A stretch of 64,000 bases of DNA from Rubellicoccus peritrichatus (GTDB taxonomy: Bacteria; Verrucomicrobiota; Verrucomicrobiia; Opitutales; Cerasicoccaceae), in NCBI RefSeq assembly GCF_033100135.1, contig NZ_CP136920.1:2475001-2539000 (forward strand), written 5' to 3'. The position numbers and the translations under genes are program-made. Below, piece after piece: positions 1 through 64,000 of the stretch; position 1 is the first letter of the stretch; each line of letters begins with the position of its first letter. Under the pieces are notes generated by a model. The model did not search any database, was not told the origin of the DNA, and saw only the letters and a program-made list of their open reading frames with translations.

Positions 1-27
1 TATCTGGAAGAATGATTTTTGATTTGC

Positions 28-2841
28 TCATACGGTTATTCGTAATGTGACGACTTTTTTTGGCCCGACTTGCGAGCTGATAATGCCATCTCGCAAGCTG
101 TTCTCTTTGCTGATATCGATACCCTCCATATTGGTTATTCGCCATTTTGCTTCTTCGCTTTGAACGTTGGGCCAACCAGACAAATCTATGCGCATTTCTT
201 TACTTTCCGATGCGGGATTGAATGCCCGTATTTCAATGTCGCCATCGATTGTTCTAAAGCTTGATACCACGATTTCTTTCGATACTTCGCACCATTGCTG
301 AAATGGGGGGAGGTTACTCTTCGTGCTGTATCGGATCTGATCTGATGATGTTATCGTTTTGGTTGGTATGCCTGCAGTTATTTGCTGGCCGATTTGGTGT
401 AGTTGGCTTAAGTCGGTATCCTGGTTTATCGGTTTGATCCAGTAGCGAAAATTGAGTGAACCAAGCAGCTGTGCTTTTTGATTTCTATTCACAAACTTAA
501 AGTCTGATATGCTTCTGAATAGCGTTAAGGCGATAGGTTGCTCATCAGTGTCGCAAACCATAGATTCGGTAAGGCCATCGGCAAATAGAGCAAGCCCCCG
601 TGTGTTACCTCTGATTGCAGTCCAACTCAATTGAGGCTGAGTGCCTGGCCAGGGCTCGCCGATATCGCCACTATCATGTCGCATCATGACATCGCGTTCA
701 ATTTGATCAAAGGGTGTGTCAGTCAAATAGGTTGGGCTATTGGCTGATGTCGTGAGTAAAACCCTTAAACGATGGTTTTCGGCATTGTTGATTACATTGG
801 TTTCTACTTCTAGTTGGTCTGAGCCCTTACGAAGTGTCATTTTGCTTTCAATGACTAACTCTGTCTTCTCCTCGCTTCTGGCACTTTTATCGGTATTCAG
901 AGATGTGGGCACAATCATAACTGATTTGATTAGAATTGTTCCCAGCATGGGGCCATGATGGAGGACTTTGGTTTCCGTTTTCGAGCCTTTGGAATGGACA
1001 TATTTTTGATGTTTGGGCTCGATGTAGTAGAAGTGGTTACCAGCGTCTCCACTATCTTCGAAGACGAGAAGATCTTTGTAGGTTTGGTCTCTTACTTTGT
1101 CTTTTAGTTCGCAGCTCCCATCGTCGTTTATTTTAATTTTTAGCAGGCTGTTCTCAAGGCTGCGATCGCTAACGGAAACAGAATCGTTGTCGAACGCTTT
1201 TTGATGAAATTCTTTGCCACCGTCCTTGGTCAACTTTAAGCAATAGTACCCCAATGCAGGTAGGTCCACTTCGAAGGCAATTCTTAATTTATATCCTTTT
1301 CGGTGGAGTGGTTCTTTGTCTGGGAAAGTCCAGTAGCGTTTGTCTGGGATCGGATGCTCTAAAAGCTGAAAGTCGTATGTGTTTTCATTGAAGTCCTTCA
1401 GAGTCCAGTCTTGTTGAGGATTTGTGCATGGTGTTACCCAATTTTCTGGAACCCAGACTTCGCAATCGACGATTTTTTGGATGGCTTGGAAACTTGGATT
1501 GAAAGTCAACATACGTACTTCATTGTCACCGCATTCTCCGATTATATTAGCACCAATTTCAGCCATCGCATGGTTTGAGAGTTCTTCGGCTATCTTCTTC
1601 GCATGACTGAATCGGTATTTGATGTCTTCCTGGGCATCATCAGTAACGGAACCATATATTGTATCATGAAAATGATTTTGCAGCAAATGCTTCCAGGCGA
1701 GACCCAGATGCTCTCCGGGGTACTCTGTTCCAAGGATTGCTGATGTTGCTGTTGTTAGAGGTTCAGTTTGTTGACATAAAAGTGATTCACATTCCCGGTT
1801 TTGTTGTTTTATCCAGACACGATTTGACATAACACCCGATAGCACTGCCTGGCCATTCTCTTTCAGGCCTTTTCGCGTTGGTTCACGTAATTCATTTTGT
1901 AGCTCTATGGTTATGCGATGAGCTTGTTCTCGAACACTGTTTGCATAGTCGTCGAGAGTGCTGTGTTTGATTGTATATGCCCCTAGGTTTTTGGAAAAGT
2001 GTGGCTTAAGGAAGTTGTAGTTTTTGGCGTCCCATGCAGAATGATCGATTCCGTCAAACAGAAGGATTGGATCGGTTGCGCTGCGATCTGCCTCATGATT
2101 GAGAAAGTGCTCTAAGTCTTTAGCAAAGGAGCTTTCATTATGTGAGTGGTCATGGTCATTGGCATGTCTGACGTGGACGCCATAACCCCAGTAGCTGTTG
2201 ATTCCAAAGCGGTAGCACAATAGTTCGGTCTGATCTGCGCCCAGCCATTTGATGTTCCGGTGTTCGTGATTGTTTGTTCCTCTCCATATGAAAGCGAAAT
2301 CAATTCCGAAACCATTAAGGATTTGAGGTAATTGGCTGCAGAATCCGAAAATGTCACAGCAGTTGACGGCGCGAGATGGCTCTGCTCCCAATTGGCGGGT
2401 TTGTTGTATTCCCATCTCCAGATTGCGAACAAGGGATTCGCCCGAGACGATGAAGCTGTCGGGCATGGTATACCAAGGGCCAAGAATAATATGACCATCA
2501 CGAATGAGTTTACCTATTTGCTCTCTCTTTGATTGCCTGACTTCAAGATAGTCCTCAATCGGGACGACTTGACCGTCGAGTTGGAGTGGGCCCTCCAGCT
2601 CGCCGGTTTCCCATCCATTGATGATGTCATCAATGATTTTTATTAGCCTGTGTCGGAATCCTTCAAAATCCTGATAGAATTCTCTGTCCCAATGGGTGCT
2701 TAAAATGTAATGTGCTTCGCGGACTTGAGATGATTTCTGATGTGCGGAAACCGGGGCATTTCTGGATTCTGTTTCTTTGGCCATATTTATGCGATTTAGT
2801 ATGAAATTAATGCCATCGATGTCTAGATGTTTTTGCTTCAA
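28..2841 (-). CDS. GH38 family alpha-mannosidase
   Basis: 937 residues. Probably hydrolyses alpha-mannosides at the entry of a sugar-use cluster. The N-terminal catalytic domain has the GH38 signature HWDRE at residues 50-54 (first metal ligands), a CCDIFGFCSQ block whose Asp163 matches the family nucleophile, and NHFHDTIYG around residues 389-397 with a further His ligand. Beta-rich middle and C-terminal domains follow, as in the family. There is no obvious signal peptide, so it is probably cytoplasmic. The chosen start is a TTG about 7 nt after an AAGAG-like site; an ATG at 2784 is an alternative, and the first ~40 residues look unconserved. It is divergent from the PEP-CTERM gene at 2978. 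Family assignment is firm; substrate linkage is not known. Confidence 0.93.
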   Translation of the reverse strand: MKQKHLDIDGINFILNRINMAKETESRNAPVSAHQKSSQVREAHYILSTHWDREFYQDFEGFRHRLIKIIDDIINGWETGELEGPLQLDGQVVPIEDYLEVRQSKREQIGKLIRDGHIILGPWYTMPDSFIVSGESLVRNLEMGIQQTRQLGAEPSRAVNCCDIFGFCSQLPQILNGFGIDFAFIWRGTNNHEHRNIKWLGADQTELLCYRFGINSYWGYGVHVRHANDHDHSHNESSFAKDLEHFLNHEADRSATDPILLFDGIDHSAWDAKNYNFLKPHFSKNLGAYTIKHSTLDDYANSVREQAHRITIELQNELREPTRKGLKENGQAVLSGVMSNRVWIKQQNRECESLLCQQTEPLTTATSAILGTEYPGEHLGLAWKHLLQNHFHDTIYGSVTDDAQEDIKYRFSHAKKIAEELSNHAMAEIGANIIGECGDNEVRMLTFNPSFQAIQKIVDCEVWVPENWVTPCTNPQQDWTLKDFNENTYDFQLLEHPIPDKRYWTFPDKEPLHRKGYKLRIAFEVDLPALGYYCLKLTKDGGKEFHQKAFDNDSVSVSDRSLENSLLKIKINDDGSCELKDKVRDQTYKDLLVFEDSGDAGNHFYYIEPKHQKYVHSKGSKTETKVLHHGPMLGTILIKSVMIVPTSLNTDKSARSEEKTELVIESKMTLRKGSDQLEVETNVINNAENHRLRVLLTTSANSPTYLTDTPFDQIERDVMMRHDSGDIGEPWPGTQPQLSWTAIRGNTRGLALFADGLTESMVCDTDEQPIALTLFRSISDFKFVNRNQKAQLLGSLNFRYWIKPINQDTDLSQLHQIGQQITAGIPTKTITSSDQIRYSTKSNLPPFQQWCEVSKEIVVSSFRTIDGDIEIRAFNPASESKEMRIDLSGWPNVQSEEAKWRITNMEGIDISKENSLRDGIISSQVGPKKVVTLRITV

Positions 2842-2977
2842 TAATTATCTCTTTCCCCTCTTGTATAGGCTTTTATGGCGTGTTTGGATTCGAATGAGTT
2901 ATTGAAGAAGCTTGACAAGGTAGCTAATATTTGTGAAATATTGACACCGATCTCATTTAGCTCCAACCCCCTAAGAA

Positions 2978-3853
2978 ATGAAGAAAACACTAATACTCAC
3001 TCTTGCTGGTTTGCTGGTTAGTTTCTCGGCAAGTGCCACACTTATTGCTTACGAAGGCTTTGATTATGCTGATGGCTCCAATTTGCAGACTTTTACCTCT
3101 GATGGTGGCTCGGGCTGGGCAGATAGTGGATGGACTCGTGCAGCGGGCGGATCTCAATTTGTGACCGCTGTATCGTCGCTTTCTTTTAATACTCTTCTGA
3201 CTTCGGGGAATTCGATTTCAGGGACGCATAGTGGATACAATCGGAATATGACGACAAATCCACTGAGTGGTATCGGTGATGGCGAATCGGTCTGGATGAG
3301 CTTTGTTCTCAATGTTTCCACTTTGGGTGCTGCTTCATTCTCGGATACTCGTGCGTTCTATATCGGCTGGAATGGCGCTGGTGGCAATGCGACAAATGCA
3401 GGGTCGATGACGAAGGCCGAAATACGGGACTATGATGTTGGTGCAGGTACCTATACTATTTATGCTGCGGACAGAAACAATGTAGCAAGCGATGGGGGTG
3501 TGACGCTTAGTCTTAACCAGGATTATTTGATTTCTCTGCGTTATGTGAATAATTTCTCTGGAGCGAACGATCTTCTGGAGATTTATAGCATTGCCGCTTC
3601 AGACTTAGGGCTTGCGGACCCAACAGGTGCATCCGCCACATCTTCAATTGGTGGTTATAACATGAACCGGTCGGATTTTACCCAGGTTGGCTTTTCGGCA
3701 TTCAATGATCTTACGGCAAATGTTGCTCTTGATGAGTTCCGTGTGGGCCAATCGTTTTCCGACGTTACACCCATACCGGAGCCGGGTGCCTGTGCATTGT
3801 TTATTGGTGTTGCCGCTCTAGTTTGGTCCCGTCGTCGTCGCCTTTGCAATTGA
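2978..3853 (+). CDS. PEP-CTERM sorting domain protein
   Basis: 291 residues, function unknown. A signal peptide covers about residues 1-20 (MKKTLILTLAGLLVSFSASA). The body is Gly/Ser/Asn-rich, low in cysteine, and beta-type, resembling lectin-like or adhesive secreted proteins (YEGFDY near the N-terminus). The C-terminus has the sorting tail: PIPEPG, a hydrophobic stretch (ACALFIGVAALVW), then SRRRR. PEP-CTERM tails are known to be handled by an exosortase such as EpsH/XrtA, which is not in this window. The tail differs from that of the paralogous pair at 46.7 and 56.7 kb. It lies inside the carbohydrate cluster, so glycan binding is possible but unproven. Confidence 0.88.
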   Translation: MKKTLILTLAGLLVSFSASATLIAYEGFDYADGSNLQTFTSDGGSGWADSGWTRAAGGSQFVTAVSSLSFNTLLTSGNSISGTHSGYNRNMTTNPLSGIGDGESVWMSFVLNVSTLGAASFSDTRAFYIGWNGAGGNATNAGSMTKAEIRDYDVGAGTYTIYAADRNNVASDGGVTLSLNQDYLISLRYVNNFSGANDLLEIYSIAASDLGLADPTGASATSSIGGYNMNRSDFTQVGFSAFNDLTANVALDEFRVGQSFSDVTPIPEPGACALFIGVAALVWSRRRRLCN

Positions 3854-3898
3854 GTATGCGAAGGGTGGACTTCGACCTACAGGGAAATACGATTATGC

Positions 3899-4981
3899 TC
3901 ACTCTTTCCTTTGACTGCTCGAGCGAATATGTAGTTCGGGGGGGATGTCCAGCCGGGCAGGGGCTTTGCGACGCCCTTCGATTTCATCTAGTAGCATTTT
4001 GACTGCTTCTTCGCCAGCTTTCTCAAAGTGCTGGTCGACGCTTGTGAATCTGAGTAGGCGTGCCGGGTAGGTATTGTCAAAGCTTACAATTGCTAGATCT
4101 TCAGGTACGCGCCAGCCTTGATTTAGGCAAATTCCTGCAAGACCAGTGGCAATACTGTCATTAGCACAGAAAACTGCTTCCATCTCTTTGAGTTGTCGTA
4201 TTGCTGTGTCATGGGCATTCGCATTTGAGGCGAGTGGATTAATTATGCAAGTGTCGAATGCTTCAAGGCGTGCTGCCTTAAGGCTTCTACGGTATTGCGC
4301 TTCACGATGTTGGCTGAAATCGGCATCTTGCGATTCCCTGTTTGTAACGAATCCAATCTTTTTGTAACCTTCGGCAATGAGGTGTGTCATTAGGTCTGAG
4401 GCTGCACCTGAGCGGCTGTTGCTGACCACTGAACAGTTCGAGGGGATATTATCGTTTTCCGTGACAAGAACAAGTGGTGTTCGCTGTTGTTTGAGGTAGT
4501 CGATCAGACTTCTTGGGTTAGGGCTCGCCCAACTGATGATGCCATCGACTTTGTGGGTTTCGACGAGTTGGCGACCTGCTATTAACTCGTCCTCGGGGTT
4601 TCCATTGCTGTATTCGACTGCAATTCTTTGTCTTGAGCTACTGCTTTTCTTCTGAATCGCTGCTAGCATCTGCTCTGTAAGAGGTCCTCCCGGGGCATAG
4701 ATGATTACCCCGATGCTTTGGCTGCGAGGACGGCGTAGGGGCGGGACAAATGTGCCTCTCCCAGTGATCGCATGCAGGAGCCCCTCTTCTCTAAGAAGTG
4801 TGAGGGCTTTGTGCATTGTGGCCTGGGTCGTGGAGAACTGTTTCGCTAGATCCGGAACATTGGCCAGTTTGCCTGTGACGCTTCCATTTAGGATTCTTTC
4901 GCGCAGGTCATCCGCGATGGGGACGTACTTTGTGCCACGACGAGCTTTCGTGGCTGATTGGAGCATCTTGCTTTTGGGCAT
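3899..4981 (-). CDS. GntR-family regulator with LacI-type sugar-binding domain
   Basis: 360 residues. The N-terminal winged helix (about residues 20-80: DDLRERILNG, then VPDLAKQFSTTQATMHKALTLL and ITGRGTFVPP) is of GntR type. Residues about 85-350 form a type-I periplasmic-binding-protein-like sensor (IGVIIY, VDGIISWASPN, IAIVSFDNTYPARL), as in AraR-type regulators. Probably a sugar-responsive repressor of neighbouring genes. It is divergent from the Gfo/Idh/MocA gene at 5128, and the shared 146-bp region carries two copies of a 13-bp sequence in opposite orientation, one near each gene start, which are good candidates for its operators. Confidence 0.9.
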   Translation of the reverse strand: MPKSKMLQSATKARRGTKYVPIADDLRERILNGSVTGKLANVPDLAKQFSTTQATMHKALTLLREEGLLHAITGRGTFVPPLRRPRSQSIGVIIYAPGGPLTEQMLAAIQKKSSSSRQRIAVEYSNGNPEDELIAGRQLVETHKVDGIISWASPNPRSLIDYLKQQRTPLVLVTENDNIPSNCSVVSNSRSGAASDLMTHLIAEGYKKIGFVTNRESQDADFSQHREAQYRRSLKAARLEAFDTCIINPLASNANAHDTAIRQLKEMEAVFCANDSIATGLAGICLNQGWRVPEDLAIVSFDNTYPARLLRFTSVDQHFEKAGEEAVKMLLDEIEGRRKAPARLDIPPELHIRSSSQRKE

Positions 4982-4998
4982 TTAATATCAGAAAAAAG

Positions 4999-5011
4999 AT
5001 AAACTAGAATA
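4999..5011. promoter_or_regulatory. Candidate GntR operator, copy 1
   Basis: The sequence ATAAACTAGAATA lies 17 bp upstream of the GntR-type regulator start codon (4981). Its exact reverse complement occurs at 5117-5129. A CTAG core with A/T-rich flanks suits a dimeric repressor half-palindrome. Operator identity is inferred from position and duplication only. Confidence 0.45.
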
Positions 5012-5116
5012 TATGTCAATCGGGATTGCTAGTTCGGTTCTCTAAGTGCAATTATTTCTTTAGGTATTAATAATTCAATTGCATGCCCAATTAGGCTTTT
5101 GCATCAGTTATTGCCC

Positions 5117-5129
5117 TATTCTAGTTTAT
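5117..5129. promoter_or_regulatory. Candidate GntR operator, copy 2
   Basis: TATTCTAGTTTAT is the exact inverse of the copy at 4999-5011 and overlaps the first two bases of the ATG of the oxidoreductase gene (5128). No Shine-Dalgarno sequence is visible here, so binding at this site could directly block a short-leader or leaderless transcript. Inferred. Confidence 0.45.
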
Positions 5130-6120
5130 GAGAAAAATCAGAATTGGATTATACGGGACGGTTGGGCATCAGATTCAGAACGCCTTTGAGGCTCATCCTG
5201 AAGCTGAGGTTGTTGCGCTTGCTTCATTCGAGCCGAGTGCTATTCCCGACTACTTGCGAAGAGGTGGAGTTGTGATTTATGCCAGCCTTGATGAGTTACT
5301 GGCGGATCAATCCATTGATATGGTCTCTTTTTGTTCACCCTTTAAAGATGAGCAGGGGGAACACGTCATTCGTTGCATGGAATCGGGCAAGCATGCATAT
5401 GCTGAGAAGCCTTGTTGTATGGATGAGGCTACGCTTGATCGGATAATTGAGACCGCCAAACGCACGGGCAGAATCTTCCATGAAATGGGAGGAACGGCTA
5501 TGCAGCAACCGTACTGTACATTGCGTGAAATTGTAGCCTCAGGTGAAATAGGAGAGGTTATTCAAGTATTCGGCCAAAAGTCATATCCATGGGCAGATTG
5601 GCGCCCATCTGATGAGCGAATTGACGGTGGCCTGGCTTTGCAAGTTGGGATTTATAATGCTCGTTTTGCTGAGCATGTGGCGGGAGTGAGGATTTCGGAT
5701 TTGGAGATAAGGGAGACGCGATTGGGGAACACGAATCCCGATAGTGAGTGCCGCCGAGCTGTTTCCATGTTGATGGAGTTTGAGAACGGAGGAGTTGGGT
5801 CTGCAGTCGCAAACTATTGTTGCCCTGATCAATCTGCTTGGGGGAACTGGGGATATGAGACGCTGCGTATCTTTGGTTCGAAGGGCTTTGTGGAGTCGAT
5901 TGATAATGGGCGGATTGGGACCTTGGCAGTGGAAGGTTGTAAGCCTCAGGTGTTGGATTTCTCAGCTTCCGGGGGCGATTATCTGGAGAGTTTCCTGCTT
6001 GAGATAAAAACCGGCATGAAAGCCATTCCTTACTCTTTAGAAGACGAGTTGCGGCCCACGCGTTGGGTTATACGTGCAAGGGAAAATAACCGTAGAAGGG
6101 AAGAAGCTAAGCTCAGTTGA
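5128..6120 (+). CDS. Gfo/Idh/MocA family NAD(P)-dependent oxidoreductase
   Basis: 330 residues. The N-terminal Rossmann domain starts at MRKIRIGLYGTVG, and the family's AEKP motif is present at residues 92-95 (Glu93-Lys94-Pro95). The C-terminal alpha/beta substrate-binding domain follows (GGLALQVGIYNARFAEHV, about 175-195). Such enzymes oxidise or reduce sugars, inositols or sugar acids in the cytoplasm. Its place between GntR and AraC regulators and upstream of a symporter and a GH2 enzyme suggests a step in catabolism of the imported sugar. It converges with the AraC gene, leaving only 11 bp between the stop codons. Substrate unknown. Confidence 0.9.
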   Translation: MRKIRIGLYGTVGHQIQNAFEAHPEAEVVALASFEPSAIPDYLRRGGVVIYASLDELLADQSIDMVSFCSPFKDEQGEHVIRCMESGKHAYAEKPCCMDEATLDRIIETAKRTGRIFHEMGGTAMQQPYCTLREIVASGEIGEVIQVFGQKSYPWADWRPSDERIDGGLALQVGIYNARFAEHVAGVRISDLEIRETRLGNTNPDSECRRAVSMLMEFENGGVGSAVANYCCPDQSAWGNWGYETLRIFGSKGFVESIDNGRIGTLAVEGCKPQVLDFSASGGDYLESFLLEIKTGMKAIPYSLEDELRPTRWVIRARENNRRREEAKLS

Positions 6121-6131
6121 TTCCAACTGCT

Positions 6132-6926
6132 TCATGGTTTACCCCAGATCTTCTTGCGATAGTTTACTGGAGAGTCTCCATACTGTGCTTTGAAACGTCG
6201 CGAAAAGTGATATGGAGTTTGAAACCCTATTCGGTAGGCAATTTCTGAGATGCTCAATGCTGTTTCAACTAATAATTGTTGTGCCCGTTCCAATCGTAAG
6301 TGCCAAAGCCAGTTAAATGGGGTCGATTGTAGGTGGGTCTGGAATAGGCGAACCAGGTGTGATCCGCTGACTCCGGCTGCACTTGCCAGGTCATCAAGGG
6401 TCAATGCTTCTCCAAGATGGTTTCGCGCATGCGAACAGGCTCGGATGACTGGTGTAGGCAGGGGGTGATTTGCAGTTGGTTTCTCAAATTCGTCAAAGTA
6501 AGCTTGAAAAAGTGACTGAGCAAGGAGGCGATTGGTTGGGTCTTTGCATAAAGTTGATGTAAGCGAGTCCGGAGTATGGATAAAACGAGCGATTGCCTTC
6601 ATTTGAGAGGAAAGCCGATTTATGGATCTGTACTGTTTCAGATTCTCTAGTGCATCGGCATTTAGGTTGGCGTTTATGAGGTCGCACCATCCATGATGAG
6701 TTGGACCATCTTCAGCAAAGTGGAACCTCTCGGTATGGCCGGGGAAGAGTAAAATCGCATCATTTGTGCATAATCGATATTCTGCTGAATCGACATAGAC
6801 GCTCAGATTGCCTTCATGAACGTAAACGAGCTGAAGATTCGTTTGCTCCCTGGGTCCATATATACAGGGGCTTTGGTAGGTTATTTCACCAACTCGATAG
6901 TTGGACTGAGACCATATGCTTTCCAT
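6132..6926 (-). CDS. AraC-family transcriptional regulator
   Basis: 264 residues. The N-terminal ~150 residues form a cupin-like sensor (VYVHEGNLSVYV, AILLFPGHTERFHF). The C-terminal ~95 residues form the double helix-turn-helix domain (LTLDDLASAAGVSGSHLVRLF; then ISEIAYRIGFQTPYHFSRRFK, closing SPVNYRKK). Probably activates sugar-use genes. It is divergent from the kelch-symporter fusion at 7259 across a 332-bp AT-rich region, so that transporter is a likely target. The effector is not known. Confidence 0.93.
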   Translation of the reverse strand: MESIWSQSNYRVGEITYQSPCIYGPREQTNLQLVYVHEGNLSVYVDSAEYRLCTNDAILLFPGHTERFHFAEDGPTHHGWCDLINANLNADALENLKQYRSINRLSSQMKAIARFIHTPDSLTSTLCKDPTNRLLAQSLFQAYFDEFEKPTANHPLPTPVIRACSHARNHLGEALTLDDLASAAGVSGSHLVRLFQTHLQSTPFNWLWHLRLERAQQLLVETALSISEIAYRIGFQTPYHFSRRFKAQYGDSPVNYRKKIWGKP

Positions 6927-7258
6927 TTTGTAATAGCTCGTTTTGAAGTTTACATCAATCAGGGATATTTGGGGGATTTTGGGAAATTGGACAACGCCTA
7001 AGGATGGAATTCAAAGGTGTACTTTTTTACTTCATCGATTTTTGTTTTTTAAATTTCTGATATTCAGTGTTTTAGGTTTTTTAATGCTTATTGATCTTCT
7101 TTCTATTCTTTTACTTGCAAGATATAGAAAAGAATATATAAAGATGGGTATAAAAGCTTTGTTTTGTTACTTGTTCCAGCATGGAATTGAGCAAAAAAAG
7201 CCCTATTATTTAGATTTTCTAGTAAATAAATTAGTTAAATATTATTTCGTTTTTAAGT
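6927..7258. other. AT-rich intergenic region between AraC regulator and symporter
   Basis: 332 bp separating divergent genes, clearly richer in A/T than both neighbours, with many T and A runs. No convincing gene, terminator or long repeat was seen. An open frame crosses it but has no recognisable domain and overlaps the start of the symporter gene. It probably holds the promoters and an untranslated leader for the symporter, whose ATG (7259) has no visible Shine-Dalgarno sequence. Confidence 0.5.
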
Positions 7259-9883
7259 ATGGCAATATCTTGTCTGCCCAGTTGGAACAATGGACTTCTT
7301 GCACCAAAAAGTTTCTTTTTTGTGGTGATCCTGCTATGCTTTGGGACAACTGGCTCATTTGCTGAAGAAGATCGATCGCCTGTTATCATAAGGGAGGCTG
7401 CGATCAGTCTTCCGAACTTAAATGAAAGCTCTGGTATTGCTGGGTCTGGCGATGCAATTTTGCTGATCGGTGGAGAAGACATAGATGGGGCTATCTCAAG
7501 TACAGTTAGCATTTATCTGCCTGACGCTGGAGAATGGATAGTGGCTGAGCTTGATGCCCCAATCAAAGAGGCAACAGTCGTTAGTGATGGCGGAACCATA
7601 TATTTGATTGGTGGTATTAGCCCGGATGGCGTGACTGATCGTGTCGTTCAACTGGAGGTTTTAGATGGCCAGCTTTCACAAACGATTTTGCAGAAATTAC
7701 CTGTTCCATTGTACCTATCCGGAGCCGCGATTTATGAAGACAAGCTTTGGGTTGGAGGTGGCATCCAGGCTCTCGATGCTGAATCAGTGGAATCTCAACT
7801 CTATAGTTTGTCCTTAAAGGATGAAGATCCGGTATGGGTCAATCAGGGGGAATTGCCCATGGGCGGACGCATTAGTCCGCTCATGAGCCAGGTGTATAAT
7901 GAGCTACTCATTGGCGGTGGATGGAGTGTTCAGCCGGTTGATGGCAGACTGATTGCAACTCCCTCGGCTGATGCATGGGGTTTTAGTCCAGACCCTCGTG
8001 AAGGTCATAAAAATGGAGGTTGGGAGCAGCGTGCTGATTTGCCAATCGCCCTCGCTGATTCAAGTATCGCTAAAACTGGTCAATCACATGTTGTTGTTGC
8101 CGGAGGCGATCAGAGTTCACCGGAACTATCCCAGCTCTTGAGTGGAATGCATGAGGCTGAGCCTACGGACTTATTGCTATCATATCATGGTGTGACGAAT
8201 ACCTGGCTGCCTCTTGCTTCCTTGCCAAAACCTCAGACAGGCGGGGCATTATTGCCTTGGAATGAAGCAACATGGCTAATGTTTGGTAACGATGTAAGGC
8301 CAGGGAATTCCTTGTTGCATGAGCTTGAGTTTGAGAATGTTTCCCGAACTTTAGGTTGGTTGGACTGGGTAGTTGTTGCGCTGTATTTTTGCGTCATAGC
8401 TGGAATCGGTTTTTACTTCGCCAGAAAGCAGGATTCCGCAGAGGAATTTGCATTGGGTAATCGACAGGTGAAATGGTGGGCAGCTGCTGTCAGTCTTATG
8501 GCTACAGGAGTCAGCACGATTAGTTTTATGGCGATTCCTGCCTTGGTTTCATCAACAAGTCTGGTTTTTACACTGCCATCGCTGATTATCATTCCGGGGA
8601 TTTTTATTTCGGCCTATCTGACTTTCCCGCTCCTACGAAAGCTAAACATAACATCTACTTACGAGTATCTTGAGAATCGTTATGGACTGACCCTTCGGTT
8701 GGTCGGAAGTGCTATCGGAATCATAGGTCAGATGTTGGGTCGAATGAGTGTTGTGATACTCCTGCCTGCTTTGGCGATTAATGCGGTGACTGGTATCGAT
8801 GTTACGATTTCTGTACTTTGTATGGGTATCCTGACAACGGTCTATTCTACACTTGGTGGTTTTGAGGCAGTTGTTTGGACTGATGTGACCCAAGGTCTTC
8901 TGATGATTGGCGGCTTTTTTCTAATTGCGATTCTGGCCTTCATCAATGTGCCTGGCGGATTTGATACAGTGATTGATTATGGGCGTGAATGTGGTCGCCT
9001 GGAATGGTTAATTCTGGAGTGGGATTGGGCCGTGCCCATGGTCTGGTTTGCGATCATTGGTCAGCTTATTCAATTGATGTCTTTTGCAAGTGACCAAGCA
9101 ACAGCTCAGCGAGTGCTTTGCACGCCAATGAAGGATGTGCGCAAACTGGCATTTCTCTTTGGTGGTTTCAGTGTGTTGGTTGCGTGGCTGGCAGGTGCCG
9201 TCGGGATTGGCTTATTTGCCTACTTTAAGTCGAATCCTGCGGAGCTGAGTCCGCTAATGAAAAACGATCAAATTGTACCCTATTTCATTGTTAACAAAAT
9301 GCCAGTCGGTGTTGCCGGATTGATGATCGCAACACTTTTTGCTGCTTCGATGTCCACTGTTTCAACCAGTGTGAACACCTGCGCTGTTCTCTTTGGGGAA
9401 GACTTTGTGAAGCGATTTCGCAAGGGGATATCCAGTATCGCAGAGATGCGGATTATGCAGGCAGTATCTTTATTTTCCGGTTTGGTCGGCACGGCCATGG
9501 CAGTGTATTTGGTGAATTCTTCAATGCCTTCGCTCTTTGAATTGATGACTCGCTTGGCGGCACTTCTTGGAGGTGGTTTTGTCGGGGTGTATGCATTAGG
9601 TATGTTTACGCGCAGGGCACATGAGCTTGGGGCGATCTTTGGAGTTCTTGTCAGTATCGCGGTTGCTGTTTGGTTGAATATGGATGGCAATGGAGACTGG
9701 CTGCATTGGAGCGGCTGGGCTATCATCATTACTGGCTCCTGTATTGTTTTTGGTTATTTGTTTAGTTTGGTTGTGCCCTGGCGGCGTAACGACCTGACGG
9801 GGCTCACCATCTTCGACCAAATTCCAGATCCGCCAGAACCTGTGCTACCAATGCCTGATGGCGCGACGGTAAGCGCAAAGTGA
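7259..9883 (+). CDS. Kelch-domain / sodium:solute symporter fusion
   Basis: 874 residues. A signal peptide (about residues 1-35, ending FGTTGSFAEE) precedes an exported kelch-type beta-propeller at about 40-355 (repeats with GGEDI, IGGISPDG, GGGIQ, GGGWS, AGGDQ). From about residue 365 there is a complete sodium:solute symporter (SSS) domain with about 13 membrane helices (DWVVVALYFCVIAGIGFYFARK, then SLMATGVSTISFMAIPA). In known systems kelch proteins such as NanM are periplasmic mutarotases that feed a sugar transporter; fusion suggests capture or anomer conversion coupled to sodium-driven uptake. That coupling and the substrate are inferred. The gene sits between the AraC regulator and a GH2 enzyme 48 bp downstream, so probably forms an operon with it. 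Confidence 0.9.
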   Translation: MAISCLPSWNNGLLAPKSFFFVVILLCFGTTGSFAEEDRSPVIIREAAISLPNLNESSGIAGSGDAILLIGGEDIDGAISSTVSIYLPDAGEWIVAELDAPIKEATVVSDGGTIYLIGGISPDGVTDRVVQLEVLDGQLSQTILQKLPVPLYLSGAAIYEDKLWVGGGIQALDAESVESQLYSLSLKDEDPVWVNQGELPMGGRISPLMSQVYNELLIGGGWSVQPVDGRLIATPSADAWGFSPDPREGHKNGGWEQRADLPIALADSSIAKTGQSHVVVAGGDQSSPELSQLLSGMHEAEPTDLLLSYHGVTNTWLPLASLPKPQTGGALLPWNEATWLMFGNDVRPGNSLLHELEFENVSRTLGWLDWVVVALYFCVIAGIGFYFARKQDSAEEFALGNRQVKWWAAAVSLMATGVSTISFMAIPALVSSTSLVFTLPSLIIIPGIFISAYLTFPLLRKLNITSTYEYLENRYGLTLRLVGSAIGIIGQMLGRMSVVILLPALAINAVTGIDVTISVLCMGILTTVYSTLGGFEAVVWTDVTQGLLMIGGFFLIAILAFINVPGGFDTVIDYGRECGRLEWLILEWDWAVPMVWFAIIGQLIQLMSFASDQATAQRVLCTPMKDVRKLAFLFGGFSVLVAWLAGAVGIGLFAYFKSNPAELSPLMKNDQIVPYFIVNKMPVGVAGLMIATLFAASMSTVSTSVNTCAVLFGEDFVKRFRKGISSIAEMRIMQAVSLFSGLVGTAMAVYLVNSSMPSLFELMTRLAALLGGGFVGVYALGMFTRRAHELGAIFGVLVSIAVAVWLNMDGNGDWLHWSGWAIIITGSCIVFGYLFSLVVPWRRNDLTGLTIFDQIPDPPEPVLPMPDGATVSAK

Positions 9884-9931
9884 ATTGAATTTTATATAAT
9901 AAAATAAAACTTAAATTGTTGAAATAAGATT

Positions 9932-11767
9932 ATGTATACAAACAACCGAATTCACGTCGATTTAAACGGAACCTGGAAATTCAATCCGGACCCATACATG
10001 CGCTGTAAGCAGCAGTCGTGGTGGAAGGAGACTGGAACCAACCATTCTTTCTTTCCTTGCTGGGATCCGGACGGTTTGTGGGATATTCAAGTTCCCGGAA
10101 CGTGGAAGACTCAGTTTGAGGAATTGAAATGGTACGATGGTGATGCCAATTACATGCTGGATTTTGAGGTTGCTGATTTGCCTGATGATCAGGAAGCCTT
10201 CCTGTGCTTTGATGGCGTTATTTATAAGAGTGATATCTATTTGAATGGACAGCAGATCGCAACTCATGACTGGGGCTATTCTCCATTTCAAGTTCGTGTC
10301 ACTGGTACACTGCGTGAGAAGAACCGCCTTTTTGTTCTTGTGGAGAACAAGCTCAGTAAAGATCGTGTCCCTGGAATTCGTTTCGATTGGAATAACGACG
10401 GTGGTATCGTTGGTGGAGTTAAGCTCGTATTCGTGCCTAAGGCGTATGTTGAGAATTTTCGGGTTGAGACGAAAATTGGCGATGGTGAAGTAGCAATTAC
10501 CTGTCATGCGAATTTGCAATGTCGTGATAATACGGTTTGTGAAGATATCCGGTTTGAAATCCCTGAGCTAGGTGTTTCTGAATTGATTGAACAAGCGCCG
10601 GTTGGAGAGACTGTTTCGAGAACAGTTCGTTTACCTCGGGAGAAGATCCGCTTGTGGTGCCCGGATGATCCCAAGCTTTATGAAACACAGGTTTCGACCC
10701 GCCATGAAACATTGACCGATGAAATTGGTTACCGCGAGATCAAGACGCAGGGGCACGAGGTGATTCTCAATGGCGAGCCGGTTGTGCTTTATGGTGTTTG
10801 CGTGCATTCCGAGTTTCCGGAAACAGGACGTACACCAACCGCGAAAGGCATTGAGACAATGATCGCTCAGATCAAGGAGCTTGGATGTAACTTTGTGCGT
10901 TGCGCGCATTATCCATATGCTGAAGAATGGGGCCGGGCGATGGACAAGGCAGGTCTACTCTGGTGGGAGGAAGTTCCTGTCTATTGGCTTTCAAATATTC
11001 ATCAACCACACATGTCGCGTCTGGCTTTGGGTATGATGGAAGAAACAATCCGTCGTGACTGGAACCGCGCTTCATTAATAATATGGTCCGTATCCAATGA
11101 ATGTGCGGGCTCTGATAGCGATGGCACTGGTCTTGGTTACGGTAACTATCCATATTGGTTCGAAGCCGTGAAGATGATTCGCGAAATGGATCCAAGCCGG
11201 CTTATCAGTTCAGCGGACTCCGGGCATCGTAAAACGCTTAATGCCGAGTGGACTCCGGATGCGGGTGATGCTTTTGACCATAACTACTATGCAGATCAAT
11301 GGATCCCCGGGCATCCTGATGAGTTTTATGACCTGCTGGATATCCTGGCAGGTAATGTTTACTGCAGTAATCCAGGAGAGGGCACCGTGGCGTATCACAA
11401 GTATGTTGATATGCTGAAGGATTATAACAAGCCGCTCATGATCAGTGAATTTGGTTCGATGTCCCTGTTGGGAGCAAGTGATCCAACTATCGAGAAACTT
11501 GGTACGGAAGAGCGTCATGAAGTGATACTTCGCGAAGCCTATACAAGTTTCCGTGAGTTGCCCGAGATTGTCGGTTATATGCCTTGGTGTCTCATGGATG
11601 TTCGTGTGCCAATGCACTGGCGTTGGTATAACGCTGGGAAGGCGGTCTTCCGTTATGGATTGATGGATGAGAAAGGTAACAAAAAACGTGCTTTCACCGT
11701 AGTTGCCGAGGAGAACGCTAATCTACGCGAAGCTCGACTTGATATCGAAGCAGTAAATTCCGTCTAG
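9932..11767 (+). CDS. Glycoside hydrolase family 2 enzyme (beta-glucuronidase/galactosidase-like)
   Basis: 611 residues. Domain order is GH2 sugar-binding jelly roll (about 5-170), immunoglobulin-like domain (about 170-270), and TIM barrel (about 275-600). The likely acid/base is Glu390 in IIWSVSNE and the likely nucleophile Glu506 in MISEFGS. No signal peptide, so cytoplasmic, acting on an imported glycoside. The length is close to bacterial beta-glucuronidases. The exact substrate cannot be read from sequence. It lies 48 bp after the kelch-symporter gene. Its TAG stop is in the same reading frame as the following pseudouridine synthase. Confidence 0.9.
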   Translation: MYTNNRIHVDLNGTWKFNPDPYMRCKQQSWWKETGTNHSFFPCWDPDGLWDIQVPGTWKTQFEELKWYDGDANYMLDFEVADLPDDQEAFLCFDGVIYKSDIYLNGQQIATHDWGYSPFQVRVTGTLREKNRLFVLVENKLSKDRVPGIRFDWNNDGGIVGGVKLVFVPKAYVENFRVETKIGDGEVAITCHANLQCRDNTVCEDIRFEIPELGVSELIEQAPVGETVSRTVRLPREKIRLWCPDDPKLYETQVSTRHETLTDEIGYREIKTQGHEVILNGEPVVLYGVCVHSEFPETGRTPTAKGIETMIAQIKELGCNFVRCAHYPYAEEWGRAMDKAGLLWWEEVPVYWLSNIHQPHMSRLALGMMEETIRRDWNRASLIIWSVSNECAGSDSDGTGLGYGNYPYWFEAVKMIREMDPSRLISSADSGHRKTLNAEWTPDAGDAFDHNYYADQWIPGHPDEFYDLLDILAGNVYCSNPGEGTVAYHKYVDMLKDYNKPLMISEFGSMSLLGASDPTIEKLGTEERHEVILREAYTSFRELPEIVGYMPWCLMDVRVPMHWRWYNAGKAVFRYGLMDEKGNKKRAFTVVAEENANLREARLDIEAVNSV

Positions 11768-11836
11768 TATTCTTCTCGGTTTCGTTCGTCCTTTAATGCT
11801 GAATATTTCGGATTAAGTCTTCAAGGTGGAGTTATT

Positions 11837-12634
11837 ATTAAAAATCTCCACTTTAGCACATGGCCGGAATACTCATCCGAGCCTGCATTAATTGAGCCGG
11901 ATGAACTCGCCTCGTGGGTTCTTCTGAATGACGACGATCTTCTGGTTATCGACAAGCCTGGGTGGGTGGTTTGCCACCCATCCAAGGCAGGGCCATGGTC
12001 GAGTCTGGTTGGTGCCTGTCGCGAACATTTTGGCATTGAAACACTTCATCTGGTCAGCCGTCTTGATCGTGAGACGAGCGGTGTTGTGCTATTAGCCAAA
12101 CACAAGGGATCGGCGCGGCGTCATCAAATGGCGATTCAAGAGCGTCAGGTTGAGAAGCGCTATCTGACGATTCTTCATGGTGAGCTTCAGGAGGAGCAGA
12201 TTGTGAAGCAGCATCTCGCTAAGGATATCGAGTCCGAGGTAGCAAGTAAGGTTGCGGTTCGTCGTTCCAATTCGTCGAAGAGTGCCGAGACCATTTTCAA
12301 ACCACTGGCGACAGGCAATGGTTTCACCTTTGCAGAAGTCATCCCTGTAACCGGTCGCAAACATCAGATTCGCGCGCATGCCTTGTGGATGGGCCATCCG
12401 GTGGTGGGAGACAAGCTATACGGTCAGGCAGACGATGTTTTTTTGGAGTTCATCGAGCATGGGTGGACGGAGCGTATGAGTGATCTGATGCCTATGCGGC
12501 GTCAAGCGCTTCAGTGTCAACGTTTGAGCTTTCACGACGGACCGGTTTTCGAAGCTCCGGTTACGTGGGATATGGCTCAGTTTTGCGAGGAATGCATTGG
12601 CGTGTCTGCGGCTTCTGCGGTGCAGAGTATTTGA
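11837..12634 (+). CDS. RluA-family pseudouridine synthase
   Basis: About 265 residues from the proposed start. Isomerises uridine to pseudouridine in rRNA or tRNA. The family core is clear: NDDDLLVIDKPGWVVCHPS near the N-terminus, the catalytic motif HLVSRLDRETSGVVLLAK (Asp of RLD), KRYLTILHG, and TGRKHQIRAHALWMGHPVVGDKLYG. Conserved residues begin upstream of the first in-frame GTG (11966), so translation must start earlier, but no ATG, GTG or TTG exists in frame after the TAG at 11765. An ATT at 11837, 7 nt after AAGGTGG, is the best candidate; ATT at 11834 or 11891 and CTG at 11924 are alternatives. Family call is firm, start uncertain. Confidence 0.85.
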   Translation: MKNLHFSTWPEYSSEPALIEPDELASWVLLNDDDLLVIDKPGWVVCHPSKAGPWSSLVGACREHFGIETLHLVSRLDRETSGVVLLAKHKGSARRHQMAIQERQVEKRYLTILHGELQEEQIVKQHLAKDIESEVASKVAVRRSNSSKSAETIFKPLATGNGFTFAEVIPVTGRKHQIRAHALWMGHPVVGDKLYGQADDVFLEFIEHGWTERMSDLMPMRRQALQCQRLSFHDGPVFEAPVTWDMAQFCEECIGVSAASAVQSI

Positions 12635-12753
12635 GTTGGTTTTGCTGCAAAGTTGATGTCTGATAAGTAAAATCCATGGACCCTGTTACAAGTGCCTGTT
12701 CCTCCTCTCACCATCTTATAGCGCTTCCAACTGAATTTGATGAAATGCTTTTT

Positions 12754-12812
12754 ACCACATATTGCACAGAGACACAGAGCTGTCAACTCTGTGTCTCTGT
12801 GCAATATGTGGT
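12754..12812. repeat. Perfect 26-bp inverted repeat (CACAGAG family)
   Basis: Arms at 12754-12779 and 12787-12812 are exact reverse complements around a 7-base loop (12780-12786). The stem contains CACAGAGACACAGAG. It lies between two convergent genes and could stop transcription from both sides. The motif recurs at the ends of the elements at 26490-26658 and 55312-55539, so it may also be the smallest member of a palindromic repeat family. Confidence 0.85.
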
Positions 12813-12820
12813 GAACTTGA

Positions 12821-15800
12821 TCATCTCAATTGCGTGATGAATTTCCATTCTCCGGAATCTACATCGTAAACGAAACTGCTGGTATCGATGAAATACCATC
12901 CATCGTCATCGATGCTGTAGAAAAACGGATAAGCATTGGCCCAGCTCCATCCGAAGTGTTCTGACCATAGCCAGATGTTGCCATCTTCGTCGGGTTGCGG
13001 ATAAAGCCATGCTGCGAAATCGAGGCTGAAAACCCAGGGCTGAGCACCTGCGTAAACATGACCATATTGCTCACTGAAGTACCAGGGAGAAGCACCTTCA
13101 TGGCGAATTGTTCCTTTGACCTTGGGGTGATCATCTCTGACAAGATCAAGCTCCGGCTGAGCAAGGTAGAATCCATAATCGCTGGTTACGAAATGCCCGC
13201 TTGTTGTTGTCCCTTTTGAAGGCTTTTGCACCTGGATGATTCGTCCCGGTGTGGTTGCGATGATCTTGTCCTTGTCACTTTTTACTTTGAAGGTCGGTCC
13301 CGTCGTTGCATCGTTCGATAGTGTCAATGTTGCTGTATGGCCTGGCGCAGGCAGGGAAGCACCATTGCTAAGCGTACCACTTTCAAGGACCCATAGGTTG
13401 ACCGTTAAATCAAAAGTCTCGCCCGGATAAGGTGGGAAAATAAATGTTGGTCCCAGGGCTGGAGTATTTGCTGTCCAGTGCGTGCGTGCTCCCTCCGGGC
13501 TGTCAGTTCTATAGACCTCAACTCTCAATAATTCGTCACTGGACGATACCTGCCCGGTGGGCGAATTTGCCGAGATTTGATAGAAGTCCATGTTTGGCGG
13601 TGTTTTCCACCCAGTTCCGGCAACATCAAGCGTCAAGTCGTTTGCACCCACTTTTAGCTCAAGAACTTGATCGTTGCCCAAAGTTGTCAGTCCGATGTTG
13701 GCAGGGCTGATGTTCGGGTATTGCAGACTTAGGCCGGGTTGTGCGCCCAAATGGGTAAAGTTGTTGGTGAAGCCCAGATTAAAGTGACGTGTGATTTGCG
13801 TCTTCCAGTCTTCAATGGTCCAGAATCTTGTATCAGAAAAATCGACCCAGAAATTGTCATTGCTCGCCGATGGTTGGGCGATGTTGTAGTCGGATGTTTT
13901 TGAGCCGTCAGATGTGGGGTCTTTCAGTTCAAAAAAGCCAACACTTCGAACATAAGCCGAGCTGTCTGCAAGACCTCTTGGAGGAGGAGGGCCGGACCAG
14001 CCAGGTGTCGCTTCCGGGGTTGCCAGGGTGATGCTGCTAATCGAACTGGTGGGTGTTTTGCTGTTTGCAGTTTTCAGAGTAAAACTTGAACCATTGGTCG
14101 ATACAGACGCAATGGATGCTCCTTCCGGAATGCCTGTCCCACTTACGAGTTGGCCAGCCTGCGGCAGCCAGGATACCATTTCGTTATCAGCCGTTGTGAC
14201 AATGTTAAAAAGATACGCTATATCTGATCCTGTTCCAGGAGGAGTCTGATTGAGTTCAATGACTGTTTCCTTCGCAGAGACCGACGCTACGGTATCACCT
14301 GGCGGAAGCAGACCTGAAGGGCTTGCCGCGATCGTCATGCCAGCGGTGATTGTGTTTCCGTTGAGACCATTTACGACCAGATCATTTGTGCCTGTGAATG
14401 TTTTACCGGTAACCGTGAAAACACTCTCACCTTGCGTGAAAGTGAAGCTGCCTGTTCCTGTAGCCGTGGCTGGGGTTGTGAGAGTTACTAAATAGGCATC
14501 GTTCCAGACTTCTCGGACCCACGTTGCAGCTGGTATCAAACTTGTGTTATCCGAAGTGATGAACATAGTTTTTTCCACAGTATTCGCACCCACACCAGTA
14601 AGCGTTGCCAGCAGCCTTCCTTTGGTCGTGGTCACGTTGGCTGAGAAGCTGTTCACATCGGTTACGGTTAAACTTCCTGCCGCAACCGTTGCATTGACTG
14701 TCGCTGATGAGTTAATGCCATCACTGGCCTGGCTGTAGGCGACGTAGTTGGCAAGGTTGATGGAGACGTTATCAATTTGTTCTGCCAGCTCAGTGTAAGC
14801 AAATGGAACCGTGCCACCGAAGACCTTTTCACCACCCGGAGTGCCGTTCGTGGTTGGATCAGCTTGTGGTCCTGACTGAGCAAGCGAAGCATAATTCGCC
14901 AGATCGTATTCAACCAGTGGAGTGATATTATCAATGTCTATTACAGGCAGGAGGCCATTGTCATCGCGCTCCATCTTGGGCAAGAGGTACTGCGCCATGC
15001 GGGTTGGTGTCCACGCAATGACATAGGTATAGATCGCAGTGTAGGGATTGTAGGATAAAGTCCGGTCCCAGAAAAATGCTTCATTGTTCAGAGGTTCCGA
15101 AGTGAAAAAAGTATTGTCAGTGGCCTTAGCCAGTGCGCCTCTGTAGATGCCTGTGCGGTCGAAGATGCCATAGTCACTGGAAGTGAAGTCGAGGCTCTTG
15201 CTTTCATCTCCTACGGGCATGCGCCAGAAGTTGACACTGCCCATCTGATCCATTGGAAAGTCGGCTGGAGTCGATAGCGTTGTTATTGGATACTTCCATT
15301 GGGTGGAGTCGCCGTAGGTTTTGCCTTCACCAGTATTGGCTGCGAGGTATTGAAGCCAGGTTTGGCCATTCGCTGGCGAGAGCGGGGTCTGAAATACTCT
15401 GACCGTCAGGCTTGTCGCGTCATTGGCAGGAGCGGGAGTCAGGCCTGGGACAATCGTGCCAAGCGTTGTCCCAGCCGGAGTCAATTTAGAGAGATCAAGG
15501 TAGATGTTGGGCATCGCATCGGGGGCAATGGTAACACCGCCGTTGAAGGCGACTATCCAGGTGCTTGCTGGAGTGAAGTCCAGGAAGACACTGCCGTTGG
15601 TTGCAGTGGGTGCGTTGTTTACCGTTACCGTGTTGGCCGTGCGATCCACCGATACTACGGTTGTGCCACTGGGTATGATTGATGGGTTCTGTTTGGTTGC
15701 ACCTGGTTCGGTAACAGCATCCCCCGGGCTGATTTGGGCGAGCGTTCCTGCTGGTACTGTAATTGTTGTGCTGTCTTTGGTTGTTGATGAACTCGCACCA

Positions 15801-16525
15801 GCTGGTCCCGCTGGGTTGACGACGAATCCACTTGTTAAAATCGTGCTGAGGAAGGCGTTGCCATCACTCATTGCAGTAAGCGCATTATTTACATCAGTGG
15901 CACTGGCATTGTAAGCGATGTCGCCGGAAGTTACCGTTTGCCCACCGGATTCCACGACGATTTGAAAGGTGCCACCCGTTGGTGCTCCGTTGGTGTAAGT
16001 TAAACCTACAGCTGCGGCGTTCATTGTTTGTTGAGCCACTTGTTCATCCGTCCGGATTAGATTGGTTTGCCAAACTGAATGTTGTGAAGAATCAGCACCT
16101 GGGGTGTGCGCAAGAACTGAAGATAGCTCTAGGACGGCAGCATTATAATTGGGAACGAGTGGCTGAGTGCCATCCCAACTGAAAGTAAAATACTCGGCCT
16201 GCTTGCTTTCGGTGAATGGCACGAATTCAAAATCGATTTCATTCCAGCGCCAGAGTTGAGCAACGTCTTCCATATAAATGGTTGAAGGCCTGTCGCCGTA
16301 GAGCCAGAAAGTCGAAACGGACTGACTGTAAGACATCTGCATCTCTACTGCATACAGGCCATAGCCATGAGTGCTGGTCGAACGCAGTTGCGCGCTTTTG
16401 AAGTCACCATAACGGGAGTAGGTGTAGGGAGTGTCCTGATCTCCGGTTTGTGCTGTTGCAGTGGATACAGGGAGTGTTGCGCAGCAGATAATGTACGCAA
16501 TGAGTGGAAGCGTTTTACTAGCCAT
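12821..16525 (-). CDS. Large secreted protein with aromatic-rich C-terminal domain
   Basis: 1234 residues, function unknown. A signal peptide spans about residues 1-26 (ends VSTATAQ). The central part is rich in Thr, Ser, Val and Gly, with several related beta-type segments (patterns like SGTTVVSVDRTANTVTV, PPGDTVASVSAKETVIEL, PEGASIASVSTNGSSFTL) that look like degenerate internal repeats. The last ~75 residues are rich in Trp, Tyr, Phe and Asp (IWLWSEHFGWSW, DDDGWYFIDTSS, GEWKFITQLR), resembling a terminal domain common on exported proteins of Opitutia and unlike a PEP-CTERM tail. No enzyme motif was recognised. Probably a cell-surface or outer-membrane-associated protein. The gene stands alone, divergent from holA. 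Confidence 0.82.
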   Translation of the reverse strand: MASKTLPLIAYIICCATLPVSTATAQTGDQDTPYTYSRYGDFKSAQLRSTSTHGYGLYAVEMQMSYSQSVSTFWLYGDRPSTIYMEDVAQLWRWNEIDFEFVPFTESKQAEYFTFSWDGTQPLVPNYNAAVLELSSVLAHTPGADSSQHSVWQTNLIRTDEQVAQQTMNAAAVGLTYTNGAPTGGTFQIVVESGGQTVTSGDIAYNASATDVNNALTAMSDGNAFLSTILTSGFVVNPAGPAGASSSTTKDSTTITVPAGTLAQISPGDAVTEPGATKQNPSIIPSGTTVVSVDRTANTVTVNNAPTATNGSVFLDFTPASTWIVAFNGGVTIAPDAMPNIYLDLSKLTPAGTTLGTIVPGLTPAPANDATSLTVRVFQTPLSPANGQTWLQYLAANTGEGKTYGDSTQWKYPITTLSTPADFPMDQMGSVNFWRMPVGDESKSLDFTSSDYGIFDRTGIYRGALAKATDNTFFTSEPLNNEAFFWDRTLSYNPYTAIYTYVIAWTPTRMAQYLLPKMERDDNGLLPVIDIDNITPLVEYDLANYASLAQSGPQADPTTNGTPGGEKVFGGTVPFAYTELAEQIDNVSINLANYVAYSQASDGINSSATVNATVAAGSLTVTDVNSFSANVTTTKGRLLATLTGVGANTVEKTMFITSDNTSLIPAATWVREVWNDAYLVTLTTPATATGTGSFTFTQGESVFTVTGKTFTGTNDLVVNGLNGNTITAGMTIAASPSGLLPPGDTVASVSAKETVIELNQTPPGTGSDIAYLFNIVTTADNEMVSWLPQAGQLVSGTGIPEGASIASVSTNGSSFTLKTANSKTPTSSISSITLATPEATPGWSGPPPPRGLADSSAYVRSVGFFELKDPTSDGSKTSDYNIAQPSASNDNFWVDFSDTRFWTIEDWKTQITRHFNLGFTNNFTHLGAQPGLSLQYPNISPANIGLTTLGNDQVLELKVGANDLTLDVAGTGWKTPPNMDFYQISANSPTGQVSSSDELLRVEVYRTDSPEGARTHWTANTPALGPTFIFPPYPGETFDLTVNLWVLESGTLSNGASLPAPGHTATLTLSNDATTGPTFKVKSDKDKIIATTPGRIIQVQKPSKGTTTSGHFVTSDYGFYLAQPELDLVRDDHPKVKGTIRHEGASPWYFSEQYGHVYAGAQPWVFSLDFAAWLYPQPDEDGNIWLWSEHFGWSWANAYPFFYSIDDDGWYFIDTSSFVYDVDSGEWKFITQLR

Positions 16526-16812
16526 ATGAAGAAGTAAGGTATAGAAGTGAATCTGCCATGCAGTTATGCTCTGGCTTCAATATAGAGAGTTCTGGATGTG
16601 GTTCTATTCCATTTTTGAGAAATATTTAGGTATGATACCCTATCTTTGATGATTCAACAAGATCAAATAGAGGATGCTTCTCGGCGCAAATGGCTATTTG
16701 GCTGAGCCTCTCTGATGATTGGAAGATTAACTTTATCTGGCTCAAGTTTTACCCATTCGGTGGATAACTCTCGCTTGATTCGTTACGGGTATTCGATTTT
16801 GCTGATTAGTGA

Positions 16813-17907
16813 ATGGCGGCTACTTTCACATTTATTTGCGGCGATGATGACTTTTTGGTTGGGCGTGAGGCTCAGGACGTATACGCATCCAAAACCGAGG
16901 GCATCGAAGACGACTTTTCCAAGGAGGTCGTTGAGGCCAGTGCGCAAAACGTTTCTGAAGTTGAAGACGTCGTGAATCGCTTTCGCTCCGCAGTGCAGAC
17001 GCTTTCCATGTTTGGGGACAAAAAGGTTGTCTGGCTTAAAAGTGTCAGCTTTCTGGCGGATTCCGTTACCGGACGTTCCGAAGGAGCCAAAAAGCAAACC
17101 GCTGACTTGCAGGAGTTACTGGAGAAGCTGGACCCATCGGCAGTTGACGTCCTCGTGACAGCTTTTCCAGTCGACCGGCGGCGTAAGGAGTTTAAGTGGT
17201 TCCAAAAGAACAGTGAGTTCACGGACCTGAAGGGCATGGACAGTGAAGAGTCGCTCGTGGCCATGCTGCAGGCTGAATGCGAGCGATTGAGTGTAACCAT
17301 CGATACACGTGCCGCCATGGGCTTGATTGCACGGGTCAATGGCAACACCCGGCTTGTTCTTGAAGAATCACGTAAACTTGCCGCTTACCTTGGGGCCGAA
17401 GGTGGCCAGATTACCGAAGCTATGGTGATTGAGCTTGTCCCTGCATTTGGCGAGGGAGATTTCTTTGAAGTGGCCGAAGCTTTCTTTTCATTGGATCTAG
17501 GTTGGACATTGGATGCGATCCGCCGCCATTTCTTTAACAGTGATCAGGCTCGTCCGATTATTAGCACATTGCAGAATCGTAATCGACTCATGATCCAGTT
17601 ACGAGTATTGATGGATTCCGGTGAACTTTCTTTAGGAGCCCGAGGCTTTTCCAAACCTGCCTTCGAGAGTGCCGCACGTGTCTACGCCGGGCATTATGGT
17701 GGGTTTGATGACAAGGCCGCATTTAACGTATTTACACAAAACCTTTGGTATCTTGGTAATAAAATCGCACCGTCGATGCAGGGTTTGAATCTTAAGCGAC
17801 TGATCGATTTTCAAATGGGTTTTGCCGATGCTTTCGTCGGAATTCTTGATCGCCCGAATGATCAGGAGTCTGTCATGCGTGATCTTGCAATTCGATGCCT
17901 TGGTTAA
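16813..17907 (+). CDS. holA: DNA polymerase III subunit delta
   Basis: 364 residues, normal for the family. Delta is the wrench that opens the beta sliding clamp as part of the clamp loader. The N-terminus FICGDDDFLVGREAQDV matches the usual 'Y.l.GeE.fl' opening, and the fold follows the AAA-like delta pattern (VVWLKSVSFL, LARVNGN-type segment, ITEAMVIELVPAFGEGDFFEVAEAF). The C-terminal collar helices contain LQNRNRLMIQLRVLMDSG. It is divergent from the large secreted protein across 287 bp with no other feature seen. Confidence 0.88.
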   Translation: MAATFTFICGDDDFLVGREAQDVYASKTEGIEDDFSKEVVEASAQNVSEVEDVVNRFRSAVQTLSMFGDKKVVWLKSVSFLADSVTGRSEGAKKQTADLQELLEKLDPSAVDVLVTAFPVDRRRKEFKWFQKNSEFTDLKGMDSEESLVAMLQAECERLSVTIDTRAAMGLIARVNGNTRLVLEESRKLAAYLGAEGGQITEAMVIELVPAFGEGDFFEVAEAFFSLDLGWTLDAIRRHFFNSDQARPIISTLQNRNRLMIQLRVLMDSGELSLGARGFSKPAFESAARVYAGHYGGFDDKAAFNVFTQNLWYLGNKIAPSMQGLNLKRLIDFQMGFADAFVGILDRPNDQESVMRDLAIRCLG

Positions 17908-17972
17908 TGCCATTGCTTTAGTATGAGTAAAACGGGTTGCTCTAGGCAATAAGGGTAGTTTAATCATATCTT

Positions 17973-19175
17973 ATGAATTTATCTATTCTGTCTTGCGCCC
18001 CCAAATGCTATTCAACAATGCGCCTAATAGAGGCGGCAAAGCAGCGTGATCATAAGGTTAAAGTTCTTAACACCGTACGTTTAACGATCGATCTGGCTGA
18101 TGGGGAACCGAACCTTTTCTACAAAGACAAAAGAATTGTGCCGCCGGATGCCATCTTACCAAGAATTGGCACATCGGTTACACGCTATGGGACAGCTGTT
18201 GTGAGGCAGTTTGAGAAAATGGATGTATACAGTCCCAATTCATCGGCTGGTATCAGTTATTCCCGGGATAAGCTGAGGAGTTTGCAAATTCTTTCCCGTC
18301 ATGATATCGGGATTCCGGTTACTGCATATGTAGATGACAAACGCGATGTGCAGGGCGCGTTGGAACGTATCGGTGGAGCGCCAGTCATCATCAAGTTGCT
18401 TGAAGGGACTCAAGGCGTGGGTGTTATTCTTGCCGACAAGCTGGAGATTGCAAAAGCCATTGTGGAGACTTTGCATAGCACGAATCAACAGGTTCTGCTT
18501 CAGAAGTTTGTCGCCGAGAGTAAAGGTAAGGATGTCCGCGCTTTTGTGATAGGGGACCATGTCGTTGCGGCAATTCGTCGAACCGCTCAGGGGCAGGAGT
18601 TTCGAAGCAATGTACATCGTGGAGGCAAGGCCGAGGCTATCGAGTTGCAACCCGAATATGCCAGGGCTGCGGTAAGTGCTGCTCAAATCATGGGTTTGCA
18701 TATTTGTGGTGTTGATATGCTGGAAGGGGCGAATGGTCCGCAAGTCATGGAAGTGAATTCTTCGCCGGGCCTTGAAGGGATTGAAGGAGCGACCGGGCTG
18801 GATGTTGCTGGCGCCATAATTGATTACATTGCTGATCAGGTAAAGTTTCCTGAGATTGATATCCGCCAGCGCCTCACAGTGAGCCAGGGTTATGGTGTTG
18901 CAGATATCAATATTCCAGTGGGCAGTAAATTTGTTGGCATGAGTATCGATAAAACCGGTTTGCGTGAGCAGGATGTTGTTGTGCTGACTTTACGTCGAGG
19001 AGGCGAAGTGATTTCAAACCCCAAGGGAAGCCGCGTATTAAAGGCAGATGATTCGCTGTTATGTTATGGTAAGTCTGAGCATATGAAGGCGTTGATTCCA
19101 GACCGTCCACGCAAGAGGCGACGCAAACTCAAACCATTGCCCAGTACACCAGTTACCGAAGGCACCAGGGCATGA
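17973..19175 (+). CDS. rimK: RimK-type glutamate ligase with C-terminal TrkA_C (RCK_C) domain
   Basis: 400 residues. Residues 1 to about 300 form a RimK ATP-grasp ligase (MNLSILSCAPKCYS, DAILPRIGTSVTRYG, GAPVIIKLLEGTQGVGV, GKDVRAFVIGD, MEVNSSPGLEGIE). RimK adds glutamate to the C-terminus of ribosomal protein S6 or makes poly-alpha-glutamate in known species. The last ~85 residues match a TrkA_C/RCK_C ligand-binding domain (INIPVGSKFVGMSI, LREQDVVVLTLRRGGEVI, LKADDSLLCYG), absent from the ~300-residue E. coli enzyme. The stop overlaps the next start by 4 bp (ATGA), so it leads a three-gene operon. Ligase family is firm; a regulatory role for the extra domain is inferred. Confidence 0.9.
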   Translation: MNLSILSCAPKCYSTMRLIEAAKQRDHKVKVLNTVRLTIDLADGEPNLFYKDKRIVPPDAILPRIGTSVTRYGTAVVRQFEKMDVYSPNSSAGISYSRDKLRSLQILSRHDIGIPVTAYVDDKRDVQGALERIGGAPVIIKLLEGTQGVGVILADKLEIAKAIVETLHSTNQQVLLQKFVAESKGKDVRAFVIGDHVVAAIRRTAQGQEFRSNVHRGGKAEAIELQPEYARAAVSAAQIMGLHICGVDMLEGANGPQVMEVNSSPGLEGIEGATGLDVAGAIIDYIADQVKFPEIDIRQRLTVSQGYGVADINIPVGSKFVGMSIDKTGLREQDVVVLTLRRGGEVISNPKGSRVLKADDSLLCYGKSEHMKALIPDRPRKRRRKLKPLPSTPVTEGTRA

Positions 19176-20245
19176 GTGGTGATATTGGAGTTTGGGGGGC
19201 TAAAGAAATCGCTCCAGGTGAGCGGAAACGCTTGCGTCTTGAGATTGGAAAGAGTTTTTCTGGTTCAAATGTGACACTGCCTTTGATGATATGGAGAGCG
19301 CCTGAGCCAGGGCCGGTTGTGGGAATTACAGCAGCCGTTCATGGGGATGAGATCAATGGAACGGGTGCGATCCGAGGTCTGGTTCAGGAGCCACCATTCA
19401 CGCTTAAGCGGGGCGCCTTGATCCTTGTGCCTGTAATCAATATCATGGGCTTTGAGCGCCATAGTCGTTACATGCCGGACCGACGTGACCTGAATAGATC
19501 TTTTCCTGGCACTCGAGGAGGTAGCCTGACTTCGCGTCTTGCAAGACTGGTTTTCGACGAAGTCATTGGGCGCTGTGACTACCTTATTGACTTGCATACT
19601 GCTGCCGTAAGACGAACGAATTTTCCCAATGTCAGAACTGATTGTAGTAATGAAGCGTGCAAGCGTCTTGCGCAGGCATTTGGGAGTGAAGTGATTGTCA
19701 ATGGAACGGGACCGGATGGTTCTCTGAGGAGAGAAGCTGTGAAGGCAGGATGTCCAACCATCGTTCTTGAAGCTGGCGAAGTCTGGAAAGTGGAGCCCGC
19801 AGTGCAGGATTTGACTGTAAGGGGAGTTTCGAATGTTTTGGCAGAACTTGAGATGACGGATCAGCCGCACGCGGCGCCACCACATCAAGTCGTTGTTGAG
19901 GAAACACGTTGGGTGCGCTCTGAGACAGACGGTTTCCTGCACTTTCATGTGACTCCCGGAGGCAGTGTTTCCAAAGGTCAGGCGATTGCCACCAGTACCA
20001 GTTTGTTGGGCAAAGAGAACGAGGTGATTTACAGTCCGCATGATGGTATCGTGATGGGGATGACCACAATGCCTGCGGTTGGACCAGGTGATCCTGTTGT
20101 TCATATTGCTATCCCCAGTACGAGGCGGCAGCATAAGCATATTGAAAAGAGTATTGATGATCTGGAGGAGGGGACAATTGAGAATGATTTGCGTTCACAT
20201 TTGGCAACAAATATCACGGTGACTTATCTTGAAGAGGATGGATAA
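19172..20245 (+). CDS. Succinylglutamate desuccinylase/aspartoacylase family protein
   Basis: 357 residues. Zinc amidohydrolase of the M14-like AstE/AspA family. Visible zinc ligands are His57 and Glu60 in AAVHGDEINGTG and His142 in YLIDLHTAA; the substrate-binding region has RRDLNRSFPGT. A C-terminal beta domain (about 245-335) resembles the lipoyl/biotinyl-like fold seen in this family. It overlaps rimK by 4 bp and the next gene by 17 bp. Linkage to a glutamate ligase suggests it removes or trims acyl or glutamyl groups, which is inferred from context. Confidence 0.9.
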   Translation: MSGDIGVWGAKEIAPGERKRLRLEIGKSFSGSNVTLPLMIWRAPEPGPVVGITAAVHGDEINGTGAIRGLVQEPPFTLKRGALILVPVINIMGFERHSRYMPDRRDLNRSFPGTRGGSLTSRLARLVFDEVIGRCDYLIDLHTAAVRRTNFPNVRTDCSNEACKRLAQAFGSEVIVNGTGPDGSLRREAVKAGCPTIVLEAGEVWKVEPAVQDLTVRGVSNVLAELEMTDQPHAAPPHQVVVEETRWVRSETDGFLHFHVTPGGSVSKGQAIATSTSLLGKENEVIYSPHDGIVMGMTTMPAVGPGDPVVHIAIPSTRRQHKHIEKSIDDLEEGTIENDLRSHLATNITVTYLEEDG

Positions 20246-20672
20246 GAACTTAATGATCATTGGTTGGCGCGAATGGATTGAGCTACCTGACTGGGGCCTT
20301 CGTATACGTGCAAAAGCCGACACGGGGGCAAAGAGCAGTGCGATTGATTGTGCTGAGATCGTTGAGCTGCCCAATAACCGTGTAAGATTCACGGTGCGTC
20401 TTGATCGCAAAGACAAGAAACGGGTGACACTGGAAGAACCAATTATGCTCCGCAAACGTGTTCGCAGCAGCACTGGGAATGGGCAGGACAGGATCTTTGT
20501 TGAAACGACCTTAAAGCTTGGTCAGGTCGAGAAACGTGTGATGGTCAGTTTGGTGTGCCGAAAGATAATGATACACCGTATGCTTCTGGGGCGCGAAACA
20601 CTCAGCGGCTCCTTTGTGGTGGACAGTTCAGTCGATCACTGGGCAACGCCAAGAAGGCTTAAGAAGAAGTAG
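20229..20672 (+). CDS. RimB-like retropepsin-fold protease (PF05618 type)
   Basis: 147 residues. It has the Asp-Thr-Gly motif of retroviral-type aspartyl proteases at residues 31-33 (AKADTGAKSSAID), with IGWREWIELPDWG before it and MLLGRETLSGSFVVD near the C-terminus, as in the 'ATP-dependent zinc protease' family. In Pseudomonas the RimB member of this family works with RimK on modified S6; here the same pairing occurs in an operon. The start overlaps the upstream gene by 17 bp; ATGs at codons 4 or 9 are alternatives. Confidence 0.88.
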   Translation: MKRMDKNLMIIGWREWIELPDWGLRIRAKADTGAKSSAIDCAEIVELPNNRVRFTVRLDRKDKKRVTLEEPIMLRKRVRSSTGNGQDRIFVETTLKLGQVEKRVMVSLVCRKIMIHRMLLGRETLSGSFVVDSSVDHWATPRRLKKK

Positions 20673-20793
20673 AGATCAGCCCCGTCGGTTTGCGGAAATT
20701 TTCTTTTCTGTGTTTAAGCAATCACAGTTTGCGTTGGAGTGGATAGAGGATGAACATTTACAGTCCTTCTTAACGTTATCTTAATGCCTGTTT

Positions 20794-20802
20794 TGCTATG
20801 AT
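20794..20802 (+). promoter_or_regulatory. Possible extended -10 promoter element
   Basis: TGCTATGAT matches the extended -10 form TGnTATaAT, ending 10 bp before the ATG of the gene at 20812. Transcription from it would give a very short leader, in line with the lack of a Shine-Dalgarno site. No good -35 element is evident. Weak, position-based call. Confidence 0.3.
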
Positions 20803-20811
20803 GTACAGCAA

Positions 20812-21828
20812 ATGTTCATTCGTAGCAAAACCATTCAAGCGACGAGCTTGATCCTGAAAGTATTACTGTTGAAGGCTATTCTGGCTGTCTCATCTGCACA
20901 GGCATATGTCGTTATGGATAGTGTTGTTGTGGGTGATATTGGCAATTTAGATGATAATACTGGCCATGGGGCGGTCGATTACGAATACCATATTGGTGCT
21001 CATGAAGTGACCAATGCACAGTATGCTGAATTCCTTAATGCTGTGGCGTCTACGGATACATTCAATTTGTGGTACTCGGGTATGCAGAGTAACGGAATCG
21101 ATCGTAGTGGTACGAGTGGATCATACACTTATTCAGCGACGACTGGAGCTTCTAATAAACCTGTGGCTTATGTAGGATTTTGGTCTGCAGCCCGCTTTGC
21201 CAACTGGATGACAAATGGCCAGTTAAGTGGTTCGCAAGATGATACGACAACTGAGAGTGGTATGTATGACTTAAATAGTGAGCTGAATCCGAATAGCCCA
21301 TCTATCACTCGTCAGATTGATTTTTCCAGTGGAGGAAGCGGAGTGGCCATTGCTAGTTTAGATGAGTGGTATAAAGCGGCCTACTATAATGGCGCAGACG
21401 GCACCTATTACAACTATCCGACCCAGAGCGACACTGCACCGAATGCCAGTGCGCCAAACGACACTGATTCAAACAGCGCTAACTTCGATAATGCGGTGGG
21501 TTCCGTAACCGACGTTGGAAGCTATTCGCTCGCGCAGAGTTACTACGGGGCTTTCGATATGGCAGGAAATTTATGGGAATGGAATGAAGGAATTTATGGA
21601 CCGACCGAACGAGGAATTCGAGGCGGTTCCACGGGAAATGCATCACATGCGCTTATCTCTTCGAATGATAGTAAGTTTGAGGCAAATGGAGATTATGTTG
21701 AATCATACATAGGCTTCCGCATTACAAGTGATGAAAGCCTGATGGTAGTTCCAGAGCCTGCGACCATATCCCTGGTCTGCGGTCTATCGGCACTTGGATT
21801 TGTTATGTGGCGCCGTCGCAGGGCTTAG
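20812..21828 (+). CDS. FGE/SUMF1-fold protein with PEP-CTERM tail
   Basis: 338 residues. A signal peptide ends near residue 31 (LAVSSAQA). The body has the sulfatase-modifying-factor fold (YHIGAHEVTNAQYAEFLNAVA, KPVAYVGFWSAARFANWM, DEWYKAAYYNG, GAFDMAGNLWEWNEG, RGIRGGS). The tail is VPEPATISL, a hydrophobic helix and RRRRA, a PEP-CTERM signal. The only cysteine lies in the C-terminal helix, so the cysteines used by true formylglycine-generating enzymes are missing. It is therefore probably a surface protein that uses the lectin-like fold for binding and is not an oxidase. Function unknown. Confidence 0.9.
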   Translation: MFIRSKTIQATSLILKVLLLKAILAVSSAQAYVVMDSVVVGDIGNLDDNTGHGAVDYEYHIGAHEVTNAQYAEFLNAVASTDTFNLWYSGMQSNGIDRSGTSGSYTYSATTGASNKPVAYVGFWSAARFANWMTNGQLSGSQDDTTTESGMYDLNSELNPNSPSITRQIDFSSGGSGVAIASLDEWYKAAYYNGADGTYYNYPTQSDTAPNASAPNDTDSNSANFDNAVGSVTDVGSYSLAQSYYGAFDMAGNLWEWNEGIYGPTERGIRGGSTGNASHALISSNDSKFEANGDYVESYIGFRITSDESLMVVPEPATISLVCGLSALGFVMWRRRRA

Positions 21829-21889
21829 GATTGATTGTAGTATAAGATTATTCTCAAGTTGCTCCACTTTACGTTACGGAAGCTTTTCA

Positions 21890-24800
21890 CTACCCCTTCG
21901 CCTCTTTATTGATCGGCACCTTCTTACCGGTCACTTTTTCGGTCAAAGTCTGGACAATGAAATAAAGCATTGGAACGATAATGACGCTGACGACGGTGGC
22001 GACGATCATGCCGCCGAAAACCGAAGTACCGATTGCGCGTTGGCTTTCTCCGCCGGCACCGGTTGCGATGAGAAGTGGTAGCACACCGAGGATAAAGGAC
22101 AGGGCGGTCATCAGGACAGGACGAAAACGGAGTTTCGCGGCGCTTAATGCGGCGTCGAACGGAGACATGCCGCTCTCACGCTGTACTTTGGCAAACTCCA
22201 CGATCATGATCGCGCTCTTGGTTGACAATCCGATCAGGAGAACAATTCCTATCTGTGTGTAGACGTTGTTGTCGTATCCGCGAATCATATTGGCGGCGAC
22301 GGCACCGGCGAGTGCGGTTGGCACAGCGAGGACAACGGAGATTGGCAGGCTCCAGCTTTCATACTGGGCAGCCATCACCAGATAGACCAATACAATGGCC
22401 AATGCGAAAATGATGGTTGTTGATCCGGAGGCGCTGGCTTGCTGATAGGAAAGATCGGTCCAGTCATAGCCCATGGTGGTAGGCAAAGTCCTGTCTGCCA
22501 TGTTGGCGAGAACTTCCATTGCATCACCCGAACTGTGACCGGGAGTGGCATTGCCCATGATTTTAACCGATGGATACAGATTGTAGCGGGTGATAGTTTG
22601 CGGACCGACAATCTCATCAATATCCAGAAGTCCGCCGAGTGGAACCATTTCACCGTTCGGGGCCTGAATGTTTAATGCGCGAATGTCTTTAGGCTCCGCC
22701 CGAAACTCTTGCTCGGCTTGTGCATAGACTTTGAAGACACGATTGAAGAGGGTGAAGTCGTTGACGTAAGACGAGCCGAGATAGACCTGCAGGGCATCCC
22801 AGATAGAGTCAAGTGAAAGATTGCGGTTCTTCACCTGCTCGCGGTCGATGTCGAGAAAGAGCTGTGGCACGTTGGCCCGGAAGGTCGTATACATCCCGGT
22901 CAGGGCGGATTGGGAATTACCATCACTGATGTATTGCTGGGAAACTTCCTGCAGGGTTTGCAGTCCGACGCCACCGCGGTCCTGAATCATCATGGTGAAG
23001 CCACCACTTAAACCAACACCCGGTAAGGATGGTACGGGAAAGGCAAAACTCTGGGCCTTTTGAATGGCATAAAACTGACGGTTCAGATTTTGAATGATCG
23101 CAGATTGATGCTCTTCTGGACCGCGGTCATCCCAGGGTTCAAACACCGCAATAGCAAAAGCGGTGTTGGAGGCAGCTGCGCCATCAAGCAATGAAAAGCC
23201 TGACACCGCGATATAGTTGGCCACCCCGGGAGTTTGACCAACGATCTCGCCGACCTGATCGGCAATATCTCTTGTGCGGTCGAGTGCGGCGCCGTCCGGC
23301 AGTTGAATCGCGACAATGCAGTAGCCTTCGTCTTCCTGTGGAACGAAGCCGGTTGGCAATTGAACAAATCCCCAGCCGGACAGAAAAACGAGCCCGAGGA
23401 AAAGAACCAGGCCGATGACGCATTTGCGGAGGGCCAGTTTCACCGTGCCGCTGTAGCCCTTGACCATCTTGTCCATGCCGAAGTTAAAACCGCGGAAGAA
23501 GAAGTTTACTTTTTCAGGCTGCTTGCGGAGCAGGATGCTGCAAAGAGCAGGGCTGAGCGTCAGGGCGTTGATCGAGCTGAAAATTGTGGCGATGGAAATC
23601 GTAACGGCGAACTGCTTGAAAAGAATGCCGGTGATGCCGCTGAGGAAAGCCGCCGGGACAAACACCGCCAGCAGGACCAGCGTTGTGGCAATGACTGGCC
23701 CGCTGACCTCGCTCATCGCTTTAAAGGCTGCGTCCTTCGGCGATTTACCCTCCTCAATATGGCGTGAGCAGTTCTCCACCACCATGATGGCATCGTCCAC
23801 CACAATACCGATGACCAGCACCATCCCAAACAGTGTCAGCTGGTTGATGGAAAATCCGACGACCGCCATGGCCGCGAAAGTCCCTGTCAGCGAGACCGGA
23901 ATGGTGATCGCCGGGATGATCGTTGCACGGAAATTCTGGAGGAAGATAAAGACGGTCAGGATGACAAGGATCAGTGCTTCGAACAGGGTTTTAACAACCT
24001 CCTTGATAGAGCTTTTGATGATCAGGGTGTTGTCGTAAACGACTTTGTAGTCCAGTCCTTCGGGAAAGCTCTTGGAAAGTTCTTCCAGCTTGGCAATGAT
24101 GCCATCGGTGACCTCAATCGCATTGGCTCCCGGGATCTGGTAGGCGGCCATGATGGCAGAGGGTTTTCCATTGAAGCGTGAGCTGGTCAGGTAAGATTCT
24201 GCTCCGAGTTCGACGCGACCAATGTCCCGAATTCTCAAAACACCTCCGCCATTGCCATCTGCCGTGCGGATAATGATGTCGCCGAACTGTTCGGCATCGA
24301 CCAACCGGCCATCAACGTTGACCGTGTATTGAAAAGCTTGATTGGGCGGGGCAGGGGGAACACCCACAGTTCCTGCGGCCACTTGCACGTTTTGCTCCTG
24401 GATCGCATTGGTGACTTCGGTCACAGTGACTCCGCGGGCTTTCATCACCTGTGGGTCAAGCCAGACGCGCATACTGTATTTACCTGCGCCGAAAGTCTGG
24501 ACATTACCAACGCCCGGAACACGCGCTATCTCGTCTTTGATTTGAAGGTCGAGATAGTTGGATACGAAAAGGTCGTTGTAGCTGCCATCCGGAGAATAAA
24601 ATGCGACGTAAACATTGGCACTGGTCGACTTCTTATCAACCGTTACGCCGAGGCGTTGCACTTCCTGTGGCAGCGAAGAGGTTGACTTGCTGACGCGGTT
24701 TTGGGTCAGAACATTCGCCATATCCACATCCGTGCCGGTTTCAAAAGTCACCGTCAGCGACATGGATCCGTCGTTGGCCGAGATGCTCGACATGTAGATC

Positions 24801-25027
24801 ATGTCTTCCACCCCGTTGACGCTCTGTTCGATTGGAGTCGCTACTGTGTCAGCCACGGTTTGTGAATCCGCACCGGGGTAGGAAGCAGTCACCGTGATGG
24901 TTGGCGGTGCGATATCCGGATAGCGGTCGACTGGCAGGGTGATCAGGGCGAAAAGTCCAATGATGACCGTGACAATCGAAATGACTGCGGCGAAAACTGG
25001 GCGGCGGATGAAAAAGTGACTGAACAT
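21890..25027 (-). CDS. RND efflux pump inner-membrane subunit (HAE1/AcrB type)
   Basis: 1045 residues, the usual length. Proton-driven drug or solute exporter of the inner membrane. It opens with FFIRRPVFAAVISIVTVIIGLFAL, the typical first helix, followed by DRYPDIAPPTITVTASYPGA. The transmembrane core has GMVLVIGIVVDDAIMVVENCSRHIEEG with the paired Asp residues of the proton relay, and a second half GIVLLIGLSTKSAIMIVEFAK. The porter and funnel domains are complete. It lies 21 bp after the adaptor gene in one operon. Its outer-membrane partner is probably the TolC-type protein encoded divergently at 26753. Substrates cannot be predicted. Confidence 0.95.
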   Translation of the reverse strand: MFSHFFIRRPVFAAVISIVTVIIGLFALITLPVDRYPDIAPPTITVTASYPGADSQTVADTVATPIEQSVNGVEDMIYMSSISANDGSMSLTVTFETGTDVDMANVLTQNRVSKSTSSLPQEVQRLGVTVDKKSTSANVYVAFYSPDGSYNDLFVSNYLDLQIKDEIARVPGVGNVQTFGAGKYSMRVWLDPQVMKARGVTVTEVTNAIQEQNVQVAAGTVGVPPAPPNQAFQYTVNVDGRLVDAEQFGDIIIRTADGNGGGVLRIRDIGRVELGAESYLTSSRFNGKPSAIMAAYQIPGANAIEVTDGIIAKLEELSKSFPEGLDYKVVYDNTLIIKSSIKEVVKTLFEALILVILTVFIFLQNFRATIIPAITIPVSLTGTFAAMAVVGFSINQLTLFGMVLVIGIVVDDAIMVVENCSRHIEEGKSPKDAAFKAMSEVSGPVIATTLVLLAVFVPAAFLSGITGILFKQFAVTISIATIFSSINALTLSPALCSILLRKQPEKVNFFFRGFNFGMDKMVKGYSGTVKLALRKCVIGLVLFLGLVFLSGWGFVQLPTGFVPQEDEGYCIVAIQLPDGAALDRTRDIADQVGEIVGQTPGVANYIAVSGFSLLDGAAASNTAFAIAVFEPWDDRGPEEHQSAIIQNLNRQFYAIQKAQSFAFPVPSLPGVGLSGGFTMMIQDRGGVGLQTLQEVSQQYISDGNSQSALTGMYTTFRANVPQLFLDIDREQVKNRNLSLDSIWDALQVYLGSSYVNDFTLFNRVFKVYAQAEQEFRAEPKDIRALNIQAPNGEMVPLGGLLDIDEIVGPQTITRYNLYPSVKIMGNATPGHSSGDAMEVLANMADRTLPTTMGYDWTDLSYQQASASGSTTIIFALAIVLVYLVMAAQYESWSLPISVVLAVPTALAGAVAANMIRGYDNNVYTQIGIVLLIGLSTKSAIMIVEFAKVQRESGMSPFDAALSAAKLRFRPVLMTALSFILGVLPLLIATGAGGESQRAIGTSVFGGMIVATVVSVIIVPMLYFIVQTLTEKVTGKKVPINKEAKG

Positions 25028-25048
25028 GACGCTTGTCTATTGGCCAGA

Positions 25049-26182
25049 CTACTGCTTTTGCGCTCCCTGTTCCTGAGGCGTGACCTTGGCTCCGGGTCTC
25101 GCTCTTTGCAGTCCTGCAACGACAATCCGGTCACTGGCTTTCAAGCCTTCATTTATAATACGGCCTTCTTCAACCAGAGGTCCTTTTTTCACGCCCCGGC
25201 GCTCCACGACGTCATCTCCTCCCACAACCAGCACATAGTCTCCTGCCAGGTCGCGTTGGACTACAGCGTCCGGCACCACGATGGCTTTCTCTTTGATTTC
25301 GGCGAAGCGCACGTTGGCAAAGAGACCGGGAAGCAAAACATAATCAGGATTCGGGAAAACCGCGCGTGCTTCAAGCGTTCCTGTCTGCGGGTTGATACGA
25401 TTGTCGGCAAAGTCAACGTAGCCCTCCTGCGGGTAAACTGCACCATCGGCCAGGACGAGTGAAACTTGCGGCGAATCCTCAGGGGTATCCCTCGGGCGCA
25501 CACCACTCTTGCTGAAGTTGAGCATCATGCGTTCATCGACCGTAAAGTAGACATACATTGGCTCCATCTTGACGATGGTCGTCAGAGTTGTGTTTCCATC
25601 GGAACCAACCAGATTGCCCACGCCAATCAGCTCTCGCGAGATGCGACCTGTGATGGGGGCGTCGATTTTCGTGTAGCCTAAATTCAATTCCGCAGTTCTG
25701 ACCGCAGCCTGTGCTTGTTCGACGTTCCCCTTGGCCAGATCCAAATCTGCCTTCGTTGCGAGAAGATCCAGTTCCGATATGGCTTCATTGGAATACAGCT
25801 GCTGATTCCTCTGATAAGTTGTTTCGGCCAGGCGGGCCTGGGCAACCGCACTGGAGAGGGCTCCCTTGGCTGATTCAAGTGCGGCCTCATACTCGTCGGG
25901 CTCTATGGTGAAAAGTAAATCTCCTTCTTCAACGATGCTGCCGGGATCAAAGTCCATCGTCTGAAGAAATCCCTTCACCCGGGCCCGGACATCAACCATG
26001 TCCACAGCGTCAGTCTGCCCGGTCATGATATTAAAGACGGTGACATTGCCTTCAAAAGGGAAAGCAACCGTTACGGGTGGCGGAGGCGGCTCCTGAAACA
26101 CGTTGCGCTTTGCACAGCCAGCAATCAGCGCAGCCACAACCATAGTAGTAATTGAAATATAACGGGAACTCGTGGCAGACAT
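25049..26182 (-). CDS. RND efflux periplasmic adaptor subunit
   Basis: 377 residues. A lipoprotein signal ends in LIAGC (Cys22), so it is lipid-anchored to a membrane. Domain order is typical: biotinyl-lipoyl halves (VDVRARVKGFLQTM ... LNLGYTKIDAPITGRIS), an alpha-hairpin between them (ALESAKGALSSAVAQARLAETTYQRNQ and onwards), a beta-barrel (MYVYFTVDERMMLNFS, GTLEARAVFPNPDYVLLPGLFANV), and a membrane-proximal domain. It bridges the RND pump and outer-membrane channel. First gene of the pump operon, with its promoter in the repeat-bearing region upstream. Confidence 0.94.
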   Translation of the reverse strand: MSATSSRYISITTMVVAALIAGCAKRNVFQEPPPPPVTVAFPFEGNVTVFNIMTGQTDAVDMVDVRARVKGFLQTMDFDPGSIVEEGDLLFTIEPDEYEAALESAKGALSSAVAQARLAETTYQRNQQLYSNEAISELDLLATKADLDLAKGNVEQAQAAVRTAELNLGYTKIDAPITGRISRELIGVGNLVGSDGNTTLTTIVKMEPMYVYFTVDERMMLNFSKSGVRPRDTPEDSPQVSLVLADGAVYPQEGYVDFADNRINPQTGTLEARAVFPNPDYVLLPGLFANVRFAEIKEKAIVVPDAVVQRDLAGDYVLVVGGDDVVERRGVKKGPLVEEGRIINEGLKASDRIVVAGLQRARPGAKVTPQEQGAQKQ

Positions 26183-26752
26183 GAGTGGAAGTTTTTATGG
26201 AGTGTGCCTTTTCATGAGTCTCTGGCAATGGGAAAGAGTGGTAAAATGCTCATCTGCCGTATTATACGGCTTTTGCGCCAATAGGTTTAGCAGTGCAAGT
26301 GCCACATTTGCCTTCGTCATTCAGACAAGTGCCATTGAATCTACTCTGTGGACATCTGAATAAGGAGTAAATGTAATGACACTTGCTCCATCTACCATTT
26401 CACTTCGACCCAGTGCAGCAACACTTGTTTTGCCTGAAATGTCAGCGATTCATGATACCCCCTTAAATTATGCTTAGTAAGATGGTTTTGCCACAGAGGA
26501 CACTCAGCTTGCTGGGTATGCTTGATGCAGTTTTTAGACAGAATTAACGGAATTAGATAAATTTGAAGAAGCGAACTCTGATAATTCCTTAAATTCCGTT
26601 AATTCTGTCTAAAACTTCGTATTAAAATTTCTCTCCGTGTCCTCTGTGCCTCTGTGGCTATATCATCCAACATCGATTTAAGTGCTTCTTTTCACTGAAA
26701 ACCTTGCCAGCACTGGAGGATTGCTCTTCTTTTGCTGGAATTGAGGAATTTG
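26183..26752. other. 570-bp intergenic region between pump operon and TolC-type gene
   Basis: Holds the divergent promoters of the adaptor and the TolC-type gene plus a palindromic element at 26490-26658. Between 26300 and 26400 there is a weak inverse pair around GACAAGTGCCATT and AATGACACTTGC. No convincing protein gene was seen. Confidence 0.5.
26490..26658. repeat. Palindromic element with nested inverted repeats (CACAGAG family)
   Basis: 169 bp without an ORF. The outer ends are GCCACAGAGGACAC (26490-26503) and the inverse at 26637-26658, which carries one additional CACAGAGG unit. Inside, 26532-26554 and 26592-26614 form a perfect 23-bp inverted repeat. This nested architecture, and the shared ends with 55312-55539, suggest a non-autonomous mobile element or a REP-like palindrome. 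Confidence 0.8.
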
Positions 26753-29212
26753 ATGAGTTTTCCACTGCCACTATTCTTCCGCGTATTATCGATTGCACTG
26801 TTGTTACTACCAATGAGTGCGAGTGCGCAGGATATCTTCGTCGAAACACCTGTGGAGCAGGCTTTACCGGATGGAATGCTGCCCGAGATTCAAATCGCAT
26901 TCGTCCGTGATGGCAACGCACCATTGTTGGAAGGCTTTCAGGATACGATCGAGAGCGAGCTGGGAAAGCTGACTGATGGCCGTTATCATTTAGTCTTCCG
27001 GGATGATGAGGACTTTTCTGCCGGATGGGACGAAGCACTTGCCGATGATGCGCTCATAGCCGCATTGGAAGATCCTGATGTCGACTATATCATGTTGCAG
27101 GGCTTGTTTGTGCTTCAGGCGGCAATGGATGATATTGAGCTGACCAAGCCTGCCACTGGCGCTTTCTTGCAGGACCCGACCTTCACCGGCGTTCTCGTTC
27201 AGGATAATCGATCACTAGTGCCGAATCTATCCTTTGTCATGTCCGAACACTCCATTCGGAAGGACATCGAGGAGTTTGCCAAGCTGGTTGATTTTCAAAC
27301 ACTCTACCTGGCCGCTGTACCGGCCTACGACAAGGATGTTGCCTGTGTGGCGAGTCTGTTGCTCGATATTGTGGCTGACCATGGCTGTGATGTCGTCTTC
27401 CTGCCTTTGACGGACGATCCTGAAGAGACTTTGGCGCAATTGCCGGAGGACGCGGATGCGGTTTACCTCTTTCCGCCTTATTTGATGACTGAAGATGAGG
27501 TCCAGCCGTTGATTGACGGAATCAACGCAAAGAATGTGCCGAGTTTTGCTTTCTGGGGGGAACCGGCAGTTCGCCAAGGTGTGCTCGCTGGAGATATTCC
27601 GGATGTCGAACGTCAACTTGCCCGCAGAACGGCTTTGAATTTGCAACAGATCATTCAGGGAGTTTCTCCCAACGATCTCCCTGCGACATTTCCGATTGAG
27701 AATCGGCTTTTTCTCAATGTTTTAACGGCCAAAAACATTGGTTACGCGATTCCATTCGACATTACTTATGACGCAACGCTGATTAATGCGAAAGAGGCCG
27801 AAGCTGTGGGCACGCCTCTGACCATGATCGATGCTGTCGATATGGCCTTGCGCGAGAATTATGAACTGCTCCAACAGGAGCAGACGACGATCCAGAGTTA
27901 CGGAGATAAGCGTCTGGCCCTTAGCCCGCTTTTGCCTCAGGTCAATGCACTCTACAGCTATCAGCGCATTGACCTGTCCCAAGCCCAGTCAGGTGTTGCT
28001 CAGGGAGCTCAAGGGACCCAGAACGTTGGCTTTCAGATCAGCCAGATGATCTACAATGATGAGGATATTGCCAACTACCGGATTCAGGGTGAAAACTACA
28101 AATCGACCACCTTGTTGGAAGAGGTTACCCGACTGGATACCATACAGGCTGCCTCCGTCGCTTACATTCGTTTTCTCTCTGCACAGACGCTGCTCGACAT
28201 CGCCCGTGACAATCTGGTTGTAACTAGGAAGAACCTCAATCTCGCTCGTATCCGCTCCGATGTTGGTGTGGCTGGACCTGAGGAGGTCTATCGCTTTGAA
28301 GCGCAGCAGGCAAGTGATCAAGCTGACGTTGCCACTGCTGCGTCTCAGGTCGAAACCCAACAGGTTGCACTTAATCAAGTGCTCGGCGCCAAGATGGATG
28401 CAGAGTGGCAACCCGAGGAGCTCAGTCTGGAATCGGAATACTTCGATACAACATCACGCCGTGTGGTTGAGCTGGTTTCAACTGATGCTCGCTACGATCG
28501 CTTTCGTTTGTTTTCCCTCCAATACGCGACTTCACGAAGTCCGGAAATTGAGGCGGTTGCTGCGACTATCCGGGGACAGGAAATCAGCCTCGGGCAAAAA
28601 CGCCGCAGCTTTTATATCCCGGATGCTACGGCGAGCTTTCAATACAATAATGTCGTGGGTCGTGACGGGCAGCAGGTTTTCGCAACGGGTATTCCTGGAG
28701 CGACAACGCCGGATGACGACACTTGGGCTTTATTGCTTCAGGCTGACCTGCCGATCTTCGAAGGTGGAAGTCGTGTCTTCGATATCGTTCGGCAAAAAGC
28801 CGTCGTTCGTGGCTTACGCTATTCGGAAGACATTACGCGTCGTCTGGTCCAACAGCGAACACTGGAAGCCTTGTTTTCGCTGGAAGCCTCCTATGCGGAT
28901 ATTCGCTTCAGTGATATTGCCGCGGATCGTGCTCAACTGAATCTTGATATCGTAACGGAGAAGTATCAGGCCGGTTCAGTCAATATTGTGGATTTGCTGG
29001 ATGCGCAGAACGAAGCTTTTGTTCAGAAGCAGAACGCCGCACTGGCGATTTATAATTTCCTCGAAGATCTTGTCGATTACATGCGTTCGGTTAACTGGTA
29101 CGAATTCACATCGACAATGTCGGAGAACGAAGACTGGATCAATCAGGCCGCAGTGTTTATTGAACGTGAGGCAGACGAGTCAGCGCATAGTGGCGCACCC
29201 CATGCAAATTAA
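26753..29212 (+). CDS. TolC-family outer-membrane protein with N-terminal periplasmic-binding-protein-like domain
   Basis: 819 residues from the chosen ATG, which follows a GAGG site by 7 nt; a TTG 21 bp upstream is in frame but less likely. A signal peptide (PMSASAQD) is followed by about 320 residues resembling an ABC-type substrate-binding protein of the PF04392 kind (IQIAFVRDGNAPLLEGFQ, LYLAAVPAYDKDVACVASLL, CDVVFLPL, ADAVYLFPPYLMTEDEV, SFAFWGEPAVRQGVLAGDI, TALNLQQIIQG). From about residue 360 the TolC-like coiled-coil channel begins (DAVDMALRENYELLQQE, ARIRSDVGVAGPEEVYRFEAQQASDQADV, VTEKYQAGSVNIVDLLDAQN). Standard TolC proteins are 450-500 residues. Divergent from an RND pump, for which it is the probable exit duct. 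The role of the extra domain is unknown. Confidence 0.88.
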   Translation: MSFPLPLFFRVLSIALLLLPMSASAQDIFVETPVEQALPDGMLPEIQIAFVRDGNAPLLEGFQDTIESELGKLTDGRYHLVFRDDEDFSAGWDEALADDALIAALEDPDVDYIMLQGLFVLQAAMDDIELTKPATGAFLQDPTFTGVLVQDNRSLVPNLSFVMSEHSIRKDIEEFAKLVDFQTLYLAAVPAYDKDVACVASLLLDIVADHGCDVVFLPLTDDPEETLAQLPEDADAVYLFPPYLMTEDEVQPLIDGINAKNVPSFAFWGEPAVRQGVLAGDIPDVERQLARRTALNLQQIIQGVSPNDLPATFPIENRLFLNVLTAKNIGYAIPFDITYDATLINAKEAEAVGTPLTMIDAVDMALRENYELLQQEQTTIQSYGDKRLALSPLLPQVNALYSYQRIDLSQAQSGVAQGAQGTQNVGFQISQMIYNDEDIANYRIQGENYKSTTLLEEVTRLDTIQAASVAYIRFLSAQTLLDIARDNLVVTRKNLNLARIRSDVGVAGPEEVYRFEAQQASDQADVATAASQVETQQVALNQVLGAKMDAEWQPEELSLESEYFDTTSRRVVELVSTDARYDRFRLFSLQYATSRSPEIEAVAATIRGQEISLGQKRRSFYIPDATASFQYNNVVGRDGQQVFATGIPGATTPDDDTWALLLQADLPIFEGGSRVFDIVRQKAVVRGLRYSEDITRRLVQQRTLEALFSLEASYADIRFSDIAADRAQLNLDIVTEKYQAGSVNIVDLLDAQNEAFVQKQNAALAIYNFLEDLVDYMRSVNWYEFTSTMSENEDWINQAAVFIEREADESAHSGAPHAN

Positions 29213-29262
29213 TTTTCTCACCAATTCTTAATATCTACTAATCCTAAGTTCCTCAAATACTC

Positions 29263-30660
29263 ATGCACTCTGTCAAAAACAACGCCGAAGATAATCACGA
29301 CCTCCACTTTGCATACGCTGACCGCCAGATGGATATGACGGTGCCGAAGTATGAAATCCCCGATAGTGGTGTCGATGCCCGGGTCGCATACCGTATCATT
29401 CACGACGAAATGCAACTGGATGGAAACCCGGCGCTCAATCTTGCTTCCTTCGTGACGACGTGGATGGAACCTGAGGCGAATCTATTGCTGCAGGAGACAG
29501 CGAATAAGAATATTGTCGATCAGGATGAATATCCGCAGACCGAAGTGATTCACCAGCGGGTTATCAGCATGATGGGCCGGATGTTTAACGCACCGGTTGA
29601 CAAGGATCCGGTCGGCACTTGCACGATTGGTTCGTCTGAAGCCATCATGCTTGGCCTGCTTGCGCACAAGTGGACCTGGAAGGAGCGTCGCGAAAAAGAA
29701 GGCAAGTCCACCGCGACACCCAATGTTATTTTTTCTGCAGACGTGCATACATGCTGGGAAAAATTTGCCCGCTACTTTGACGTCGAAATGCGTGTCGTTC
29801 CGCTCAAGGAAGATCAGTTCTACATGACAGCAGATCAGGTGGAAGAATACATCGATGAAAACACCATCGCGGTTGGTTGCGTTGTTGGAACGACTTTCAC
29901 CGGACAGCTCGATGATGTGAAAGGCGTGAATGAGCTTCTCCTGAAAATCAAAGCTGATAAAGGTTGGGATATTCCGATTCATGTTGATGGTGCCAGTGGC
30001 GGTTTTGTCGCTCCATTTGTTTATCCTGAAGTGGAATGGGATTTCCGCCTGGAGCAGGTTCGCAGTATCAATACATCGAACCACAAGTTTGGCCTCGTGT
30101 ATCCTGGTGTGGGTACAGTTGTTTTTCGTGATCGCAGTGACCTTCCCGAACATCTGGTTTTCAATATCACCTATCTTGGTGGTTCGATGCCGAATTATTC
30201 GCTGAACTTCTCACGCGCCTCCAGCATGGTTCTGCTCCAGTATTATAACTTCCTCCGCCTCGGCAAGGAAGGCTACCGGAAGATCATGCAGAACATCATG
30301 GATAATGCTCAATACCTCGAAGGGAAGCTGATCGAATCAGGCCACTTTGAGCTGTTGAACGAGTCCAAGTATCTGCCGACGGTTACGGTCCGCCTCAAAG
30401 ACCGCTCCCTGCCCAACAAGATCGTTTACCTGCTGAGCGACTTGCTGCGTCAATACGGTTGGATTGTTCCAGCCTATCCATTGCCTCCCAAAGCGGACAC
30501 CGTTCATGTCCTCCGCATGGTGGTGAAGGAGAACTTCTCCCGCGATATGGCCGAGAAGTTTGCCGAAGACCTGGAAACCTGCTGGAAGCAACTTGGCGAG
30601 GAAGAAAAGGAATTCAAGAACATGGAAGCCAATCAAGGGGGCAAGGGACTTATCTGCTAG
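29263..30660 (+). CDS. gadB: Glutamate decarboxylase
   Basis: 465 residues, nearly identical in length and layout to E. coli GadB. PLP-dependent conversion of glutamate to GABA and CO2, consuming a proton. The PLP lysine is Lys275 in [14 protein letters not shown], preceded by the cofactor Asp in [33 protein letters not shown] is the usual cofactor-phosphate region. No GadC antiporter is adjacent, so acid resistance by exchange is not shown here. It follows the TolC-type gene by 50 bp. A short GC-rich stem (30681-30695) lies downstream without a U-tract. Confidence 0.94.
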
Positions 30661-30802
30661 GGAAGTCCTCATCGAATTGCCGGCCTGAAAGGCCGAAATG
30701 ATGCTTTGTGAATAAGTCTGGGGGTATCTTTTGTCAGTCGTGCTTGAAACCGTGGACGAAGTTTTGTCTTATGTTCGGTTCCCGATAAAGCTTAGCTCCT
30801 AG

Positions 30803-33800
30803 ATGTCAGCCGATAAAGAATTCGTCCACCTTCACGTTCACACAGATTACAGTCTCCTGGATGGCTGTTCGAGGATTGATCGTTTGTGCTCAAGGGCGGC
30901 GGAATTAGGGATGAAAGCCCTGTCGATTACGGATCATGGCGTGCTCTTTGGGTTAGCTAGCTTTTTCAAGCAGGCGCAAAAGCATGGGATCAAGCCATTG
31001 CTCGGTTGCGAGATCTATCTGGTCTATGAAGACAAACTGGCCGAGGTCAATGAGCTGCGGGCTAAGCAGAAGAGTCATCATATGGGTTTGCTGGCGCGAA
31101 ACTTCACTGGTTACCAAAACCTGACCAAGCTGGTTAGTGCCGGTCATGTGCATGGCTTTTATCGCAACCCGCGCGTAGATATGACGCAACTAGCGGAGCA
31201 TAGTGAGGGGTTGATCGGCTTCAGCGGATGTCTTGCCGCGGTGATTCCGCAAAAGATCATGGAAGGCGATCTAGCAGGTGCGCGCGAGGCTTGTAGTCGT
31301 TTCATTGATATCTTTACGAAGGAGTTCTTTTTCATCGAACTGATGGATCACGGCATTTCCGAGCAGCAGCAATGCAATGTTGAGCTACTCAAGATCGCCA
31401 AGGAGTTCGATCTTAAGGTGGTTTGTACGAATGATGTCCATTATGTCGGCAAGGACGACTGGCGGCCGCATGACAGTTTACTTTGCATCCAGACTGGTGC
31501 CCGACTCCACGATGAAAAGCGACTCCGTTATGATTCGCATCAGTTCTATCTGAAGAGCCGCGAAGAAATGGAGTTAGCTTTCAGCGAAGTCAAAGAGGGC
31601 ATTATCAATACTTCGGCTGTCGCGGAAATGTGCGAAGTGGAGCTGCCGTTTGGGCAGGACCACTACCCGGTATTTGAGAAGCCTGTCGAGCTGAGTTATA
31701 ATAAGGACAAGGTTAACTTCGAGCGCGTTCTTGATATATACGTTGAAAGCAAGAATAAGGTTCTGGTTCGTGAAGGTCAGGAGCCGATTACACTGAGTAA
31801 TGAAGAACGGTCCAAGTTTGCCAGTAATGGCCTCTACCTCTTCGAACTTTGTAAAGAAGGTCTGGAAGAGCGCTATGGTGCCAATTATGATTCAGTCAGA
31901 GCTCGGGCAGCTGCTGTCGAAGGTGAGATCGAAGACGAGGAGCTTAAGCGAAGCGTGCGCCTTTGCGATCAGTTGGATTATGAATTGGCCATCATTATCG
32001 GGACGGGTTTTACAGATTACTTCCTGATTGTTTGGGACTTTATCAAATGGGCGCGTGACCGCGGTATTCCAGTAGGGCCGGGACGTGGTTCTGGTGCAGG
32101 TTGCGTAGTCGCCTATGTCTTAAAGATCACCGACATCGACCCGTTCCGTTTCGGTTTACTTTTCGAACGTATGCTGAATCTGGAGCGTGTCTCTCCGCCG
32201 GACTTTGACGTCGACTTCTGTATGCGTCGCCGTGATGAGGTCGTTAATTACGTTCGTGACAAATACGGCGAAGACCGCGTGGCCAACATCATTACCTTTG
32301 GAACCTTTGGCGCCAAGATGATCGTCCGCGACCTTGCACGAGTGAATGACATCCCCTTCGGCGAAGCGGACAAAATTGCCAAGATGATTCCAGACGAGCT
32401 GAACATCTCACTGGATGATGCCGTGACAAAGTCTGCTGAACTTCAGGATGAGGTTAAGCGCAACGAGGTAGCCAGGAAAATCATCGATCAGGGCAAGGTA
32501 ATCGAAGGGATGGTTCGTAATACAGGTAAACATGCCTGTGGAGTCATTATTGCGGACCAGCCGATCACCAATCTCATTCCTGTGACCATGCAGGAAGGAG
32601 ACCTGACGACGCAGTATCCCAAAGGGCCAAGCGAAGACCTGGGATTGCTCAAGATGGACTTTCTCGGGCTGAAGAATTTGACCGTCGTCTCTGATTGTCA
32701 GGAGTCCATTCGAAATATCCGAGGAGAGAAGGACTTCGATATTGAGAAAGTTTCCCTTGATGACGAACTGACGTTCAAACTTCTGGGCGAAGCGCGAACC
32801 ATTGGTGTCTTCCAGTTGGAGTCGGGTGGTATGCAGGGCTTGTGTCGCCAGTTGGAGGTTTCTTCGATTGATGAGATCGTGGCATTGATTGCGCTCTACC
32901 GTCCAGGGCCGATGCAGTTTATTCCCCAATACATTAAAGGGAAAAAGGATCGTTCGACCATTGAAGTGCCGCATCCGCTGGTTAAGGAACTGGTGGAAGA
33001 AACCTACGGCGTTCTGGTTTATCAGGAGCAGGTTATGCAGGCGGCGCAAATTATTGCTGGATACACCCTGGGTGGTGCGGATATTCTTCGTCGTGCGATG
33101 GGGAAGAAGATCAAGTCCGTCATGGACCAGCAGAAAGACGTCTTTGTCAAAGGTGCCAAGGAAACCAATAATATTGATCGCAAAAAGGCGGAAGCGATTT
33201 TTGGTATTCTGGAAAAGTTCGCTCAATACGGATTTAACAAATCCCACTCGGCGGCGTATGCCATGATCAGCTACCGGACGGCTTACTTGAAGGCCAATTA
33301 TCCGGTGGAATACATGGCGGCTTTGCTTTCCTCCGAGCTCGGTAATGCAGACAAAGTAAGCCACTTTGTTGAGGAAGCGGATAGCATGGGGATCGTTGTC
33401 CTCGGACCAGACGTGAATGAATCACGTGAGAGTTTTACACCGGTTCTTGATGGTGAAGCAGGTGGCCGCATTCGTTTTGGTTTGGCGGCGGTCAAAGGGG
33501 TAGGGGATGCCGCTGCCCGTTTGATCCTTGAAGAACGAGATGAGCGCGGAGCTTTTGAAGGCTTTAGAGACTTTATCGAACGTGTAGACACGAAGGCATG
33601 CAACCGTCGTGTTTTGGAATGTTTGATTAAGACTGGTGCCTTTGATTATGCCGGAGTGGACCGCCAGCATATGCTGGATTCCCTTGACGGGATGTTGAAC
33701 GAAGTCGCTGACCTGGAGAAAGACAAGGCTAGCGGTCAGGCTAACATGTTCGATATGCTTGCTGATGATTCGTCTTCAGATGATAAAGCATCTTCGGACC

Positions 33801-34531
33801 AGAGTGGCTTTAATACGAGTGGTTCGCTGATGGAGAATCTGACGAAACTTGAGTACGAACGTGAGTTGCTCGGATTCTACATTTCAGGGCATCCAGTGAA
33901 TCAGTTTGCCGGACTCGATCAGTATGTTAATTCCTTTGGGCCGGATGAAGATTTAAAGCAATGGGATCGTGAAGGCTTCCGGCTTGTTGGTGTCATCAAT
34001 AACGTAGTGAAACGTCTTACGAAAAAAGATAATCGCCCATGGTGTTATTTCTCACTCTCAACTTTAAAAAGCACGCATCAGGTCAATGTGTTCCCAGATG
34101 CATACGAAGCAAATCTCGGACAGTTTGAGGATGGAGCTTTGGTCTGTGTGACCGGCGAAATTCGTTATGATAGCGAGCGCAGTGAGGTTCGCCTGAATGC
34201 AAGCCATCTTGGTGCAGCTGATAAGGCGATTCAGGCTTTTCTCAATTCGGTGACTTTTTATGTCGATCCGGCGGAGCCGGATTTCAGCGATTTCATTTCA
34301 ACTTTGTCCGACTTTTTGCAAAACCATGAAGGACCAACCGAAGTGAAGCTCGGAGTGATGGTTGAACCAGGCAAGGCACTCATTGCCGAACTTGCCCAAT
34401 CACTCCACGCACGTTTGTCTCCTGAAGGCTTTAAGAAACTAAAAGCTCATCCGGCTGTTCGTCGTGTTACTGGTGAAGGCAAAAATGCGCCGACACCGGA
34501 GCGTCCACGCTGGGAGCGCGCGAGTGCTTAG
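30803..34531 (+). CDS. dnaE: DNA polymerase III subunit alpha
   Basis: 1242 residues. Replicative polymerase of the DnaE1 type. The N-terminal PHP domain begins [15 protein letters not shown] with an intact His/Asp set (TDHGVLFG). The palm domain has [16 protein letters not shown] and the catalytic PDFDVDF near residue 470. Then come the fingers ([15 protein letters not shown]), the HhH region ([24 protein letters not shown]), and an OB-fold (about 1060-1140) before a C-terminal tail. It converges with the RDD gene, leaving 10 bp between stop codons. Conventional housekeeping gene. Confidence 0.96.
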
Positions 34532-34541
34532 GGTTTAAGTG

Positions 34542-35687
34542 TTACCTTTTGGCGCATACGACAGTATGGCAGACCTTATCTTGTAAGCATTGTTTGCTAT
34601 CGCCTTTAAAAAACCAAAAGTAGCAAACGGCAGCAAAGACAACGGAAAGAATACTGAGGATAATAAAGGCTAATCCGAATGGCTCACCGACGCCAGGGCT
34701 TAGGGCCAGGTTTACTAGAATAAAGGGTGCCCAAGGAAAGATGCTTCGTTTGAAAGCGTCAACAAGAGTGAGTAATGCTCCATCAGGGTGAATTGTATTC
34801 AGCCCGAGAATGAGCTGGCCTGGCGACCCCATGAATCGGCTTATAAAGAATGCGCTTATGAAAAAAGGAGTCAGGTTGAAAACACCCATAATCGCTATGA
34901 TTCCAACGTTTTGCATATTTGTATACATTGGGTGATCCTCGAAGAAATAAGGATTATTTTTCCAGACGAATGTCATGATAAAGAAAAACAGCGCGACTAT
35001 GATTCCAGTAATGATGAAGTTGGCCAAACCAATGATAAGCCAGTCTAAGAGAAAAGCTCCTGTACGGTGACCGAATCCTGCCAGCCCTTTGTACTGTTCA
35101 AGAGGATCTATTTCCTCATCGGTTGCCTCATGTCCTGCCGGGAGAGGAATACCACTGCTTTCTTTTGCGGCAGTTTCGTTTGTTTGTACCTGGGAAAGGT
35201 CTGGTATTCCAGGAATAACAGGTGGTGGTGCGTTATTGGTTAGTGGTGGTTGAGCAGGATCAGCCGGAGCCGCCTTACTATCCGCAGATTCTTCGTTAGC
35301 TTCAATTACATCGTCTGTCTTTGCAGATGTATCTTTATTGCTGCTGCTTCTTAACTTTAATCGATTACTTGACAGGTTTTGTTTTTGATTATCGGTATTG
35401 AGCTCAAACGGACTGCGGGACTCGGTCATTAATGGACTGTTCGCGGAAGAGTCATTGTCAGCCACTGAAACAACGGTAACTTGTGGCGCTGCTGCTGGTG
35501 CTTGCCGACTTTGTTTGTTCTGCGGTAGCAGAATGGATTTAACTCTGGAGAGTGGAGTCCAGTCATTCAGTTGTTCATACCATATGAGTGTTTCATCGTT
35601 GACTGTACTATTATTGTACAGGGAAAGAATTTCAATTTCAGTGACAGGTCCTTGTTGTTGGCCTTCGGCAAGATAGAATATTTTCAT
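34542..35687 (-). CDS. GYF_2-RDD domain membrane protein
   Basis: 381 residues. The first ~55 residues match the GYF_2 domain (MKIFYLAEGQQQGPVTEIEILSLY, DDETLIWYE-like segment). A long Ser/Asn/Ala/Pro-rich linker follows (about 60-195). The C-terminal ~180 residues are an RDD domain with about four membrane helices (GFGHRTGAFLLDWLIIGLANFIITG, FISRFMGSPGQLILGL). Such proteins are common in Verrucomicrobia and their function is not established; RDD domains sometimes act as ion transporters. Stands alone on the minus strand. Confidence 0.85.
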   Translation of the reverse strand: MKIFYLAEGQQQGPVTEIEILSLYNNSTVNDETLIWYEQLNDWTPLSRVKSILLPQNKQSRQAPAAAPQVTVVSVADNDSSANSPLMTESRSPFELNTDNQKQNLSSNRLKLRSSSNKDTSAKTDDVIEANEESADSKAAPADPAQPPLTNNAPPPVIPGIPDLSQVQTNETAAKESSGIPLPAGHEATDEEIDPLEQYKGLAGFGHRTGAFLLDWLIIGLANFIITGIIVALFFFIMTFVWKNNPYFFEDHPMYTNMQNVGIIAIMGVFNLTPFFISAFFISRFMGSPGQLILGLNTIHPDGALLTLVDAFKRSIFPWAPFILVNLALSPGVGEPFGLAFIILSILSVVFAAVCYFWFFKGDSKQCLQDKVCHTVVCAKR

Positions 35688-35784
35688 GTAGTGTAGGAAT
35701 GACTTATTGGAATTTGTTGAGTAAATAAGCTCTGTAGATCTCTATTCCATGTTCAAGGAATATCTTGATCTCGACTCAATAAAA

Positions 35785-35815
35785 AACGCCACCGGAATTG
35801 ATTCTCGGTGGCGTT
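35785..35815 (-). terminator. Rho-independent terminator downstream of Bax-inhibitor-1 gene
   Basis: 10-bp perfect GC-rich stem (arms 35785-35794 and 35806-35815, AACGCCACCG and its complement) with an 11-base loop. On the minus strand it is followed by a run of six T, 26 bp after the stop codon at 35841. Confidence 0.85.
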
Positions 35816-35840
35816 GAAAAGTTATTTGCAAATTTTGCTT

Positions 35841-36545
35841 CTATTCGCGAGACATCAGGATACGCACAACATACCAGAGTAGGAGTGCGACGGCAGCAAA
35901 GAGCTCAAGTGAAGCGGCTACATACTGGTCTTCACCATAGTGGTGGATGATGTTCGATGTTGTATAAAGAATCGCACCACTGGCCAGAAGGATCATCGCA
36001 GCGCTGAACCAGAACCCGAGATCAAAGCCGAAGAAAACTCCAGCGATTATCAGGCCAAGAGCAACGAAGAAGCCCATGGTCAGCGCGGAGCGCATCCAGG
36101 AGAAATCTTTGCGTGTGATGAAGGCTGTTGCGGTTAACCCAGCAAAGAGCAGCCCTGTCATGACTCCGGCTTGAACCAGAATGCCAGTGCCACCAGTTTG
36201 AGCGATGGCAATCAGTAGCAATGGGACGAAAATCAATGCCTCTAGAACAACGTAAAGCCCAAGGCCAAGATATTGCATACCTTTGGATTGTGCATTGGCC
36301 GCAAATCCTCTGGCCAACCATCCTACAACCAGAAAACCACCAAGAACCATCAGCCAGCCATACTGGGATGACAGGATCTTTTGACTGATTTCAGCTGAGA
36401 TCGGAAGTTGAAGCAGGAATGCTTCGAGTCCAACAAAAGCGAGGAGGGCGAAAGCCAGGTGAATGTAGGTCCGGCGAATGAACAGTGCGCGCGCGCTTGG
36501 TGCGGCGTCTGCGAGAGAGCGAACTGGATAACTGTCAGTATTCAT
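35841..36545 (-). CDS. Bax inhibitor-1/YccA family membrane protein
   Basis: 234 residues from the chosen start MNTDSYPVRS; an upstream in-frame start at 36602 would add 19 residues with no conserved features. Seven predicted membrane helices (TYIHLAFALLAFVGLEAFLL, YGWLMVLGGFLVVGWLARGF, YLGLGLYVVLEALIFVPLLLIA, VMTGLLFAGLTATAFITRKDFS, MILLASGAILYTTSNIIHHY, ELFAAVALLLWYVVRILM). Family members act as calcium/proton leak channels or interact with membrane proteases; the role here is not known. Followed by a clear terminator. Confidence 0.92.
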   Translation of the reverse strand: MNTDSYPVRSLADAAPSARALFIRRTYIHLAFALLAFVGLEAFLLQLPISAEISQKILSSQYGWLMVLGGFLVVGWLARGFAANAQSKGMQYLGLGLYVVLEALIFVPLLLIAIAQTGGTGILVQAGVMTGLLFAGLTATAFITRKDFSWMRSALTMGFFVALGLIIAGVFFGFDLGFWFSAAMILLASGAILYTTSNIIHHYGEDQYVAASLELFAAVALLLWYVVRILMSRE

Positions 36546-36680
36546 ATTGGTTTTTGATTGAGACTGTATCATGTACTGACCCAACAAGATGGCGCAATAC
36601 AAATGTTTACTGTTTTTCTGACTGATTTTGGCAGAGTTTTGAGTGGCTTGGTTCCTTTTACTTGTTAATCTCGGGGCGCA

Positions 36681-38390
36681 ATGTTTGACGCTACGCTGAA
36701 ATCACATCCTGCAACAGGAGAAGACTATCTTGCGATTCGGAGCCGTGGGCATGATCTCTTGAACAATCCCTTTTTGAACAAGGGAATGGCCTTTACGCGC
36801 GAAGAGCGGATTACTCTCGGGCTTAATGGGCTTTTGCCTTACGCAGAGCGGGATATCGAGACACAGCTGGCCGAGGCACTTGAGGAAATTAATTCAAAGC
36901 CAACAAACCTCCAAAAGAATATTTTCCTGACTGCTTTGCTGGATCGCAACGAGACGCTTTTCTACCGGCTTGTTCATGATCACATCAGTGAAATGGTGCC
37001 CCTGATCTATACGCCCGTGGTTGGAGAAGCCATTGCGAATTACAGTCATATTTATAACCGCCCCAGGGGCATTTATCTGAGTTACCCTGACAGAGACCAC
37101 ATGGATGAGTTATTGGATCACCGTTGGTTCCGTAACGTGGATTTAATCTGTGTCACAGATGGTGAACGTATTCTGGGCCTTGGAGATCAGGGAGCCGGCG
37201 GCATTGGTATTACAATTGGGAAGCTCGCCCTTTATACAATTTGTTCGGGAATCAATCCGACCACTTGCCTGCCTGTCGGTCTTGATGTGGGAACCAATAA
37301 TCAGAAACTGCTGGATGATCCGGAATATGTTGGTTGGAGGCACGAGCGTATTCGTGGAGCTGATTATGACAGCTTTATTGAGCAGTTTGTTGAAACTGTT
37401 CAGAGGAAGTTTCCTCATGTTTATCTGCATTGGGAAGACTTTGGGAAATCCAATGCAACACGCATTCTCAATACCTACCGCGAACGCCTTTGCACCTTTA
37501 ATGATGATATTCAAGGTACCGGTGCAGTGGTCGTGGCAACAGTCAGTGCCGCCCTCAAAACGATTAGCAGCCGCTATCGCGATCAACGGGTGGCATTTCT
37601 TGGTGCTGGAACGGCTGGTGTTGGGATTGCTGATCAGATGAAGGCCGCGATGGTTCGTGACGGCCTTTCAGAAGAGGAAGCGAGGAAGCGTTTCTATCTC
37701 ATTGATGTCAATGGACTCTTGCAGGAAGGGCAGGATATCGCCGGTTTTCAGAAACCTTATGCCTTCAATCCGACTGAATTGAGCTCATGGGAATTTGATA
37801 ATGCCGACAACATTACTTTGGCTGAGGTAGTGGCCAATGCTAGCCCCACGATCCTGATTGGGGTTTCATCTCAGGCGGGAGCATTTACTGAGTCGATTGT
37901 TCGGGAAATGGCGACCAAGGTGGAACGGCCGATCATCATGCCATTGAGTAACCCGACATCAAAATGCGAAGCAGTGCCCGACGATTTAGCTCGCTGGACC
38001 GGAGGGCGCGCAATCATTGCCACTGGGAGTCCTTTTGATGACGTGGAGTATGAGGGAAAGACAATACCACTTAGCCAGTGTAATAATGCCTTTATCTTTC
38101 CCGGGCTTGGTCTGGGGGTGGTTGCAACGAAGCCCAAAGTTGTCAGTGATGGGATGATTGAAGCCGCTGTAGAGACCTTGGCCGAGTGTGCGCCTTCTTT
38201 ACAGGACCCAAATGCAAAGTTATTGCCACGTTTGGAGGACGCCCGTGAAGTATGTCGAAAAATCGCAATGGCAGTTGGCGAAGTTGCTTATGAGGAACAA
38301 CTTGCCCAAGTTGGAGATCCACATGAGCTTGAATTGCGCATTGATGAAAAGACTTGGGAGCCTAGGTATTTACCTTATCGGGCGGAATAA
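36681..38390 (+). CDS. maeA: NAD-dependent malic enzyme
   Basis: 569 residues, as expected for the large (E. coli MaeA type) class. Oxidative decarboxylation of malate to pyruvate with reduction of NAD. Visible signatures: YTPVVGEAIANYSHIY (substrate tyrosine region), GERILGLGDQGAGGIGITIGKL (active site and lysine), FNDDIQGTGAVVVATV (metal-binding Asp pair), and the Rossmann VAFLGAGTAGVGIADQM. MPLSNPTSKCEAVPDD is the downstream conserved block. Single gene between divergent BI-1 and a histidine kinase. Confidence 0.95.
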   Translation: MFDATLKSHPATGEDYLAIRSRGHDLLNNPFLNKGMAFTREERITLGLNGLLPYAERDIETQLAEALEEINSKPTNLQKNIFLTALLDRNETLFYRLVHDHISEMVPLIYTPVVGEAIANYSHIYNRPRGIYLSYPDRDHMDELLDHRWFRNVDLICVTDGERILGLGDQGAGGIGITIGKLALYTICSGINPTTCLPVGLDVGTNNQKLLDDPEYVGWRHERIRGADYDSFIEQFVETVQRKFPHVYLHWEDFGKSNATRILNTYRERLCTFNDDIQGTGAVVVATVSAALKTISSRYRDQRVAFLGAGTAGVGIADQMKAAMVRDGLSEEEARKRFYLIDVNGLLQEGQDIAGFQKPYAFNPTELSSWEFDNADNITLAEVVANASPTILIGVSSQAGAFTESIVREMATKVERPIIMPLSNPTSKCEAVPDDLARWTGGRAIIATGSPFDDVEYEGKTIPLSQCNNAFIFPGLGLGVVATKPKVVSDGMIEAAVETLAECAPSLQDPNAKLLPRLEDAREVCRKIAMAVGEVAYEEQLAQVGDPHELELRIDEKTWEPRYLPYRAE

Positions 38391-38495
38391 GACTAGCCTC
38401 TATTGGCTCTAAAGCAATGAACGGAGATCTGTGGGGATGTTTTACCCCAGTTTTTCCTCAATAATTGCTCGAAAATGCCGAAGTAAAGGGGAACC

Positions 38496-40085
38496 ATGTC
38501 ACCTGATTGCGAATATTCCATCCAGCTAGCCCAAACGTTCATTGAGTATTGTCCGTCGCCAGTCGCTATCTTTGATCTCAACATGCGCTATGTTGCAGTG
38601 AGTGAGAGTTGGTTTTCTGAATACCGCTTGAAGGAGTGTAACATTGTTGGCCGCAGCCATTACGATATTTTCCCCGAAACACCAGATGAATGGAAAGTGC
38701 TTCACCAGCGCTGTTTGAAGGGTGAGGTATTAAAAAACGATGAAGTTCCTTTTACACGTCTGGATGGGAGCCTTGATTACATTTCCTGGGAAATGCGCCC
38801 ATGGCGGGAGGATAACGGCTCCATCGGTGGGCTCATCATGTATACTGAGGTGATCACCGAAAAGGTCCTCAATCGCCTGCATTTGGTGAGAGAGGAGGCT
38901 CGACTGACAGCGTTGATGCAGGTTGCAGTCGAACCTTGCATCGAAGCCGCGCTGGAGAAGGCTTTGGAACTTGGGACCAGAGAGCTGGGAATGGAGATCG
39001 GAATTGTCAGTGACATACAGGGCGACCATTATCGCTTGCGTTCTCACTATGCGCCTGGGACTGATTTGACAGGCAATGAACAATTCTCCGTGGGTGAGAC
39101 TTATTGTTCTCTGGCCCTTCAACGAGAGGAGCCCTTGGGAATACACCACATGGGACAAAGTTCTTACAAAGGCCATCCCTGCTATCAAAAATTTGCCCTT
39201 GAATCTTATATTGGCATATCGCTTCGTGTGGGTGGCCATCTATTCGGGACGCTCAATTTCTCCAGCGCCCAACCTTTGAGTGAACCTTTTACTGATGCTG
39301 ACAAACGTTTTGTCGGTTTGATGGCACGCTGGATCAGTAATGCGCTTGAAAGCATCGCATTGAAAAACGAGTTACAGAATGCTGTAAGGTCACAGAGAGA
39401 ATTCTTTTCAGTCCTGGCACATGATCTGAGGAATCAGATGAATGGTTCGATCTTCTTTACTGGTATTTTAAAAGATCGCTTTGATGAAAATGAAACAGAA
39501 GAGCGCGAAATCATAGGAGATATTGCATTACAATTTGAGGAAACGAATGCAATGCTCAGCAAGCTTTTGGAATGGGGACGTGACTCCATGGAGTCTGACT
39601 CAATCAGTATCAATCAGGAAAAATTGCAATGGGGCGAAGTAACAGACCAAGTATTTACTCCCTTGAGGCCTGAAGCAGCTCAGAAAAATATTACCCTTCA
39701 AGTTGTTGGTGAAGCAGGAACAGAGTTCTTTGCTGATCGCATACTGTTGACAACTATTCTGCGTAATCTCATCACCAATTCCTTCCGGGCTCTCAAAGCG
39801 GAAGGTACTATTCAATTGAGTATATCCGTTGATGATGCAGTAACGCGTTTTGTTGTCTCTGATAACGGTCCTGGCATGAGTCAAGTCATGCTCAATGATC
39901 TGAATCAGGAGATTATTCCCCGGCTTCCGAAATCTCCTGATGGCAGTGGTTTTGGCTTGCTCATTTGTCGTTCTTACACGGCGCGCCATCAGGGAAAAAT
40001 CTCTTTTGAAAATCAGGAACCGCAGGGACTTCGTGTCCTTTTGGAATTACCACGTTACCCCATAGGTATCGGGCATATTGCTTGA
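38496..40085 (+). CDS. PAS-GAF sensor histidine kinase
   Basis: 529 residues, no clear membrane helix, so probably cytoplasmic. A PAS domain (about 10-130: CPSPVAIFDLNMRYVAVSESW, GRSHYDIFPETPDEWKV), a GAF domain (about 140-290: TALMQVAVEPCIEAALEKAL, SYIGISLRVGGHLFGTLNF), a dimerisation helix with the phosphoacceptor His in VLAHDLRNQMNG (around 308) and an HATPase (NLITNSFRAL as N-box, SDNGPGM as G1, GSGFGLLICRSY as G2). No response regulator is adjacent, so it is an orphan kinase here. Signal unknown. Confidence 0.9.
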   Translation: MSPDCEYSIQLAQTFIEYCPSPVAIFDLNMRYVAVSESWFSEYRLKECNIVGRSHYDIFPETPDEWKVLHQRCLKGEVLKNDEVPFTRLDGSLDYISWEMRPWREDNGSIGGLIMYTEVITEKVLNRLHLVREEARLTALMQVAVEPCIEAALEKALELGTRELGMEIGIVSDIQGDHYRLRSHYAPGTDLTGNEQFSVGETYCSLALQREEPLGIHHMGQSSYKGHPCYQKFALESYIGISLRVGGHLFGTLNFSSAQPLSEPFTDADKRFVGLMARWISNALESIALKNELQNAVRSQREFFSVLAHDLRNQMNGSIFFTGILKDRFDENETEEREIIGDIALQFEETNAMLSKLLEWGRDSMESDSISINQEKLQWGEVTDQVFTPLRPEAAQKNITLQVVGEAGTEFFADRILLTTILRNLITNSFRALKAEGTIQLSISVDDAVTRFVVSDNGPGMSQVMLNDLNQEIIPRLPKSPDGSGFGLLICRSYTARHQGKISFENQEPQGLRVLLELPRYPIGIGHIA

Positions 40086-40258
40086 GCTTCTAGCTTGGTT
40101 TGTCAGAAGACAGTGTATCAATCATGATCGCTGGTCTGTTGATTGGTCAGCGAAATAAGCTCAATTCTGAGAGGGATGATTGATTTTTACCATGTTCATG
40201 GCGATTTCTTAAAAACCTTCTTTGCAGATCCAAAAGTTTTGTTCATGAATGAGGCTAC

Positions 40259-41947
40259 GTGCTTCATTATTTAAAAGTCGAAAACCTTGCTTTGATGGAC
40301 CGTTCTGAACTCGAGTTCGGGACCGGGTTTACAGTTGTGACTGGTGAGACCGGAGCGGGTAAAAGTGTGTTACTTGGAGCATTGTCGATTCTGGCAGGCA
40401 ATCGCGTTGACAAATCTGTCATTCGGCAAGGGCAGGCACACTGTTCCGTTGAGGCGATTTTGCACTTTGCAGATGCCAGTACTATTGACGCTGATCTTGA
40501 AGCACTGGGTTTGCCGCTTTGCGAGGAAGGCCAACTGGTTTTACGACGAGTCATACATCAACAGAAGCCCGCTCGAGTCCATATCAATGGAGCTGTGGCA
40601 ACTTTGGCCTCGCTTCAGAGCCTGGGAGAATCCTGGGTGGATTTCCACGGTCCGGGTGAACCGCAAAAGCTTTTTCAAGGTAGGCGTCAATTGGAGTTGC
40701 TGGACCATTTTTCGGGTAATGACGAAAAACTGCGGACATACAAAGAAGCATTTGTAAAATGGCGTGAACTTCTGGAACAGGCCGAGGCATTGCGTTCTGG
40801 TGAACGGCTCTCTGCTGATGAGGCTGAATTCATTCGATCTCAAATTGAGTCAATTGATTCTGTTGATGTATCTGAAGAGTCTATTGCAAATCTGGAGCGT
40901 GATTATGCCCGTATCGATAAAGCGCAGGAGTTGGCTGCGTTGACCGAATCTCTCGAGTTTGGCATCGGTGGTGAGGTTGGCCTGTCAGCTCAAATCCCTG
41001 CCTTGATTCGGGCAGCTCATGAATTAGTTGAGATTGACTCAGGTGCTGCTGAGTTATGTCGCCGGCTGGATGCACTCGCAATAGAAGTCGATGATCTGGC
41101 TGCAGAGTTTGGTGCTTTAGGAACGGGGCTTGATATCGATGAAGAGACTGCAAGTTCCATTCAGGAACAGATGCAGACTTGGCTTTCACTCAAGCGTAAA
41201 TACGGTCCAACGGTCAGTGATGTGCTCTCTAAGCGTGACGCATTGAAAGAGCGTCTCGAGTCACAAGGCAATGTTGCGGAAAAGCTGGAGGGACTTGATG
41301 CGGATGCAGTGAAGCAGGAAGCCCGCTTACGGTCGCTTGGAAAAACACTGACACGGGAGCGCAGGCGTGGCGCCAAAGAGCTTTCCACAAAAGCTCGAAA
41401 GCTTCTTGCGCGTCTGGGTTTCAAAAAAGCTGAGTTCACTATTGAGATTATCGACGAGATTGAACTCAAGTCCTATGGAGATACGATCTGCCAGTTCTTG
41501 TTTGCGCCCAATGCGGGTCAAGATTTGATGCCACTCAATAAGATTGCATCGAGTGGTGAAACCGCACGAGTCATGCTAGCTCTAAAGGCAGTACTCGCAG
41601 CAGCTGATTCAACACCGCTTCTGGTCTTTGACGAAGTTGACGCAAATGTCGGTGGTGAGATCGGAGCAGAAGTGGGACGCGAGTTGGCAGCTTTGGCTGG
41701 CGCGCATCAGGTCCTTTGTGTCACTCACTTGCCTCAGGTTGCAGCTTATGGACGTCAGCACTTCGTTGTCGAAAAATCGCAATCGAAAAAGTCGACAACG
41801 GTTATGATCAAGCCGATTGACGAATCTCCCAAAGATCGCGAAACCGAGATCGCGCGCATGCTTGGTGACCGCAAATCGTCTTCAGCAAAAACACATGCAC
41901 GGGAGCTGCTGGAAAGCAGCGTCGTCTTGCGTCAGGCTGGAAAGTAA
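40259..41947 (+). CDS. recN: DNA repair protein RecN
   Basis: 562 residues, starting at GTG. SMC-like ATPase for double-strand break repair. The N-terminus LHYLKVENLALMDRSELEFG and the Walker A GETGAGKSVLLGAL (near residues 30-43) are typical; a coiled-coil middle follows, and the C-terminal half has the ABC signature LNKIASSGETARVMLALKAV and Walker B TPLLVFDEVDANVGGEIG, then the His-loop VTHLPQVAAYG. No clear SOS box was recognised upstream. It converges with the small lipoprotein gene after 4 bp. Confidence 0.95.
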   Translation: MLHYLKVENLALMDRSELEFGTGFTVVTGETGAGKSVLLGALSILAGNRVDKSVIRQGQAHCSVEAILHFADASTIDADLEALGLPLCEEGQLVLRRVIHQQKPARVHINGAVATLASLQSLGESWVDFHGPGEPQKLFQGRRQLELLDHFSGNDEKLRTYKEAFVKWRELLEQAEALRSGERLSADEAEFIRSQIESIDSVDVSEESIANLERDYARIDKAQELAALTESLEFGIGGEVGLSAQIPALIRAAHELVEIDSGAAELCRRLDALAIEVDDLAAEFGALGTGLDIDEETASSIQEQMQTWLSLKRKYGPTVSDVLSKRDALKERLESQGNVAEKLEGLDADAVKQEARLRSLGKTLTRERRRGAKELSTKARKLLARLGFKKAEFTIEIIDEIELKSYGDTICQFLFAPNAGQDLMPLNKIASSGETARVMLALKAVLAAADSTPLLVFDEVDANVGGEIGAEVGRELAALAGAHQVLCVTHLPQVAAYGRQHFVVEKSQSKKSTTVMIKPIDESPKDRETEIARMLGDRKSSSAKTHARELLESSVVLRQAGK

Positions 41948-41951
41948 TGGG

Positions 41952-42164
41952 TTAGTTTGCTGGTGCTTCCCAGGCTGGTGTATCGCCGACACTGGGAACA
42001 TAGTTCGGGTCGATTGCGCGGTCGAATTGTTCTTCCTGCTGCTGATGTTCCTGGGCGCGAACTTCACGTGCGAAATTACGCTTTTCTTCTTCGGTTGCTG
42101 CTGAGGTGCAACCCGCAAAAAGCGCTGTCACCAGAGCGGGTAGAATAATGAGAAAATGCTTCAT
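41952..42164 (-). CDS. Small lipoprotein
   Basis: 70 residues. Lipobox ALFAGC with Cys19, then a short charged segment (EEEKRNFAREVRAQEHQQQEEQFDRAI) and a Pro-rich end. No family recognised. The start overlaps the stop of the glycine-zipper lipoprotein gene by 4 bp (ATGA), so it is last in the run of genes that includes resB-ccsA. Confidence 0.75.
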   Translation of the reverse strand: MKHFLIILPALVTALFAGCTSAATEEEKRNFAREVRAQEHQQQEEQFDRAIDPNYVPSVGDTPAWEAPAN

Positions 42165-42553
42165 GATTGAGTCTGGGACTGATTGTTTAAGTTATCCTGT
42201 TCCTGTTGGAGCTTTTGTTGTTCAAGGTCCAGCTTTTGCTGTTCCAAATCAAGTCGTTGCTGTTCCAGCTCCTGCCTTTGCTGGTCAATGCTTTGTTGCT
42301 CAGCCTGAGTGTTGTTTGTTGAAGAGCTGGAGGAGTCATCCGCTGTGGCATTTCCTATTGCGGCGCCGCCAAGCCCGCCAATTAATGCTCCTGCGATGGC
42401 ACCTTCGCCACCTCCGACCGCAGCACCGATACCTGCACCGGTTCCCGCTCCAATTGCACCGCCGCCGAGCGTGCGTTGTGTTTCATTACATCCTGTCAGT
42501 AGGACTGCCAGGACAATACTAATGATTGTTGCAGGATATAAATGCACTTTCAT
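42161..42553 (-). CDS. Glycine-zipper lipoprotein with Gln/Leu coiled-coil tail
   Basis: 130 residues. Lipobox VLLTGC (Cys22). A glycine zipper at about 30-70 (GGGAIGAGTGAGIGAAVGGG and GALIGGLGGAAIGNA) of the kind found in outer-membrane associated proteins, then a Ser/Thr linker and a repetitive Gln/Leu/Glu heptad-like tail (QQRLDLEQQKLDLEQQKLQ) that should form a coiled coil. Function unknown. It lies 16 bp after ccsA and overlaps the next lipoprotein gene. Confidence 0.8.
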   Translation of the reverse strand: MKVHLYPATIISIVLAVLLTGCNETQRTLGGGAIGAGTGAGIGAAVGGGEGAIAGALIGGLGGAAIGNATADDSSSSSTNNTQAEQQSIDQQRQELEQQRLDLEQQKLDLEQQKLQQEQDNLNNQSQTQS

Positions 42554-42568
42554 TCGATATTGTGAAAT

Positions 42569-44416
42569 TCAAGTCGGATCTGTTTGGAGGGTAACTGTTT
42601 TGCTATCATGCCTGCGTTCAGGCAAATACGCCAGACCAATTATTATCGCCTGGGTTAACCAGAACAAAACCATCCAGAAGAAACCAGAGTCGGTAAAGCC
42701 ATATGAATGCAGACCGACACCCAGTAGATTAGTTCCAAACCATGACCATGCAGTGACCATGTTACCGCCCACTGCAAGCGCCATAAAGCCACGCTCTTTC
42801 GACCAACCACACCAACGGGCGTGCAGCATGAGTGCGCACCACAGGACGATAATCAAAGCGCCATTCTCCTTGGGATCCCAGCCCCAGAAACGTCCCCAGC
42901 TTTGGTCTGCCCAAATGCCTCCAAGCATGGTTCCGACAAAGGAGAAAAGAAGCGAGAAACAGGTAATACCGTAAACCATGCGATAGAGCGCACGCTTGGT
43001 CTCGTTATCAATACCGCCCAATGGTCTTTTGATGATGTAGTAAGTGGCAAGTGCTCCCGCAAGGAAGACCGAAGAGTAGCCAATCGTGATGATGACAACA
43101 TGGGTTGCCAGCCAGAAGTTCGAATCCAGAACCGCACGCATCATTTCCAGCGTGTCGCCTGTTTTGGCGAGATTGTAAGCGATGACCAGTGTTATGAATC
43201 CGACGATGGATGCGGTGAAGGCTCCGACGCCACCTCGGAATACTCTCTCCAGAATGATTCCGAGCAGCACCGCTCCCCAGCCAATAAAGATGGCCGAGGA
43301 GTAAAGGTTGGTCACAGGAGGTCTGCCTTGGATATACATTCGTGCACAGAGACCGAAGGTGTGGATGACAAAGGCAAGCAGGAGCAGGTAGAAGGCAGCT
43401 TGCTGCAGCTCCTTGGTCCACCCCAGCCAGCTCACTGCAACAATAATGAAGATCAGGACATAAAGAATACTTGCCTGATAGAAAGGAGCGAAGTTGTTGA
43501 AAAATTCTTCAAATGCGACGCGTCCGGTTGGAGCTTTTCCAGCGAAGATCTCATGCAAATTCTCCAACGATTGATTAAACGCGGTTGGATCATCGTTCTG
43601 ATAAGCTACGGCAAGATCCAGATAGCCTTGGACCACTGGGTTGATTTGCTTTGTGCTGATAGAGTCCAGCAAGGCTTCGCCGACATTGGCCCAGTCATCG
43701 ATGGCTTTTGACTCTTCGCTGAGTGGTGGTGCAATTCCGAGTTCCGCCGTTTGAGACAAGCGAATGAACTGGCTGGTGAAAGTAGCAAAAATCTGGAAAG
43801 CCGCCTCGTTGTAAGCTTCACCTTTTTCCCTTTTGTCGAAGGCTTCCCGTCCTGGCTCGATAACTTGAACCCAGCGGTCATAGATGGACTGGAGTTGGGA
43901 GATTTCGCCGCCGGCATGAAAGCTGATCTTCAGGCGCTCATACTGGTTCATCGCAATTGCCAGTTTGACCAGTTGCCTTTCAAAGACGGACCTCAGTTGA
44001 GCTTCAGGGTTTACGTTGTTGGCCTGTTCTCCGATCGCATCACGCTGCTCCAGTAGCATGTTGTAGGAGAAATACTTTTCCTTCTCCTGTTTGATACCCA
44101 GCATCCCAAGCACTTCTGCATTGTCTATCCGGAAAACGGGCAGCTTGTCTGCTTTCTGTGGAGAGAAGGCAACCATGAGCAACCATTCAATTGCGGGTAT
44201 CTTCCTGTCATCAGTTCGAACGGCTGACTTTTGTGAGATAATCTTCAGTGTGTTGATCGCCACTGAGTCTAGCGGCATGACACGTCCGCCGGTCTGGACT
44301 GGTAGTTCGGCAAAGCCGGCAATGTCATAATCTCCACTGTAACGTGGAGGCATCAGCCCACGCACGATGATCAGCAAACCGATAACAAGCAGGAGAATTG
44401 GAATAATCTTTCGCAT
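42569..44416 (-). CDS. ccsA: Cytochrome c biogenesis protein CcsA/ResC type
   Basis: 615 residues from ATG at 44416 (MRKIIPILLLV); a start at 44455 would overlap the resB gene. Carries haem across the membrane to the ligation site in System II. A long N-terminal region outside the membrane helices (about 20-300) is followed by the CcsA core with the tryptophan-rich haem motif WGRFWGWDPKENGALI and surrounding histidines (HTFGLCARMY, THVVIITIGYSSVF, LLGVGLHSYGF). This is longer than the ~320-residue chloroplast or cyanobacterial form but usual when an N-terminal extension is present. Next to resB in the operon. Confidence 0.92.
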   Translation of the reverse strand: MRKIIPILLLVIGLLIIVRGLMPPRYSGDYDIAGFAELPVQTGGRVMPLDSVAINTLKIISQKSAVRTDDRKIPAIEWLLMVAFSPQKADKLPVFRIDNAEVLGMLGIKQEKEKYFSYNMLLEQRDAIGEQANNVNPEAQLRSVFERQLVKLAIAMNQYERLKISFHAGGEISQLQSIYDRWVQVIEPGREAFDKREKGEAYNEAAFQIFATFTSQFIRLSQTAELGIAPPLSEESKAIDDWANVGEALLDSISTKQINPVVQGYLDLAVAYQNDDPTAFNQSLENLHEIFAGKAPTGRVAFEEFFNNFAPFYQASILYVLIFIIVAVSWLGWTKELQQAAFYLLLLAFVIHTFGLCARMYIQGRPPVTNLYSSAIFIGWGAVLLGIILERVFRGGVGAFTASIVGFITLVIAYNLAKTGDTLEMMRAVLDSNFWLATHVVIITIGYSSVFLAGALATYYIIKRPLGGIDNETKRALYRMVYGITCFSLLFSFVGTMLGGIWADQSWGRFWGWDPKENGALIIVLWCALMLHARWCGWSKERGFMALAVGGNMVTAWSWFGTNLLGVGLHSYGFTDSGFFWMVLFWLTQAIIIGLAYLPERRHDSKTVTLQTDPT

Positions 44417-44426
44417 ACTCTTTTTG

Positions 44427-45770
44427 TTATGTTGTCGCTGTAGTGCCTGTGGCACCGCGGGCTTTCTTTGATTGCTTGGTGGCGAAGTTGACCAGACTGA
44501 TGCCGAAGTGAATCAACATGCCGATTCCGACCAGGGCGACGGAGATATAGGGCAGTGTCCAGGCAGGATTTCGGACAATCTGGAGAATTGAAGTGGTGTC
44601 ATCGTTGGCGAATGACTGTTGGAAAAAAGTCAACCCGGCGTAGCGGAGTGGATGATTCATATAGATCAGCACTTTGCGGTCTTCAGATGTGGTGGGATTT
44701 TTTAAAACAATGTCGCTGGAGAAATTTACCGGGATTTCCGTGCCCGGGTATTTATCGTGGCTGAAGTCCTGCAGTTGAATCCAAAAAGGGTAGTAGTGCT
44801 GGAGAAAGCGCATTTCGATTTCATAGTTTTTCCCATCGTAGGAAAACGACTGCGCTGGAATGTTTTCTCCGAATCCGCTGCTGACGATCCATGAGCCGAT
44901 TGGACCCGTTTCACTCAGGACCGTAACCACCGCTCCCGGTATGTTTACTTTGTCCTGTTCGAAAGTGAGTGGTTGTTCCTGGAGGACACCTCTCATGCGG
45001 GAGGCGAAGCCTTGCAAGGGCAGGTCTCCTTTGTTCAGAACAACTCTGCCTTCATCGTCCAGAACCAGGGCGTCACCTTCACGCAGACTCTCAAGGGCTG
45101 AAGTGACTTCCGCTTTCTGCGCTGCCGGCAGTTGCGGATTGGTCTGCATATGTTCGTAATGCTTGAGAAGGTTTGGGCCAATCGCAGCACCAGCATTTTC
45201 GGAAAAAGCTTCGACACGAATGGAAAGCGGCAGGTCAGGCAGATCGATGATCCTGCCTGGTTTCAACAGCGATTGCGGAATGCTCGTCACGCGATCCACC
45301 GTTGGGTCTTCACGGTTGATAATGACTAGCTCGTTGTTCCGGAAGTCAGTGGAGAAATTCACAGGCTCTCCTCCCTCATCGAGAAACATCTGACTTTCCT
45401 CCTGATAAAAGGAGATAAGAAATCCGCTGATGATAAGGAGCACGACTCCGCCATGGATCAGGATAATACCGATTTTCTTCCAGCTGGATTTGAAATAACG
45501 AAAATGCCCGCAAGCTAGATTGATGACCAGTAGACCACCGAGGAGAAAGCCTCCGGGAAGGGGCAAGTGAAACCATCGAAGTTGCGAACCATACGGCCAT
45601 TCCAGCGGGTATTGCCAAAAAACATAAAGACTTTCAAAATACCGTTTCTGGGTTTCGTGAATGCCCCAGTGGACCTGATCCAGGGTGCCGAAGAAAACCA
45701 GCACCATGGAAAATGCAAGGAGGACTACAGTCAGTCTCAGCGAACTGAAGAAGCGAAAAACCGGATTCAT
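44427..45770 (-). CDS. resB: Cytochrome c biogenesis protein ResB
   Basis: 447 residues. Partner of CcsA in System II haem ligation. Membrane helices near the N-terminus (SLRLTVVLLAFSMVLVFFGTL, LPGGFLLGGLLVINLACGH, GIILIHGGVVLLIISGFLI) frame a large soluble domain, with a last helix near residue 415 (ISVALVGIGMLIHFGISLV). DQVHWGIHETQKRYFES matches the conserved early ResB segment. It lies 3 bp after the upstream lipoprotein stop and precedes ccsA by 10 bp. Confidence 0.92.
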   Translation of the reverse strand: MNPVFRFFSSLRLTVVLLAFSMVLVFFGTLDQVHWGIHETQKRYFESLYVFWQYPLEWPYGSQLRWFHLPLPGGFLLGGLLVINLACGHFRYFKSSWKKIGIILIHGGVVLLIISGFLISFYQEESQMFLDEGGEPVNFSTDFRNNELVIINREDPTVDRVTSIPQSLLKPGRIIDLPDLPLSIRVEAFSENAGAAIGPNLLKHYEHMQTNPQLPAAQKAEVTSALESLREGDALVLDDEGRVVLNKGDLPLQGFASRMRGVLQEQPLTFEQDKVNIPGAVVTVLSETGPIGSWIVSSGFGENIPAQSFSYDGKNYEIEMRFLQHYYPFWIQLQDFSHDKYPGTEIPVNFSSDIVLKNPTTSEDRKVLIYMNHPLRYAGLTFFQQSFANDDTTSILQIVRNPAWTLPYISVALVGIGMLIHFGISLVNFATKQSKKARGATGTTATT

Positions 45771-45773
45771 TGC

Positions 45774-46454
45774 TTACTTGAATTTCACCGAAGAGATGAA
45801 TCGGCCGAGGCTGGCAGCCTGACTTTCAACTACTTCCGTGTCGCCTTGCATTTTGAAAAACCAGGTGCCTTCCGGACGTGTCACGATGATGCCACCGATG
45901 CTTTTGCCGTTTGGTCCGTTCAATTCAACGAAGATGCCGTTGGAGCCATCTACACTCAAAGCATTCTCTTTCTTTAAAATTTCGAGTTCTTGATTTGTCA
46001 GAGGGGTCGCGCCGATCTGGCCTGCCCATCGATTAATGTTTGCAAGCAATCCACCTACACTTCCGGGAAAAGCCAGAACGGAAACTTCCGCTGTCTTGCC
46101 ATTTTCCTCAATAGTCCAGGAGCCTTTGCGCATGGATCCGAGTGGCTGTGCTTTCCAGTCTGAAGGCGCCTGCCAGTCGGGAGTTTTAAAACCGGCACTT
46201 TGTTGTGCCATACCGGGAAGTTCCTGCATTCCGGAGGACGGAGCGGTCGGTGAGTTATTTGAGCTCGCCGCCCCTGCCGAAGGATTGGCCATCGGTGCTC
46301 CCTTCTGGCTTCCCATCGTATGGCGGGAATGATTTGTCGTCGGCCAGCTTTTGGGAACTTCCTTTGAAACTTCGTAGGTGTTGACTTTGTCTTCCTTGCA
46401 GCCAGCGAAGGCGATCAGTGCCACTAACACCAGAATCTGAAGTATTAAACGCAT
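45774..46454 (-). CDS. Uncharacterised lipoprotein of the resB-ccsA operon
   Basis: 226 residues. Lipobox ALIAFAGC (Cys19), a low-complexity Ser/Pro/Ala segment (about 45-95), then a folded domain of ~130 residues (FKTPDWQAPSDWKAQPLGSMRKGSWTIEE, SVGGLLANINRWAGQIG, GIFVELNGPNGKSIGGIIV, TWFFKMQGDTEVVESQ). Family not recognised. First gene of the five-gene run, 3 bp before resB, so a role in cytochrome c or membrane maintenance is possible from context only. Confidence 0.75.
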   Translation of the reverse strand: MRLILQILVLVALIAFAGCKEDKVNTYEVSKEVPKSWPTTNHSRHTMGSQKGAPMANPSAGAASSNNSPTAPSSGMQELPGMAQQSAGFKTPDWQAPSDWKAQPLGSMRKGSWTIEENGKTAEVSVLAFPGSVGGLLANINRWAGQIGATPLTNQELEILKKENALSVDGSNGIFVELNGPNGKSIGGIIVTRPEGTWFFKMQGDTEVVESQAASLGRFISSVKFK

Positions 46455-46672
46455 TTTTGGTGTAGAATTCCTATTTCCAAGCCAAGGTCAAGCGAACGCG
46501 GCAATTGCCAGCACGACTAATTGTAAAAAAGAGACCTGCTTATTGCATTTTCCCAATCATAGCCTCTTTGAGTTGTAGATAAGGGCAAGCGGGACTTGAG
46601 GAATTCCTGCTGAATTGACAATCGCACTGCAAAATGCTAAACCTTTTCAATAATACTACTCTAGTTACTGTT

Positions 46673-47374
46673 ATGAAGAAATCAGAAAGTTCGATTGCGA
46701 AGCTTGTCTCAACCCAGACTTCATCTTTCAGCATTGCAACTAAAGGCGCTGGACCTGTTCTTGCGCTAGGAGCCACTTTTTCCGCTTTTTCCGACCTGGA
46801 TGCGGCAATCCAATACTCCGGGCCCAAATCGATCGTTCTGAACGCAAATACCACCACATCGCAAGTCAACTACATGCTTAACTTTGATGGTGATGGCTAT
46901 AATGATGTGGAAATTCGTCAGGTTGAATTCGGTGGAGGAGCATCTCAGTTTGCCATAGGCTTTATCCCGAATACGACCACCCGCTCAAACCGCATGCTGG
47001 TTGAGACGGCTAATAACTGGATAGATAAGTTATCTTCCGGCAATTTGATTGGCCCTGGCGGCAATTTTGATTTTGGCAGTAACTACCTGCGTGTCAGCTT
47101 TAACGGGACTATGGGCTACGGTAACTTTACCGGCCGTGGCTTTGGAGGCTTCCAGTTTGAAGCAACTGGTGGTGCCATTCATTATGCCTGGGCCGACATG
47201 ACTGTGGCCGCGAACGGTTCCAGTATCATCATCCATGGATGGGCTTATGAGGATACACCGAATACCACCATCGCCGCAGGAGCCATACCGGAGCCAGCTG
47301 AGGTAGGAATGGGTTTGGGATTACTTGCCCTCGGCGCAGCTGGACTCCGCCGTTGGCGCAAAAATAAAGCGTAA
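46673..47374 (+). CDS. PEP-CTERM protein (paralogue of the one at 56650)
   Basis: 233 residues from ATG at 46673; an earlier ATG at 46634 is less likely because the sequence AGTTACT, placed 4 nt before the 46673 ATG, is also present at the same distance before the paralogue's start. N-terminal export-like segment, beta-rich body (LNFDGDGYNDVEIRQVEFGG, FGSNYLRVSFNGTMGYGNFTGRGFGGFQF), then IHYAWADMTV, IHGWAYEDTPNTTIAAGAIPEP and the tail helix plus RRWRKNK. Function unknown, probably exported and sorted to the surface. A possible weak terminator lies at 47410-47429. Confidence 0.85.
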   Translation: MKKSESSIAKLVSTQTSSFSIATKGAGPVLALGATFSAFSDLDAAIQYSGPKSIVLNANTTTSQVNYMLNFDGDGYNDVEIRQVEFGGGASQFAIGFIPNTTTRSNRMLVETANNWIDKLSSGNLIGPGGNFDFGSNYLRVSFNGTMGYGNFTGRGFGGFQFEATGGAIHYAWADMTVAANGSSIIIHGWAYEDTPNTTIAAGAIPEPAEVGMGLGLLALGAAGLRRWRKNKA

Positions 47375-47444
47375 GCGTTTCTCGCTGTTCCTTAGAGTTA
47401 AGATAAGCAGGCATCCCGAGTAGAATGCCCTTTATTTGACGCGA

Positions 47445-48419
47445 TCAAGGCCTTATGAAAAGATGCTCGTAGCCGTTGCCAAAGCTGATCGCTTTCTGTG
47501 TTTCACTATTAAGAAGGCGATCATCGGACATCTCTGAGACTGTGCTGATCTGACCTATGCAAGTGAGCGGGAGTTCAAATTCGTTTTTCCATGCCTTCAG
47601 AAAAGCTTCGGGTTCAGCTTCAGCCGCCAGGGCAAAGGCCAGTTCGTAGTCTTCGCCATCGCTAAAAGCATGATAGAGGGGGACTTGATTGGACTTTTGA
47701 GCCATCGAGTGCGCTTCATAGCTTAGCGGGATTTGATCCAGATTGAGTAGGGCAACAGCTCCATCTGGCAGGAGTTGTGGTAGGTCTTTGGAAAGACCAT
47801 CGGTCAAGTCGATCATCCCACGTACGCTGCCATGGTCTGCCAGCCACTGCCCCTCCCTGAGGCGCGGTTCAAAGTTGTAGTGTTTGCCGATAATGCTGCC
47901 GCCGAGGCTTCCGGTTACCCAGAGTGTGTCCCCAGTTTTGGCTCCACGTCTAGGAATCGGTTTTTCGGCAAAACCGGTGATTGTCAGGTGTGCAATGAAG
48001 GCCTCTCCCGGAGCTTCGGCAACATCGCCGCCAATGATGGTGACCCCATAACGTTCAGCAACTTCCCGTAGGCCGCCAATAAACTGCTCGATCCAGTCGA
48101 GCCTGAGATTGGCTGACGGAGTCAATGCCAGTAAGGCGTCGTTTGGCTTGCCCCCCATGGCAGCGATATCGCTCAGGTTGCGTTTGAGCAGTTTGGCCCC
48201 GGCATCCTGCGGAGAAACAGAATCGTCGAAGTGTTTCCCATAGATAACCGGATCAATCGCACTGAGATTGCTTTTCTTCTGAAGAACAGCGCAATCATCA
48301 CCCATTCCATAGGGAGCAGCTGGCGTACATGGCCCAAGCCATGAACGGATTCGACCAATCAATTCGGCTTCTCCAATCGCGCCGATTGCTTTGTCTGCTT
48401 CTGTAGTGAAAGGGTGCAT
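47445..48419 (-). CDS. thiL: Thiamine-monophosphate kinase
   Basis: 324 residues. Phosphorylates thiamine monophosphate to the diphosphate cofactor. Family marks: GEAELIGRIRSWL at the N-terminus, YGMGDDCAVL (metal and ATP-binding Asp pair), GAKLLKRNLSDIAAMGGKPNDALLAL, GGDVAEAPGEAFIAHLTITGFAE and VRGMIDLTDGLSKDLP. No thi operon partner is adjacent. Divergent from the MFS transporter. Confidence 0.92.
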   Translation of the reverse strand: MHPFTTEADKAIGAIGEAELIGRIRSWLGPCTPAAPYGMGDDCAVLQKKSNLSAIDPVIYGKHFDDSVSPQDAGAKLLKRNLSDIAAMGGKPNDALLALTPSANLRLDWIEQFIGGLREVAERYGVTIIGGDVAEAPGEAFIAHLTITGFAEKPIPRRGAKTGDTLWVTGSLGGSIIGKHYNFEPRLREGQWLADHGSVRGMIDLTDGLSKDLPQLLPDGAVALLNLDQIPLSYEAHSMAQKSNQVPLYHAFSDGEDYELAFALAAEAEPEAFLKAWKNEFELPLTCIGQISTVSEMSDDRLLNSETQKAISFGNGYEHLFIRP

Positions 48420-48567
48420 GGATAATAAAGTTTTATGTAATTACAGTAGGAGTCGAGCGCTGCTTGAGCCATTCAAAACTAATCAACGTCAGTAGGTGTC
48501 AAAAAAACGCAATGAGTTGTCTCTTGGCGCTTGCGTTTCGTTGTCGTTAGTCAAAGGAAGCTATGTC

Positions 48568-49980
48568 ATGAAGACAGGTCGCCAGCGCAGCACAACTTAT
48601 GACAATCTGAAGATCGGTTTTGACGAGGGATTACTCGCCACACCTTGGGTCTATCTGTCATTGCCGGGAGGCTTCATCATGTCGGCGCTTTTGACCGTGC
48701 ATTACGGCATTGGTCCGGGAATTTACGGAGTGATTGCGTCACTGCCTTCCTGGGCAAGTGCCCTGCAGATTGTGCTTGTTCCCTTGATCAGTCGCTACAT
48801 GGACCCACGTGACATGACCCTCAGCATGTCCTGGATCAATCTTGGGCTTTGGACGATGCTGGCAGCGGTGATTAGTTTTTTGCCTTCGGAAGATGCCGTC
48901 GTTGCCGGGCGTATTTTTCTGATCTTTTTTGCCTTGGCCGCTATGTCTGCATCCTTGATTGGTGTTGGCTGGGTCTCGTGGGTTTCCGAGTGGGTGCCAT
49001 CGAGGATAAGGGGGAAATATTTTGGACGTCGAAATCGTTTCATCAGTTTGATTACAACCTTCTTTCTTGTCGTCTCAATGCTGACGCTTGATTTGTTCAA
49101 GGATAGTATCCTGGCGTATCAGTTGATTCTAATCAGTGCTGTCATTTGCCGTTTTTTCTCTGTTCTCTGGTCACATCGTATTGTCGCTATCGATTCTGAC
49201 GCACCGCTTATCAAGGCCTCCTTCAAGTGGACGGAAAACCTTGCCGGCTTACGGGGTAATACGGACTTCAAGCGTATGGTTGTATTTGGCACATTAGTGG
49301 GATTCTGGCTTGCCGCGATAGGACCGTTTTATCCCGTTTTTGTTTTTGAGCAGCTTGGCTGGAAGCCTTCGGCCTTTGCGGTTGTTACTGTCTTAGCGAC
49401 CTTGGGTGGGGCCGCAACCATGCCACTTTGGGGGCGGATGATTGATCGATACGGATGTGTCCCGTCGATTACAGCTTCGTTGCTCTTATGGCATGGTCCA
49501 AACTATTACTGGGCGTTCCTCACACCGAGTAACGACTGGCTGCTTTATCCAATGTGGTTATGGGGCGGTTCCGTGGCTGGTGGCTTTTTTCTGGGGACTT
49601 TCAATCTGGTCTTTAAGTTGATTCCATCGAAATCAAAGACGGCTGCCATCAGTTTGAATCTGGCTATCACTTCGGTTGCCGCAGGTATTGCCCCGGTCTT
49701 GGTTGGGGCGTTGCTTGATCTGGCCACTAAGAGTGGGTTTTCGGTCCTGTGGAGTTATCGTATAGGCTTTCTTGCTTCGCCTACCTTTATTCTCCTTTCG
49801 CTGCTGGTCCTGCTAAAGATCAAAGAGCCATCGGCAACTGCTCGAAGTTACAGCTTGTCTGGTTCAGGGCGCCTTTTCCGTCAATTGATGCAATTGCAGG
49901 GATTATCTTTTCTGGCTAATGCCACACTCTTCACTCGCCGCAGGCGCAATGGCAGATCGCGCCGTAAAGATGGAATGTAG
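48568..49980 (+). CDS. MFS transporter
   Basis: 470 residues from ATG at 48568, chosen because AAAGGAAG lies 7 nt upstream; a GTG at 48496 is in frame but poorly supported. About 12 membrane helices (FIMSALLTVHYGIGPGIYGVIASLP, LGLWTMLAAVISFLPS, ISLITTFFLVVSMLTL, VVFGTLVGFWLAAIGPFYPVFVF, AVVTVLATLGGAATMPLWGRMIDRYG). The loop WVPSRIRGKYFGRRNR between helices 4 and 5 is typical of MFS. The basic tail RRRRNGRSRRKDGM is cytoplasmic. Substrate unknown. Near its end is a palindromic element at 50007. Confidence 0.9.
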   Translation: MKTGRQRSTTYDNLKIGFDEGLLATPWVYLSLPGGFIMSALLTVHYGIGPGIYGVIASLPSWASALQIVLVPLISRYMDPRDMTLSMSWINLGLWTMLAAVISFLPSEDAVVAGRIFLIFFALAAMSASLIGVGWVSWVSEWVPSRIRGKYFGRRNRFISLITTFFLVVSMLTLDLFKDSILAYQLILISAVICRFFSVLWSHRIVAIDSDAPLIKASFKWTENLAGLRGNTDFKRMVVFGTLVGFWLAAIGPFYPVFVFEQLGWKPSAFAVVTVLATLGGAATMPLWGRMIDRYGCVPSITASLLLWHGPNYYWAFLTPSNDWLLYPMWLWGGSVAGGFFLGTFNLVFKLIPSKSKTAAISLNLAITSVAAGIAPVLVGALLDLATKSGFSVLWSYRIGFLASPTFILLSLLVLLKIKEPSATARSYSLSGSGRLFRQLMQLQGLSFLANATLFTRRRRNGRSRRKDGM

Positions 49981-50006
49981 GTGAGTAACTCTGAAAGCAC
50001 TTTGAG

Positions 50007-50151
50007 GGTAGGGCGCAGTCTCCAGACAAGCCGTTTGTGAACAGGTAGCGTCCGGCGTCTCGCCGGACATTGTGCCTCTCAGCTTTCATGCCCGGCGGGA
50101 CGCCGGGCGCTACCTTTATGAGTTCGGCTTGTTTGGAGATAGCACCCTACC
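50007..50151. repeat. 145-bp near-perfect palindrome with two GC-rich inner hairpins
   Basis: The ends GGTAGGG (50007-50013) and CCCTACC (50145-50151) are inverse, and the arms remain largely complementary over ~70 bp. Two perfect 8-bp stems stand inside: 50050-50068 (GTCCGGCG and inverse) and 50090-50108 (GCCCGGCG and inverse). RNA from it would fold in a cruciform. Its right end overlaps the stop codon of the CPBP protease gene (complement 50147-50149). No ORF. Behaves like a MITE or REP-type element. Confidence 0.8.
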
Positions 50152-51049
50152 AAATATTACTCATCAACAACATTCCAGTTGCCATGTCTTCCAGCATTGG
50201 TTCCACCTCGGCCTGGAACAGGAGCAGAAAGATATTGTTTGCGTTGAAGAGTGCATGGAAACCAATGGGGACAAGGATGTTGCCGCTCCGCTCGTAGCTC
50301 CGGCATAAAAGCATGCCCAAAAGGAAAAGCGGCAGGAACGACATGGTGTTCATGTGCATCATCGCAAACAGAAGCGAGCTGGTGATGAGGGCGAATCGGG
50401 CTGAAAAACGCCCTTTGAAAAATCGATAAATCCCGGCCCGAAAAATCAGCTCTTCCGTGATGGGGGCAATGACAACGGCAAGTACCATCAGGCCAATCGA
50501 AACAAGGCCAAAGCCACCCTCGGCAAATATGGTTACGAGGTCTTGAGGTTGAACGGCTGGTGCAAGCCCAAGACTCTCGAGGTAGGTCAGAATCACCTCC
50601 CAGATTTTGCTGAAGACAAGTGTCAGAAAAATACCTGAAAAGTAATACAGTGCAGTCGTCTTTAGAATTTCAGGTAGCCGCAACCGATTGGGGCTCAGCT
50701 TCATGTTTGCGGTGCTTCGTCTTTTGAGCGCAAGCACGATTAGGAGCAGGGCAATTCCGTGGAAAGCAGCACCTGATATCAGAGAACTCAAAGCCAGATC
50801 ATCAACAGGGACATCAAGCAGCTCCAGTGCGTAGTAGGCAAAACTTGGTGCAGCCAGAATGGTTGCGACAACAAATATCCAGGTGCCCAGGCCGAAGTCA
50901 ATCCAGCTGAGATTCCAGCTTTGCAGGAGCATGCAATCGCTTTTGGCATCCTTGCGCAGGTCGATGACAAGTCCAGTCAATCCACCAAGGATAATAACCC
51001 AAATATAGGCTGTCAGCAGCAGGAGCGGCACCGAAATCTCATCACCCAT
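50147..51049 (-). CDS. CPBP-family intramembrane metalloprotease
   Basis: 300 residues. About eight membrane helices and the family motifs: EELIFRAGIYRFF (EExxxR, Glu pair), LLFAMMHMN (His) and FHALFNANN (His/Asn). Known members are Rce1-like proteases or bacteriocin-immunity proteins. The start lies 1 bp after the pyrC stop, so it is the last gene of the pyr operon. Its last codon and TAG stop fall at or in the palindromic element, which may have replaced its original C-terminal codons. Confidence 0.9.
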   Translation of the reverse strand: MGDEISVPLLLLTAYIWVIILGGLTGLVIDLRKDAKSDCMLLQSWNLSWIDFGLGTWIFVVATILAAPSFAYYALELLDVPVDDLALSSLISGAAFHGIALLLIVLALKRRSTANMKLSPNRLRLPEILKTTALYYFSGIFLTLVFSKIWEVILTYLESLGLAPAVQPQDLVTIFAEGGFGLVSIGLMVLAVVIAPITEELIFRAGIYRFFKGRFSARFALITSSLLFAMMHMNTMSFLPLFLLGMLLCRSYERSGNILVPIGFHALFNANNIFLLLFQAEVEPMLEDMATGMLLMSNIW

Positions 51050-51050
51050 G

Positions 51051-52349
51051 CTAGCTTAAGGAATAAACGAGCTCACCGCGGTAATAGGTGCGGGTGACTT
51101 GTGCTGGCAGAGTTTGTCCCAGCCATGGCGAATTGTGGGAAAGGCTTCGGAAACCTTCTTCCGTTACTTCCCAGGTCGCTTCAAGATCGATTAGGGTAAA
51201 GTCGGCAGAGCTGCCTTCGCTGAGTGTGCCTTTCGGGCGATTGATAATCGCAGCTGGTTTATAAGTCATCCAGCCAATCAGTTGATTTAATGAGGCATGT
51301 CCTGCTTTGACCAGAACGTCATAACAAACGGAGAAAGCAGTCTCCAGACCATTCATGCCAAAAGGGGCATAATCAAATTCGTGGTCTTTTTGAATTTCAG
51401 TGTGTGGTGCGTGAGCTGTGGCAATGCACTCAATTGTTCCGTCAAGCAGTCCATTAATCAGTGCCTGGCGGTCATCTTCTGTCCGCAGGGGAGGGACGAC
51501 TTTAAAGTGTGTGTCGTAACCTGCCAGATGTTCATGAGTAAAGGCGAGATGATGGGGTGTGACCTCCGCTGTCAGTCTGGCTCCCTGTTTTTCCTCAATG
51601 CGTTTCTGTGACCAGCGGATGACATCCAGGGCTGAGGCCGAAGCAATGTGTTGCAGGTGCATGCGTGCGCCAGTCTGCTCGGCCAGGATAGCGTTGCGGG
51701 CAACCATAATATCTTCGGCGGCGCGGGGCATTCCTCTCAGGCCAAGTTTCAATGACCACTCACCTTCGTGCATCACACATCCGTCCGTGAGACTTGCGTC
51801 CTCGCAATGATCAAAAATCGGAAGATCAAACATCGTGGCGTACTCAACCGCCCGACGCATGATTTCGGTATTCTGGATACAATGTCCTCCATCGGTTACG
51901 GCAACGACTCCCGCCTTTTCAAGTGATCCGATGGGAGCGAGCTTTTCGCCTTCACGCTCTGCCGTCAGGCAACCGGTGGGAAGTACATTAATGACAGCGG
52001 TTCGTTCGATCGCATCCAGAATCAGCTGAATGGTTCCGGCGTTGTCCGCGGGCGGCTTGGTGTTTGGCATGCAAACAACAGTTGTGAAACCGCCTGCTGC
52101 AGCAGCCATGGTTCCCGAGCCAATTGTTTCCTTGGAGGTGTCGCCAGGTTCGCGGAGGTGGGTGTGAAGATCGACAAAGCCAGGGCATACGATCTTACCA
52201 GTAGCATCAACAATGCTCGCTTCCTTTAACTCAGACTCAGAAAGTGCTCCGACGATTTTGTCGCCTTTGACGTAAAGGTCGGCGACTTCGTCGCGGTCAT
52301 TGGCGGGATCGATGATTCTGCCGCCTTTGATGCAAAGATATTCGCTCAT
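51051..52349 (-). CDS. pyrC: Dihydroorotase
   Basis: 432 residues, class I type. Cyclises carbamoyl-aspartate to dihydroorotate, third step of pyrimidine synthesis. The metal motif is FVDLHTHLREPGD (His62, His64), with MAAAAGGFTTVVCMPNT, then DHCEDASL, HLQHIASASALDVI and TAHAPHT (His and Asp ligand region). It overlaps the pyrB stop by 4 bp (ATGA) and is followed 1 bp later by the CPBP protease gene. Confidence 0.95.
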   Translation of the reverse strand: MSEYLCIKGGRIIDPANDRDEVADLYVKGDKIVGALSESELKEASIVDATGKIVCPGFVDLHTHLREPGDTSKETIGSGTMAAAAGGFTTVVCMPNTKPPADNAGTIQLILDAIERTAVINVLPTGCLTAEREGEKLAPIGSLEKAGVVAVTDGGHCIQNTEIMRRAVEYATMFDLPIFDHCEDASLTDGCVMHEGEWSLKLGLRGMPRAAEDIMVARNAILAEQTGARMHLQHIASASALDVIRWSQKRIEEKQGARLTAEVTPHHLAFTHEHLAGYDTHFKVVPPLRTEDDRQALINGLLDGTIECIATAHAPHTEIQKDHEFDYAPFGMNGLETAFSVCYDVLVKAGHASLNQLIGWMTYKPAAIINRPKGTLSEGSSADFTLIDLEATWEVTEEGFRSLSHNSPWLGQTLPAQVTRTYYRGELVYSLS

Positions 52350-53302
52350 GCTTTCCCTTTCTTTTGGTCTTTGTAGGAACCACAGAGATAAAGGACGGCC
52401 ATGCGAATCGCGATGCCGTTGGTGACCTGCTCGAGGATGACACTGCGACCGGAATCAGCCAGTTTGGAATCCAGTTCGACGCCGCGATTAATTGGGCCGG
52501 GGTGCATAATGATCGCGTCTGGTTTGAGATAGCCCGCACGGAGCTGGTTCAAGCCGAACATACTGGTGTATTCACCGAGAGAAGGGAAGTGAGTTGAAGT
52601 TTGGCGCTCGTGCTGGATGCGCAGGAGCATGACAGCGTCGGCGTCGGCCAGGGCAGGTTTGAGTTTGTGCGAGACCTTGACGCCGAACTTTTCAAACTCC
52701 TTGGGGACAAGGGTCGAGGGTCCGGCCAGAGTCAGATCGACGCCGAGTTTGGTTAGAGCCCAGATATTTGAACGCGCTACACGGCTGAAAAGAATGTCGC
52801 CCAGAATGGTGACTTTTTTTCCACGCAGATCCTTGCCCAAATGCTCGCGCATGGTGAAGGCGTCGAGTAGAGCTTGTGTCGGATGTTCATGGGCGCCGTC
52901 TCCGGCATTGACCACTGGTATATCAATGATCTCGCTCAGGTATTTGGCCGAGCCCGCCGCCGAGTGACGGATGATGATCATGTCGGCATTGAGGGCCTGA
53001 ATGTTCATCGCAGTATCGCGAAGACTCTCGCCTTTGACCAGGCTGCTGGCGTTGCCGGATACCGTAATGACATCGGCACTCAGACGGGTGGCTGCGATCT
53101 CGAAGGCGATACGCGTTCGCGTGCTCGGCTCCATGAAGAGATTAACAATCGTGCTGCCTCGAAGGGATGGCAGTTTCTTGTTGGAACGGGTGAGGGTGGC
53201 TTTGAACGACTCGGCCGTTTCAAAAATGGTTTCCAGTTCGCCCGGTTCGAGGTGTTCGATGCCGGTGAGATGTTTGCGTTTCCAGGGAGTAGGTTTTGTC
53301 AT
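52346..53302 (-). CDS. pyrB: Aspartate carbamoyltransferase catalytic subunit
   Basis: 318 residues. Forms carbamoyl-aspartate from aspartate and carbamoyl phosphate. Carbamoyl-phosphate motif EPSTRTRIAFE (Ser60-Arg64), with IIIRHSAAGSAKYLSE, AGDGAHEHPTQALLDAFTM (His and Gln ligands) and VTILGDILFSRVARSNIWAL. HPGPINRGVE is the aspartate-binding end. No pyrI regulatory subunit nearby, so likely PyrR-regulated class. ATGA overlap with both pyrR (upstream) and pyrC (downstream). Confidence 0.95.
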   Translation of the reverse strand: MTKPTPWKRKHLTGIEHLEPGELETIFETAESFKATLTRSNKKLPSLRGSTIVNLFMEPSTRTRIAFEIAATRLSADVITVSGNASSLVKGESLRDTAMNIQALNADMIIIRHSAAGSAKYLSEIIDIPVVNAGDGAHEHPTQALLDAFTMREHLGKDLRGKKVTILGDILFSRVARSNIWALTKLGVDLTLAGPSTLVPKEFEKFGVKVSHKLKPALADADAVMLLRIQHERQTSTHFPSLGEYTSMFGLNQLRAGYLKPDAIIMHPGPINRGVELDSKLADSGRSVILEQVTNGIAIRMAVLYLCGSYKDQKKGKA

Positions 53303-53853
53303 GGTTCGACGATGACAAGTCGGTCGCTATCAGGGTTTTCTGGGTCCAGTTCGGCCCGAACCTTCTGGCTGGGGTCGGTCATTTCTGTAAAGCCTAGGTA
53401 TTCTGGCTGGATGGGCAGCTTTCTGTTGCCACGATCGCAGAGGATTGCCAATTCCACTTTGTCCGGCCGTCCGTTGTCGAAGAGCTCGTTGATGGCCGCG
53501 CGGATTGTTCTGCCCGAAAAAATGACATCATCGGCCAGAATGACGGTTGCACCGTTCATGTCTTCCAAGGGAATCGATGTGCGCTCCTTGATCCCGGGAA
53601 TAGGTTTGGTCGCAATGTCATCCCGGTGAAAAGTCGCGTTAATCTGTCCAAAGGGAATATCGCGCCCTATCTGAGATGAGGTTGCAGTGGCCAGCCGTTT
53701 GCCGAAGGGGATACCACCATTGGTCACACCCACGATGACCAATTTGTCAGTGGATGCATGCGCTGCTGCGATTTCCGAGGCCAGTCTTTCGAAAGCCTGC
53801 GAAATCTGCGCTGCGCCAATTTCTTTTACTTCAACCATAGACGGTGAAGTCAT
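53299..53853 (-). CDS. pyrR: Bifunctional pyrimidine regulator/uracil phosphoribosyltransferase PyrR
   Basis: 184 residues. The PRPP-binding motif is VILADDVIFSGRTIRAAINEL (about 104-124), with KLVIVGVTNGGIPFGKRL upstream and KVELAILCDRGNRKLPIQPEYLG downstream. In Gram-positives it binds pyr mRNA to promote termination. First gene of the pyrR-pyrB-pyrC-CPBP operon. The 262 bp upstream contain degenerate repeats, but no convincing attenuator or PyrR-binding hairpin was identified there. Confidence 0.93.
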   Translation of the reverse strand: MTSPSMVEVKEIGAAQISQAFERLASEIAAAHASTDKLVIVGVTNGGIPFGKRLATATSSQIGRDIPFGQINATFHRDDIATKPIPGIKERTSIPLEDMNGATVILADDVIFSGRTIRAAINELFDNGRPDKVELAILCDRGNRKLPIQPEYLGFTEMTDPSQKVRAELDPENPDSDRLVIVEP

Positions 53854-53968
53854 GTCGATTCAGACAAAGGATTCAAGCGGGTTTTTTGTTTTGCCGGAAG
53901 ATCGTCATAGTCCAATGGGACTTGAGTTCTCTCACACTCAGAAAGGTGTGACAAAATGTCTGCAGGCT

Positions 53969-54102
53969 GAGTGCGTCGGACTAAGCATGCTGAGTCTGTC
54001 AGAGTAAGCCCCTGAGTGCGTCAGAGTCAGCAGGCTGACTAAGGTGGAGTCAGGGGCTTGGTAAGGCAGAGTAAGCCCCTGAGTCAGACGGAGTCAGCGG
54101 CT
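53969..54102. repeat. Degenerate GAGT-rich repeats upstream of pyrR
   Basis: A 25-bp unit beginning GAGTGCGTC recurs at 53969-53993 and 54014-54038 with 4 differences, and a shorter related copy follows at 54081-54102. The sequence AGTAAGCCCCTGAGT appears twice (54003 and 54070) and its partial inverse at 54048-54057. The spacing is irregular (45 and ~67 bp). Located between the divergent ends of pyrR and a small membrane-protein gene. Function unknown; not a CRISPR array. Confidence 0.6.
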
Positions 54103-54115
54103 TATACAAAAGACC

Positions 54116-54376
54116 TTACGGCTGAAACATCCCCAGTGCCTGAATACTCTGCCAGACGAACCAGAGGGCAATAATCGATAAAGGAACTCCAACAAAAATG
54201 AGAGCCCAGCGAGCTCGAATCTCTGGCAGGTCGTATTTACCAAATTTAGCCTGCTGGAAAACGGTGTAGGAGAATCGATGCCACTTCGGGGTGATCCGTG
54301 GCTTGCCGGATAGCCGCTGCTTCGCCGCCCGGGCCTGGCGGCGGTGGTATAACCAGCGGTAGAATTTTTTCAGCAT
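54116..54376 (-). CDS. Small single-pass membrane protein
   Basis: 86 residues. Strongly basic N-terminal half (MLKKFYRWLYHRRQARAAKQR), then one membrane helix at about residues 59-80 (LIFVGVPLSIIALWFVW) and a short tail. No family recognised. Real gene status is supported by coding-like composition and a membrane-anchored layout, but there is no homology evidence available from sequence alone. Its start faces the palindromic element at 54390. Confidence 0.65.
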   Translation of the reverse strand: MLKKFYRWLYHRRQARAAKQRLSGKPRITPKWHRFSYTVFQQAKFGKYDLPEIRARWALIFVGVPLSIIALWFVWQSIQALGMFQP

Positions 54377-54389
54377 GGGCTAATATTGG

Positions 54390-54510
54390 AGTGAGAAGAC
54401 AGAAGTGAGAAGGCAGAAGTGTTCTATAAGCGCTGAATTCTAAATGCTAAGCGCTAAATGAACCCTTGAACTTTTCATGACTTCTGCCTTCTCACTGCTC
54501 ACTTCTCACT
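54390..54510. repeat. Inverted-repeat element next to panB start
   Basis: Arms 54390-54420 and 54480-54510 are inverse over 31 bp with about 5 mismatches (AGTGAGAAG, then GTGAGAAGGCAGAAGT in the left arm). The loop holds two AGCGCT copies (54428 and 54449) inside an AT-rich stretch. It ends 6 bp before the ATG of panB (54517), leaving no room for a normal ribosome-binding site. No ORF. Probably a small non-autonomous insertion. Confidence 0.7.
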
Positions 54511-54516
54511 TATACA

Positions 54517-55302
54517 ATGCCTTCCGTGAAAACAACGACCCAGACCTTACGAAAGCTGAAAGGGCAGCGTCCGATTGTCGCTGTCACCGCTTACGACTAT
54601 ATTACGGCTCAACTGGCCGATGCCGCCGAGGTCGATTTCATCCTCGTGGGGGATTCGCTGGGAAATACCGCATTAGGCTACGAAACTACGGTTCCGGTGA
54701 CCGTCGATACGATGCTTCACCATACCCAGGCGGTTGCACGGGCGAAGCCAAAGGCTTTTCTCATGACCGATATCCCATTTGCCGTGGCCGGGCATTCATG
54801 TGATTATGTTTTGGATGTCTGCACACGTATGCTGCAGGAGGGTGGGGCTGAAGCGGTCAAGATCGAGGGCGGACAACGCCGGGCTGCAACCTGTGCTACG
54901 GTGGCACGGGCTGGAATCCCCGTGATGGGGCATATTGGACTGAAACCTCAGGATGTGTTGCAACTTGGAGGCTATCGCAAGTTTGGCAAGGCCCGGACCG
55001 AGCGTCAGATCCTGATTGATGAGGCCAAAGCCTGGGAAGATGCGGGTGCCTTTGCTTTGTTACTGGAGATGGTTGAACATTCCGTGGCGGAGGAAGTTAC
55101 GGCTGCAGTTTCTATTCCCACTATCGGCATTGGTGCCGGGCCCAAGGTTGATGGACAGATTCTGGTGATTTCCGATTTGCTGGGTTTAAATGCAGGTAAG
55201 TATCCTGGCTTTGCCAAACGCTATGCCAATCTTCGCGAGACTGCCGTTGCCGCCTTGAGTGATTATCGAGACGAAGTGCGGGACGGTAAATTTCCAGAGT
55301 AA
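54517..55302 (+). CDS. panB: 3-methyl-2-oxobutanoate hydroxymethyltransferase
   Basis: 261 residues. First committed step of pantothenate synthesis (ketoisovalerate to ketopantoate). Typical segments: LRKLKGQRPIVAVTAYDYITAQLAD, VDFILVGDSLGNTALGYETTVPVTVD (metal Asp), FLMTDIPFAV, EAVKIEGG, VMGHIGLKPQDVLQLGGYRKFGK and VSIPTIGIGAGPKVDGQILVISDLLGL. The start codon is close to an upstream palindromic element, so translation initiation may rely on a short leader. panC is not adjacent. Confidence 0.95.
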   Translation: MPSVKTTTQTLRKLKGQRPIVAVTAYDYITAQLADAAEVDFILVGDSLGNTALGYETTVPVTVDTMLHHTQAVARAKPKAFLMTDIPFAVAGHSCDYVLDVCTRMLQEGGAEAVKIEGGQRRAATCATVARAGIPVMGHIGLKPQDVLQLGGYRKFGKARTERQILIDEAKAWEDAGAFALLLEMVEHSVAEEVTAAVSIPTIGIGAGPKVDGQILVISDLLGLNAGKYPGFAKRYANLRETAVAALSDYRDEVRDGKFPE

Positions 55303-55311
55303 CGCTTTTTT

Positions 55312-55539
55312 GCCACAGAGGACACAGAGAGCTAGACTGTGTCTTCAAACCTACTTTTGCCGCATTCTCCTATAAAAGTTAGGATTTAAAACAGGAAGAT
55401 CGGAAAGAACGAAAAGCGAATCATAACTCTATAACCCTTCCCGCTCTTTCTGTTATGGTAGTCCATTTTTTAAATGGATACAGAATACTGAGGTTTCAAG
55501 ACACGGTCTAGCTCTCTGTGCCCTCTGTGACTCTGTGGC
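55312..55539. repeat. 228-bp palindromic element (CACAGAG family)
   Basis: Left arm 55312-55352 and right arm 55491-55539 are largely inverse over ~41 bp (GCCACAGAGGACACAGAGAG at the left tip); the right arm carries one additional 'ctctgtga'-type unit. The interior contains a smaller hairpin near 55461-55480 (TCCATTT...AAATGGA) and no ORF. Lies between panB and gpsA. Shares terminal motif with the elements at 12754 and 26490. Confidence 0.8.
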
Positions 55540-55599
55540 TAATATTTTTGAAAAGTTTGCGCGTGCCTTCGGCCGCTTTCGGCTTTTACGCTCCTGGCA

Positions 55600-56601
55600 A
55601 TGAATTTTGCTATACTCGGAGCTGGTGCCTGGGGAACTGCTGTTGCGGTTCATCTGGCACGGTTGGGCCATCGTGTTACCCTTGCACCCCGTCGGATTGA
55701 GCATGCGCTTGAGATTGCGTCAGCGCGTGAAAATAAGGATTACCTGCCTGGTTTTCCCTTGGACCAGAATATCCAGATTGGCTGCGAATTGTTGCCTGTT
55801 CTAATGGAGGCCGATGTTGCGATTTTAGCCTGCCCTTCCAATGGACTGAGGGATCTATGTCAGCGCATTTCCACAACACTGGATGACGTCTGGAATCTCG
55901 AAATGGTGATAACGCTTTGCAAGGGGCTTGAGCGTGATACGCTGTTGAAGCCAGCCCAGGTCGTGGCCGAGGTGTTGCCGGACATAACCTGCGGTGTGCT
56001 CTCCGGGCCAACCAACGCGGCCGAAGTCGCTGCGGGGAAACCCACTGCGATCGTGCTTGCGAGTGAGGCGGAAGAGGCGCTTTCAAGAGAGATCCAGCAT
56101 GCGATTAACGGACCGGCCTTACGCGTTTACCGTTCGGGGGATGTTTCCGGAGTGGAATTGGGTGGATGTTTGAAAAACATTTATGCGATAGGTGCCGGAA
56201 TATGCGATGGGCTTGGACTCGGTGACAACGCCAGAGCCGCGTTCCTGACACGTGCTCTGCACGAAATGGTGCGCCTGGGGAGCGCATTGGGTGGTCGTTC
56301 CGAAACTTTTTATGGACTCAGTGGCTTCGGTGACATGGTTGCGACATGTACAGGGTCGTGGAGTCGGAACCGTAGTTTTGGCGAAGCTTTTTCCAGTGGA
56401 CAATCCATTGAAAGTCTCCTCAGTGAGCGCAAGACAGTGGTCGAAGGTTATGCAGCGACGGATTGTTTCCACCGTATCGTCTCCCAGTCTGGTAAGGAAG
56501 CTCCTTTGCTAAACGAAATCCATGCCATGCTTTACTCTGGCAAGGACCCTAAAGTTGCCATTGGCGACCTGATGAATCGCGAATTGAAGACAGAGCACTG
56601 A
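55600..56601 (+). CDS. gpsA: Glycerol-3-phosphate dehydrogenase (NAD(P)+)
   Basis: 333 residues. Makes sn-glycerol-3-phosphate for phospholipids. The Rossmann N-terminus MNFAILGAGAWGTAVAVHLARLGH is diagnostic, with DVAILACPSNGLRDLC, VITLCKGLERDT, GVLSGPTNAAEVAAGKPT and VELGGCLKNIYAIGAGICDGLGLGDNARAAFLTRAL (catalytic Lys in CLKN). GLSGFGDMVATCTGSWSRNR is the C-terminal substrate region. Stand-alone gene downstream of the palindromic element. Confidence 0.95.
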   Translation: MNFAILGAGAWGTAVAVHLARLGHRVTLAPRRIEHALEIASARENKDYLPGFPLDQNIQIGCELLPVLMEADVAILACPSNGLRDLCQRISTTLDDVWNLEMVITLCKGLERDTLLKPAQVVAEVLPDITCGVLSGPTNAAEVAAGKPTAIVLASEAEEALSREIQHAINGPALRVYRSGDVSGVELGGCLKNIYAIGAGICDGLGLGDNARAAFLTRALHEMVRLGSALGGRSETFYGLSGFGDMVATCTGSWSRNRSFGEAFSSGQSIESLLSERKTVVEGYAATDCFHRIVSQSGKEAPLLNEIHAMLYSGKDPKVAIGDLMNRELKTEH

Positions 56602-56649
56602 TCAGCTAACTCATTACCTTTTCGACTTAGCAGGAATCTTGGTATCGTT

Positions 56650-57423
56650 TTACTTTGCCAGTCTTTTGCGCCACGTGCGCAGGCCAGCAGCTCCCAGTGC
56701 AAGGAGTCCGAGTCCAACTGCCATAGTTTCCGGCTCTGGGATGGCACCAGCCTCAATAGCCGTTCCAGGTGTGGTCTCGTAGGCCCACTCTGTTATACGA
56801 ACTGCAGGTTCATTGTCATCGGTTTTACCAACAATTTCGAAGCGTGCCCAGGCGTATTGCGCAGTTGGACCGTCGCCATTGAAGCGAAAACCAGCCAGAA
56901 GATGCACGGGATTGTCATAGCCGCGACCATCAATGCGAAAGTTGCCACCAACCGTGGTTTGTGCAGTTGTGACATTTGCACTGAGTGAAGTATTCGCAAG
57001 CCCATCAATAAGCAGTTTTCTAGTTCCCAACCCATTCCAAATGCGATCGGTAACCAAGTCCGGACCAATCAGCCTTTTGTTAACTGAGTTGACGCTGGTG
57101 TTGAGGAAATTCTGGACGTAGTTGATTACGGTAAAGGGAGTGACCGTAACGGTTGCGTTGTAACTTTGAACACCATTACCAGCCTGTAGCCCTTTAAAGC
57201 TGATTGTGCTGGATATGATACCGTTATCTGTTGCGAGCTGGAAGTCGAAGTTGCCGTCACCATCGATATCCCAGTTATAGGTTGCAGGGAGCGCGTCAGC
57301 CAGTGAAACGAAGGCGTCTGCGGGGGCAGTCACATGATCAATGGCAGCTTGTACGTTTTGTGCACTCAATACGACGACTGACCCCTTGCCGACTGTAAGA
57401 ATTCTCTTTTTAACCTTTTTCAT
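56650..57423 (-). CDS. PEP-CTERM protein (paralogue of the one at 46673)
   Basis: 257 residues. Export-like N-terminus (MKKVKKRILTVGKGSVVVLSAQNVQAA), a beta-rich body (YNWDIDGDGNFDFQLATDNG, IGPDLVTDRIWNG, GNFRIDGRGYDNPVHLLAGFRFN), then AWARFEIVG, ITEWAYETTPGTAIEAGAIPEPE and a closing helix with RTWRKRL. The order 'YAWA...EWAYE...AGAIPEPE...GLGLLALGAAGLR.WR' is shared with 46673-47374 and with the fragment at 63017. The AGTTACT motif precedes the ATG as in the paralogue. Function unknown. Confidence 0.86.
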   Translation of the reverse strand: MKKVKKRILTVGKGSVVVLSAQNVQAAIDHVTAPADAFVSLADALPATYNWDIDGDGNFDFQLATDNGIISSTISFKGLQAGNGVQSYNATVTVTPFTVINYVQNFLNTSVNSVNKRLIGPDLVTDRIWNGLGTRKLLIDGLANTSLSANVTTAQTTVGGNFRIDGRGYDNPVHLLAGFRFNGDGPTAQYAWARFEIVGKTDDNEPAVRITEWAYETTPGTAIEAGAIPEPETMAVGLGLLALGAAGLRTWRKRLAK

Positions 57424-57489
57424 AGTAGTAACTGTTGGATGAATGAGGAGTTCAGACTAATTGAGTAACACTCTCAAAACCAACAAAAA

Positions 57490-57518
57490 AACGCCTGCCG
57501 CATTGAGCGACAGGCGTT
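57490..57518 (-). terminator. Rho-independent terminator of fusA
   Basis: 11-bp stem with one G-T wobble (arms 57490-57500 and 57508-57518) and a 7-base loop; on the minus strand it is followed by a run of seven or more T. It lies ~30 bp after the fusA stop codon. Confidence 0.88.
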
Positions 57519-57548
57519 CGGAAAGTGAGATTTAAGTAGTGAAGATAC

Positions 57549-59633
<2,085 letters not shown>

Positions 59634-59783
59634 GATCTTACGTCTTTTGTATGTTGTCTGAAATTCCTACTATGGGAAGCGATGGAAGGAATAGTATTTT
59701 GAAAATTTAGCAACAACTAGTTTTAGGTGTCATAAATTTTGCTGTTTTGCAGTGCTGTGCGTATTCAAAGCCAGTTGAACATG

Positions 59784-60566
59784 CTAATTCCAGTTTCTCC
59801 TGATGTCCATGCGTTTACCTTTTTCGGTTAGCTCCGGGATCAATTGAGCTTCAGGCAAATTCTTCCAGTACTTCTTTGGCATCTCTGACTGCATGGCCTT
59901 TTCCTTCAGCCGTGCCGGATTGAATATGTTTCTGTAATAAGTTAGCCAGAGAGATTCTAAATCATCGCTATCTGGTGCCATTTTCTTATCAACGCCCTGT
60001 GTCATTACCAGTTCACGTTTGTCCCAATGAGCGCATGCGTCTGGTGTTAATATAGACCAACTCATCGTTGCAAAGCGCTTAATGAAGAAGGGCGCCATAC
60101 GTTTTACGATAAGGTGCTCAGGTTCAAACCATGCGGCATAATTTTCCGTGTCCTCCTTCCCGTCGTCGATTTCTCGGAATCTAACAAAAGCTTTCATTTT
60201 ATGGCAGTCCCTGTGGATAGCCTTTATCATTTGGTTGCACTGAACGACATCTGTATCCAGACCGACTTTAAGTAACTTTGGCTTTCCGTGAGTCAGCTTC
60301 CAGAGGATGCGATACAGCATGGACCATTTTCTATTGTCCCGATGGCAGGAGACATCTTTTGCCATTGCAAGAAATTCGGCCGGCACCTTGTGGCGATTGC
60401 CATTTGCACTTTGATGATCGAGTTCGGGGGCTTCCTGAGCAAAATCCAGGCTTAACTCAGATGCGGGTGCCCAGTTGACATTTACCGGATCTATTTCCTG
60501 CTTTAATAGCTGCCTCGCTGTTTGACGCCATGCTTCTAAGGTTTCTGGCAGGGTAACAGTTTTCAT
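59784..60566 (-). CDS. Putative DNA-repair partner protein (TIGR03915/DUF4130 type)
   Basis: 260 residues. Matches the uracil-DNA-glycosylase-like family that accompanies a radical-SAM protein (TIGR03915). The N-terminus VTLPETLEAWRQTARQLLKQEIDPVNVNW, the centre HRDNRKWSMLYRILWKL and FVRFREIDDGKEDTENYAAWFEPEHLIVKRMAPFFIKRFA, and a tail with LWLTYYRNIFNPARLKEKAMQSEMPKKYWKNLPEA are characteristic. It is translationally coupled to the radical-SAM gene (ATGA overlap of 4 bp), as usual for this pair. Reaction not established; a role in DNA damage processing is inferred. Confidence 0.9.
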   Translation of the reverse strand: MKTVTLPETLEAWRQTARQLLKQEIDPVNVNWAPASELSLDFAQEAPELDHQSANGNRHKVPAEFLAMAKDVSCHRDNRKWSMLYRILWKLTHGKPKLLKVGLDTDVVQCNQMIKAIHRDCHKMKAFVRFREIDDGKEDTENYAAWFEPEHLIVKRMAPFFIKRFATMSWSILTPDACAHWDKRELVMTQGVDKKMAPDSDDLESLWLTYYRNIFNPARLKEKAMQSEMPKKYWKNLPEAQLIPELTEKGKRMDIRRNWN

Positions 60567-61822
60567 AATTCTCCGGTAATGGGGCTAAGGCCAGGATCAA
60601 AGAGTTGAAGCTGCTCTGTTTCCGGCCTGATGTTTTGTAAACGATCAAGACTGTATGTTGATGGTTTGTAATCCAGCAGGCAGATAAAGGGCATTACTTT
60701 CTTCAGGGAAATACGCAGTTTGGAAAGGTCTTTAAGGCATAGTTTGTGCCATTTTCTGATTTTCAGGATACGATTGATACTGCGGACTCCCAGCCCGGGG
60801 ACGCGTAGTAGTGTTTCGCGCGGAGCTGTATTCAAATCTACGGGAAATGTGTCGATATTGAGTAGTGCCCAGCTTGTCTTGGGATCATGCTTTAGATTCA
60901 GGTTAGGATTCTGTTTGCTCACAATCTCATCAACGTTGAATCCATAAAACCGAACCAGCCAATCGGCTTGGTAAAGCCGGTGTTCCCTGAGCAGGGGAGG
61001 GGCAGACGGGGGCAATTTTTGAGATGGATCAGGAATCGGGCTGAAGGCAGAATAATAAACTCTCCTAAGTCCATAGCTGCGATACAACTGACTCGCAGTG
61101 GAAAGCACATTGGAATCGGTCGAGTCATCGGCCCCTACGATCATCTGTGTGCTTTGGCCGGCTGGCGCGAAATGTGGAACTTTTGAGTGATGGTTGGATT
61201 TTTTAGCAGCTTTATATTCGGATTCCTTTTCGTGAATTCTTTGCATGCTGGCTTTGATTCCAAGGCCGTCTTTTTCAGGTGCGAGCTTTGTCAGGCTGCT
61301 TTTTTTGGGCAGCTCGATATTAATGCTTAATCGGTCCGCCCATTGACCGGCTTTTGCGATTAATTCACGAGAGGCTTCGGGGATCGTTTTCAAATGAATG
61401 TAGCCACGAAAGTCGTGCTCTTCACGAAGCTTTTGAGCAACCTCAATGACGCATTCCATGGTGTAGTCAGGATTCCTGATGATTCCCGAACTCAGAAAAA
61501 GACCTTCGATATAATTCCGCTTATAAAAATTGATGGTTAGTTCGACGATTTCGTTCGGTTTGAGGCGAGCGCGTGGTGTGTTGCTGGACTTGCGATTGAT
61601 GCAATACAAGCAGTCATACATGCAGTAGTTGGTCATCAGGATCTTAAGCAGAGAAACACAACGACCATCCGGGGTATAGCTATGGCAAATACCTATGCCT
61701 CCTCTTGAGCCAATACCTTTGCCATTGAGGGAGTCTTGCTTCCTTGTGCCGCTACTGGCACAGGATGCGTCGTATTTGGCGGCATCAGACAGGATTGCTA
61801 ATTTCTTTTCAATTGAATGCAC
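60563..61822 (-). CDS. Putative DNA modification/repair radical SAM protein (TIGR03916 type)
   Basis: 419 residues. The iron-sulphur motif CxxxCxxC is Cys67, Cys71 and Cys74 (NYCMYDCLYCINRKSS), with GLFLSSGIIRNPDYTMECVI and FRGYIHLKTIPEASRELI in the barrel. A helix-hairpin-helix DNA-binding segment lies at about 335-362 (LNTAPRETLLRVPGLGVRSINRILKIRK), which fits action on DNA. The partner gene follows with a 4-bp overlap. The ATG lies inside an 18-bp palindrome that may be an operator. Chemistry not known. Confidence 0.92.
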   Translation of the reverse strand: MHSIEKKLAILSDAAKYDASCASSGTRKQDSLNGKGIGSRGGIGICHSYTPDGRCVSLLKILMTNYCMYDCLYCINRKSSNTPRARLKPNEIVELTINFYKRNYIEGLFLSSGIIRNPDYTMECVIEVAQKLREEHDFRGYIHLKTIPEASRELIAKAGQWADRLSINIELPKKSSLTKLAPEKDGLGIKASMQRIHEKESEYKAAKKSNHHSKVPHFAPAGQSTQMIVGADDSTDSNVLSTASQLYRSYGLRRVYYSAFSPIPDPSQKLPPSAPPLLREHRLYQADWLVRFYGFNVDEIVSKQNPNLNLKHDPKTSWALLNIDTFPVDLNTAPRETLLRVPGLGVRSINRILKIRKWHKLCLKDLSKLRISLKKVMPFICLLDYKPSTYSLDRLQNIRPETEQLQLFDPGLSPITGEL

Positions 61823-61837
61823 ATGTATTTACATGTG
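61820..61837. promoter_or_regulatory. 18-bp palindrome over the radical-SAM start codon
   Basis: CACATGTA, TT, TACATGTG: a perfect palindrome (8-bp arms, 2-bp centre) covering the start codon at 61820-61822 and the bases just upstream. A second short inverse pair, GTGAA...TTCAC, overlaps at 61835-61850. A candidate repressor site for the repair operon; it does not match the TGTTC-N4-GAACA form I know for verrucomicrobial LexA. Confidence 0.45.
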
Positions 61838-61928
61838 AATTATTGTTCACTTATTCAAGTCCAAAAACACCATAAGTATTTCGGTTGAGTATCTTTTGTG
61901 GCTTCCTCGAAAAGCTTCCTATCGGGGG

Positions 61929-62963
61929 TCAACGAGAGAATGAAATTGGAACGGCCAGGCTGGTTAAAGCAACGGCTATAATTAACAAGGCGAACGTTCC
62001 AAGGATAATGCCGTAGATCTGGGCAGTCGGAAGCGACTTTGCCTGGTGGCCTGAGTGAGCGCCATGTGACACCATTTCTCCATGGCTGCCATGCTTATGT
62101 TCAGCGTGTGCATGATCGCGCGTCGGCATATCCTCATGCTCGTGCATGTGCCCGTTTTCGTCATGCTTCATGTGCTCATCTTCTTGCTGATGCATCTCCA
62201 TGTGCATCTGTTGATGTTTGTCATGCTCATGTCCTTGATGCTGATGTTCTCCGCCGTGAGCCGTCTGATGATCGCCCTTGGGCATTGCAGACATCATACC
62301 GTGTTTGAGTCCACGCCGGACCATCCAGGAATTAATCGGGTAGGCGGTGGCCATTCCAACAATCGTTGCCATCGACATTAGAAACCAGAACTCTGCGTTG
62401 TAAGGGCTGTCGGCATTAGGGATGATCAATTTGAGCAAAAGCATGCTTGGGAACATGCCTAGCATGACCATATTCATGGAGACGGTTTCAGCAAAAAAGG
62501 TTTTCCGCACAGCCAGCCAGTAATCGCCCTGGAACATTTTAATCATGAATAGCGCCTGGAACACAAATAAACCGACCACAAAGGCGGCCAGGTATTCGAT
62601 GACTAAATCAATGCCATTGGGTAAACCAAAATGATAAACGACGGCTGCGGCGATGATGATGCCGGTAGCATCTCCAGCTACGCAATGCAGGAGGGAACCG
62701 GTCGCCTGTCTCCAGTGGTCACGAATGAATACATCATGAGCAATTCCCTTGGGCTGACGGCAAGATTTCCAGAACAAGGCGAAGCCAATCGGCCCGGTGT
62801 AGGCGACTACCAAAATCCAGGCGACCTTCATCACAGTCCCAGTCGGTGTATGGGTTGTCAGATCCCAAATCAGGACAATCAGTGATAGCGCAACCAGTGT
62901 AAACCACAGGTAAATGAGTAGGTCCATTAGCCCGAAGTATCCAAACTCACGGCTTACTGACAA
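61929..62963 (-). CDS. DUF4396 membrane protein with His-rich segment
   Basis: 344 residues. About five N-terminal membrane helices (LIYLWFTLVALSLIVLIWDL, VAWILVVAYTGPIGFALFWKSC, TGSLLHCVAGDATGIIIAAAVVYHF, AAFVVGLFVFQALFMIKMF, MVMLGMFPSMLLLKLII), then MATIVGMATAYPINSWMVRRGLKHGMM, typical of DUF4396. Between about 225 and 310 there is a striking His/Met/Asp/Glu-rich cytoplasmic or periplasmic segment (HQHQGHEHDKHQQMHMEMHQQ and more), then a last helix (IILGTFALLIIAVALTSLAV). Likely binds metal such as copper or nickel; this is inferred. Stand-alone gene. Confidence 0.85.
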   Translation of the reverse strand: MSVSREFGYFGLMDLLIYLWFTLVALSLIVLIWDLTTHTPTGTVMKVAWILVVAYTGPIGFALFWKSCRQPKGIAHDVFIRDHWRQATGSLLHCVAGDATGIIIAAAVVYHFGLPNGIDLVIEYLAAFVVGLFVFQALFMIKMFQGDYWLAVRKTFFAETVSMNMVMLGMFPSMLLLKLIIPNADSPYNAEFWFLMSMATIVGMATAYPINSWMVRRGLKHGMMSAMPKGDHQTAHGGEHQHQGHEHDKHQQMHMEMHQQEDEHMKHDENGHMHEHEDMPTRDHAHAEHKHGSHGEMVSHGAHSGHQAKSLPTAQIYGIILGTFALLIIAVALTSLAVPISFSR

Positions 62964-63016
62964 ACACTTTTATCCTGATGCTTTTCTCCTTACATAGGAG
63001 CATCGCACTACGCTAT

Positions 63017-63163
63017 TTATGCAGCCCTGTTCCTGTGCCAGCGACGAATCTCGGCGGCACCGAGGGCGAGGACACTCAGGCCAGTGGCGACGGTAGCAGG
63101 TTCGGGGATGGCGCCAGCGGGAATTGGACTGCCGTCCATTTGGTAAGCCCATTCGAAGATGGT
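63017..63163 (-). pseudogene. C-terminal fragment of a PEP-CTERM gene
   Basis: Read on the minus strand, 48 codons follow an in-frame TAA (63164-63166) and end in TAA (63017-63019). They encode IFEWAYQMDG, AGAIPEPATVATGLSVLALG and RRWHRNRAA, closely similar to the C-terminus of the paralogues at 46673 and 56650. The rest of the gene is missing: the DNA beyond is a plus-strand dihydrofolate-reductase-like fragment. No start codon precedes it, so it is a truncated remnant. Confidence 0.85.
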
Positions 63164-63437
63164 TTACGTATTGAGCCAGAGTATGGAATCACTTCCGCGA
63201 GAAATGGCTTTCAAGGCTGAAATTGTAAAAGGCAGCCTGAATGATGTCATTTCAGAGTTGAGGGCAAGGGGCGTCGAAAATTTGTATGTGGATGGCGGAA
63301 AGGTGATTCAGAGCTTCCTTAGGGAAGACCTGATCGATGAAATGATAATCACCCGTGTGCCTGTGCTTCTAGGAGATGGAATCCCACTCTTTGGAAAAAT
63401 GGATGCAATGAAGCAATTTACCCGCCAGAAGACGTAG
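63159..63437 (+). pseudogene. C-terminal fragment of a dihydrofolate reductase/RibD-C family gene
   Basis: 92 codons. From VYVLSQS on, the sequence matches the second half of YyaP-like DHFR-family proteins (AEIVKGSLNDVISELRARG, NLYVDGGKVIQSFLREDLIDEMIITRVPVLLGDGIPLFGKMDA). The N-terminal half is missing and the end MKQFTRQKT is shorter than normal, so both ends appear lost. It abuts the PEP-CTERM fragment head to head near 63160, showing a recombination junction. Confidence 0.8.
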
Positions 63438-63602
63438 ATTGCTCAAAACTACCTGGTCAAGAGTTCCTATTTGAGGGATGGGCGTTAGCTTTTTCCGTAG
63501 GGTGGTTTTTTAATTTTTTAAATTGTTTTGAATGTGTAAAAAGTGAGATTGTAACAATAGTTAGCTTGCGTGTGTTTGCGTGTAAGATTGTATATGTGAG
63601 TA

Positions 63603-64000
63603 ATGATTACAAATACAGCAATCTCTCGCCAACAATATACATTATCAACCGGGACGGATGCCTTGTTGTTCAACTTTTATACGTTGGATGCAACACACCT
63701 TAAGGTATGGAAGTCGCCAGCCAGCGGCAGTGTGCCATCCTTACTTGTCCTTAATACTGACTACGTCGTAAGTGGCACGCAGGATGAAGCAGGGAATGTA
63801 ACTGTCACCATGATTGGTCAGACTGTGGGTGATGTTATTACAATTCTACGGGTGCCGACTATGGATCAGCTTCTTGAGCTCGTTTCGGGTGGCCAGTTTC
63901 ATGAGGAGAGTGTTGAGGAGGGTTTGGATAAAGTCACGATGATTTGTTTTGCGCTTTTAGAACAAATAAATCGTGCAATCAAATATCCGCCAACTGAAGT
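63603..64000 (+). CDS. Phage tail-fibre-like protein (partial, runs off the window)
   Basis: The first 132 residues, open to the edge, start at ATG 63603 (MITNTAISRQQYTLS). The pattern of a short beta strand opening, LLFNFYTLDATHLKVWK, LNTDYVVSGTQDEAGNVTVTM, GDVITILRVPTMDQLLELVSGGQFHEESVEEGLDKVTMICFALLEQINRAI is characteristic of T7-like tail-fibre N-terminal domains that attach fibre to virion. No bacterial surface tag is seen. Suggests a prophage, phage-derived tailocin or horizontally acquired cassette starting near 63.5 kb. The preceding ~165 bp are AT-rich. Confidence 0.8.
   Translation, partial: MITNTAISRQQYTLSTGTDALLFNFYTLDATHLKVWKSPASGSVPSLLVLNTDYVVSGTQDEAGNVTVTMIGQTVGDVITILRVPTMDQLLELVSGGQFHEESVEEGLDKVTMICFALLEQINRAIKYPPTE

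Follow-up and report, generated by a model that had tools for sequence, protein, structure and literature searches.

In Pseudomonas, the α-L-glutamate ligase RimK, an ATP-grasp enzyme, is encoded beside a gene of the RimB family (rimABK, RimB-RimK; partial texts of PMC11957791 and PMC10092738). In P. fluorescens the synthesis of poly-α-glutamate by RimK is stimulated by RimB, and chains of up to 36 are formed in vitro (PMC11957791, in part), and ten positions of P. aeruginosa RimK have been reported as touching the glutamate chain or bordering the substrate loop (PMC10092738, in part). A retropepsin gene likewise accompanies an ATP-grasp gene in rloABC of P. aeruginosa, where cells without the three RloA proteases are sensitive to hypo-osmotic conditions and are rescued when the ATP-grasp protein RloC is lost (PMC12239564, in part). 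The cyanophycin system, CphA/CphB/CphZ, comprises a peptide polymer made by an ATP-grasp enzyme, a first peptidase, and AstE-family enzymes that split the resulting dipeptide (PMC10206079, in part). The KtrC, KhtT, KtrA and BusR families, which carry the RCK_C domain, are c-di-AMP receptors (PMC8517857, in part). By term counts, "TrkA" and "succinylglutamate" are absent from the main texts of PMC11957791 and PMC10092738. A literature search did not find RimK together with TrkA-C and ATP-grasp, with RCK and ATP-grasp, or with succinylglutamate desuccinylase. Neighbourhoods of RimK-like genes with peptidases were reportedly described by Iyer and co-workers in 2009, in work on amidoligases; priority for the three-gene set described below may therefore be theirs.

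Here we describe a three-gene unit of Rubellicoccus peritrichatus, found in a stretch of 64,000 nucleotides (the window), in which RimK is fused to a C-terminal TrkA_C domain. The features are:

17973-19175, + strand: RimK open reading frame, 400 aa
17973..18842, + strand: RimK pre-ATP-grasp and ATP-grasp core, α-L-glutamate ligase (residues 1-290; Pfam Rimk_N, RimK)
18843..18890, + strand: fusion-specific linker, DxRQRL (residues 291-306; almost invariant in fused rows)
18900..19094, + strand: TrkA_C / RCK_C domain (residues 310-374; PF02080)
19104..19142, + strand: basic C-terminal stretch RPRKRRRKLKPLP (residues 378-390)
19172..20245, + strand: AstE/AspA-fold zinc hydrolase (357 aa; ATG 19172; PF24827)
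20238..20672, + strand: RimB-like retropepsin, DTG (144 aa from ATG 20238; PF05618)

This unit shares with the Pseudomonas systems, as the partial texts describe them, the ligase core, the active-site residues and the adjoining RimB-family gene, and poly-α-glutamate chemistry is likely common to both; in contrast to rimABK, here RimK carries TrkA_C, the third gene is AstE-like, the trio has no RimA and ribosomal protein S6 is tailless. The RimBK hybrid protein (PMC11957791, in part) is also a RimK with an extra domain, but in the hybrid this domain is the RimB protease; in R. peritrichatus it is RCK_C, and RimB has a gene of its own. In rloABC the RloA proteases are secreted and RloB is a transmembrane inactive transglutaminase (PMC12239564, in part); the trio has no such gene. 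The cyanophycin cycle involves another polymer and another first peptidase, and serves as an analogy for the working order only. KtrA, KtrC, KhtT and BusR belong by profile to the same domain family as the TrkA_C of RimK; unlike KtrA, the latter has a loop shorter by one residue and an acidic equivalent of A170, and no RCK_N was found in the fused protein by Pfam search.

In the first protein, Pfam places Rimk_N at residues 1-94 (5.8e-33) and the RimK domain (PF08443) at residues 98-286 (1.2e-57), and the family model TIGR00768 is matched above its curated cut-off (236.9 bits versus 143.4). The nearest solved chain in a sequence search is P. aeruginosa RimK, 7qyr (E 6.2e-90), to which the predicted model was also compared (VIA Z 34.5, rmsd 2.4 over 292 residues). 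The first-pass annotation had described a RimK with an extra C-terminal segment of about 85 residues matching TrkA_C; the domain search is significant (PF02080 at residues 310-374, E 1.5e-9, 38.1 bits versus a curated cut-off of 27), but the domain proper spans 65 residues and is followed by the basic stretch. The match is not due to chance, given that it is found in 59 of 69 alignment members, exactly the number of fused rows, the remaining 10 being unfused RimKs. Since the fold-search rows listed cover the ligase core and hardly the TrkA_C part, the identity of this domain rests on sequence profiles; residues 292-303 of the linker have a pLDDT below 50 in the predicted model.

The RimK stop codon, TGA 19173-19175, overlaps the hydrolase ATG 19172, in agreement with the ATGA coupling noted at first pass. 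The other two assignments made there, an AstE/AspA-type zinc hydrolase and a DTG-type RimB-like protease, also hold. AstE_AspA_cat (PF24827) covers hydrolase residues 46-225 (2e-35, 122.5 bits versus a gathering score of 25), and H57, E60, H142, E200 and N108-R109, which correspond to metal, catalytic and carboxylate-binding residues in AspA/AstE enzymology, are invariant in a 51-row alignment. The DoeB and aspartoacylase models score below their cut-offs (67.3 versus 402.7 and 24 versus 180), and no AstE model is among the three models listed at E 1 or better. The nearest chains are DoeB-like in sequence as well as fold: the closest folds to the predicted model (pLDDT 87.8) are 3cdx and DoeB 6twm, and CphZ 8ein is the eighth fold row, below the DoeB-like chains (Z 25.7, rmsd 3.2 over 292, 15% identity). 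In the third protein, for which the start ATG 20238 is by eye more likely than TTG 20229, Zn_protease (PF05618) covers residues 10-135 (3.7e-24) and D28-T29-G30-A31 are invariant in a 42-row alignment. The RimB model NF052261 gives 97.2 bits, below its equivalog cut-off of 200, so that by this model the protein is RimB-like and not RimB; the RloA models are all far below theirs (RloA3 51.6 versus 210, RloA 33.4 versus 280, RloA2 28.3 versus 250).

The tree and the column counts were made with 92 rows, after removal of near-copies (about 93% identity) and leaving out the duplicates L001, L002, L169 and L170 and the partial row L176. The fused RimKs, from several phyla, form one clade (99/96; 73 versus 19 rows), so a single origin would suffice to explain the fusion. 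An unfused RimK-like gene is also present in 7 of 30 fused genomes, which argues for separate jobs; the one in genome G078 is a very long branch. Locus L097, titled Opitutales, lies beside a row titled Deltaproteobacteria with weak support, and its bin is doubtful. No plasmid locus matched the fused RimK query over 80% of its length.

At nine of the ten P. aeruginosa RimK positions mentioned above (PMC10092738, in part), 72 or more of the 73 fused rows carry the usual residue, and the polyglutamate subsites S7, S14, R64 and S68 are retained in 72-73 of 73; the tenth, R8, is replaced by Cys in 42 of 73, R. peritrichatus included. Both the linker (D296 72/73, R298 73/73, R300 71/73, L301 73/73) and the conserved TrkA_C columns (R342 71/73, N349 67/73, P350 73/73, D360 72/73, C364 and G366 73/73) are retained across several phyla. 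The stretch at 378-390 is basic in most of the relatives whose ends were inspected (last 30 residues; longer tails escape), and Arg or Lys occupies its column 384 in 66 of 73 rows.

The neighbourhood of fused RimKs was surveyed in three samples: 80 loci (the best 80 of 386 relatives), 16 loci, and 68 Planctomycetota loci (68 of 71 matches, leaving out two of G071 already counted, L081 and L245, and G772). RimB and AstE genes are both near the fused RimK in 44/80, 15/16 and 31/68 loci, respectively, and both are absent nearby in 23/68 Planctomycetota loci and 9/80 of the best 80; some contigs end early. The three-gene order is not peculiar to this genome: RimK-AstE-RimB recurs in relatives (L031-L036, L221 and L228), and RimB-RimK-AstE occurs in the same-family genomes G003, G005 and G007 (L230-L232). 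Both partners also accompany the ligase in 12 of 20 unfused loci; the distinctive part is therefore the TrkA_C fusion and not the set, and the fusion was rejected as the reason for the set. Fused and unfused loci are not cleanly separated in the AstE-like and RimB-like trees, which were built by a quick method with no bootstrap (4 and 2 label changes, respectively). Among open reading frames of at least 90 aa, no neighbour cluster besides the trio is found in more than 12 of the best 80 loci. No Rfam family reaches gathering score within 16500-21900; promoter- and terminator-like matches are no commoner than in shuffles.

Ion channel genes occur near the module in a minority of loci. MscS or CorA is found in 13/80 (best 80 of 386), 2/16 and 15/68 fused loci; in the Planctomycetota sample MscS is near 7 of 68 loci versus 0.66 expected and CorA near 11 of 68 versus 0.31 expected, with 7 of the 11 CorA loci from one clade (90-99% identity) and 3 of the 7 MscS loci from another (88-94%). 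Neither is encoded anywhere in the 64,000-nucleotide window. This excess points to ion or osmotic balance. Since 2 of 20 unfused loci, 13 of which span only about 3.9 kb, also show these genes (L238 CorA and MscS, L180 CorA), the channel link may belong to RimK generally and not to TrkA_C.

The first-pass annotation proposed a write/erase module for glutamyl tails and looked to ribosomal protein S6. The recurring ligase-protease-hydrolase unit and the retained catalytic and polyglutamate-contact residues agree with the former; the S6 tail was rejected as a substrate in this lineage. The S6 of R. peritrichatus ends in ..NRILVQSK with no acidic tail, and S6 lacks a terminal Glu in all 24 fused Verrucomicrobiota genomes examined, R. 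peritrichatus among them, the chain stopping by eye at, or just past, the conserved core; as a control, E. coli S6 ends in ..GDSEE. The count is also 0/22 in unfused-only Verrucomicrobiota genomes, and S6 consequently says nothing on the fusion itself. In G025, one of 16 Opitutales genomes without a fused RimK, S6 ends in ..LVQAE, a C-terminal Glu with no tail. In the S6 counts, the rows of G313 and G444 coincide in contig position with those of G054 and G060 and were counted once. Beyond the phylum a terminal Glu is present on S6 in 9 of 22 fused genomes, so there S6 may still be a substrate. That S6 is glutamylated by a ligase gated by TrkA_C, favoured by these nine genomes and by the family name of PRK10446 (30S ribosomal protein S6--L-glutamate ligase; 303 bits, below its equivalog cut-off of 331), is for this lineage highly improbable.

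A profile made from 49 TrkA_C members matches KtrC (E 6.7e-6), KhtT, KtrA, the Ca2+-gated MthK and a GntR-family chain, 7b5t, which we take to be BusR. From this likeness it is plausible that TrkA_C senses a nucleotide, and c-di-AMP is a possible ligand. With KtrA as the reference for numbering and c-di-AMP contacts, equivalents of the hydrophobic pocket floor and of the Pro are present (I325, L330, V337, P350; R331 in 61/73 rows), 70/73 rows have an acidic residue, Glu or Asp, in place of A170, and the N175 equivalent is Val in R. peritrichatus and Asn in many relatives. One diadenylate cyclase (DAC) domain is encoded in the R. peritrichatus genome (E 1.1e-18), and the domain is present in 31 of 38 fused genomes searched, those without it being six gammaproteobacteria and a MAG titled Deltaproteobacteria. 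Its absence in all six gammaproteobacterial hosts tested counts against c-di-AMP; in this clade G329 is lost in 6/6 rows and R331 in 3/6, a single event. A linkage of cyclase and fused RimK by neighbourhood was considered and rejected. Two loci are suggestive: L081, where RimK-AstE is followed 49 bases on, in the same orientation, by the gene of a DacZ-like diadenylate cyclase and has a divergent MscS and another cyclase on its opposite flank; and L094, where genes for a CdaA-YbbR cyclase and a DHH phosphodiesterase-like protein are grouped with RimB on one strand. But these are 2 of 165 fused loci (chance of at least 2 loci 0.11, of at least 3 genes 0.02), and among the 68 Planctomycetota loci, which were drawn independently, none has a cyclase near fused RimK.

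We tentatively favour, at somewhat less than even confidence, a reading in which the trio works as a glutamate-polymer cycle, with no action on an S6 tail in this lineage and with a ligase gated by TrkA_C. The product of RimK is probably something other than S6, perhaps a free polymer of glutamate with a part in the balance of salt and water. RimK-TrkA_C would ligate glutamate into short α-linked chains, free or on some acceptor, as suggested by the retained active site and by the free poly-α-glutamate made by E. coli and Pseudomonas RimK; the RimB-like protease would cleave them and, like RimB in P. fluorescens, may also stimulate the ligase; the AstE-like enzyme, judging by its fold and conserved residues, would free single glutamates from short pieces; and TrkA_C would respond to a small ligand tied to ion or osmotic state. 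Several observations count against this reading: both partners are absent near some fused RimKs, the channel genes accompany a minority of loci, often closely related ones, and may go with RimK in general, the DoeB-like deacylases are closer in fold to the hydrolase model than CphZ, and free poly-glutamate is low in vivo in wild-type Pseudomonas (PMC11957791, in part). The annotation term K05844 enters here as loose support. We take it to denote rimK. This glutamate-modification gene is commoner in brackish than in marine genomes (K05844; PMC10219603, in part). A more specific version, in which RCK_C responds to c-di-AMP or to the K+ state and controls the share of glutamate held as poly-α-glutamate, is quite improbable at present; polymerising glutamate would keep the K+-balancing negative charge while removing osmotically active particles, which RimB and the AstE-like peptidase would give back. 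If true, RimK-TrkA_C would represent an osmotic effector of a novel class, in which an ATP-grasp polymerase is equipped with an RCK_C reader.

Other readings share part of this evidence. RimK-TrkA_C could modify the C-terminus of a protein other than S6, with RimB and the AstE-like enzyme trimming the tail, a somewhat unlikely reading which the retained active site equally fits, and for which the basic stretch 378-390 could dock nucleic acid or the ribosome. Pseudomonas RimK and RimB do act on a protein C-terminus (PMC11957791, in part). The lack of a further neighbour cluster (open reading frames of at least 90 aa) in more than 12 of the best 80 loci weighs against it. We also know of no candidate acceptor protein, which counts against it as well. 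If a metabolite or cofactor instead received the glutamate, and the AstE-like enzyme removed an acyl or glutamyl group, in the manner of LysX, MptN, CofF and DoeB relatives, the replacement of R8 by Cys and the DoeB-like neighbours of the hydrolase would be accommodated, and the MptN, LysX and CofF models, RimK-fold small-molecule enzymes, do match RimK, below their cut-offs. This is distinctly unlikely, in view of the retained S7, S14, R64 and S68 subsites, the low DoeB score, and the presence in the same unit of a protease from a polyglutamate-cutting family. Compatible with any of these, TrkA_C might be an oligomerisation or leftover domain without ligand: RCK_C domains also dimerise, as in BusR (PMC8517857, in part), the RimK core is a tetramer (PMC10092738, in part), and not all pocket-equivalent positions follow the c-di-AMP type. 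The conservation of R342, N349, P350, D360, C364, G366 and DxRQRL over several phyla makes this rather doubtful.

Among the Verrucomicrobiota examined, no RimK, whether fused or unfused, has a Glu-ended S6 to act on, and the annotation "S6--L-glutamate ligase" is doubtful for these genomes. This raises the question of the job of RimK where S6 is no substrate, to which the RCK_C domain and the excess of channel neighbours offer a possible answer: ion or osmotic control of glutamate polymerisation.

The window carries three overlapping genes on one strand, and both the Pfam matches and the ORF coordinates bear out the first-pass annotation, which had described a RimK-TrkA_C fusion followed by an AstE/AspA-type hydrolase and a RimB-like protease:

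17973-19175, + strand, RimK of 400 residues with the Pfam domains Rimk_N, RimK and TrkA_C
19172-20245, + strand, AstE/AspA-type hydrolase of 357 residues, its start overlapping the RimK stop
20238-20672, + strand, RimB-like retropepsin, with ATG 20238 as the best start (by eye), overlapping the 3' end of the AstE-like gene

The domain search of the C-terminal part of RimK, which had been suggested earlier, was significant, placing TrkA_C at residues 310-374 (E 1.5e-9; 38.1 bits, cut-off 27). The gene of the DNA polymerase III delta subunit (16813-17907) ends 65 bases upstream of rimK on the same strand, and downstream (20812-21828) is encoded an FGE-sulfatase-domain protein that weakly matches PEP-CTERM (19.7 bits, slightly short of the cut-off of 20.7).

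RimK-TrkA_C is real, recurrent and widespread. Among the best 80 of 386 relatives kept from a protein search of genome contigs with the fused RimK, the TrkA_C region was covered (to residue 376 or beyond) in all 80, and the titles are those of members of Verrucomicrobiota, Planctomycetota, Desulfobacterota, Chloroflexota and Pseudomonadota. Of 387 genomes drawn evenly from Verrucomicrobiota, 39 have a RimK with an E-value no higher than 1e-60; among the 41 Verrucomicrobiota rows listed, 17 span TrkA_C and 24 end near residue 290, as read from the table by eye. Within a planctomycete's phylum, matches with an E-value no higher than 1e-110 are present in 69 of 392 genomes. In a tree built from only the ligase core, one branch (99/96, present in 100% of 200 bootstrap trees) parts 73 fused from 19 unfused rows, so a single fusion event is enough for all 73. 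An unfused RimK-like gene is also present in 7 of 30 fused genomes, the one in G078 forming a very long branch in the core tree, and genome G071 has two fused copies.

The gene order of the window, RimK-AstE-RimB, recurred in relatives in a genome-context survey; the order RimB-RimK-AstE is frequent elsewhere, and three genomes from the window's own family have it as well. Both partners lie in the fetched stretch, which contig ends cut short in some cases, at 44/80 fused loci from genome contigs, 15/16 from Verrucomicrobiota and 31/68 from Planctomycetota, and neither was found at 9/80, 0/16 and 23/68, respectively. The trio is independent of the fusion, since 12 of 20 unfused RimK loci have both partners.

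Ten positions of Pseudomonas aeruginosa RimK contact the glutamate chain or line the substrate loop (PMC10092738). Read off an alignment of 73 fused rows, S14, R64, S68, R189, R211, H215, R216 and N262 are present in all, S7 in 72, and at position R8 42 rows have Cys and 26 have Arg; this conservation means that a glutamate-polymerising site is retained. C364 of the window RimK (19062-19064, in LLCYG) is also invariant in the 73 fused rows, and a redox or structural role is conceivable. All 51 rows of the AstE-like set, nine of which come from unfused loci, share H57, E60, H142, E200 and N108-R109, residues whose functional roles we take from AspA/AstE-type enzymology. The RimB-like set keeps its DTGA motif in every one of 42 rows.

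Ribosomal protein S6, whose tail had been put forward as the target, was compared in 26 Opitutales (10 fused), 30 further fused genomes and 30 Verrucomicrobiota (8 fused), two duplicate genomes being counted once. The S6 of the window's genome has 100 residues and ends in ..VNRILVQSK, and the earlier idea did not hold in Verrucomicrobiota, where S6 ends in Glu in 0 of 24 fused genomes. The E. coli control ends in ..GDSEE, and among the 22 fused genomes from outside Verrucomicrobiota, nine have an S6 that ends in Glu. A tailless S6 is a common trait of Verrucomicrobiota and is not tied to the fusion, because genomes without fused RimK show the same: S6 ends in Glu in 0 of 22 genomes with unfused RimK only (L177-L189 and nine further Verrucomicrobiota genomes), and among 16 Opitutales without fused RimK one (G025) ends in ..VQAE, without a tail. 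If RimK requires a C-terminal glutamate tail, as we infer from E. coli and Pseudomonas, the S6 tail is ruled out as the substrate here. The annotated name of the fused RimK is thus doubtful, and S6--L-glutamate ligase is a doubtful name also in the 22 unfused-only genomes, given that their S6 does not end in Glu.

Free poly-alpha-glutamate is a product of the E. coli and Pseudomonas fluorescens RimK, and the latter is stimulated by RimB, which also cuts polyglutamate (PMC11957791). The AstE-like protein, modelled with AlphaFold (pLDDT 87.8), has its nearest folds in DoeB-like chains (Z 30-31); a further match is CphZ, a hydrolase of the cyanophycin dipeptide (Z 25.7, rmsd 3.2 over 292). In cyanophycin metabolism the polymer is built by a synthetase and cut by cyanophycinase, and the dipeptide can be cleaved by an enzyme of the AstE family (PMC10206079). 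By analogy, RimK, in the place of the synthetase, would make a glutamate polymer, the RimB-like protease, in that of cyanophycinase, would cut it, and the AstE-like enzyme, in that of the dipeptide hydrolase, would finish its degradation.

Profiles made from genes neighbouring the first 80 loci served to search 68 Planctomycetota loci that had been picked blind to their neighbours. Against rough expectations, from backgrounds of six genomes for MscS and 25 for CorA that were partly picked after the neighbours had been seen, MscS lies near fused RimK at 7 of 68 loci (0.66 expected, P 6e-6) and CorA at 11 (0.31 expected); 5 are left for MscS when three loci at 88-94% identity are counted once (P about 6e-4), and 5 for CorA when a clade of seven at 90-99% identity is so treated (P 1.8e-5). 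The window itself has neither, and two of the 20 loci with unfused RimK (L180, L238) show the link as well. At L238, from Malonomonas rubra, the genome of L070, the RimB, RimK, AstE, CorA and MscS-like genes are all on one strand. Hypo-osmotic tolerance of P. aeruginosa depends on RloA retropepsins, whose absence is rescued when RloC, the ATP-grasp protein of the same operon, is lost too (PMC12239564); such a phenotype fits a product harmful when left uncut.

The profile of the C-terminal domain matches chains of KtrC, KhtT, KtrA and MthK and a GntR-family chain, which we take to be BusR. KtrA, KtrC, CpaA, KhtT and BusR bind c-di-AMP (PMC8517857). Compared with KtrA, the loop of the RimK TrkA_C is one residue shorter. 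Among the contact-equivalent positions, assigned by KtrA numbering, one is acidic and another is Val in the window RimK and Asn in many relatives. A DAC domain was found in 31 of 38 fused genomes searched, the other seven being six gammaproteobacteria and one MAG titled Deltaproteobacteria; the gammaproteobacterial clade has lost G329 in 6/6 rows and R331 in 3/6, which counts as one event. Two of the 165 fused loci have cyclase genes close to RimK (chance P 0.11 counted by loci, 0.02 by genes):

L081, 7242-9324, same strand as RimK-AstE, DacZ-like diadenylate cyclase gene starting 49 bases after the AstE-like stop
L094, 8350-11603, minus strand, CdaA-YbbR diadenylate cyclase and DHH/DHHA1 gene, then a RimB-like gene, all on one strand

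Upstream of RimK in L094 are MgtC and CNNM genes and one for a protein with mechanosensitive-type transmembrane helices. Accordingly, c-di-AMP is only a candidate ligand of TrkA_C. The RimK of P. fluorescens responds to c-di-GMP (PMC11957791), which by analogy is another candidate for the fused protein. RimK-TrkA_C is a known RimK system in a new form, and the hypothesis of an osmotic role is testable.
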